Origin: Prevotellaceae bacterium
GTDB lineage: Bacteria; Bacteroidota; Bacteroidia; Bacteroidales; Paludibacteraceae
Assembly (NCBI GenBank): GCA_031271005.1
Contig: JAISWT010000171.1
Location: forward strand, 1 to 34,182
DNA length: 34,182 nt
Reading direction: 5' to 3'
Shown: one piece after another, positions 1 to 34,182 of the stretch
Layout: the number at the start of each line of letters is the position of its first letter
How positions within the stretch are numbered: position 1 is the stretch's first letter
The notes under the pieces: model-generated
The model's input: only the letters and a program-made list of their open reading frames with translations
Database searches by the model: none
What the model was told of the DNA's origin: nothing
Translations under genes and position numbers: made by a program

Positions 1-120
1 CACAAAGGGCACAATACTTGTCCCGCCAAAGCGGGAGGTTTCACAATGAACACAAAGCGCCGGTTTTCAACATCTATTCTTTGTGTTCTTTGTGGTAAAA
101 TTGAATTTTTGAGACAGCCC
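1..120 (-). repeat. Diverged, inverted partial copy of the CACAGAG/hairpin element
   Basis: The first 120 bases hold no gene. Read on the minus strand, the stretch CCGCTTTGGCGGGA followed by a tATTGtG..CTTTG segment matches the core of the two longer elements at 11083-11222 and 31012-31152. The block also has repeated CACAAAG/CTTTGTG words and a six-bp stem (TCCCGC/GCGGGA, loop CAAA) at about 21-36. It is a weaker match than the two full copies share with each other, so I call it a partial or diverged copy. Confidence 0.5.
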
Positions 121-146
121 TTACAATTTATTCATTATTCGTTATA

Positions 147-1622
147 TCAGTAACTTCGTGCAAACACCACCCTTTGTTCCGAAGGTTTGCCCGTTACCAT
201 ACACTTTCCGGGGGTTTTGTCGCCGTCAAAGGGGATACAACGGATGGTTGCTTTTGTTTCCTGCTTTATAAGTTCCTCTGTTTCAGAGGTCCCGTCCCAA
301 TGGCACAGCAAGAATCCGCCTTTTTCTATTTCCTCTTTAAATTCGTGGTACGAGTTCACTTCGCGGGTAGATTCTTCGCGAAAAGCGTATGCTTTTTGAT
401 AAATATTTTTTTGTATATCTTCCAATAAATCTGCTATGCGGACATCAACATTTTCCATCGACACGGTTTCTTTTGTTAGCGTGTCGCGGCGTGCTATCTC
501 AATGGTCCCGTTTTCGAGGTCGCGTGCGCCAATTGCCAGCCGCACAGGAACGCCTTTGAGTTCATATTCTGAAAATTTCCATCCGGGTTTTTTGTTGTCG
601 CTGTCATCATATTTAACAGAAATATTTTTCTCTTTTAATTTGGAAACAATGGATTGAACTTTTTCGGAAACTGCTGCCAACTGTTCCGTATTTTTATAAA
701 CAGGCACTATAACTACCTGTATTGGCGCAAGTTTGGGCGGCAGCACCAATCCGTTATCGTCAGAATGTGTCATTATCAATCCGCCTATAAGTCGCGTGGA
801 TACTCCCCACGATGTAGCCCAGACATATTCCTGCTTGTTTTCCTTATTGATGAACGTAACGTCAAAGGCTTTTGCAAAGTTCTGACCCAAAAAGTGGGAG
901 GTACCTGCCTGCAACGCTTTTCCGTCTTGCATCAGGGCTTCAATACAGAATGTGTCTTTAGCGCCGGCAAAACGTTCATTTGCCGATTTCACTCCTTTTA
1001 GCACGGGCATTGCCATGAAGTTTTCGGCAAAACAGGCATAAACATCCAGCATTTTCAAGGTTTCTTCTATTGCCTCATTTTCGGTGGCATGCGCGGTGTG
1101 TCCCTCTTGCCATAGAAATTCCGTAGTGCGTAAAAACAGGCGTGTGCGCATCTCCCAACGCACAACATTTGCCCACTGGTTGCATAAAACGGGCAGGTCG
1201 CGGTAGGATTGTATCCAGTTTTTGTATGTGTGCCAAATGATGGTTTCGGAAGTGGGGCGTACAATCAGTTCTTCTTCCAGTTTTGCATCGGGGTCAACTA
1301 CCACGCCGCTGCCGTCAGTTGCGTTTTTGAGCCGATAGTGTGTTACAATGGCACATTCTTTTGCAAAACCCTTGACATGTTCGGCTTCGCGGCTGAAGAA
1401 AGATTTTGGTATAAAAAGCGGGAAACAGGCGTTCTGGTGCCCTGTTTCCTTAAACATCCTGTCCAGTTCGTGCTGCATATTTTCCCAAATTGCATAGCCA
1501 TAGGGTTTAATCACCATACAGCCGCGCACAGCAGAATTTTCTGCCAAATCGGCTTTGATTACAAGGTCGTTGTACCATTGCGCATAATTCTCGGCGCGGC
1601 GTGTCATCTCTTTGAGTTCCAT
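147..1622 (-). CDS. proS: Prolyl-tRNA synthetase, eukaryote/archaea-type (ProS type 3)
   Basis: Cytosolic enzyme that charges tRNA-Pro with proline using ATP. The 491-residue length fits the short eukaryote/archaea-type ProRS rather than the roughly 570-residue bacterial type with an editing insertion. Class II features are visible: RPTSE near residue 122, then the [26 protein letters not shown] block carrying motif 2, a C-terminal anticodon-binding domain ([10 protein letters not shown] onward) and a final domain ending in FARSY, the tyrosine-terminated tail normal for this type. The tail keeps CHWDG, ATIRCIP and GKCMVTGK, but not the full four-cysteine zinc site of archaeal enzymes. The start lies 60 bases below a good promoter (CAAAATTA 1683-1690, CAAA 1711-1714, minus strand). 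The gene stands alone; the DUF3990 unit upstream on the same strand ends at 1757. Confidence 0.95.
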
Positions 1623-1682
1623 ATATCTGTTTGTAAAGTGCCTTGATTGATAAAATTAAGTAAATAGAAACTTTTTGGGTTG

Positions 1683-1714
1683 CAAAATTATATGAAAATA
1701 GTGATATTTCCAAA
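1683..1714 (-). promoter_or_regulatory. Bacteroidota-type promoter of proS
   Basis: On the minus strand TTTG (1711-1714) is followed after 20 bases by TAATTTTG (1683-1690), a full match to the Bacteroidota -33/-7 pattern. It predicts transcription starting about 55 bases before the proS start codon. Confidence 0.7.
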
Positions 1715-1756
1715 CGCGAAAAATGAAAAAACTGTTTTTTACAGAGGAAAGGCTAT

Positions 1757-2434
1757 TCATATCTTGATTTCTTTTTTTAGCAATTCGTAAATTTCCTGCC
1801 ACGAACGTTTATAAAATTCGGTGGTTTCATTGGCAAGTTTTTCAAAGGTTTTTGAATTGTAAAATAAATCGGCGGCTTGCATTTCATCTATTTTTAAATC
1901 AATTATTATTTGCTGCAAAATATTTTTTTCAATCTTAATCGCCAGCACATCAACTTCCCCCTTATCAAATTCTAACGCTTGTAGCGACTGCAAAGTGCAA
2001 AAACAAATCTGGTGAGTTGGCGTTCTGTGTTTCAAATCTTTTAGAAACTGTTCTTTTGATATTTTCCCCTTTACATAATCAAATACTCTTGTTGCAATAT
2101 CATCGTCTGCAACCGGACCTTCTACAATATCATAGTTGTGCGCAAGAGTGTTTTTGGGGTTCATACGGTTTTTTACCACAAAATCGAGCCATTCTTCGCA
2201 GTAACCGTCGAAGCGCAATATCTTAAAATCTTCGTCTTCAAAAGCATATTGGTCAAATTCAAATTCGGTAACAACGCCGTCCGTGTCGTTATCTTCACCC
2301 TTTCGCGTTGCCCAATATTCTGCCTGTGAAAGAATTTTGGTTACATAAAATCCCTTGCCAAAATCCCGTCTTTTTTTGCAAAACGAAAAATCAACCGTTT
2401 CTATAGCCGTGTAACTGCCGTGATAGACCCTCAT
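1757..2434 (-). CDS. DUF3990 protein, ADP-ribosyltransferase-like probable toxin
   Basis: A 225-residue protein with the landmarks of DUF3990: YHGS at residues 4-7, DFGKGFYVT at 24-32, EEWLDFVVKNR at 80-90, YDIVEGPVADDD at 101-112 and HQICFCT at 141-147. I recall this family as related to ADP-ribosyltransferase folds; His5, the tyrosine of GFYVT and Gln142 would be the natural equivalents of the H-Y-[E/Q] catalytic triad, which is inference. There is no signal peptide, so it should act in the cytosol. Its ATG overlaps the stop of the upstream DUF3791 gene by four bases (ATGA), implying translational coupling. Function is not established from sequence; toxin of a toxin-antitoxin pair or a phage-defence effector are the best guesses. 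Confidence 0.85.
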   Translation of the reverse strand: MRVYHGSYTAIETVDFSFCKKRRDFGKGFYVTKILSQAEYWATRKGEDNDTDGVVTEFEFDQYAFEDEDFKILRFDGYCEEWLDFVVKNRMNPKNTLAHNYDIVEGPVADDDIATRVFDYVKGKISKEQFLKDLKHRTPTHQICFCTLQSLQALEFDKGEVDVLAIKIEKNILQQIIIDLKIDEMQAADLFYNSKTFEKLANETTEFYKRSWQEIYELLKKEIKI

Positions 2435-2652
2435 CGCATACCTCCATTTTTACGGCAAACGGAATACAGACTTTTTTCTGCCCAATATGGGTCTTCGGTG
2501 TGCAAAGTCCACCAATGGCGATTCAGATAGTCTATTCCGCCGTACTGTTTCAGGTAACGATACGCATCCTGTTTGTTCATTTTATATGCGCGTGCAAACA
2601 TCGTTATGATAAACGAAATAAAACTTATTTTATCAGAAAGTTCCTTATCCAT
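2431..2652 (-). CDS. DUF3791 protein, probable partner/antitoxin of DUF3990
   Basis: A 73-residue protein matching the DUF3791 pattern: an N-terminal helix (ISFISFIITMFARAYKM), then QDAYRYLKQYGGIDYLNRHW, then LHTEDPYWAEKSLYSVCRKNGG. Small DUF3791 proteins are commonly found directly next to DUF3990 genes, as here, and the four-base overlap with the downstream frame makes a two-gene operon. The order small partner first, putative enzyme second is that of many toxin-antitoxin operons. A -7-like box (CAAAAATA, 2683-2690, minus strand) lies about 30 bases upstream, within a 41-bp repeat also present at 4491-4532. The antitoxin role is inferred from context only. Confidence 0.8.
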   Translation of the reverse strand: MDKELSDKISFISFIITMFARAYKMNKQDAYRYLKQYGGIDYLNRHWWTLHTEDPYWAEKSLYSVCRKNGGMR

Positions 2653-2663
2653 AACCCTTTATT

Positions 2664-2704
2664 TTTTCGTAATTACAATGTGCAAAAATACGAAATCTTT
2701 TTTG
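2664..2704. repeat. 41-bp repeat, copy A (promoter region of DUF3791)
   Basis: Nearly identical to 4491-4532 (one single-base indel and one substitution within 41-42 bases). Copy A contains the minus-strand -7-like box CAAAAATA; in copy B that box is broken by the extra A. No good -33 box is present at the expected distance. Confidence 0.7.
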
Positions 2705-2737
2705 ATATACAGATATAAGAACGTTTTAAGTTATTAG

Positions 2738-2907
2738 TTTTCAGTTTTCAGAGTTTAGGTTAGTTAGAAATAGTTTTCATTTCTTAATTTCTTAATTTCT
2801 TAATTCTCAATTACTAATTACTAATTGCTAACTGCTAATTGCTAATTGCTAATTACTAATTGCTAATTACTAATTGCTAATTACTAATTGCTAATTGCTA
2901 ATTGCTA
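2738..2907. repeat. Heptamer/octamer repeat module
   Basis: This gap holds CAGTTTT units, then TTAGAG/TTAG words, then TTTCTTAA octamers, then a long run of AATTGCT/AATTACT heptamers (about 2807-2907). The period of 7 or 8 is plain by eye. No gene is visible. Confidence 0.85.
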
Positions 2908-2908
2908 A

Positions 2909-2945
2909 CTATGCCGAGTCGCGCAAAACGACTAAATTTTATTGA
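2909..2945 (+). repeat. Dispersed repeat beginning ATGCCGAGTCGCGCAAAACG, copy 1
   Basis: The same block of about 36 bases appears at 5167-5203 and 29733-29769. This copy has one extra T in the AT-rich middle and then diverges. It lacks the right arm that turns the copy at 5165 into a long hairpin. An open frame starts at its ATG but has no recognisable relative. Confidence 0.75.
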
Positions 2946-3001
2946 ACGAAAAAACGCTCTTAATGCTTTTCGCCATGTTTTATCAACCCGTACAGTAAGA
3001 T

Positions 3002-4345
3002 TTATTGATAGAAGCAGTCAATATATTCTTTCAGCCGCCCGCTCAAATAATAGGGCAGATTCAGCAATTTGAAGGTTTTACCGGCGGGCGTACGGTGCGT
3101 TTCCAACTGGATTTTGCCTGCAAAGAGCCGCACTGCAAAATCGGAGTCGGTATTGTCCAAATAATACAGCAGCGAGCGCAGTTTGCCGCTTGTGCCTGAT
3201 TTTACTTCAACAGGTATCATTGTGCTGTGGTACGGAAACATAAAATCAAGTTCGGCTTCGGACTGCTTTTTGTCGCGCACCCAAAAGTGCAGCGCATTCA
3301 GAAAACTGAAATTAGCCGAGAGAAATTCCTGTCCGACAATATGTTCCGTTATTTTCCCGTGATACACATCGTTCAAATCGCGAGCGCCGAACAAGTCCTT
3401 TTGCAATCCTGAAAAGAAATTCAGCATCCCCGTGTCGAGCGCCTGCAAGCGTGGCGATTTTTTTATGTCGGGCTGAAAAGGCGGCTCGCTTTGCACAGTC
3501 GGAAAAACCAAATGTAGCAACATTGCCTTTTCCAGCGTGCGCAACACTTCGCTCATTTCCTTTGAATTGTACGCTGATGCTCCAAACCCCTGAAACTTTA
3601 TGCGCCGCCCCGCCTCGTAAAAAACACTGCGTATGGCGTGGCGCAAAAGTTGAATTTGTGCGGCGTTTTTCGCGTATTTTTCCGCATCGTCAAAATACGG
3701 TATCAGCAGCGATTCATATACATTTTGCAATGCTGCTAAATCCCTGGTTTTTATATAATTAGCCACTATTGCGGGCATTCCGCCGATAAGCGTATATGTG
3801 TGGAAGAGTTGCAGCAGTTTGCCGTGCGCAAAATCGGGCAAAGGCGTTTTACTGTACATTTCAAATGCCTGCTGCTCGCCCATTTCCTCCAAAAATTCGG
3901 CAAAGGATACAGGGCGCAAGGCGCGGTATTCCACCCGTCCGACAGGGAAATTTATGCTTTTGCCGAGTAGCGTTTCGAGCAGCGAACCTGCTGCAATGAC
4001 ATGCAGCGCAGGAAAATCCTCGAAAAAATACCGCAACATTGCCACCGCTTCGGGCGACTGCTGTATCTCGTCAATAAACAGCAGCGTGTCAGACATTTTT
4101 TCCATTGTTTTGTTGTAATGAAAAAATATTGCCTGCACGGTTTCGTTTATTGTGCTGTATGCTGTGAAAAATTCTCTGTCAGTTTTCCGCTCCAAATTCA
4201 AGTGAATAAACTGACTGTAATTTTCTGCAAACTGCTTTACTACAGTCGTTTTGCCTGTTTGCCGCGCCCCGCGCAACACGAGCGGTTTACGCCCGTCCGA
4301 CTGCTTCCATCGCAATAATTCCTTTACAATTTGCCTCTTGAACAT
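3002..4345 (-). CDS. AAA ATPase with C-terminal DUF4143 domain
   Basis: A 447-residue cytosolic P-loop protein of the AAA_14/DUF4143 family, common in Bacteroidota in many copies and of unsettled role. Walker A GARQTGKTT is at residues 26-34, Walker B LLFIDEIQ at 88-95, and a sensor-like IAAGSLLE follows. The C-terminal part (HFWVRDKKQSEAELDFMF ... IPVEVKSG) has the spaced acidic and lysine residues of a PD-(D/E)XK-like nuclease fold, as usual for DUF4143. Length is normal and the frame looks intact. It faces the truncated relative at 4646 across a 300-base control region. A promoter with -33 TTTG at 4403-4406 and -7 TATCTTTG at 4374-4381 lies just upstream, and the -33 box is inside the first of three 33-bp-spaced repeats. 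Confidence 0.9.
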   Translation of the reverse strand: MFKRQIVKELLRWKQSDGRKPLVLRGARQTGKTTVVKQFAENYSQFIHLNLERKTDREFFTAYSTINETVQAIFFHYNKTMEKMSDTLLFIDEIQQSPEAVAMLRYFFEDFPALHVIAAGSLLETLLGKSINFPVGRVEYRALRPVSFAEFLEEMGEQQAFEMYSKTPLPDFAHGKLLQLFHTYTLIGGMPAIVANYIKTRDLAALQNVYESLLIPYFDDAEKYAKNAAQIQLLRHAIRSVFYEAGRRIKFQGFGASAYNSKEMSEVLRTLEKAMLLHLVFPTVQSEPPFQPDIKKSPRLQALDTGMLNFFSGLQKDLFGARDLNDVYHGKITEHIVGQEFLSANFSFLNALHFWVRDKKQSEAELDFMFPYHSTMIPVEVKSGTSGKLRSLLYYLDNTDSDFAVRLFAGKIQLETHRTPAGKTFKLLNLPYYLSGRLKEYIDCFYQ

Positions 4346-4373
4346 TGTGATTTTCTGTTAAAATTTACGCCTG

Positions 4374-4406
4374 CAAAGATACTGCTTTTTTCTGATTTTA
4401 CACAAA
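4374..4406 (-). promoter_or_regulatory. Promoter of the DUF4143 ATPase
   Basis: Minus strand: TTTG (4403-4406), 21-base spacer, TATCTTTG (4374-4381), about 29 bases above the start codon. The -33 box is embedded in repeat copy 4401-4420. Confidence 0.65.
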
Positions 4407-4486
4407 GTCAGGGCAAATTTCACATAAAAACGGCACAAAGTCAGGGTAAATTTTTCCTAAAATATGCACAAAGTCAAGGCAAATCA
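4401..4486 (-). repeat. Three phased repeats, exact 33-bp period, at the DUF4143 ATPase promoter
   Basis: CACAAAGTCAGGGCAAATTT occurs at 4401-4420, with one change at 4434-4453 and three changes at 4467-4486. Copies start exactly 33 bases apart, roughly three helical turns. The proximal copy covers the -33 box, so the others would sit near -66 and -99, as expected for operator or activator sites on one DNA face. Confidence 0.85.
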
Positions 4487-4490
4487 TTTT

Positions 4491-4532
4491 TTTTCGTAAT
4501 TACAATGTGCAAAAAATGCGAAATCTTTTTTG
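4491..4532. repeat. 41-bp repeat, copy B
   Basis: Second copy of the block at 2664-2704. Here it lies between the two divergent sets of 33-bp repeats and is not directly next to a start codon. Confidence 0.7.
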
Positions 4533-4555
4533 TTTTATAAAAAACACTACTTTTG

Positions 4556-4636
4556 TGCTTGGAAACGTGAGAAAATAGCGCGTTTTACTGCTTGGAAACG
4601 TGAAGTTTTCGACTGTTTTACTATTAGAAAACGTGA
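4556..4636 (+). repeat. Three phased repeats, exact 33-bp period, before the truncated ATPase
   Basis: TGCTTGGAAACGTGA stands at 4556-4570 and 4589-4603, with a diverged copy (TATTAGAAAACGTGA) at 4622-4636. Starts are exactly 33 bases apart. A -7-like TACTTTTG (4548-4555) precedes the first copy but lacks a well-spaced -33 box. If it is the real promoter, all three copies lie in the 5' untranslated leader; the last ends nine bases before the ATG. Confidence 0.85.
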
Positions 4637-4645
4637 ATTTATATT

Positions 4646-5137
4646 ATGAAACGTAAGATTTACAACGAATTACTGCAATGGAAGCAGAAGAGCAACGGAA
4701 AAACAGCGATAATGATTGACGGCGCACGGCGTACAGGCAAGAGTTTTATCGCAGAGGAATTTGCTCGCAACGAGTACAATTCCTACATCCTTGTTGATTT
4801 TAACCGCGCAGATACCAACTTGTTAGATATTTTTGAAAATTATCTTACCAAACTCGATTTATTTTTCAATTTTTTGAGTTTGTATTTCAATGTAAGGCTG
4901 CACGAGCGCAACTCCGTTATAATTTTCGACGAGGTGCAACTCTACCCGAAAGCGCGGGCGGCGATAAAATATCTTGTGGCTGACGGCAGGTACGATTACA
5001 TTGAAACCGGCTCGCTTGTGAGTATCAACCGAAATGTGAAAGATATTGTAATTCCGTCGGAAGAACGCTGCATTGATATGTTTCCAATGGATTTTGAACG
5101 TTTTAAGCAGCGAGAGCAGAGGCAAAACACATATTGA
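4646..5137 (+). pseudogene. Truncated AAA_14-type ATPase
   Basis: This 163-residue frame matches the N-terminal ATPase half of the family of the gene at 3002-4345. Both begin with the same K-R-x-I-x-x-E-L-L-x-W-K-Q pattern. Walker A GARRTGKS is at residues 26-33 and Walker B VIIFDEVQ at 91-98. The match runs to FPMDFERF, equivalent to RPVSFAEF in the intact paralogue, and then the frame enters repeat DNA that encodes KQREQRQNTY and stops inside a terminator-like hairpin. The C-terminal half of the ATPase and all of DUF4143 are missing, against a family length of about 380-450 residues. It keeps its upstream phased repeats, so a short ATPase fragment could still be made, but I read it as a remnant. 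Confidence 0.8.
5097..5120 (+). repeat. GAACGTTTTAAGCAGCGAGA junction repeat, copy 1
   Basis: The same roughly 24-base block is found at 29621-29644, and a weaker form (TTTTAAGCAGCGAAAGC) spans the murG stop at 6455. Here it forms the last codons of the truncated ATPase, marking the breakpoint. Confidence 0.7.
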
Positions 5138-5161
5138 GCGACAAAGCGAAATATGTGTTTT
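5124..5161 (+). terminator. Strong intrinsic terminator-like hairpin
   Basis: AAAACACATATT (5124-5135) pairs perfectly with AATATGTGTTTT (5150-5161) around a 14-base loop, followed by more T. The stop codon of the truncated ATPase lies in the left arm. Confidence 0.75.
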
Positions 5162-5164
5162 TTT

Positions 5165-5223
5165 CTATGCCGAGTCGCGCAAAACGACTAAATTTATTGA
5201 ACGTTTTGCGCCACTCGGCGTAG
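5165..5223. repeat. Large palindrome, 22-bp stem, containing the ATGCCGAGTCGC repeat (copy 2)
   Basis: GCCGAGTCGCGCAAAACG (5169-5186) faces CGTTTTGCGCCACTCGGC (5202-5219) around the 15-base loop ACTAAATTTATTGAA. Seventeen of 18 pairs match, and four more outer pairs (one G-T) extend the stem to 22. Copies 1 and 3 carry only the left arm and loop. Confidence 0.85.
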
Positions 5224-5324
5224 TTAGCAGTGAACGGTGAATAATAAATACACTCTACTTTCTGAAAACTGAAAACTGAAAAATTTTAGACCTGACAGGT
5301 TTTCGAATATTGAAAATTTAATAT

Positions 5325-5332
5325 TATTTTTG
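5325..5332 (+). promoter_or_regulatory. Probable -7 box of murG
   Basis: TATTTTTG fits TAnnTTTG, 30 bases before the chosen murG ATG. The -33 region is only TTTC-like. Its position makes the upstream in-frame TTG at 5330 an unlikely start. Confidence 0.5.
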
Positions 5333-5362
5333 CATTCCAAAAATCATAATTTTCTTTATTTT

Positions 5363-6460
5363 ATGCCAAAATATCTTATCAGCGGCGGCGGTACAGGTGG
5401 TCATATTTTCCCTGCAATAAGCATCGCCAATGCGCTGAAAGCGCGTCAGCCGGATGCGGAAATTCTGTTTGTGGGCGCTGTCGGTCGCATGGAGATGGAG
5501 CGCGTGCCGCAGGCGGGATACCCTATTGAAGGATTGCCCGTGAGTGGGTTCGACCGTAAAAACATGTTGAAAAACATCAAAGTGCTTTTCAATTTGCAAA
5601 GAAGCATTTCGCGGGCGCGTAAAATTTTGAGAAGATTTCAACCAGACGCAGTTATAGGCGTGGGCGGCTATGCCAGCGCACCGGTTTTGAGAGCAGCAAC
5701 AGCAATGCACATCCCCGCTTTTATTCAGGAGCAAAATTCGTACGCAGGCGTTACTAATAAGTTGCTGGCAAAAAAAGCGCAAACAATTTTCGTTGCTTAT
5801 GACGGAATGGAGCAGTTTTTTCCCAAAGAAAAGATTGTTAAAATGGGCAATCCTGTGCGCCAAAATCTTTTCGATATTGCGCTCAAGGCAAAGGAAGCGT
5901 ACGATTTTTTCGGCTTTTCGCCTGCAAAAAAAACGCTGTTTGTGGTAGGCGGCAGTTTGGGCGCCCGTACAATTAATGAAAGCCTGACTGACGGATTGCA
6001 AACTTTGCTCGAATCGGGAATACAAATTATTTGGCAAACGGGCAAAATTTATTACCATGAAGCACAAAAAACGGCAAAAGAGTTTCAAAATAACACAAAT
6101 TTGCATGTCAGCGACTTTGTTACGCAAATGGAGTTGGCATATTCTATAGCCGATTTGGTGGTTTCGCGTGCCGGCGCGAGTTCCATCTCGGAACTCTGCC
6201 TGCTTGCAAAGCCTGCAATCCTTGTCCCGTCGCCCAACGTAGCCGAAGACCACCAAACTAAAAACGCGCTTGCACTTGTTCAACGCGATGCCGCTATTTT
6301 GGTAACAGACCAAAATGCACGACTGCAATTAGTTGAAAATATTTTGACTTTGATGTTTGACAACACAAAATTAAAATCGCTTTCGGAAAACATCGCAAAA
6401 CTTGCCGAAAGAAATTCTGCCCAACGTATTGCAGATGAGATAATTAAAAGGACATTTTAA
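5363..6460 (+). CDS. murG: MurG, UDP-GlcNAc:lipid I N-acetylglucosaminyltransferase
   Basis: Membrane-associated GT-B glycosyltransferase that adds GlcNAc to undecaprenyl-diphospho-MurNAc-pentapeptide, making lipid II for peptidoglycan. The N-terminal glycine loop GGGTGGH is at residues 8-14, and GVGGYAS and IQEQNSYAGVTNK follow. The C-terminal donor-binding part has VVGGSLGARTINE, then SRAGASSISEL and LVPSPNVAEDHQTKNA. I start at the ATG at 5363 (365 residues, the normal length) because the frame above it opens only at a TTG inside the -7 box. It is alone here, away from the usual mur/fts cluster. Its stop codon lies in a TTTTAAGCAGCGAAAGC sequence resembling the repeat at the end of the truncated ATPase. 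Confidence 0.96.
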   Translation: MPKYLISGGGTGGHIFPAISIANALKARQPDAEILFVGAVGRMEMERVPQAGYPIEGLPVSGFDRKNMLKNIKVLFNLQRSISRARKILRRFQPDAVIGVGGYASAPVLRAATAMHIPAFIQEQNSYAGVTNKLLAKKAQTIFVAYDGMEQFFPKEKIVKMGNPVRQNLFDIALKAKEAYDFFGFSPAKKTLFVVGGSLGARTINESLTDGLQTLLESGIQIIWQTGKIYYHEAQKTAKEFQNNTNLHVSDFVTQMELAYSIADLVVSRAGASSISELCLLAKPAILVPSPNVAEDHQTKNALALVQRDAAILVTDQNARLQLVENILTLMFDNTKLKSLSENIAKLAERNSAQRIADEIIKRTF

Positions 6461-6785
6461 GCAGCGAAAGCGCGAAAGGCATGTAAAGGCACAATGCCTC
6501 CTGCCCAATAAAATTGAGAATTGAGAATTGAGAATTGAGAAAAAATTAACCACTAACTACTAACCACTAACAATAATGTACAGACGCAATGCTTTGTGTC
6601 TCAATAGATAAAAAAAAATCTGTGAATTGGAAATCAGCGTTATCTAAATCTGTGGACAAAACTAATTTTGAAAATTATGTTAATTATGTAAATCAAAACT
6701 CTGATAACTGAAGACTACTTTTTTTCACCTGTTGCATTTGGGAAACTCACGTTTTTCGCCTAATTTTGCGCATAAAATTTTACAC
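6461..6785. repeat. murG-pssA gap with heptamers and two small hairpins
   Basis: No gene is visible. The gap contains AATTGAG heptamers (about 6510-6541), CCACTAA-type heptamers (about 6548-6572), a weak stem AGGCAT/ATGCCT (6477-6482 with 6494-6499), and a better stem AGACGCAA (6582-6589) with TTGTGTCT (6594-6601). The pssA promoter closes the gap. Confidence 0.7.
6737..6768 (+). promoter_or_regulatory. Bacteroidota-type promoter of pssA
   Basis: TTTG (6737-6740), 20-base spacer, TAATTTTG (6761-6768), then 17 bases to the chosen ATG. It shows that the longer frame opening at 6732 is not the translated start. Confidence 0.75.
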
Positions 6786-7475
6786 ATGAACATAAAACGA
6801 CATATTCCTAATGCTATAACCTGCCTTAATTTGTTTTCGGGGTGCGTTGCGGTGTGGTTGGCTTTCAACGGCGACTTTGCAGGTGCGCTGCTGGCGGTTC
6901 TTGTTGCTGCAGTTTTCGACTTTTGCGACGGACTTGCCGCGCGTTTGCTAAAAGCATATTCTGCGATGGGCAAGGAACTGGACTCGCTGGCTGATGTTAT
7001 CAGTTTTGGCTTTGCGCCCGGTGCGATGATTTTCAGCGTACTGTCAACGGCGCAAGCGCCTGAAATACTAAAATTTGCAGGATTTATAATCCCCGCGTTC
7101 TCGGCATTGAGGCTGGCAAAGTTCAACCTCGACGAGCGGCAGACAAGCTCATTCATTGGGTTACCCGTACCGGCAAATGCAATTTTTTGGGGCGGACTTG
7201 TATATGCCTTTGCCGGTTTCTTGGCAGCAAACTGGTGGTTCCTGTTGTGTTTAACTCTAATTTCAGCCTTTTTACTCGTCTGCGAAATCCCAATGTTTTC
7301 CCTCAAAGTGAAAGGATTATCGTATCGCGACAATAAAATTCAATACATTTTTATCGGCGGTTGCCTCGCGCTCCTTGCGATTTTAAGGACAAAGAGCGTG
7401 GCATTTTTTATAGTCTGGTATGTTTTATTTTCTATAGTATTGAATTTAAGTAAGAAAAAAAGGCATTTAAAATGA
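6786..7475 (+). CDS. pssA: CDP-diacylglycerol-serine O-phosphatidyltransferase
   Basis: Integral membrane enzyme that joins CDP-diacylglycerol and serine to give phosphatidylserine, the precursor of phosphatidylethanolamine. The CDP-alcohol phosphotransferase signature is complete: Asp45, Asp48, Gly49, Arg53, Gly62, Asp66 and Asp70, in FDFCDGLAAR and GKELDSLAD. Several hydrophobic segments surround it (LFSGCVAVWLAF, AGALLAVLVAAVF, and a cluster from about residue 120 to the end). I start at 6786, giving 229 residues, since the promoter occupies 6737-6768 and NIKRHIPNAITCLNLFSG is the usual opening of the family. No partner phosphatidylserine decarboxylase gene is next to it. Confidence 0.93.
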   Translation: MNIKRHIPNAITCLNLFSGCVAVWLAFNGDFAGALLAVLVAAVFDFCDGLAARLLKAYSAMGKELDSLADVISFGFAPGAMIFSVLSTAQAPEILKFAGFIIPAFSALRLAKFNLDERQTSSFIGLPVPANAIFWGGLVYAFAGFLAANWWFLLCLTLISAFLLVCEIPMFSLKVKGLSYRDNKIQYIFIGGCLALLAILRTKSVAFFIVWYVLFSIVLNLSKKKRHLK

Positions 7476-7496
7476 CGTTTTTTCAGAAAAAAAATT

Positions 7497-7504
7497 TATT
7501 TTTG
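7497..7504 (+). promoter_or_regulatory. Probable -7 box of the yitT-family gene
   Basis: TATTTTTG fits TAnnTTTG and lies 25 bases before the ATG. I see no clear -33 box. Confidence 0.45.
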
Positions 7505-7529
7505 CAAAATCTTTTTTTAAATTTCATTA

Positions 7530-8405
7530 ATGACAACAGGCAGTTATCTTAAAAAATTTTACGTCCGCGACTATCTGTACCTCACTTTCGGGCTGATGGT
7601 TTATGCTTTCGGGTTGATAGGATTTATCAAACCCGTTGGCGTGGTTACCGGCGGGTTGGTTGGAGTTGGCTTGACGGTGGAATATGCTACCAATGGCGCT
7701 ATCCCTGTGCAATATACCTATTTTGGTATCAATGTGCTACTGTTTTTGATTGCGCTGAAGATTTTGGGCTTCAAATTTCTGGCAAAAACGGTTTATGGCG
7801 TTGCCGTGCTGACGGTTTTACTTTCTGTGGCTTCAAAGATTATTTCAAAGCCTATTATTGAAGGCGAGCCGCTGATGTCGGCGCTGATAGGCGCGATTAT
7901 GTGTGGCGCAGGTATCGGGCTGGTTTTTAATGCCAATGGCAGCACAGGAGGCACAGACATTATAGTTGCCATTGTTAATAAATATAAAAATATGGCTTTC
8001 GGGCGCGTGATGTTGATGTGCGATTTTGTGATTATTACTGCCTCATACTTTGTGCAGCACGATTTTATCAGAATAATTCACGGACTGATAGTTATGGGCG
8101 TAACTACTTATACCGTTGATATGGTGATTAACGGGATGCGACAAAGCGTACAGATTTTTATTATCTCCGAAAAATTTGAGCAAATTGCCGATGCTATCAA
8201 TGCCGAAATGCATCGCGGCTGCACCCTGCTTGACGGGATGGGCTGGTACTCAAAAAAACAATCGAAGGTGATTATGGTGATGGCAAAGCGCACCGAGTCT
8301 TTGCAGATGTTTCGCCTGATAAAAGCCATTGACCCGCAGGCATTTATTTCGCAAAGCGTTGTGCGCGGCGTGTACGGAAAAGGATTTGACCTGCTGAAAA
8401 ACTGA
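7530..8405 (+). CDS. YitT-family membrane protein (DUF161 and DUF2179)
   Basis: A 291-residue inner-membrane protein. The N-terminal two thirds carry five or six hydrophobic segments, including YLYLTFGLMVYAFGLIGFI and a glycine-rich SALIGAIMCGAGIGLVF followed by the conserved NGSTGGTDIIV near residue 137. The C-terminal domain (QSVQIFIISEKFEQIADAIN to RGVYGKGFDLL) is the soluble DUF2179 part, with RGCTLLDGMGWYSKKQSKVIMVM. YitT proteins are widespread, often in several copies, and their transported substrate is unknown; I do not assign one. The gene follows pssA by 54 bases with its own -7 box and converges on ligA. Length and frame look normal. Confidence 0.9.
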   Translation: MTTGSYLKKFYVRDYLYLTFGLMVYAFGLIGFIKPVGVVTGGLVGVGLTVEYATNGAIPVQYTYFGINVLLFLIALKILGFKFLAKTVYGVAVLTVLLSVASKIISKPIIEGEPLMSALIGAIMCGAGIGLVFNANGSTGGTDIIVAIVNKYKNMAFGRVMLMCDFVIITASYFVQHDFIRIIHGLIVMGVTTYTVDMVINGMRQSVQIFIISEKFEQIADAINAEMHRGCTLLDGMGWYSKKQSKVIMVMAKRTESLQMFRLIKAIDPQAFISQSVVRGVYGKGFDLLKN

Positions 8406-8410
8406 CCACA

Positions 8411-8661
8411 TTAGTTAGTGGTTAGTTATTAGAGTTTAGAGTTTAGTTATTTTAACTACTGTTAAGGGACAAAAAATAAACAACTTTTATAAGTTATTAA
8501 TTTATTATCACTAAGTAAATTATTAAACGGATTTATAATTTGCTAATTAATAGAGATTTACAATAAATATCTTTGACATTTCATACTTAACTTAACACTA
8601 AACTCTAATATCTATACTCTAATAACTAAACTCTAAACTCTAACCACTAACCACTAACCAT
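8411..8661. repeat. Inverted pair of heptamer tracts between convergent yitT-family gene and ligA
   Basis: The tract at 8411-8452 (GTTAG and TTTAGAG units) is nearly the reverse complement of 8621-8661, starting AATAACTAAACTCTAAACTC. About 170 AT-rich bases separate them and hold no gene. Transcripts of either convergent gene could fold it into a long stem, so a bidirectional terminator role is possible. Confidence 0.65.
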
Positions 8662-8677
8662 TAAATTCCCTCTATCA

Positions 8678-11082
<2,405 letters not shown>

Positions 11083-11222
11083 ATTTCACAGAGTAACATA
11101 GAGAAAACACAGAGAGACACAGAGATTTTTTACAACTAAAAAAACTACCGCTTTGTCGGGATAAATATTGCGCTCTTTGCGGTGAAATTGTTTTTACCGC
11201 AAAGAGCACAGGAAAATAAAGT
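11083..11222 (+). repeat. ~140-bp CACAGAG/hairpin element, copy 1
   Basis: Starts with CACAGAG-type words, passes through CTACCGCTTTGTCGGGA and contains a perfect 12-bp stem, GCTCTTTGCGGT (11172-11183) with ACCGCAAAGAGC (11196-11207), loop of 12. It matches 31012-31152 with only a few differences. No convincing open frame lies in it. Confidence 0.85.
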
Positions 11223-11395
11223 TGTCAGTTGTCAGTTGTCAGTTATTAGAGTTTAGAGTTTAGAGTTTAGTTAGGAATAGGTAGAAACTTTAATCAATTA
11301 GCAATTAGCAAATCGTAATTCTCAATTCTCAATTCTCAATTCTCAATTCAAAAACATTTCTTCATTTCTTAATTTCTTCATTCCTTCATTGTCAT
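11223..11395 (+). repeat. Ordered heptamer module B
   Basis: Second module to the right of the element: CAGTTGT units, TTTAGAG array, TTAGGAATAGGTAGAAAC, CAATTAG units, CTCAATT array, CAAAAACATTTCTTCATT and CATTTCTT octamers. Two minus-strand -7-like boxes (11418-11425 and near 11466) follow before grpE, but no gene fits them. Confidence 0.85.
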
Positions 11396-11558
11396 TTGTT
11401 TCGTATTTTTTGAGGCGCAAAATTATCTGACAAAATGACATAAAAATATGCAATCAAACTTGCTGGCAAAATTATTGTTGGAGTGAGAAAAGGAATTTTT
11501 TTAAGATTAAAAATTAAGAATTATTTAGTAATTAGAAATTTATTTATTGAAAATAATT

Positions 11559-12176
11559 ATGAGCAAGCGTCATAAACTTCATAAACTTCACAAACAGAAC
11601 AATTTAGGACAAAATATGCAGGAAACAGACAATATTGAACAGCCGACAGAAAACTTTTCTTCGCAACCGGAAGCAACTCATGAGACAGCGCCTTTGGAGC
11701 AGGAAATACCTGTAGAGGCAGATGAGAAGGCGGAAAAAGACCTCACAGAAGAATTGAACGACCTGAAAGACAGCAATTTACGGCTTTTAGCGGAATTTGA
11801 TAATTTCCGCAAACGCACATCGAAGGAAAAAGCGGAATTGATTAAAACTGCCGCCTCTGCTGTGCTTGTAGAAATGCTGCCACTTATTGACGACTTTGAG
11901 CGTGCGCGGCAGTCGCTCGAAACTACAAATGACATTTTGGCAGTAAAAGAAGGTGTTGATTTGATTTATCAAAAATTTGTTAAATTTCTCACACAAAGCG
12001 GGATAAAAGAAATTCCCACTGAAAACGAGGATTTTAACACTGAATTTCACGAGGCAGTAACGCTATTCCCCGCACCTGCACCCGAACAAAAAGGGAAAAT
12101 AATAGACTGTATATCAAAAGGTTACACGCTCAACGACAAAGTTATTCGCTTTGCAAAAGTTATTGTAGGGGAATAG
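11559..12176 (+). CDS. grpE: GrpE, nucleotide exchange factor of DnaK
   Basis: Cytosolic co-chaperone that releases ADP from DnaK. The protein has the GrpE plan: a low-complexity acidic N-terminus (about 1-65), a long coiled-coil helix (EKDLTEELNDLKDSNLRLLAEFDNFRKRTSKEKAEL) and a C-terminal beta domain ending NDKVIRFAKVIVGE. I choose the ATG at 11559 (205 residues) over the TTG four codons earlier; a later ATG at MQETDN is also possible because the first 20 residues (HKLHKLHKQ) are unusual. It lies 190 bases before dnaJ on the same strand, the usual grpE-dnaJ order of Bacteroidota. No CIRCE-type operator is visible. Confidence 0.93.
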   Translation: MSKRHKLHKLHKQNNLGQNMQETDNIEQPTENFSSQPEATHETAPLEQEIPVEADEKAEKDLTEELNDLKDSNLRLLAEFDNFRKRTSKEKAELIKTAASAVLVEMLPLIDDFERARQSLETTNDILAVKEGVDLIYQKFVKFLTQSGIKEIPTENEDFNTEFHEAVTLFPAPAPEQKGKIIDCISKGYTLNDKVIRFAKVIVGE

Positions 12177-12184
12177 GCAGATTA

Positions 12185-12240
12185 CCAATTAATAATTTAA
12201 CAATTAACAATTAACAATTAATAATTAACAATTAATAATT
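12185..12240 (+). repeat. AATTAACA/AATTAATA tandem repeat between grpE and dnaJ
   Basis: A short run of CAATTAA and AATTAATA units of period 7-8 follows the grpE stop. The rest of the 190-base gap is AT-rich and holds the inverted repeat described next. Confidence 0.7.
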
Positions 12241-12277
12241 TTAGGGGCAATTTTTACGGTTGTCCGGAAAATTTAGA

Positions 12278-12358
12278 AATTTAAAGATTTAAAATTAATT
12301 ATTTGTGAGATTATAAGATTTAATTTTCAAATTTATTTAATAGTTAAATCTTTAAATT
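12278..12358 (+). promoter_or_regulatory. 15-bp inverted repeat in the dnaJ leader
   Basis: AATTTAAAGATTTAA (12278-12292) and TTAAATCTTTAAATT (12344-12358) are perfect reverse complements, 51 bases apart. The right arm ends eight bases before the dnaJ ATG. A stem of 13 A-U and two G-C pairs there could mask the initiation region at low temperature. Regulation is inferred; only the symmetry is seen. Confidence 0.5.
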
Positions 12359-12366
12359 GAAATAAT

Positions 12367-13536
12367 ATGGCAACAAAAAGAGATTATTACGAGATATTAG
12401 AGGTTGCAAAAAGCGCAACCCCTGATGAAATCAAGAAGGCGTATCGCAAAAAGGCGATTCAGTATCATCCTGACAAGAATCCGGGCGACAAAGCCGCTGA
12501 GGAGAAGTTTAAAGAAGCCGCCGAAGCATACGAAGTGCTTGGCGACCCTCAGAAGCGCGAGCGTTACAACCAGTTTGGGCATGCCGGCGTAGGCGGTTCG
12601 GGTGGCTTCGGGGGAGGCGGAATGACCGTAGAGGATATATTCACGCATTTTGGAGACATCATAGGCGACATATTCACCGGCGGCAGAGCCGGCAGATTTG
12701 GCGGTTTCACCGGCAACTTTGGGCAGAGTGAACAGCGACAAAGGCGAGGAACGGATTTGCGCGTAAAGGTAAAACTCAATCTCAAAGAAATTGCCGACGG
12801 TGTGGAGAAAAAAATCAAGGTGCGAAAATATGTTGCCTGCAAATATTGCAGTGGTACGGGCGCAGACGGCGATGCTTCCTCAAGCATGGAGACCTGTAAA
12901 AACTGCAAAGGTAGCGGCGTGGTTACACACATGCAGCGTACAATTATAGGCACGATGCAAACCAGAACCGAGTGTCCGGTATGTAACGGCGACGGTAAAA
13001 TTATCAGGAAAAAATGTCCGCACTGCTACGGCGAAGGCGTTGTGCAGGATGACGAAATCATCGCTTTGAAAATCCCGGCTGGCGTAATGAACGGAATGCA
13101 ACTGTCCATGAGCGGAAAAGGCAATGCCGCAAGACGCGGCGGCGTAAACGGCAACTTGTTTATTTTGGTGGAAGAGGAAGAACATCCTGAACTGATTCGA
13201 GACGAGAACGACCTGATTTACAACCTGTTACTATCCGTACCGGAAGCCACTCTGGGCGGCTCTACCGAAGTCCCCACAGTAGACGGACGCGCAAAAGTTA
13301 CTATCGAAGCAGGCACACAGCCCGGAAAGGTGCTGCGCCTGCGCGGAAAAGGACTGCCTTCTTTGAATGGGTACGGAAAAGGCGATTTGTTAATAAATAT
13401 AGGCATATATATACCCGAAAAACTAAATCGGGACGAGAAAAAACTCTTTGAACAACTTGCTGACTCTGATAATGTTAAACCGAATAAGGCTGCGGCAAAT
13501 AATTTCTTTGCACATTTTCGCAATCTATTCAGATGA
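12367..13536 (+). CDS. dnaJ: DnaJ, Hsp40 co-chaperone
   Basis: Co-chaperone that delivers unfolded proteins to DnaK and stimulates its ATPase. The 389-residue type I protein has the J domain with HPD at residues 34-36, a Gly/Phe-rich linker ([12 protein letters not shown] and [12 protein letters not shown]), a zinc region with all four CxxCxGxG repeats ([32 protein letters not shown], from about residue 157), and the C-terminal substrate and dimer domains ([36 protein letters not shown]). It is downstream of grpE, and the AU-rich inverted repeat in the leader may control its translation. It is followed directly by CAATTAG heptamers. Confidence 0.97.
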
Positions 13537-13540
13537 AAAT

Positions 13541-13655
13541 TCAAAGCAATTAGCAATTAGCAATTAGCAATTTTCTTAATTCCTTAATTATTAACCACTA
13601 ACAATTAACCACTAACCACTAACCACTAACCACTAACCACTAACCATTAGCCACT
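13541..13655 (+). repeat. Heptamer module between dnaJ and the glycosyltransferase
   Basis: CAATTAG units, TTCTTAATT units and a run of AACCACT heptamers follow each other up to three bases before the glycosyltransferase start, in the same order as in the larger modules. Confidence 0.85.
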
Positions 13656-13658
13656 ATA

Positions 13659-14957
13659 ATGAAACGTGTTCTTATAATAACATATTATTGGGCGCCTTCG
13701 GGCGGGTCGGGCGTGCAACGGTGGGTAAAGATGGTGAAATATTTACCACAGTTCAATTGGCAACCTGTGGTTTATACCCCTCAGAACCCCGAATTTCCTT
13801 CTATTGACCACTCGTTGGAACAGGACTTGCCCGAAGATATTGAAGTTATAAAAACTCATATTTGGGAACCATATAATATTTACCGCAACCTTTTTGGGAA
13901 AAAAGGTGAAACGATTAGCGCGGGTTTTATTTCCGAGAACAAAAAATCGGGCTGGAAAGAGCGGTTGAGTATCCGGATTAGAGGCAACTTCCTTATACCC
14001 GACCCGCGCAGGTTTTGGGTGCGACCTTCTGTGAAATTCCTTTCTAAATATCTGAAAACCAATAAGATAGATGCAATAATAACAACAGGACCGCCACATT
14101 CCATGCACCTGATTGGGTTAGGGCTGAAAAAGCGTTTCCCAAACTTGACTTGGATTGCGGATTTCCGCGACCCGTGGACAAATATTGATTTCTATAAAGA
14201 CTTGAAATTAAGCAAATTAGCAGATATAATTCATCATATAAAAGAAAAAAATGTTGCCGAAAATGCCGATAGCATCGTAGTGGTTTCCAATGATATGATA
14301 AATGACTTTGCAGCGATGCAAACCAAAGGTATTGCGCTCATTACCAATGGTTTCGATAGCGATGATTTTCCAAAATCACCTGCGACTGCCGACAGCAAAT
14401 TTTCGCTTGTTCACACAGGCTTGCTCAGTGCAGCACGCAATCCGCTGACATTGTGGCAGGTTCTGGGACAATTATGTGCAGAAAATTCTGATTTCAGGCA
14501 GGATTTGGAAATAAAACTTATTGGAAAAACGGACTTCTCGGTGTTGGAAAAGATTCGCGAAAACGCTTTGCAGCACAATTTGACAACAGTTGATTACCTT
14601 ACTCACGCCGAAGCAATAGCCGCACAGCAAACAGCACAGGTTTTGTTGCTTCTGATTAACAATTCGGCAAATGTAGCAGGCATTTTGACAGGAAAACTAT
14701 ACGAATATCTCGCCGCACGCCGCCCGATTTTGGCAATCGGCGCGAGCAAAAGCAATGTTGCCGACATTTTGCAACAAACACGTGCAGGCAAAATCGCAGA
14801 CTTCGATGATTTTGAAACCACGAAAAAAAACGTTCTCGAATTTTATAATCAATTTAAAACCAATGCTTTAGACCTCCCAAAAAATTCAATTGAGCAATAT
14901 TCGCGCCGCAATTTAGCCGGCAAATATGCCGAATTGCTGAACGTGGTTAGTGGTTAG
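13659..14957 (+). CDS. GT4-like glycosyltransferase
   Basis: A 432-residue putative GT-B glycosyltransferase for surface or lipid-linked sugars. The N-terminal acceptor half opens with KRVLIITYYWAPSGGSGVQRW, a glycine-rich first loop typical of GT4-like enzymes, and continues with TTGPPHSMHLIGL and WIADFRDPW. The C-terminal donor half includes SLVHTGLL, GILTGKLYEYLAARRPILAIG with the conserved Glu of the KxxEY segment, then NVADILQQTRAG. No signal peptide is seen. Donor and acceptor cannot be told from sequence, and no polysaccharide cluster surrounds it. The leader is all AACCACT repeat. The last codons (VVSG and stop) are written by GGTTAGT heptamers, so the repeat array has reached into the coding end. 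Confidence 0.85.
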   Translation: MKRVLIITYYWAPSGGSGVQRWVKMVKYLPQFNWQPVVYTPQNPEFPSIDHSLEQDLPEDIEVIKTHIWEPYNIYRNLFGKKGETISAGFISENKKSGWKERLSIRIRGNFLIPDPRRFWVRPSVKFLSKYLKTNKIDAIITTGPPHSMHLIGLGLKKRFPNLTWIADFRDPWTNIDFYKDLKLSKLADIIHHIKEKNVAENADSIVVVSNDMINDFAAMQTKGIALITNGFDSDDFPKSPATADSKFSLVHTGLLSAARNPLTLWQVLGQLCAENSDFRQDLEIKLIGKTDFSVLEKIRENALQHNLTTVDYLTHAEAIAAQQTAQVLLLLINNSANVAGILTGKLYEYLAARRPILAIGASKSNVADILQQTRAGKIADFDDFETTKKNVLEFYNQFKTNALDLPKNSIEQYSRRNLAGKYAELLNVVSG

Positions 14958-15215
14958 TGGTTAGTTATTAGTGGTTAATTGTTAGTGGTTAATTGTTAGT
15001 GGTTAATTGTTAGTGGTTAGAGTTTAGAGTTTAGAGTTTAGTTAGGAATTGTTAGAAACTTTAATCAATTAGCAATTAGCAATTAGCGATTAGCAAATCA
15101 TAATTCGTAATTTTTAATTCGTGATTGAATATAATTTCTTCATTTCTTCATTCCTTCATTTCTTCATTCCTTCATTTCTTCATTTCTTCATTGCTAATTG
15201 CTAATTGCTAATTGT
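14943..15215 (+). repeat. Ordered heptamer/octamer module C
   Basis: GGTTAGT/GTTAATT units, TTTAGAG array, TTAGGAATTGTTAGAAAC, CAATTAG units, CATTTCTT octamers and AATTGCT units fill the gap between the convergent glycosyltransferase and xylA genes. No other feature is visible. Confidence 0.85.
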
Positions 15216-15226
15216 TGAAGACTGAA

Positions 15227-16543
15227 TTAAATATACATATTTACAATACTTTCGTACAGTTCCTGTTTGCCGCTAATTTGCGCGGGCTCGCTGTTGGATT
15301 TAGCGCAGGCAACAAGGTCTTCGAGCGACAGTTTTCCCTCGTCAAATTCCTTGCCCTTTCCACTTTCGAAGGATGCGTACCTTTCTGTCAGCATCTTTTT
15401 GTATGGCGACTGCTCAAGAATTGCGGCGGCAGTTTCCAGTGCGCGTGCAAAAGCGTCCATCCCCGCAATATGCGCGATGAAAATATCTTCGAGGTCGGTA
15501 GAGTTGCGGCGCGTTTTAGCGTCAAAGTTCGTGCCTCCGCCCTGCAAGCCGCCATGCTGCAAAATAACGAGCATTGCCTGCGTAAGTTCATAAACGTCAA
15601 TGGGAAACTGGTCGGTGTCCCATCCGTTCTGGTAGTCGCCGCGGTTAGCATCAATTGAGCCGAGCATATCCGCATCGGCGGCGCATTGAAGGTCGTGTTC
15701 AAAAGTGTGTCCTGCCAAAGTTGCGTGATTAACTTCGATGTTCAGTTTGAAATCCCTGTCAAGTCCATGCGCCCGCAGAAACCCGATAACTGTCTCAGCA
15801 TCAACATCATATTGATGTTTTGTTGGCTCCATTGGTTTGGGTTCAATCAGGAAATTGCCTTTGAAGCCTTTTGCGCGGGCATAATCGCGGGCAGCGGTCA
15901 GAAATTTCGCCAAATGTTCTTTTTCCATTTTCATATTTGTATTCAGCAATGAGGAATAGCCCTCGCGACCGCCCCAGAAGACGTAATTTTCGCCACCGAG
16001 TTCTATTGTAGCGTCAATCGCGTTTTTCACCTGCACTGCCGCACGCGCCACCACATCAAAGTTAGGATTTGTTGACGCGCCATTCATATAACGCTTGTGG
16101 CTGAATACATTAGCCGTTCCCCAAAGCAGTTTGATGCCCGTAGCCGCTTGCTTTTGCTTTGCGTAAGCAACAATCGCTTTCATATTTGCCTCATATTGAG
16201 CAATATCGTTACTGTCGTCAATTAAGTCAACGTCGTGAAAGCAATAGTACTCAATGCCGCATTTTTGCATAAACTCAAAACCCGCGTCCAATTTGTTTTT
16301 GGCGCGTTCAAGCGCTGTGCCGCCTTCGTTCCACGGGAATGTTTTTGTGCCGGGACCGAACGGGTCGCCGCCTTCGGCACAAAGCGTGTGCCACCACGCC
16401 ACCGAAAACTTAAACCAGTCCTTCATTTTACGACCATATACTGACTTCTCGGCATCGTAGTACCGAAACGCAAGAGGATTTTTGCTGCTTTTACCCTCAA
16501 ATTTTACTTTCCCAACCATCGGGAAAAATTCTTTGTTTGACAT
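15227..16543 (-). CDS. xylA: Xylose isomerase
   Basis: Converts D-xylose to D-xylulose in the cytosol; a metal-dependent TIM barrel. At 438 residues it belongs to the longer class II enzymes. Visible active-site parts are CFHDVDL with His103 and Asp106, FWGGREGY at 189-196, [16 protein letters not shown] with a metal-binding Glu, [17 protein letters not shown] and [19 protein letters not shown]. It is the third gene of a minus-strand unit: GH10 xylanase, xylB, xylA. The 338-base gap from xylB is long for one operon and contains about 13 octamer repeats, so separate promoters or processing are possible. I see no clear -33/-7 pair before it. Confidence 0.96.
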
Positions 16544-16773
16544 ATTTTTTTAGATTTTTTTTTTGACACAAAATAAATCAATTAAACGTAAGAACTTCTT
16601 TAAAAATCTGATTTTTTCCTAAATGCAAGTCCCGCAACAGAAAAACAATTTTTAAGAAATATCTGTAATAGTTAAAAGAATTGTGTCGGATTATTTTTAT
16701 TTAATATCTTATTTATTTAAATTAATAATAATAATTAATAATTTCTTAATTCATTCATTTCTTCATTTCTTCA
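16544..16773. other. AT-rich xylA leader region without recognised gene
   Basis: About 230 bases between xylA and the octamer array. It is very AT-rich with long T runs near 16545-16565. I see no open frame worth naming and no well-formed promoter. Confidence 0.5.
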
Positions 16774-16881
16774 TTTCTTAATTTCTTAATTTCTTAATTT
16801 CTTAATTTCTTAATTTCTTAATTTCTTAATTTCTTAATTTCTTAATTTCTTAATTTCTTAATTTCTTAATTTCTTAATTTC
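16774..16881. repeat. Octamer array TTTCTTAA, about 13 copies
   Basis: An almost pure tandem array of the octamer TTTCTTAA runs up to the xylB stop codon. It is preceded by a few CATTTCTT variants from about 16751. It is the longest uniform array in the window and lies within the transcribed gap between xylB and xylA. Confidence 0.95.
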
Positions 16882-18357
16882 TCACCGCAAATATCCTTTC
16901 CATCGTTCATACGCCGCTCTACATTCACTTTGGCAAGCGCTTTCTGCTTCTATTACGGCAAGTTTGGCAAGCGAGCCGAACGCCTCGTTATTGTCTTTGT
17001 AAATTCCTGCGCCAATTCCTGCGCCTTTTGCCGCGCCTGCCGCCCCGTCTGTGTCGTAAAGTTCTATGCTTGCGCCGCTAATGTTGGCAAGCGTTTGGCG
17101 GAAAACAGGCGAGAGAAACATATTTGCGTTGCCTGCGCGTATAACACTGATATTCATCCCCATCGCTTTCATAATTTCCATTCCGTACTGAAACGAAAAC
17201 ACAATACCTTCCTGCGCTGCGCGAATAATGTCGGCTTGCGTATGGATGTTAAAGTTAATGCCGTGAATGGAGCAGTTCGTTTCTCTGTTTTCCAAAATCC
17301 GTTCTGCGCCATTGCCAAAAGGAATTACAGTTAATCCTTTACTGCCAACGGGCGACTTTGACGCGAGCGCGTTCATATCGTTGTAGGAAATACCCTGCGG
17401 GGCGATATTGCGTTTGAGCCACGAATTGAGAATACCTGTTCCGTTGATACACAGTAACACGCCAAGACGCACATTTTCAGGTGAATGATTAACGTGAGCA
17501 AAGGTATTTACTCTCGACAGTTTATCGTAATTTACCTGTCCAAGCACGCCATACACCACTCCCGATGTGCCTGCTGTGGCTGCAATTTCGCCGGCGTTGA
17601 ACACGTTGAGTGAGAGCGCGTTATTTGGCTGGTCGCCGGCGCGGTAGCACACAGGAGTGCCTGCTGCCAAACCAAGTTCGGCGGCTGCCGCAGGCGACAC
17701 AAATCCCTGAATACCAAATGTTTCCGTTATTTTAGGAATAATATTTTCATCAAAATCAAAATGCTTAAGAATTTCCTGCGAGACAGAATTGCGCTGAAAA
17801 TCCCAAAAGATGCCTTCTGAAAGTCCCTCAACCGTAACAGAAATATTGTCAGTGAGTCGCATTGCTATATAGTCGCCCGGAAGCATCAATTTGTCTATTT
17901 GTGAGTAAATTTGCGGCTCGTTTGCTTTGACCCACGCAAGTTTTGCGGCGGTAAAGTTTCCGGGAGAGTTTAATAAATGGCTCAAACACAGGTCTTTACC
18001 TATTTCGTTAAAAGCCTTCTCGCCAAATGGCACAGCCCGCGAGTCGCACCATATAATCGCGGGGCGCAACACGCTTTTTTGCTTATCAACCAGCACCAAG
18101 CCGTGCATTTGCCACGAGATGCCGATTGCCTTAATGTCGGCAGGGTTTACACCAACGGTATTAAGCGCTGATTTACAGGCAGTTTTCAAGTTCTCCCACC
18201 ACGTTTGCGGCTCCTGCTCAGCCCACCCCGACTGATGCGCAATAATGGGCATCTCTACCTTCGGAAAAAAGTCAGACCCCACAATTTTACCGCTTTCAGC
18301 CTCCACAAGGGCTACTTTTATTGACGATGAACCAATGTCAAAACCTAATAAATACAT
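16882..18357 (-). CDS. xylB: Xylulokinase, FGGY family
   Basis: Phosphorylates D-xylulose with ATP to xylulose 5-phosphate for the pentose phosphate pathway. The 491-residue protein begins with the phosphate-binding DIGSSSIK (residues 6-13) and has GWAEQEPQTWWENL, ISWQMHGLVLVD and WCDSRA of the sugar-binding half, and ATAGTSGVVYG, NGTGILNSW and a C-terminal GGY-region equivalent (RAGNANMFLSPVFRQTLANISG) followed by TDGAAGAAKGAGIGAG. It lies between xylA and the xylanase on the same strand, 156 bases from the latter, so the substrate xylulose is well supported by context. Its C-terminus abuts the octamer array. Confidence 0.95.
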   Translation of the reverse strand: MYLLGFDIGSSSIKVALVEAESGKIVGSDFFPKVEMPIIAHQSGWAEQEPQTWWENLKTACKSALNTVGVNPADIKAIGISWQMHGLVLVDKQKSVLRPAIIWCDSRAVPFGEKAFNEIGKDLCLSHLLNSPGNFTAAKLAWVKANEPQIYSQIDKLMLPGDYIAMRLTDNISVTVEGLSEGIFWDFQRNSVSQEILKHFDFDENIIPKITETFGIQGFVSPAAAAELGLAAGTPVCYRAGDQPNNALSLNVFNAGEIAATAGTSGVVYGVLGQVNYDKLSRVNTFAHVNHSPENVRLGVLLCINGTGILNSWLKRNIAPQGISYNDMNALASKSPVGSKGLTVIPFGNGAERILENRETNCSIHGINFNIHTQADIIRAAQEGIVFSFQYGMEIMKAMGMNISVIRAGNANMFLSPVFRQTLANISGASIELYDTDGAAGAAKGAGIGAGIYKDNNEAFGSLAKLAVIEAESACQSECRAAYERWKGYLR

Positions 18358-18412
18358 ATATAAATTTCCAAGTGTTTAAATCAGTTGCCAGTTATCAGTT
18401 GCCAGATAAATT

Positions 18413-18451
18413 AAGAAATGAAGAAATGAAGAAATGAAGAAATGAAGAAAT
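18413..18451. repeat. Octamer array AAGAAATG in the xylanase-xylB gap
   Basis: Four to five tandem AAGAAATG octamers, the reverse complement of the CATTTCTT units elsewhere. The remaining gap to 18513 is covered by the 21-bp duplication and pyrimidine-rich DNA. Confidence 0.85.
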
Positions 18452-18461
18452 TATTAATTGT

Positions 18462-18503
18462 TCTTTAATCTTTATTCTTTTGTCTTTAATCTTTATTCTT
18501 TTG
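18462..18503. repeat. Tandem 21-bp duplication after the xylanase gene
   Basis: A 21-base pyrimidine-rich unit (beginning TCTTTAATCTTTATTCTTTT) occurs at 18462-18482 and again at 18483-18503 with no difference. Confidence 0.85.
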
Positions 18504-18513
18504 TCTTTTGTCT

Positions 18514-19653
18514 TTATTCTTTACCCTTTATTGCTATTTCAATTATTTTCTCAACGCAGGGCTTTGCCTTGTAATTCCTGTCGAACAGGAGCGGGTAATC
18601 TTTGCGACCGGGAATTGGCCAGTCGTTTCGCCACGTGTTGCTGTCGCCCGTTCCCCATGTTGTTACTCGCGTAATCACATCTTTGTGCCGCAGAAATATT
18701 GCGAACAGGTCTGCTACGCGAGCGTTCCACGCGCTGTCAATTTCGGCGGGCAAGCCGTCTGGATATGGGTTCATTTTTTGCTGATATTCAAATTTTGCGG
18801 TGATGTCTGCTCCTATGTTGTAGTTCGGCGTTGGCAAAATGCTGACGTCAAGTTCTGTAATCAACACTTTAGCGCCTGTTGCAGCAAAGGCGGTGATACT
18901 TTTCTCAAATTCTTCAAAATTGGGGTGGTCCATTCCTGCGTGCCCTTGCATGCCAATGGCGTCAATGCGTATTCCGCTCTGTTTCAGGCGGTTAACCAGC
19001 GCGACAACAGCATTGCGCTTGCCTTCGTGCGCCATTGCATAGTCGTTGTAATACAGTTCGGCTTCGGGGTCGGCTGCGTGCGTCCATACAAATGCGGAAT
19101 CGATAAAATCCTGACCAATAATGCGATACAGCGGACTTTGCCTCCAACTTCCGTCTTCCATTATTGCTTCATTAACTACGTCCCAGCCTTTGATTTTGCC
19201 CTTGTAGCGGCTCACAACAGTTGTAATATGCGTTTTGATACGTGCCAACAGCGAGTCGCGGCTCAGTTCTTTCCCGTCTTTGTCCACGAAAAACCACGCA
19301 GGCGTTTGGTTGTGCCACACCAGACAATGTCCGGTGAGCCACATCGAATGTTTTTCACCAAATTCAATAAATCTGTCTGCCTCGTCAAAAAAGAATTTGC
19401 CCTGTTCGGGCTGAACAAACATCGGCTTCATGCAGTTTTCGGCTACAATGGCGTTAAAGTGCTGTGTAATAACACGTACGCCCGCAGTGTCGCGTTCAAA
19501 AATCTGCTCAATATTGACGGCAGTTCCGATGTAAAAATCGCTTTTCAGCGCGTCTTTGAGGGTTTGTGGGGCTGGCTCTGCGCGTTTAGTTGTGCAGCAA
19601 ACGGCTAACAGCATAATGCAACCCAAAATAATGGGTATGTTTTTCATTCGCAT
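18514..19653 (-). CDS. GH10 endo-1,4-beta-xylanase, exported, probable lipoprotein
   Basis: Cleaves internal beta-1,4 bonds of xylan. Counting from the ATG at 19653 (379 residues), the acid/base Glu162 is in WDVVNEAI and the nucleophile Glu267 in LITELDVS, both textbook GH10 positions; HCLVWHNQTPAWF and MQGHAGMDHPNFEEFE are also present. The N-terminus MRMKNIPIILGCIMLLAVCC is a signal sequence with a cysteine pair that could take a lipid, though valine before the first cysteine is not ideal. The frame is open further upstream, but those codons precede the signal peptide and read through a -7-like box, so I exclude them. There is no carbohydrate-binding module. xylB and xylA follow downstream, making a small xylan/xylose unit. 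Confidence 0.94.
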   Translation of the reverse strand: MRMKNIPIILGCIMLLAVCCTTKRAEPAPQTLKDALKSDFYIGTAVNIEQIFERDTAGVRVITQHFNAIVAENCMKPMFVQPEQGKFFFDEADRFIEFGEKHSMWLTGHCLVWHNQTPAWFFVDKDGKELSRDSLLARIKTHITTVVSRYKGKIKGWDVVNEAIMEDGSWRQSPLYRIIGQDFIDSAFVWTHAADPEAELYYNDYAMAHEGKRNAVVALVNRLKQSGIRIDAIGMQGHAGMDHPNFEEFEKSITAFAATGAKVLITELDVSILPTPNYNIGADITAKFEYQQKMNPYPDGLPAEIDSAWNARVADLFAIFLRHKDVITRVTTWGTGDSNTWRNDWPIPGRKDYPLLFDRNYKAKPCVEKIIEIAIKGKE

Positions 19654-19743
19654 TTGTTTAAATTTTATTAAGTTAAATGTATTCAATTTGTTCACTCTGC
19701 GTGACTGAATTTTGTTGCAGGCATTTGATGAACTTATTTTTTG

Positions 19744-19751
19744 CAAAACTA
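19744..19751 (-). promoter_or_regulatory. Possible -7 box before the xylanase unit
   Basis: TAGTTTTG on the minus strand fits TAnnTTTG and would give a leader of about 85 bases. No -33 box is at the right distance. Confidence 0.35.
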
Positions 19752-19849
19752 AATAAAAAAACAAAAAAAATCATGCTAATTGTGCAAAAAAAATGTTCCA
19801 CAGGTTACAATATCTTTTGCCTGCGTAACATTTGAGATTTCCTTCTGTA

Positions 19850-22333
19850 TCAAAATCCCAAACTCAAATAAAATCGTGCTGCCCATTGCCATCTGTTGTT
19901 TGGCAGCGCGGGCGTGGCGCAGATAACCTGTAAGGAGAAAAATTGGAGAATATTTGTAATTCCTGCTCCAAATTCGGCGTGTGGTTTGTCGTATTTCTGC
20001 ATAAAGTCGGGGAAATCAAGGATTTTCGCGTGCTTTTGGTTGTCTGCCATTCCATAGCCGACTTTCAGGGTCAGCATTTCGCGCAAATTCAGTCTGTTGA
20101 TGAGTGGAATTTTATTGAATATTATCCCGTTGAAAATCAGTTCGTTATGCAGTTGGATATTTTTGTCGGCGGGGAATTGCAGATATTTCAACATGCTGAA
20201 TTTGAACAGGTTATAGTCGTTAGTTCGGTTGCCGTGCGCGTACGATAATAGTGGAAACGGCACTGCGCCCGCCACATAATCGGCACGCACAAGGTATGTC
20301 CAGTTGCCAAAAATCAGCGGGACTTTGTGTTTCAGCGTTGCCGTAAATTTGGCGTAAATATCTGATAATGAGTTAATCTGATATTTCCCAATTTCTGCTG
20401 TCCCGTAAACAATCGGCTTGTTTGTGTTCAAATATATTCGCTGCAAATGGTCTTCGTAAGTGCGCTGGTTAAAAGAGAATCGTGTTGAAAGCGTAATTGA
20501 ATTAACTGAGAATGAATTAATTGCATTATTTTTAGAATAAAAAGGCAAACATTCGGAATTGAAAAAAATATTTTTTCTCAAAAAAATATGGCTCTCAATA
20601 TTTTCGTTCCAATCGTTGGATATGGATGCAAATATTTCGCGTTTCGGGTTCATTTCCCGCGCTTTTCTCAAAGACAGTACTGTACTTTCAAATCCCTCGT
20701 CATCTGCTGCAAACGGGTCTTCGCGAAACGAGAAATCGTTGTAATCGTAATCTATGCGGCGATAATCGTTGAAGTAGCCGACTGACAGCAGGTGTTTTGT
20801 TTTTGCAGGCAATTTCCACTTTGCGAAAGCGGAATATTTAATTTCTTTGTTTTTAAAGCCGTAGGCAATATGCCCTCCGAGTTCAAAATTTCGCAAAAAA
20901 TCTTCGTTTGTTTGGATTGGCAAAGCGATTCGCCAACCTTCTATTTCGCTAATTCTCAATATGTTATTAACATTTCCGATGTCAATTTTTCCTGCTTTTG
21001 CTTTTCCTGTCAGCATAATGTCGGCAAGCCACAGCGCGGTTCTATAGAGCGGGTCGGCACGCAAAGCGAGCATTTTTTTGTTGAGCAGGTCATCGGGATA
21101 TTCCGTTGTCAGCAAATTGTCTGTTTTAATATTGTAATTCTCTGATTGATAATTACTTGTGCGTGTAATATACAGATGTGAATTTGACGTAACCGTGTCT
21201 GCAAACATTCTATATTCCAGATTTACGCTGAAATTTTCGCTTTTTTTTACAAAACAGTTATTTTCATTTTTTTCAAATAACTGCTTTATGTTCAGGTTCT
21301 TCACAAAATTTATATTTGCCTGCGCGGGCAGTTCTGCTTCAATCCCCCAGATTGCACAGCTTGCAGAGTCGAGCAGTATTTCCCCTTCAAAAGCGAGATT
21401 TTTTCGGTTTTTGCTACGGAAATGCACCTCGTAACGCTTTCGCCCGTCAACATAAGCGCTGTCGGCAAGGTAAAATTTGTAGTATGCGTTTGCTGCATTT
21501 GCCAGCGGACTGACAAAACTTCGCCCGAAGATAACGAGCGTATTGCCGTAGAAATCAATCTGTTCGCCTGTGATTTGCAGCAGTTGCTGCGCAAAGAAAT
21601 CGGCGGTTTTGTCGGTCTCAAAAATATTTCTTTCTGTAAGCGTTCTGTTTTTTCCGTTTATTTGAAATTTGTCTTCGGAATTGAATAGCGGCGCAAGTAA
21701 AACGGAGTCGTTTGTTGACAGGTTTCCTGCTAACAAGTGTTTCCACAGTTTGTTGCGCGTTGTTGCATAACTGTCATTGACCAGAAAAATTCGGTTTTTT
21801 GCCGTTTCTACTGCGCTAAAATCGGCGAATTTGGCGATATTGTTTGCATTTCGGCGGCTGCGTGCTTTCCGCAGAAGTTCCAGAGCGGGGTTCTCGCCCG
21901 GAAACACAAAAATTTCGGGCAGCCAGTTTATTTCCTCTTTCATAATAATCTCTGTGCCAATATTTTGCCCGCGCTGCAATTTAAGTTCCTGTTTTTTGTA
22001 TCCCAAAAGAGAGAAGACAACGGTTGTTTGGCTGCCGTTGTTGCGTACCATAAAATAGCCTTCTTCGTTGGTGAGCATGCCATTGTAAGTTCCTTTGAAA
22101 TAAACACTTACCCCTGCAAGCGGGGCGTGGTCTTCGTCAAGTACCTGTCCAACAACGAGCGTTTCCTGCGAAAAAAGCGTTAAATTATTGGAAAAAAGCA
22201 GCAAAAAGAAAGCAATTTGCCCCATTTTGGCAGCAAATTTCTGTTTATTTATTTTAAAAAAAATCATTATGATGAGCCGCATAATATCAGGTTGAAAAAA
22301 AGATTTGGAACTGACAGGCATTTGGCGATTCAT
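19850..22333 (-). CDS. DUF5686 outer-membrane protein with carboxypeptidase-regulatory-like domain
   Basis: An 827-residue envelope protein. A hydrophobic segment (IAFFLLLFSNNLTLFS, about residues 40-55) precedes a CarboxypepD-regulatory-like domain (VVGQVLDEDHAPLAGVSVYFKGTYNGMLTNEEGYFMV). The rest, with ELLRKARSRRNANN and many alternating aromatic strands ending in ARFYLSLGF, matches the DUF5686 plan, a probable beta-barrel of Bacteroidota. Its first ATG overlaps the TGA of the upstream TamB-like gene (ATGA), so it is translationally coupled; starts at residues 18, 23 or 37 would give a more usual signal peptide. With TamB next to it, a role in moving or assembling envelope components is reasonable but unproven. 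Confidence 0.85.
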   Translation of the reverse strand: MNRQMPVSSKSFFQPDIMRLIIMIFFKINKQKFAAKMGQIAFFLLLFSNNLTLFSQETLVVGQVLDEDHAPLAGVSVYFKGTYNGMLTNEEGYFMVRNNGSQTTVVFSLLGYKKQELKLQRGQNIGTEIIMKEEINWLPEIFVFPGENPALELLRKARSRRNANNIAKFADFSAVETAKNRIFLVNDSYATTRNKLWKHLLAGNLSTNDSVLLAPLFNSEDKFQINGKNRTLTERNIFETDKTADFFAQQLLQITGEQIDFYGNTLVIFGRSFVSPLANAANAYYKFYLADSAYVDGRKRYEVHFRSKNRKNLAFEGEILLDSASCAIWGIEAELPAQANINFVKNLNIKQLFEKNENNCFVKKSENFSVNLEYRMFADTVTSNSHLYITRTSNYQSENYNIKTDNLLTTEYPDDLLNKKMLALRADPLYRTALWLADIMLTGKAKAGKIDIGNVNNILRISEIEGWRIALPIQTNEDFLRNFELGGHIAYGFKNKEIKYSAFAKWKLPAKTKHLLSVGYFNDYRRIDYDYNDFSFREDPFAADDEGFESTVLSLRKAREMNPKREIFASISNDWNENIESHIFLRKNIFFNSECLPFYSKNNAINSFSVNSITLSTRFSFNQRTYEDHLQRIYLNTNKPIVYGTAEIGKYQINSLSDIYAKFTATLKHKVPLIFGNWTYLVRADYVAGAVPFPLLSYAHGNRTNDYNLFKFSMLKYLQFPADKNIQLHNELIFNGIIFNKIPLINRLNLREMLTLKVGYGMADNQKHAKILDFPDFMQKYDKPHAEFGAGITNILQFFSLQVICATPALPNNRWQWAARFYLSLGF

Positions 22334-25300
22334 TGCATTTTGTCCTGTTTCTGTTTCTCTTCGCGTTTCTTTTTGGGGCTGAAAGGTGCAACAATCTGTT
22401 TCAGGTAATAATTCATCATCTGTCCAATGCTGTTAAATTCTTCTCGATAGACAAATCCAAGTCCTTGGGACTGCTTGGAACTTCCCAGTCGGTCTACAGT
22501 GTGATTATATGCCTTGAAGCGCAGTTTTCCGCTCTGAATAAGTTTTATTTCGATGTCTATATCTCCAATAATTCTGTTTCCTTCGTTTGAGAGGGCGTTA
22601 TTTTGGTATCCCACATTTCCGTTAATCAGCAGTCGGTCGTTGGGCTGGTAATTTATAGTTGCCTGATATTGCTGGCTTTGCTCTCCAACATTTGTAACAA
22701 ATCCGAAAGAGAACTCGTTGCTTTGGAACACTCGCGAGAGCAGTCCGCTAACAGTTGCTGCTGCAATAGACCACGCATCGTTGCCTGTATTTGTCTGACT
22801 TTCGGTATTCAAATATTCGGGTTTGTAAAATCGGTTCAGCAGCAGTAGCGAGACGATTTCGCGGTTCATCATTTCTTCGGTATTTACCACATTTTTCACT
22901 ATTTGCTGCACGGTAGCATCGCTTTGCGGCAGTTCGATGTCCAGTTTAATCTCAGGGTTCATCAGGTTGTCGGTCAGTTGCAGCACGCAATTCACGGAGA
23001 CATTTGTGCGCGTGATGCTTGTTGCCTGACTTTCGTCAAGCAGGTCGCGCAAAGAGGCTGATAATGAGTAAATTCCGCGAATATTTACGTTAGCGTTTTT
23101 CATGTCGCCCGACCATGTTATTGCGCTGCCGTTGTCTATTTTAAATTCTTTACGGATAATATCCTGCAATGAAAACAGATAGTAACCGCTTGAAATAGTG
23201 TAAGTTCCGAACAGTTTCATATTGTCGGAGCGCGAGTCAAATTCCATTCGCAAGTTACCTGCCCCTTTTGCATTGATAAGGTCGCCCGATTTTGGGTCAA
23301 CAATCAGTTCCACTTCGGCATCGGGGGTAACTTCCACTTGCATGTTTACACGTGAAATCATCTGAATATCAGGACTTTCGGGCTGCTCTGCACTTTGGCT
23401 GTCTTTATTTTGGTTCTTGTTTACAAAACTGATAAAACTGTTGTCGGTTGGCGTGGTGGTGTTTTGCATTCTAATAAATAATTTGGAATGCGGTTTTGAT
23501 ACGGCATTTATATTAAAATCTGCAACTCGTTCATTGCCTTTGATTTGCACTGTTCCGTCAGCATAAATTTTGCCGAAAAAATACTCGTTGTCTTCGGATT
23601 CGGTGTTGAGGGCGAGCAGGTTTTTAGCCTGAATTGTGAAGTCGAAAACCGGATGCTGAAACATTCCGCCGTGCAGCATTTTGCCGCTGGCAACCGCTTG
23701 ATTTTTTTCTTTGTCGAACAATTGTATATTATTGACTGATATACTGTTAGGGTAAAGGAAAATGCTGTCGTTGAAAGTGTAAGTAGTGTTCAGGAGAGCC
23801 ACATTCAGCGTCCCGTCTTTGACAAAGACCGCTCCGTCAAAACATAAATCATCGTTCTTTCCGAACAGTCGCAGTTTGCCGAATCCTTTGCCGTCAACAT
23901 TCCTCACCACATCGTTAAAATAGACATTTAAAAAACTTATTCCTAAACCGCGAGCGTCAAAATTCAGGTCGAGCGAATCTTTTTTTATAAAATAATTGCC
24001 TGATGCAATTACCACAGTATCAGCATTTTCGCGGAGAAAAACTCCGTCTATCATAATGCTTTTTGTCGGCTCGTAGTATGCGGAAAAGATTTGTGCATCG
24101 CCAATTGGCATATTGTTCATAGTGGCGTTGTCAACCGTCAGTGTTGAGACTAAAATTGGGTTTCGGAATGCGCTCTCAACGGCTATTTCGCCCGTTATTT
24201 TGCCTCCAAATTCCAAGTCTTTCAGTTTCACTATTTTCAGTATCATATCCAGGTCAAATTGCTTCAGTTCTACCTTTATTTTGTCGTTTTCGCTGTCGGA
24301 GGCGACGCCGTCAACAGCGAGTAACTGCTCGCTGCTTTGAACTTTAAAGTTGTTGATTATCAATTTCTTGTCGGCTGTCCACGCTATTGAGCCGTCTCCA
24401 ATATGCCAGATGGAATCGGCGATAATCACGTCCATAGGGTCAATCTGTGCGCGGGCAGTGAGATTGCCGTTGTCCTTCGCGAGTTTTGTATTGACAACAA
24501 GGTGGGCGGCATTAGCAATTTTGTTTGCATTTATCCAACTTAAATCCGTATTAATCAAGTCGTTATCAGCATTGGCAGTGAGCATAAAACTCACTGTTTG
24601 CTCTTTTTCATTGATTGCGGCTGCCTCCGCCAGCAGTTGCAGGGATTCGTTTCCCTGATTATTGATTGTAAAATGCAGATTTTCAATGCGCTGCCCTGCC
24701 AGATGTACAATTGGAACTTCTATGCACAAATCAATAAAATTAGCGTTTTCGTTAATAAGTCCGCTCAAATTTCCGTTCCCCTGAAACGAGAAGGGCAAAT
24801 TGAGAGTCTCACAAATTTCGTTCAAATTGGAAAAGGTTAAATCTACCGCAAGTTGGTTGTGTGAGTTTTTTTGCTCTTTGTCGGGCGCTGCTGCAAGCGC
24901 CGGCAAATATTGCAGCAAAAAGTTATTAATTGTGTGATTGATAGTGCTGTATGAAAAGTCTCCTTCGGCAGTTCCGTTTACAAAATCAGATGTTAGTACA
25001 ATATTTTTTCTGCCGTTATCGGAACTTGTTGCGAGGTGTATTTCGTTGATATTCAACGATTGAGCGCCGTTGTCAAAGGCGATGCCGTTAATATTCACAA
25101 AACCGTTCATATTGTCGAGCGAATTGCCCGTCATATTGGTTGTAGCGCTGAAAGTGAGCGCTGAGTTTGTGTATTTTTCAGTTAAATGCAGCATTTGCAG
25201 ATTGGCATTTTTTACATCTAAAAGGAAATTAAAAACCGGCAATTTATTGTTTTCGAGGTAAATTTTTCCTTCAAAATTCGCCTGTATGTTTTCGTCTTCG

Positions 25301-26787
25301 ATTGTTGCTTTACCTTCGAAGCCGCTACTGTTGTAATTTCCGGTGAGTTTCAGGTCTTTGTAGGTATAATTGCTGTATTCAAGTTCCGCAATTTCGCCTT
25401 TTATTTCGCCGGCAAACCCTGTTTTGTTCCGTTTTTGTCCATTTGTAGAAAAGTCAAAAGCAACCTTCCCAATTTTTTGATTATCAATAAGTTCACCTAT
25501 TTGCAAGTTTTTACTTTGAATGCGTCCGCTGTACGCCATATTTTGCAAATAATCTGAAAATTGCAGCAAGATGTCGGTTTGCGCATTTCCAATTCCTGTT
25601 TGCAAGTTCCCATAAACAACCAGATTGCTTAGGAAGCCCGAAATATTTCCTTTGTAAGTTATTTTTCCCAGTTTTGGGGGCAATGTAACGGGCTGCCTGA
25701 TGATTTTGGCAACAAGGTCTTGGATGTCGCCCACAGAACTTGCAAAATGCTGTATGTCGCTGTAAATGAACGCTTCGGCGATGTCGGGCAATCCGTTTGT
25801 TTCAATGTTCGCATTGAGGGACGTACCTGCGCCGTAATTTACGGCAATGTTTTTCAGCGCAAGGCTGCTAACAGCGCCTTCGATGGTGGTACTGATGCTG
25901 AATTTTTCTTGAATATTGCGAAAATCGGGGACAAATGCGGACAAATCGTTCAATGTGATGTGCGAATTTTCCATAGGGATATTCAGCGAAATTTTTTGGA
26001 TAAATTGCTTAAAATCACCGATTGAATCGTAGTTCAATTCGCTTTTCCCAAAATTAATTTCAGAGTTCGGCAAATTTATTTTCAGAAACTTAACCGTAAT
26101 ATTTTTTTCGCCCAATTGTCCCTGTGTTTGCAAATTGCTGATTGTCAGTCCGCTGTGTTCTTTTGCCGAAAACGATTTTATCTCGGCAAAAATTGAGTCG
26201 TTTTTCCAAAAGTCAAATGTTATTTCGCCGTTTATATCGCTGAATTTCAATCTGTGGGCATCAAATATATTGTTGCTGTTTTCGAGGGAATCGGGTTTTT
26301 GATTTTTCAAATCAGTAAAGTTAAAGGCGGAATTTTTGATTTCGATTTTATTTATATTTAAAATAAAACTGCTTTTTTCTGTTTCTTTTTTTTGCGTTTC
26401 AAATGCTTTTAGTATAAAATCAAAATTATTACCTGTGCTATCTGTCTTCCAGTTAGCATAAAGATTTTGAAGTTGTAGAGAGCGGACAACAAATTTATTC
26501 TGAAAAAGTTTCAGAAAACTGAAGCGCATTTCTGCCCTGCCCACAGATATAAGCGTGTCATTATCAAGCGCTTCCACGTAAACATCGTCAAGGGATACTT
26601 TGCTGAACAGGTCGTAGCGTGCTTTGCCTACATGTATTTCAGTTCCCAGTTTTTTGGAGAGTTCCTTTTCGGCATAACGCACAGCCCACATCTGTACCGC
26701 GCTGCTGTTCAAGGCAATAAACGCACCAACGCAAAGCACAAACAGCCCTGCGAAAATCAGAAATAATATTTTCAGCGTTTTTTTCAG
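22330..26787 (-). CDS. TamB-like translocation/assembly protein (DUF490), apparent CTG start
   Basis: A very large periplasm-spanning protein anchored in the inner membrane, of the TamB/AsmA-like group thought to bridge the two membranes in lipid or barrel-protein traffic. The body is the usual chain of beta-strand repeats, and the DUF490 domain occupies the C-terminal part (LRMEFDSRSDNMKLFGTYTISSGYYLFSLQDIIRKEFKIDNGS onward, then NREIVSLLLLNRF). The first standard start in frame is GTG at 26739, which leaves only half of the membrane anchor. The frame stays open to a stop at 26803-26805, and a CTG at 26785-26787 would begin (M)KKTLKILFLIFAGLFVLC, the expected anchor, giving 1485 residues. 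No ATG, GTG or TTG exists in that stretch. A -7-like box sits about 26 bases above the CTG. Confidence 0.88.
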   Translation of the reverse strand: MKKTLKILFLIFAGLFVLCVGAFIALNSSAVQMWAVRYAEKELSKKLGTEIHVGKARYDLFSKVSLDDVYVEALDNDTLISVGRAEMRFSFLKLFQNKFVVRSLQLQNLYANWKTDSTGNNFDFILKAFETQKKETEKSSFILNINKIEIKNSAFNFTDLKNQKPDSLENSNNIFDAHRLKFSDINGEITFDFWKNDSIFAEIKSFSAKEHSGLTISNLQTQGQLGEKNITVKFLKINLPNSEINFGKSELNYDSIGDFKQFIQKISLNIPMENSHITLNDLSAFVPDFRNIQEKFSISTTIEGAVSSLALKNIAVNYGAGTSLNANIETNGLPDIAEAFIYSDIQHFASSVGDIQDLVAKIIRQPVTLPPKLGKITYKGNISGFLSNLVVYGNLQTGIGNAQTDILLQFSDYLQNMAYSGRIQSKNLQIGELIDNQKIGKVAFDFSTNGQKRNKTGFAGEIKGEIAELEYSNYTYKDLKLTGNYNSSGFEGKATIEDENIQANFEGKIYLENNKLPVFNFLLDVKNANLQMLHLTEKYTNSALTFSATTNMTGNSLDNMNGFVNINGIAFDNGAQSLNINEIHLATSSDNGRKNIVLTSDFVNGTAEGDFSYSTINHTINNFLLQYLPALAAAPDKEQKNSHNQLAVDLTFSNLNEICETLNLPFSFQGNGNLSGLINENANFIDLCIEVPIVHLAGQRIENLHFTINNQGNESLQLLAEAAAINEKEQTVSFMLTANADNDLINTDLSWINANKIANAAHLVVNTKLAKDNGNLTARAQIDPMDVIIADSIWHIGDGSIAWTADKKLIINNFKVQSSEQLLAVDGVASDSENDKIKVELKQFDLDMILKIVKLKDLEFGGKITGEIAVESAFRNPILVSTLTVDNATMNNMPIGDAQIFSAYYEPTKSIMIDGVFLRENADTVVIASGNYFIKKDSLDLNFDARGLGISFLNVYFNDVVRNVDGKGFGKLRLFGKNDDLCFDGAVFVKDGTLNVALLNTTYTFNDSIFLYPNSISVNNIQLFDKEKNQAVASGKMLHGGMFQHPVFDFTIQAKNLLALNTESEDNEYFFGKIYADGTVQIKGNERVADFNINAVSKPHSKLFIRMQNTTTPTDNSFISFVNKNQNKDSQSAEQPESPDIQMISRVNMQVEVTPDAEVELIVDPKSGDLINAKGAGNLRMEFDSRSDNMKLFGTYTISSGYYLFSLQDIIRKEFKIDNGSAITWSGDMKNANVNIRGIYSLSASLRDLLDESQATSITRTNVSVNCVLQLTDNLMNPEIKLDIELPQSDATVQQIVKNVVNTEEMMNREIVSLLLLNRFYKPEYLNTESQTNTGNDAWSIAAATVSGLLSRVFQSNEFSFGFVTNVGEQSQQYQATINYQPNDRLLINGNVGYQNNALSNEGNRIIGDIDIEIKLIQSGKLRFKAYNHTVDRLGSSKQSQGLGFVYREEFNSIGQMMNYYLKQIVAPFSPKKKREEKQKQDKMQ

Positions 26788-26812
26788 TTTGCCAAAACTT
26801 TTTTACACGCTG

Positions 26813-26820
26813 CAAAAATA
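26813..26820 (-). promoter_or_regulatory. Probable -7 box of the tamB-DUF5686 operon
   Basis: TATTTTTG on the minus strand. Transcription would begin near 26806, leaving a leader of about 20 bases before the CTG at 26787 and excluding the ATG at 26842. No clear -33 box is seen. Confidence 0.5.
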
Positions 26821-26867
26821 CAAAATAGTTTTCAGTTTTCAATTATCAGTTTTCAGAAAGAGTCTAT

Positions 26868-27078
26868 ATAATTAGTGGTTAGTGGTTAGTACCTCACCCC
26901 CCTGCCCCCTCTCCAAAAGAGAGGGGGAGTAGGGCGTACGGCTGATGTTAATTATTAGAGGTTAGAGTTTAGTTATTAGATTATTTCTTAATTGCTAATT
27001 GCTGCGTATTCTGTATTTCACTATTCACTATTCACTATTAATTCTCAATTCTCAATTCTCAATTCTCAATTCTCAATT
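26868..27078 (+). repeat. Heptamer module and GC-rich hairpin in the tamB-sufD divergent region
   Basis: GGTTAGT units are followed by a GC-rich hairpin, CCCCCTCTC (26905-26913) with GAGAGGGGG (26919-26927), loop CAAAA. Then come TTAGAG words, AATTGCT units, CACTATT units and a CTCAATT array to about 27076. No gene is visible. Confidence 0.8.
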
Positions 27079-27170
27079 TTATTGAGCAGGATGTGGGGCT
27101 TCGGGGGAGGGCGAGAGGCTGATAACTTAAAAAGTTTGCGAAAAGACATAAAAATGTGCCGAAAATGGAT

Positions 27171-27178
27171 TACCTTTG
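27171..27178 (+). promoter_or_regulatory. Probable -7 box of sufD
   Basis: TACCTTTG fits TAnnTTTG, 23 bases before the ATG. An AAGGAA sequence at 27191-27196 is a plausible ribosome-binding site. Confidence 0.5.
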
Positions 27179-27201
27179 CACTTGTTTTTTAAGGAAAAAA
27201 T

Positions 27202-28542
27202 ATGCACCCCGAAACTCAATATATTAATTTATACCGCAACAATCGCGATCTTATATTCGCCAATTCTTCTGCGCTGATGAACGCCGAGCGCGATGCTGCA
27301 TTCCAAAGATTTTGCTCTCTGGGCTTCCCTGCCGGCAAAGCGGAGGAATACCGGCACACCAATCTTGTGAAGCCGTTTTTGTTTGAATATGGGCTGAATA
27401 TTAGGCGGTTGCGCACCGACTTTGAGGCTCGTAACATTTTTCGCTGCAACGTTAATGGCATCGCAATTTACAACTACCTGACAGTCAATGACGACTTTAT
27501 AGAGAACGATTGCCCCGCCGACTTGCCGCAGGGCGTTGTTATCGGCAGTTTGCGGACAATTTCCGAAACTCAGCCCGACCTTGTCGCCCCGTTTTTAGGG
27601 AGATTAGCACGTGAAAAAGAGGACGGTTTTGTGGCGCTCAACGGCACATTTGCACAGGACGGCTTCTTTATGTATGTGCCTGATAATGTTGCCATTGAGC
27701 AGCCCGTTCAACTCGTTAATCTGATGCGTGCAAATGTAGATTTTATGGCGAACAGCCGCAATTTGATTATACTCGGCAAAAACGCGCGCGCACAACTGCT
27801 TACCTGCCGGCACACAGCCGGACAGGTGAATTACTTTGCAAATTGCCTTACCGAAATATTCGTGGGCGAAAACGCTGATTTCCAGTATTATGCACTCGAA
27901 AATAGCGGGCATAATCTATCCGACTTCTCTACGGTTATAATTGAGCAGGCAACCCGCTCGCGAGTTCTGGCAAATGTAATCACACTGCACAACGGCATAA
28001 CACACAACAACATAGATATTCACCTCAACGGCGAGAACGCCGAAACCACGCTTTGCGGAATGGTAACTGCCGACAAAAACCAGTCGACAAATAATGCAAC
28101 GGCTATCTTTCACAATGCGCCAAACTGCACGAGCAACGAACTGTTCAAATATATTCTTGACGAAAATTCGCTGTGCGGCTTCTCGGGAAAAATATTTGTT
28201 GAACCATACGCGCAAAAAACCATCGCATACCAAACCAACCGCAATATTCTGCTGTCGGACACTGCCCGAATGTACACCAAGCCGCAACTCGAAATTTACG
28301 CAGATGATGTGAAATGCTCGCACGGCGCAACTGTGGGGCAACTTGACGAGAACGCGCTCTTTTACATGCAGCAGCGGGGCATTGCGAGCAACGAGGCACG
28401 GCTGATACTGATGTATGCCTTTGCCGCCGAAATAGTGGAAAAAATACGCATCGCCCCCCTGCGCGACCGCATCAAAATGATGACCGAAAACAGATTGCGA
28501 ACAGGCAACTCAACGGCTGGAAGATGTGCTATCTGCCTGTAA
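27202..28542 (+). CDS. sufD: SufD, iron-sulfur cluster assembly scaffold subunit
   Basis: Part of the SufBCD complex that builds Fe-S clusters in the cytosol. The 446-residue protein has an N-terminal helical part with FPAGKAEEYRHTNLVKPFLFE, where the GxxEEYR pattern is characteristic, then the right-handed beta-helix with SRNLIILGKNARAQLL, and the conserved C-terminal KCSHGATVGQLDENALFYMQQRGI and YAFAAEIVEKI. SufB, SufC and SufS genes are normally adjacent in Bacteroidota and are not in this window, so the gene is isolated here. The extreme C-terminus GRCAICL is cysteine-rich, as in several relatives. A 7-bp stem (AACTCGC 28541-28547 with GCGAGTT 28568-28574) starts at the stop codon and might be a weak terminator. 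Confidence 0.92.
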   Translation: MHPETQYINLYRNNRDLIFANSSALMNAERDAAFQRFCSLGFPAGKAEEYRHTNLVKPFLFEYGLNIRRLRTDFEARNIFRCNVNGIAIYNYLTVNDDFIENDCPADLPQGVVIGSLRTISETQPDLVAPFLGRLAREKEDGFVALNGTFAQDGFFMYVPDNVAIEQPVQLVNLMRANVDFMANSRNLIILGKNARAQLLTCRHTAGQVNYFANCLTEIFVGENADFQYYALENSGHNLSDFSTVIIEQATRSRVLANVITLHNGITHNNIDIHLNGENAETTLCGMVTADKNQSTNNATAIFHNAPNCTSNELFKYILDENSLCGFSGKIFVEPYAQKTIAYQTNRNILLSDTARMYTKPQLEIYADDVKCSHGATVGQLDENALFYMQQRGIASNEARLILMYAFAAEIVEKIRIAPLRDRIKMMTENRLRTGNSTAGRCAICL

Positions 28543-28581
28543 CTCGCACCTGTACATTATGAAATCGGCGAGTTTAATATC

Positions 28582-28658
28582 AAAACATTTTCGCTCATTG
28601 CACGCGCTTGGAAAACCGGAGTTTTTAATCTAATTTTGCAGCAGATAAAGTAAAAGTA
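28582..28658 (+). repeat. 77-bp perfect direct repeat, left copy, with promoter
   Basis: Identical over 77 bases to 29515-29591. It contains TTG (28608-28610), a 20-base spacer and TAATTTTG (28631-28638), and it ends six bases before the KilA-N ATG. It is both one half of a duplication and the gene's promoter. Confidence 0.95.
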
Positions 28659-28664
28659 TTTGAT

Positions 28665-29498
28665 ATGAGCAAAAAAGAAATAATAAATGTGCAGGGAACG
28701 GAAATAATTCTACTGTCGCACCAAAAAGAAGATTATATTTCACTAACGGATATGGCCAAGCATAAAAATGCAGAAATTCCGGCAACAGTCATATCACATT
28801 GGATGAGTACTAACTTTTCAATCAATTACATGGGTCTGTGGGAGCGTATGAACAATCCTGCTTTTAATCTCACGGGATTCCGTGAGGTTAGAATGTTGAG
28901 TACGGAATCGGGGTTCGCACTTTCGCCCAAGCAGTGGATTGCTATGACAAATGCCACAGGAATTGTTTCTAAAGCGGGACGTTATGGCGGCGGGACGTTT
29001 GCACACAGGAATATTGCTTTTGAATTTGCCTCGTGGCTCAGTCCTGAATTTAAATATTATCTTATCAGTGAGTTTGAACGCCTCAAAATAGGAGAACAGC
29101 AACATCTATCCCTCGAATGGAACTTGCAGCGTACCCTCTCAAAAATTAACTACCATATTCATACAGATGCAATTAAGGAACGTATTATCCCGAATATCGT
29201 TACCAAAGAACAGATTGTTTACACCTACGCTTCGGAAGCCGACTTGCTGAATGTGGCACTTTTTGGCAAAACGGCAGCGCAATGGCGAACCGACAATCCT
29301 AACAGCAAAGGCAATATTCGTGATTATGCCACGCTGGAACAGTTAGTTGTCCTGTCCAACATGGAAAGTATCAACGCTTTACTGATACGGCAGGGACTGC
29401 CGCAGGGCGAGCGGCTCGTGCAACTCAACAATGTAGCAATCACGCAGATGAAATCGCTCACGGACAACCAAAACCTCGTCAAACGGCTGAATGTATAA
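28665..29498 (+). CDS. KilA-N domain protein
   Basis: A 277-residue protein with an N-terminal KilA-N domain, a DNA-binding module first known from phages and large DNA viruses. Typical pieces are ISLTDMAKHKN (about 26-36), VISHWMSTN, the GLWERMNNPAFN segment, and GGTFAHRNIAFEFASWLSPEFKYYLISEFERLK (about 109-141). The C-terminal half (residues 150-277; YTYASEADLLNVALFGKTAAQWR and ATLEQLVVLSNMESINALLI) resembles the tail often attached to this domain in Bacteroidota; its role is not known to me. It may be a regulator left by a prophage or other mobile element. A perfect 77-bp repeat flanks it, and the left copy supplies the promoter. No integrase or transposase is nearby. Confidence 0.85.
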   Translation: MSKKEIINVQGTEIILLSHQKEDYISLTDMAKHKNAEIPATVISHWMSTNFSINYMGLWERMNNPAFNLTGFREVRMLSTESGFALSPKQWIAMTNATGIVSKAGRYGGGTFAHRNIAFEFASWLSPEFKYYLISEFERLKIGEQQHLSLEWNLQRTLSKINYHIHTDAIKERIIPNIVTKEQIVYTYASEADLLNVALFGKTAAQWRTDNPNSKGNIRDYATLEQLVVLSNMESINALLIRQGLPQGERLVQLNNVAITQMKSLTDNQNLVKRLNV

Positions 29499-29514
29499 GA
29501 GGAGAATTACCGTA

Positions 29515-29591
29515 AAAACATTTTCGCTCATTGCACGCGCTTGGAAAACCGGAGTTTTTAATCTAATTTTGCAGCAGATAAAGTAAAAGTA
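29515..29591 (+). repeat. 77-bp perfect direct repeat, right copy, with promoter
   Basis: Identical to 28582-28658, including the promoter boxes (TAATTTTG at 29564-29571). An ATG follows ten bases later at 29601, but its frame quickly runs into the junction repeat and CAGTTTT heptamers. Confidence 0.95.
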
Positions 29592-29620
29592 AAAACGAAG
29601 ATGAATAACTTAACAAAAAG

Positions 29621-29644
29621 GAACGTTTTAAGCAGCGAGAGCAG
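29621..29644 (+). repeat. Junction repeat, copy 2
   Basis: Same sequence as 5097-5120 (GAACGTTTTAAGCAGCGAGA and four further bases). In both places it directly follows the broken 5' part of a frame. Confidence 0.7.
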
Positions 29645-29732
29645 AAGTAGTTTTCAGTTTTCAGTTTTCAGTTTTCAGAAAGTAGAGTGTGTTTATTATT
29701 CACTATTCGTTATTAACTATTCACTGCCAACT

Positions 29733-29769
29733 ATGCCGAGTCGCGCAAAACGACTAAATTTATTGAAAC
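29733..29769 (+). repeat. ATGCCGAGTCGC repeat, copy 3
   Basis: Third copy of the block at 2909 and 5167, again without the right arm. It lies about 80 bases before crcB. Confidence 0.75.
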
Positions 29770-29846
29770 GAAAGCAACAACCATTAATCGGCAAGTAAGT
29801 TACTGCTGAGAATTTCTCTTTATTAACAAATATTTATATCAAAAAA

Positions 29847-30215
29847 ATGCTAAAGAATATACTTTTTGTGGGCATTGGCGGCGCAAGCGGAAGTGTGATG
29901 CGCTATCTTATTTCTTTTTTTGTAAACAAATATAATTCAAGCAGTTTCCCCTTTGCTACTTTTACCGTGAACATCATAGGTTGCTTTGTCGCAGGGCTGC
30001 TGCTTGCATCGGCAGCAAAAAGTACTGCACTGACCAACGAACTGAAAATGTTAATGATTGTTGGCTTTTGTGGCGGTTTAACTACATTCTCAACGTTTTC
30101 TGCCGAAAATGTTACACTCTTTCAGAACGGAGATTATACTATTCTGGCAATTTACGTTTTAGCAAGCGTACTTTTGGGTGTTGCTGCCGTATTTGCAGGT
30201 TTATTAATTATTTAA
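29847..30215 (+). CDS. crcB: CrcB/Fluc fluoride channel
   Basis: Small inner-membrane channel that exports fluoride as a dual-topology dimer. The 122 residues form four hydrophobic helices, with the family marks GGASGSVMRY near residue 11, TFTVNIIGCF carrying the conserved Asn, and GFCGGLTTFSTFSAE, the sodium-site and fluoride-track region. Length is standard. ruvA begins six bases after its stop, so the two are probably co-transcribed. I looked for the fluoride riboswitch upstream and did not find its pattern. The upstream 50 bases are AT-rich with no clear promoter. Confidence 0.93.
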   Translation: MLKNILFVGIGGASGSVMRYLISFFVNKYNSSSFPFATFTVNIIGCFVAGLLLASAAKSTALTNELKMLMIVGFCGGLTTFSTFSAENVTLFQNGDYTILAIYVLASVLLGVAAVFAGLLII

Positions 30216-30221
30216 AATATT

Positions 30222-30812
30222 ATGATTGACTATATTAAAGGCAACGTTGCCGAACTCACGCCAACTTATGCGGTGTTCGAAACAGGCGGCATTGGTTATT
30301 CTATTCAAATTTCGCTGCTTACATACACGGCTCTGTCTGCGGTGCAAGCAGATAAACTGTATATTTATGAGGCAATTCGCGAGGATGCGCACACGCTGTT
30401 CGGATTTAAAACGCAAAAGGAAAGGCAGTTGTTTCTGCTGCTCATTTCCGTTTCGGGCATCGGAGCAAACACCGCGCGAATGATTTTGTCATCGTATTCC
30501 GATGAGGAGATTCGACAGATGATTGCTACAGGCAACGTGTCGGCATTAAATTCCATCAAAGGCATAGGCGCGAAAACAGCCCAGCGAATTATTGTTGATT
30601 TGAAAGATAAGATTGTCAAACTTTCGGGCATTTCGGAAGACAGTCAGCAACTTGCAGGGCAAATGAACGACCTGAGGAGCGAGGCTGTCGCCGCGCTGAC
30701 AATGCTCGGATTCGCATCTGCACCATCGCAAAAGGCGGTAGAGAAAGCGCTGCGCGAAACCTCTGCCGCCACTGTGGAACAGATTATAAAAATGGCTCTG
30801 AAAATGCTTTAA
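30222..30812 (+). CDS. ruvA: RuvA, Holliday junction branch-migration subunit
   Basis: Tetrameric protein that binds Holliday junctions and loads the RuvB motor. At 196 residues it is of normal length, with the N-terminal OB fold (MIDYIKGNVAELTPTYAVFETGGIGYSIQI), two helix-hairpin-helix motifs (LISVSGIGANTARMIL and LNSIKGIGAKTAQRIIVDLKDKI), and the C-terminal domain III (SEAVAALTMLGFASAPSQKAVEKAL) that contacts RuvB. It follows crcB by six bases. No ruvB or ruvC lies in the window. The gene is followed immediately by a large repeat block. Confidence 0.96.
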   Translation: MIDYIKGNVAELTPTYAVFETGGIGYSIQISLLTYTALSAVQADKLYIYEAIREDAHTLFGFKTQKERQLFLLLISVSGIGANTARMILSSYSDEEIRQMIATGNVSALNSIKGIGAKTAQRIIVDLKDKIVKLSGISEDSQQLAGQMNDLRSEAVAALTMLGFASAPSQKAVEKALRETSAATVEQIIKMALKML

Positions 30813-30816
30813 ATTC

Positions 30817-31010
30817 AGTTTTCAGTTGTCAGTTGTCAGTTATCAGTTATTAGTTATTAGAGTTTAGAGTTTAGAGTTTAGAGTTTAGAGTTTAGAGTTT
30901 AGTTAGGAGTGGTTAGGTATGGTTTTAATTCTCAATTCTCAATTCTCAATTCAAAAACATTTCTTCATTCCTTCATTAACCACTAACCACTGACCACTAA
31001 CCACTAACCA
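30817..31010 (+). repeat. Ordered heptamer module D1
   Basis: CAGTTTT/CAGTTGT units, a TTTAGAG array, TTAGGAGTGGTTAGGTATGG, a CTCAATT array, CAAAAACATTTCTTCATT and AACCACT heptamers, in the same order as module A. Confidence 0.85.
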
Positions 31011-31011
31011 C

Positions 31012-31152
31012 ATTTCACAGAGTAAAACAGAGAAAAAACACAGAGAGACACAGAGATTTTTTACAACTAAAAAACTACCGCTTTGGCGGGATAAATATTG
31101 CGCTCTTTGCGGTGAAATTGTTTTTACCGCAAAGAGCACAGGGAAATAAAGT
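31012..31152 (+). repeat. ~140-bp CACAGAG/hairpin element, copy 2
   Basis: Near-identical to 11083-11222, including the perfect 12-bp stem (31102-31113 with 31126-31137). Like copy 1 it stands between two heptamer modules. Confidence 0.85.
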
Positions 31153-31396
31153 TTTCAGTTATCAGTTTTCAGTTATTAGAGTTTAGAGTTTAGAGTTTAG
31201 AGTTTAGAGTTTAGAGTTTAGTTAGGAATAGTTAGGTATGGTTTTAATTCTTAATTCTTAATTCTCAATTCTCAATTCTCAATTCAAAAACATTTCTTCA
31301 TTCCTTCATTCCTTCATTCCTTCATTTCTTCATTTCTTCATTTCTTCATTAACCACTAACTGCTAATTGCTAACTGCTAACTGCTAATTGCTGACC
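31153..31396 (+). repeat. Ordered heptamer module D2
   Basis: CAGTTTT units, TTTAGAG array, TTAGGAATAGTTAGGTATGG, CTTAATT/CTCAATT array, CAAAAACATTTCTTCATT, CATTCCTT octamers, then CTGCTAA/TTGCTAA heptamers. It ends right at the stop of the M3 peptidase gene. Confidence 0.85.
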
Positions 31397-31397
31397 A

Positions 31398-33518
31398 CTA
31401 TTTCAAAAATCCTCTTCTTTTCAGCAATGCCTGTGCATTAGGCTCGGCTTTGCGGAAGTTTTTGTAAAGTGTCATTGGGTCTTCACTGTCGCCGCGCTCC
31501 AGAATATTTTTGCGAAATGAAGTGGCTATTTCCCTGTTAAAGATGTCGCCGCTTTCCTTAAACGCCGCAAAAGCATCAGCATCAAGCACTTCTGCCCACA
31601 CATAACTGTAATACCCTGCTGCATAACCGTCGCCGTCAAAAATATGGCTGAAATATGTGCTGCGGTAGCGCACAAGAATTTCGGGTATCAAGTCTATTGA
31701 TGTGAGTACATCTGCCTCAAATTTTTCCACATCAAAATCGGCAGTATCTGTGCGCGCGTGAAATTTCATGTCAAGATACGCGGCAGCGAGCAGTTCGGTC
31801 ATCGCAAAACCTTGATTAAACTGTTGGGCAGCATTAAGTTTGTCTATCAATGCCTGTGGAATTGTTTCGCCGGTTTTATAATGTTTGGCATAAGTATTAA
31901 GCACTTGCGGTTCAAAACACCAGTTCTCCATTACTTGTGATGGCAGTTCCACGAAGTCGCGCGTAACGGCTGTTCCTGCGGTAGAAGGGTAGGTGCATCG
32001 GCTCAACAAGCCGTGCAGCGCGTGTCCAAACTCGTGGAACACAGTCTCCACGTCATCAATAGTCAGAAGCGACGGTTCGCCGGCTGCCCCTTTTGTAAAA
32101 TTGCCCACGTTAACGATTACGGGTCGGTGGTCTTTGCCGTCTTTTACATACTGGTCGCAAAGATTGTTCATCCACGCACCTGCGCGTTTGCCTGCACGGG
32201 GAAAATAGTCGGTATAAAGCAATCCGAGCAATGTGCCATCGCTGTCGTTCACCTCAAAAGTTTCAGCCTCCTGATTGTATAAAGGCACGTTAGTAACCTT
32301 CTTGAAAGTTATTCCGTACAACTTTGTAGCCAAATCGAACGCTCCTTGACGCACATTTTCCATCTTAAAATACTGACGGATAGCCTCCTCATCGAGGTCG
32401 TATTTTTGGCTGCGCAATTTTTCGGCATAATATGCCCAGTCCCATGCTTGAAGCGTTTCGTTTTTCCCTTCTTTGTCCATCATAGCCTGCAATTCAGCGC
32501 GTTCCGTTTTTGCCTGCGGGAGAGCCGATTTCCATACTGTTTCCAGAAAATCAGAAACTGTTTCGGGGGTTTTTGCCATTTTATCATCAAGGATGAAATC
32601 GGCAGGCGATTTAAATCCCAAAAGTTGTGCTTTTTTGACCCGCAGTTTCATTATCGTGCTAACCACTTGCCTGTTATCAGACGAGTCGTTGCCGTTGGCA
32701 AGCAACGAATAAGCCGTCAATAGTTCCTTGCGCAGTTCTCTGTTGTCGGCATACTGCAACACAGGCAAGAAACTTGCCTTGTCGGTTGTGAAGAGCCATT
32801 TCCCTTTCTGTCCGGCTTTTTCGGCGGCTTCGGCAGCAGCCGTCTTAACGCTTTGTGGCAGCCCTGAGAGTTCGGCTTCGTTGTCCACAAATTTTTTGTA
32901 CGATTTGATTGAAGCCAGCACATTTTTGCCAAATGCAAGTTCAGCCAGAGTCAGTTCCTTGTTGATAGCACGCAGGTCTTCCTTTTGCGCATTGTCAAGT
33001 CCTGCTCCGCTACGCATAAAACTGCGGTAATATTTTTCTAAAAGCCGTGTCTGTTCGCTGTTCAAGCCTAATTCATGTTTTCGGCTGTTCAGATTGTTGA
33101 CCCGCGCAAAAAGTTTTTCGTTAAGGTAAATATTATCATTGTGTTCGGTCAGTTGCGGCGAGATTTCCTCAGAAATGCGCTGCATTTCGTCATTGGTATC
33201 CGCCGATTCGAGGTTAAAGAACACGCTCGAAACTTTCCGCAGCGCTTCGCCGCTAAATTCCATAGCAACAACGGTGTTCTCAAAAGTCGGCTCTGCGGGG
33301 TTGCCGGCAATGCTGTCTATTTCTGCCGCATGTATGCGCATACCTTCGGCAAAGGCAGGCATATAATCGCCAATTTGAATCTTGTCGAACGGCGGAACAC
33401 CATAAGGCGTATCCCATACTGCCAAAAACGGATTGTTTGCAAGGTTTTTCGTCCTGTTTAAATTACACGAAGTCATTATCAGTAAAATAATTGTGAAAAG
33501 ATAAATGTTTTGTTTCAT
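31398..33518 (-). CDS. M3-family zinc peptidase, probable lipoprotein (Dcp-like)
   Basis: A 706-residue zinc metallopeptidase of family M3 (thimet oligopeptidase/peptidyl-dipeptidase group), cleaving short peptides. The zinc site is complete: His495-Glu-Phe-Gly-His499 in HEFGHALHG, with the third ligand Glu524 in DFVELPSQVMENW. The C-terminal FSHIFDGDGYAAGYYSYVWAEVLDADAF block is diagnostic. The N-terminus MKQNIYLFTIILLIMTSC is a signal sequence with a cysteine, so it is probably a membrane-anchored periplasmic enzyme, and NNPFLAVWDTPYGVPPFDKI begins the mature part. Length matches Dcp (about 680) plus signal. It is a single gene, convergent with ruvA, and ends two bases from the repeat module. 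The dipeptidase specificity is inferred from similarity of plan. Confidence 0.93.
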   Translation of the reverse strand: MKQNIYLFTIILLIMTSCNLNRTKNLANNPFLAVWDTPYGVPPFDKIQIGDYMPAFAEGMRIHAAEIDSIAGNPAEPTFENTVVAMEFSGEALRKVSSVFFNLESADTNDEMQRISEEISPQLTEHNDNIYLNEKLFARVNNLNSRKHELGLNSEQTRLLEKYYRSFMRSGAGLDNAQKEDLRAINKELTLAELAFGKNVLASIKSYKKFVDNEAELSGLPQSVKTAAAEAAEKAGQKGKWLFTTDKASFLPVLQYADNRELRKELLTAYSLLANGNDSSDNRQVVSTIMKLRVKKAQLLGFKSPADFILDDKMAKTPETVSDFLETVWKSALPQAKTERAELQAMMDKEGKNETLQAWDWAYYAEKLRSQKYDLDEEAIRQYFKMENVRQGAFDLATKLYGITFKKVTNVPLYNQEAETFEVNDSDGTLLGLLYTDYFPRAGKRAGAWMNNLCDQYVKDGKDHRPVIVNVGNFTKGAAGEPSLLTIDDVETVFHEFGHALHGLLSRCTYPSTAGTAVTRDFVELPSQVMENWCFEPQVLNTYAKHYKTGETIPQALIDKLNAAQQFNQGFAMTELLAAAYLDMKFHARTDTADFDVEKFEADVLTSIDLIPEILVRYRSTYFSHIFDGDGYAAGYYSYVWAEVLDADAFAAFKESGDIFNREIATSFRKNILERGDSEDPMTLYKNFRKAEPNAQALLKRRGFLK

Positions 33519-33982
33519 AAGTACTATAAGTATTATTTGTTTTATAAATTATTGAAATTCAATTATTTTTATGTATGTCTGATTTTTTGAGCAATTAATA
33601 ATTAGCAATAATAGCAATTGAATACAGTTAGGAATTGTTTTAATTCTCAATTCTCAATTCTCAATTCAAAAACATTTCTTAATTTCTTAATTATTAACCA
33701 CTAATCACTATTAATAATTCTCTGCAAAAATAGGTATAAAGCGCGAATTTTCCAAACTCGCACAATGACTAAGGTTTTTTTTGTATGTTTTTTTTCGTTT
33801 TGCATTTTTCTGTATTATTTTTGTGTTAATAAATTCTCTAAATTTTTAATTTGACATTTTAGACCTTCAATAATTTTCAAAAAACACGAAACCTTTTCAC
33901 GGCACGGACTGCAAGTCCGCCTCATCGAGGGGAATTTGCCAATGTCATTTGCAGAGTTATTTCTATTTCAAAAATAAAGGAT
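33519..33982. repeat. Intergenic region with heptamer module E and a small hairpin
   Basis: About 460 bases without a recognised gene. A shortened module (CAATTA words, TTAGGAATTGTTTT, CTCAATT array, CAAAAACATTTCTTAATT, AACCACT) covers about 33594-33716. At 33906-33920 CGGACT and AGTCCG form a six-bp stem with loop GCA. The rest is AT-rich with T runs. Confidence 0.7.
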
Positions 33983-33990
33983 TATCTTTG
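33983..33990 (+). promoter_or_regulatory. Probable -7 box before the right-edge gene
   Basis: TATCTTTG fits TAnnTTTG. It precedes a 19-codon frame and then the RhuM-like gene. No -33 box at standard distance. Confidence 0.4.
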
Positions 33991-34004
33991 TATAAAAATA
34001 TTTT

Positions 34005-34064
34005 AATGGATACAGATATGGAATTTTTAGGTATTAGTATTCCCGATGGGGAAAGATTAACGTA
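34005..34064 (+). CDS. Possible 19-codon leader frame
   Basis: A short frame (MDTDMEFLGISIPDGERLT and stop) lies 14 bases after the -7 box and 12 bases before the RhuM-like start. It could be a leader peptide, the stump of another gene, or chance. There is no family match that I recognise. Confidence 0.25.
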
Positions 34065-34076
34065 ATTTTCAAAGAT

Positions 34077-34182
34077 ATGAACGAAAAGGACGAAATAAAA
34101 AAGCAGCTGCAAATCAGGAACTCGACAGCCGATTTCCTGATATTTACCCGTCAAAATGGCGAAGATGGTATCGCCGTACGGG
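34077..34182 (+). CDS. RhuM-family protein, 5' end only
   Basis: The frame runs off the window after 35 codons. The visible start has QIRNSTADFLIFTRQNGEDGIAVR, which closely resembles the opening of RhuM-like proteins in Bacteroidota (IRNSTAEFLIF..., normally followed by a VRxEDETVWLTQ-type segment). RhuM proteins are about 330 residues, were first named in a Salmonella pathogenicity island, and have no settled function. Only the first tenth is here, so the call rests on one motif. A KilA-N gene 4.6 kb to the left is another accessory gene of phage-like type. Confidence 0.55.
   Translation, partial: MNEKDEIKKQLQIRNSTADFLIFTRQNGEDGIAVR

What the first reader, a model, noticed from the sequence alone, without database searches (positions are those of the whole stretch)
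28582..29591. Perfect 77-bp direct repeat carrying a promoter flanks the KilA-N gene
28582-28658 and 29515-29591 are identical. Each has a full promoter (TTG, 20 bases, TAATTTTG) ending 6-9 bases before an ATG: one starts the KilA-N gene, the other starts a frame that decays at once into repeats. The perfect identity means a recent duplication or active gene conversion. It could be the scar of a tandem gene duplication whose second copy was overwritten, a cassette that can be excised by recombination between the repeats, or a promoter-capture element.
Basis: partly seen in the sequence, partly recalled or inferred. Interest (0 to 1): 0.66.

Follow-up and report, generated by a model that had tools for sequence, protein, structure and literature searches.

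The report
KilA-N gene inserted with duplicated promoter
A single travelling gene, a candidate anti-phage gene of the KilA-N family, most likely dropped into a promoter in a termite-gut type bacterium and left that promoter copied on both sides of itself, and related loci show that such lone genes do this repeatedly by a mechanism nobody has explained.

Summary
The 77-bp perfect direct repeat is real and not an assembly artefact: the contig overlap indicates k = 119, longer than the repeat. Its first 60 bp are one member of a genome-wide promoter family. The two copies flank one foreign ORF, 28665-29498: KilA-N domain, PADLOC candidate defence family PDC-S22. DNA similarity to relatives at unrelated loci begins 1-2 bp before the ATG and stops near the stop codon, so the ORF alone travels. 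Among 176 relatives, 11 have long direct repeats of local sequence on both sides, against 3 of 264 control genes. These include repeats of a peptidase, nifS, a glycosyltransferase, a helicase start and a promoter. Helicase loci without inserts give the empty site; others carry KilA-N, DinD, RhuM or a DUF1016-like gene between duplicated helicase starts. RhuM behaves alike (8/69). Best reading: insertion of a bare ORF between sufD and crcB with a 77-bp target duplication that gave the newcomer a promoter and left one for crcB. This extends 'insertion with long target duplication', described for restriction-modification genes, to solitary genes. The window's own empty allele, excision and defence function are untested.

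The parts
28582..28658 (+). copy 1 of the 77-bp direct repeat (host promoter plus 17 bp); now in front of KilA-N
   Evidence: 100% identical to copy 2; first 60 bp match a genome-wide promoter family
28608..28638 (+). promoter in copy 1: TTG - 20 nt - TAATTTTG
   Evidence: read from sequence; core positions invariant in 17 aligned family members
28659..29514 (+). inserted unit (856 bp): 6-nt leader, KilA-N ORF, 16 nt
   Evidence: lies between the two copies; similarity to relatives at other loci covers only the ORF part
28665..29498 (+). KilA-N domain protein, 277 aa, candidate phage-defence family PDC-S22
   Evidence: Pfam PF04383 E 2.9e-16; PADLOC PDLC04962 E 4.8e-122; PHROG 2657 E 2.1e-53
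29515..29591 (+). copy 2 of the repeat; presumed original promoter of the crcB-ruvA operon
   Evidence: followed by crcB and ruvA on the same strand
29541..29571 (+). promoter in copy 2
   Evidence: as copy 1
29601..29798 (+). 65-codon frame after copy 2, running into simple repeats; probably not a gene
   Evidence: no similarity to KilA-N
27202..28542 (+). sufD, left flank of the insertion site
   Evidence: TIGR01981 E 7.3e-77
29847..30215 (+). crcB (fluoride channel), right flank
   Evidence: PF02537 E 2.1e-30
30222..30812 (+). ruvA, next gene downstream on the same strand
   Evidence: TIGR00084 E 3.3e-59

Best explanation
A horizontally moving single gene (a PDC-S22 type KilA-N ORF with almost no flanking DNA) inserted recently between sufD and crcB, at the 3' edge of the promoter of crcB-ruvA. 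The insertion duplicated 77 bp of target DNA, so the promoter now stands on both sides: copy 1 drives KilA-N and copy 2 still serves crcB-ruvA. Shown: the identical copies; the foreign ORF and its sharp borders; the same architecture with unrelated host sequences around other members of the family; empty and multiply loaded versions of one such site. Inferred: that this locus arose by that route, which promoter drives which gene, and the molecular step. For that step the most likely route is illegitimate recombination or a template switch that re-enters the host sequence upstream of where it left, giving target duplications of variable length without end sequences or a dedicated transposase.
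For: Perfect 77-bp repeat with unrelated outer flanks. DNA similarity to relatives in wholly different neighbourhoods (82.5% to L108 beside coaE; 77.6%, 79%, 75% to L109, L110, L111) begins 1-2 bp before the ATG and ends near the stop. Other cross-locus pairs behave alike, e.g. Bacteroidales L132 against Treponema L160 at -1/+1 bp. Long direct repeats of local sequence flank 11 of 176 KilA-N genes against 3 of 264 control genes, Fisher p 0.003; all 3 control cases share their repeat with a KilA-N insertion. Clear cases: L111 (210 bp, 99%, plus 51- and 77-bp blocks from further downstream), L135 (92 bp, 97%, end of an S46 peptidase), L180 (80 bp, 95%, P-RhuM-P-KilA-N-P-mod), L174 (92 bp, 90%, end of nifS), L220 (92 bp, 88%, start of a GIY-YIG helicase). 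At the L220 site, L280, L285, L287, L288 and L290 have an apparent methyltransferase gene directly followed by the helicase, with no insert and no second copy, while L281 and L284 carry other genes bounded by copies of the helicase start. RhuM genes show the same at 8/69.
Against: The empty sufD-promoter-crcB allele was not found: the two congeners are distant (sufD 69%), and in G001 sufD is followed by other genes. Only about 6% of KilA-N loci show a long flanking repeat, so most insertions either left none or it has decayed. The insert is not perfectly flush (6 and 16 nt of linker). One relative (L253) is better explained by tandem duplication and deletion.
Confidence: 0.75

Rival explanations
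1. Tandem duplication of promoter plus KilA-N, followed by deletion of the second gene, leaving the second promoter.
For: L253 has a 236-bp repeat that includes the last ~87 bp of KilA-N itself, the expected mark of a tandem duplication with later deletion.
Against: No KilA-N remnant after copy 2. The deletion border would have to fall by chance within 6 bp of the start codon. In most other loci the repeat is host sequence and not part of the gene.
Confidence: 0.1
2. Integration of a circle (KilA-N plus promoter) by homologous recombination at the promoter, that is an excisable cassette shared among strains.
For: Stacked arrays with one repeat between successive genes (L180, L220, L236) would also arise by such exchange, and 77 bp of identity is enough for recombination in principle.
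Against: Other copies of the promoter family are at most 83% identical over the 60 bp, so a circle from another promoter would leave two different copies. It does not explain how a repeat first came to flank the gene. No integrase lies nearby and no circle was seen.
Confidence: 0.09
3. Two separate members of a dispersed promoter family, made identical by gene conversion.
For: Bases 1-60 belong to a large promoter family, 119 places at E<=1 in this genome.
Against: Identity runs 17 bp past the family into sequence other members do not share, and other full-length members are at most 83% identical.
Confidence: 0.04
4. Assembly artefact (77 is a common k-mer length).
For: It is a fragmented assembly of 245 contigs, and repeats of exactly k are a known artefact.
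Against: Contigs C149 and C174 share exactly 119 bp at their starts, so k was probably 119, as in the 'k119_' names of related termite-gut type genomes; 119-mers span the repeat.
Confidence: 0.02

Closest known systems
Insertion with long target duplication (Nobusato et al. 2000; Furuta et al. 2010), as cited in PMC3031569 and PMC1643837
   Same: Gene inserted without a transposase of its own, flanked by long direct repeats of variable length made from target DNA; often defence genes; empty allele with a single copy in relatives (shown here for the helicase site).
   Different: Described for restriction-modification genes found by strain comparison in H. pylori; here the unit is one non-RM ORF (KilA-N, also RhuM and DinD) in Bacteroidota, with stacking of several units at one site. 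No strain-level empty allele for the window.
Transposed genes with flanking repeats in Arabidopsis (PMC2869330)
   Same: Single genes moved to new places with flanking direct repeats that often match the target site; controls rarely have them.
   Different: Eukaryote; gene classes and the proposed circle recombination differ.
BstA, prophage-encoded abortive-infection protein with a KilA-N-like domain (PMC8585504)
   Same: KilA-N-like N-terminal domain, about 300 aa, single gene, phage defence (candidate here, shown for BstA).
   Different: No PADLOC hit other than PDC-S22; BstA sits in prophages and has a 63-bp aba self-immunity element overlapping its start, for which no counterpart was tested here.
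PADLOC PDC-S22
   Same: The window protein matches the whole model (residues 1-271, E 4.8e-122).
   Different: PDC-S22 is only a candidate; I found one paper that mentions it, and only for co-occurrence in S. suis.
DdrC of Deinococcus radiodurans (PDB 7qvb, 8u0g)
   Same: The only confident fold match of the predicted structure, Foldseek E 2.6e-4, probability 1.00; a DNA-binding DNA-damage response protein.
   Different: TM-score 0.30, 15% identity, model pTM 0.57; relation and function are not established.

Membership tests
Insertion with long target duplication | Inserted gene flanked by long direct repeats of variable length | tested here: met
   77 bp here; roughly 40-240 bp around other KilA-N genes and 27 bp at L284
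Insertion with long target duplication | Repeat is target (host) DNA present once in the empty allele | tested here: inconclusive
   No empty allele for the window. Met at the related helicase site L220, with empty forms L280, L285, L287, L288, L290
Insertion with long target duplication | No transposase, no terminal inverted repeats | tested here: met
   KilA-N is the only gene-like ORF between the copies; no inverted repeat pair frames the unit
Insertion with long target duplication | Insert carries restriction-modification genes (original description) | tested here: not met
   Insert is a single KilA-N ORF; hence called a variant
PDC-S22 (PADLOC candidate phage defence) | Full-length match to model PDLC04962 | tested here: met
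   E 4.8e-122, residues 1-271 against model 1-270 of 281
PDC-S22 (PADLOC candidate phage defence) | Protects against phage | not testable with these tools
   No functional report found
BstA | BstA-type full-length protein | tested here: not met
   Only PDC-S22 is reported by the PADLOC scan at E<=1
Classical transposon or IS | Transposase gene and short (2-15 bp) target duplication | tested here: not met
   KilA-N only, 77-bp duplication
   Upstream sequences of relatives are unrelated; one KilA-N gene of this kind in the genome

The most novel reading that the evidence does not exclude
KilA-N, RhuM, DinD and similar solitary ORFs are minimal self-mobile units: the encoded DNA-binding protein, whose predicted fold resembles the DNA-damage protein DdrC, itself captures DNA ends and helps paste its own ORF into gene borders with a long target duplication. 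That would be a single-gene mobile element without a known recombinase.
Probability: 0.08. Interest if true: 0.9.

Novelty: new variant of a known kind. Interest (0 to 1): 0.5.

Why it matters
How single genes enter genomes cleanly, with no transposase, is largely unexplained. The present set shows one ORF family that repeatedly lands at gene borders, brings almost no flanking DNA, and leaves neighbours intact because the border itself is duplicated. It offers a recent, perfectly preserved example (100% identical 77 bp), empty and stacked versions of one site, and a second family (RhuM) with the same habit. That makes the 25-year-old idea of insertion with long target duplication directly testable, and it suggests how defence loci gain accessory genes.

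Tried and rejected
Repeat as RNA element or riboswitch: Rfam finds nothing credible around it, and its predicted fold is no better than shuffles (z 0.18). Attachment site of an integrative element: no tRNA in the window and no integrase beside it. Assembly artefact: rejected by k = 119. E. coli as a source of strain-level empty sites: only 1 of 5,426 genomes gave a match, inside an island beside dinD, so it was no use. Empty site in congeners: in G001 sufD and crcB are not adjacent, and none was found in G002. Low-complexity or palindromic flanking repeats (L232, L162, L116, L035, L225) were not counted as clear cases. The Furuta 2010 paper was not held; its content is cited only through PMC3031569. 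The DdrC structure papers were not found in the library; what I say of DdrC beyond the PDB titles is from memory.

Full report
WHAT IS THERE. The two 77-bp stretches, 28582-28658 and 29515-29591, are identical. Between them lie 856 bp: 6 nt, an ORF of 277 codons (28665-29498) and 16 nt. The ORF has a KilA-N domain (PF04383, E 2.9e-16) and matches PADLOC's candidate phage-defence family PDC-S22 over its whole length (E 4.8e-122). To the left is sufD, to the right crcB and ruvA, all on the + strand. The window is the whole of contig C149 of a 2.8-Mb, 245-contig genome. Its KilA-N protein is closest to those of termite-gut type Bacteroidota genomes (90%, 86%, 84%; 'termite gut' is my reading of the sample names).

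THE REPEAT IS A HOST PROMOTER. Each copy has TTG, 20 bases and TAATTTTG, the form of Bacteroidota promoters (own knowledge). A search of the genome with the repeat finds other places 78-90% identical over parts of bases 1-60. A sequence profile of 17 of them matches 119 places at E<=1 in this genome and 32 in a congener (only the 150 best candidates of each genome were scored). Five strong ones lie in this window: the two copies, 1681-1741(-), 6717-6769(+) and 33722-33783(-). So bases 1-60 are a common promoter type. Bases 61-77 are not shared by the other members, so the exact 77-bp identity marks a direct copy of one by the other.

NOT AN ARTEFACT. The first 119 bp of contigs C149 and C174 are identical and the match ends there, which is what a de Bruijn assembly with k = 119 leaves. 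Contigs of related genomes are named k119_. A 77-bp repeat is shorter than that k-mer, so both junctions were read within single k-mers.

THE GENE IS FOREIGN AND TRAVELS AS A BARE ORF. The window gene aligns to relatives in quite different neighbourhoods. For the closest, similarity starts at 28663/28664 and ends at 29450-29492, with nothing outside: L108 82.5% (beside coaE, whose start codon overlaps the KilA-N stop), L109/L022 77.6%, L110 79%, L111 75%. Across 173 loci, other pairs in different contexts show the same borders, e.g. L025/L135 at -7/0 and Bacteroidales L132 against Treponema L160 at -1/+1. Some lineages, such as Fibrobacter, carry about 85 bp of upstream sequence along. Relatives occur in genomes labelled Bacteroidota, Bacillota, Verrucomicrobia, Spirochaetes, Fibrobacter and others, and on plasmids, satellite phages and phages.

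OTHER MEMBERS OF THE FAMILY ARE ALSO FLANKED BY DUPLICATED HOST DNA. I compared 500 bp upstream with 600 bp downstream of 176 KilA-N genes and scored the best direct repeat. A score of 40 or more occurs in 11; in control genes it occurs in 3 of 264 (157 neighbouring ORFs, and 107 ORFs from sufD/crcB loci and the window); Fisher p 0.003. The 3 control hits are in loci where the repeat is shared with a KilA-N insertion. A few KilA-N hits are low-complexity (e.g. L232). In the clear ones the repeated DNA belongs to the neighbour: the 3' end of a glycosyltransferase-type gene plus blocks from further downstream (L111), the 3' end of an S46 peptidase (L135), the 3' end of a nifS-type gene (L174), a promoter-like stretch (L180, window), and the start of a GIY-YIG helicase (L220). 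L184 shows the converse: 61 bp of the KilA-N 3' end is repeated beyond the next gene, an AAA_14/DUF4143 ATPase.

EMPTY AND STACKED SITES. L220 reads methyltransferase-like gene, T, DinD-like gene (Bro-N), T, KilA-N, T = start of the helicase, where T is about 92 bp. I searched for that helicase in 396 genomes. In L280, L285, L287, L288 and L290 the upstream gene, which ends much like the one in L220, is followed directly by the helicase with no second T. L279, whose helicase is 93% identical, also has no insert and no second T, though its upstream gene differs. L281 has a DinD-like gene, T and RhuM before the helicase; L284 has a 27-bp T and a gene whose end looks like DUF1016 (not scanned). 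One site has therefore received different single genes more than once, each leaving a copy of the target. L180 is similar, with RhuM and KilA-N each behind the same 80-bp sequence. RhuM genes taken as a second family show flanking repeats in 8 of 69 loci (p 2e-4). For example L312 has 71 bp of the downstream gene's start on the other side of RhuM.

HOW IT MOST LIKELY WORKS. Shown: identity of the copies, origin of the repeat from host sequence, sharp ORF borders, recurrence, and empty and loaded versions at a related site. Inferred: insertion of the ORF at the 3' edge of the promoter with duplication of 77 bp. The duplication would explain why the neighbours survive, since the downstream gene keeps its promoter or start while the newcomer gains one or is placed in an operon. 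The molecular step is not known. Lengths from 27 bp to several hundred bp, no terminal repeats and no recombinase speak for illegitimate recombination or a template switch that returns to the host sequence behind the exit point. In L220 and L180 the last bases of KilA-N coincide with the start of T, which would fit microhomology; I did not test this statistically. The predicted structure (pLDDT 87, pTM 0.57) matches only DdrC with confidence (E 2.6e-4, TM 0.30). That allows, but does not show, a role of the protein at DNA ends.

COMPARISON WITH WHAT IS KNOWN. [quoted passage not shown] PMC1643837 and PMC3154945 say the same of restriction-modification genes in work on H. pylori. The window works like that, but the insert is a lone non-RM gene; hence a variant. 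PMC2869330 describes a similar statistical pattern for moved genes in Arabidopsis. BstA (PMC8585504) shows that a KilA-N-like single-gene protein can be an abortive-infection factor, but the window protein is not a BstA by the PADLOC scan.

LIMITS. No empty allele, excised allele or circle was available for the window itself. The congeners are too distant (sufD 69%, different downstream genes). No reads were available. Defence by PDC-S22 has no functional support that I could find.

Noticed in passing
window 1681-1741(-), 6717-6769(+), 28580-28641, 29513-29574, 33722-33783(-): A conserved ~60-bp promoter type (AAAAACTTTTTTCATTGCNCGCGCTTGGAAAAC...TTTTTCATCTAATTTTGCAG) is used all over this genome (119 places at E<=1) but less in its congener (32); its upstream part is conserved beyond the -33/-7 motifs.
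   Followed up: partly
L164, L167, L169, L172, L176, L159 (upstream of KilA-N): Fibrobacter KilA-N genes carry a conserved upstream block with the palindrome-like GAACAAATGTTC, possibly an operator for autoregulation; in L167 the sequence departs exactly at the KilA-N stop codon into what looks like a RhuM fragment.
   Followed up: partly
L108 898-1234: A KilA-N 3' remnant sits inside what looks like a broken small multidrug-resistance (SMR type) transporter gene.
   Followed up: no
L345 974-1077, 2568-2672, 3246-3328: Three near-identical copies of one sequence around RhuM and a DinD-like fragment, another apparent stacked array.
   Followed up: no
L026 and L047 (congener G001): Two KilA-N paralogues share ~155 bp upstream and the last ~160 bp (95%) but differ in the middle, suggesting mosaic exchange.
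   Followed up: partly
L005 and L012 (G000:C107:2970 and C91:7306): Two different genes have a very similar promoter plus leader of about 130 bp.
   Followed up: no
window 2779-2908, 10742-11390, 14943-15214, 16739-16882, 26823-27078, 30815-31392, 33626-33716: Intergenic regions are full of 7- and 8-bp tandem repeats (TTAGAGT, AATTCTC, TAACCAC, CATTTCTT), the same units recurring at many places.
   Followed up: no
window 28665-29498 (protein): Predicted structure resembles DdrC of Deinococcus radiodurans (Foldseek E 2.6e-4); a relation of KilA-N/PDC-S22 proteins to DNA-damage proteins is worth a separate look.
   Followed up: partly
window 29480-29498: Compared with L111 (AAACGGCTGAAATGA) the window gene end (AAACGGCTGAATGTATAA) looks like a one-base deletion that moved the stop codon by a few bases.
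   Followed up: no
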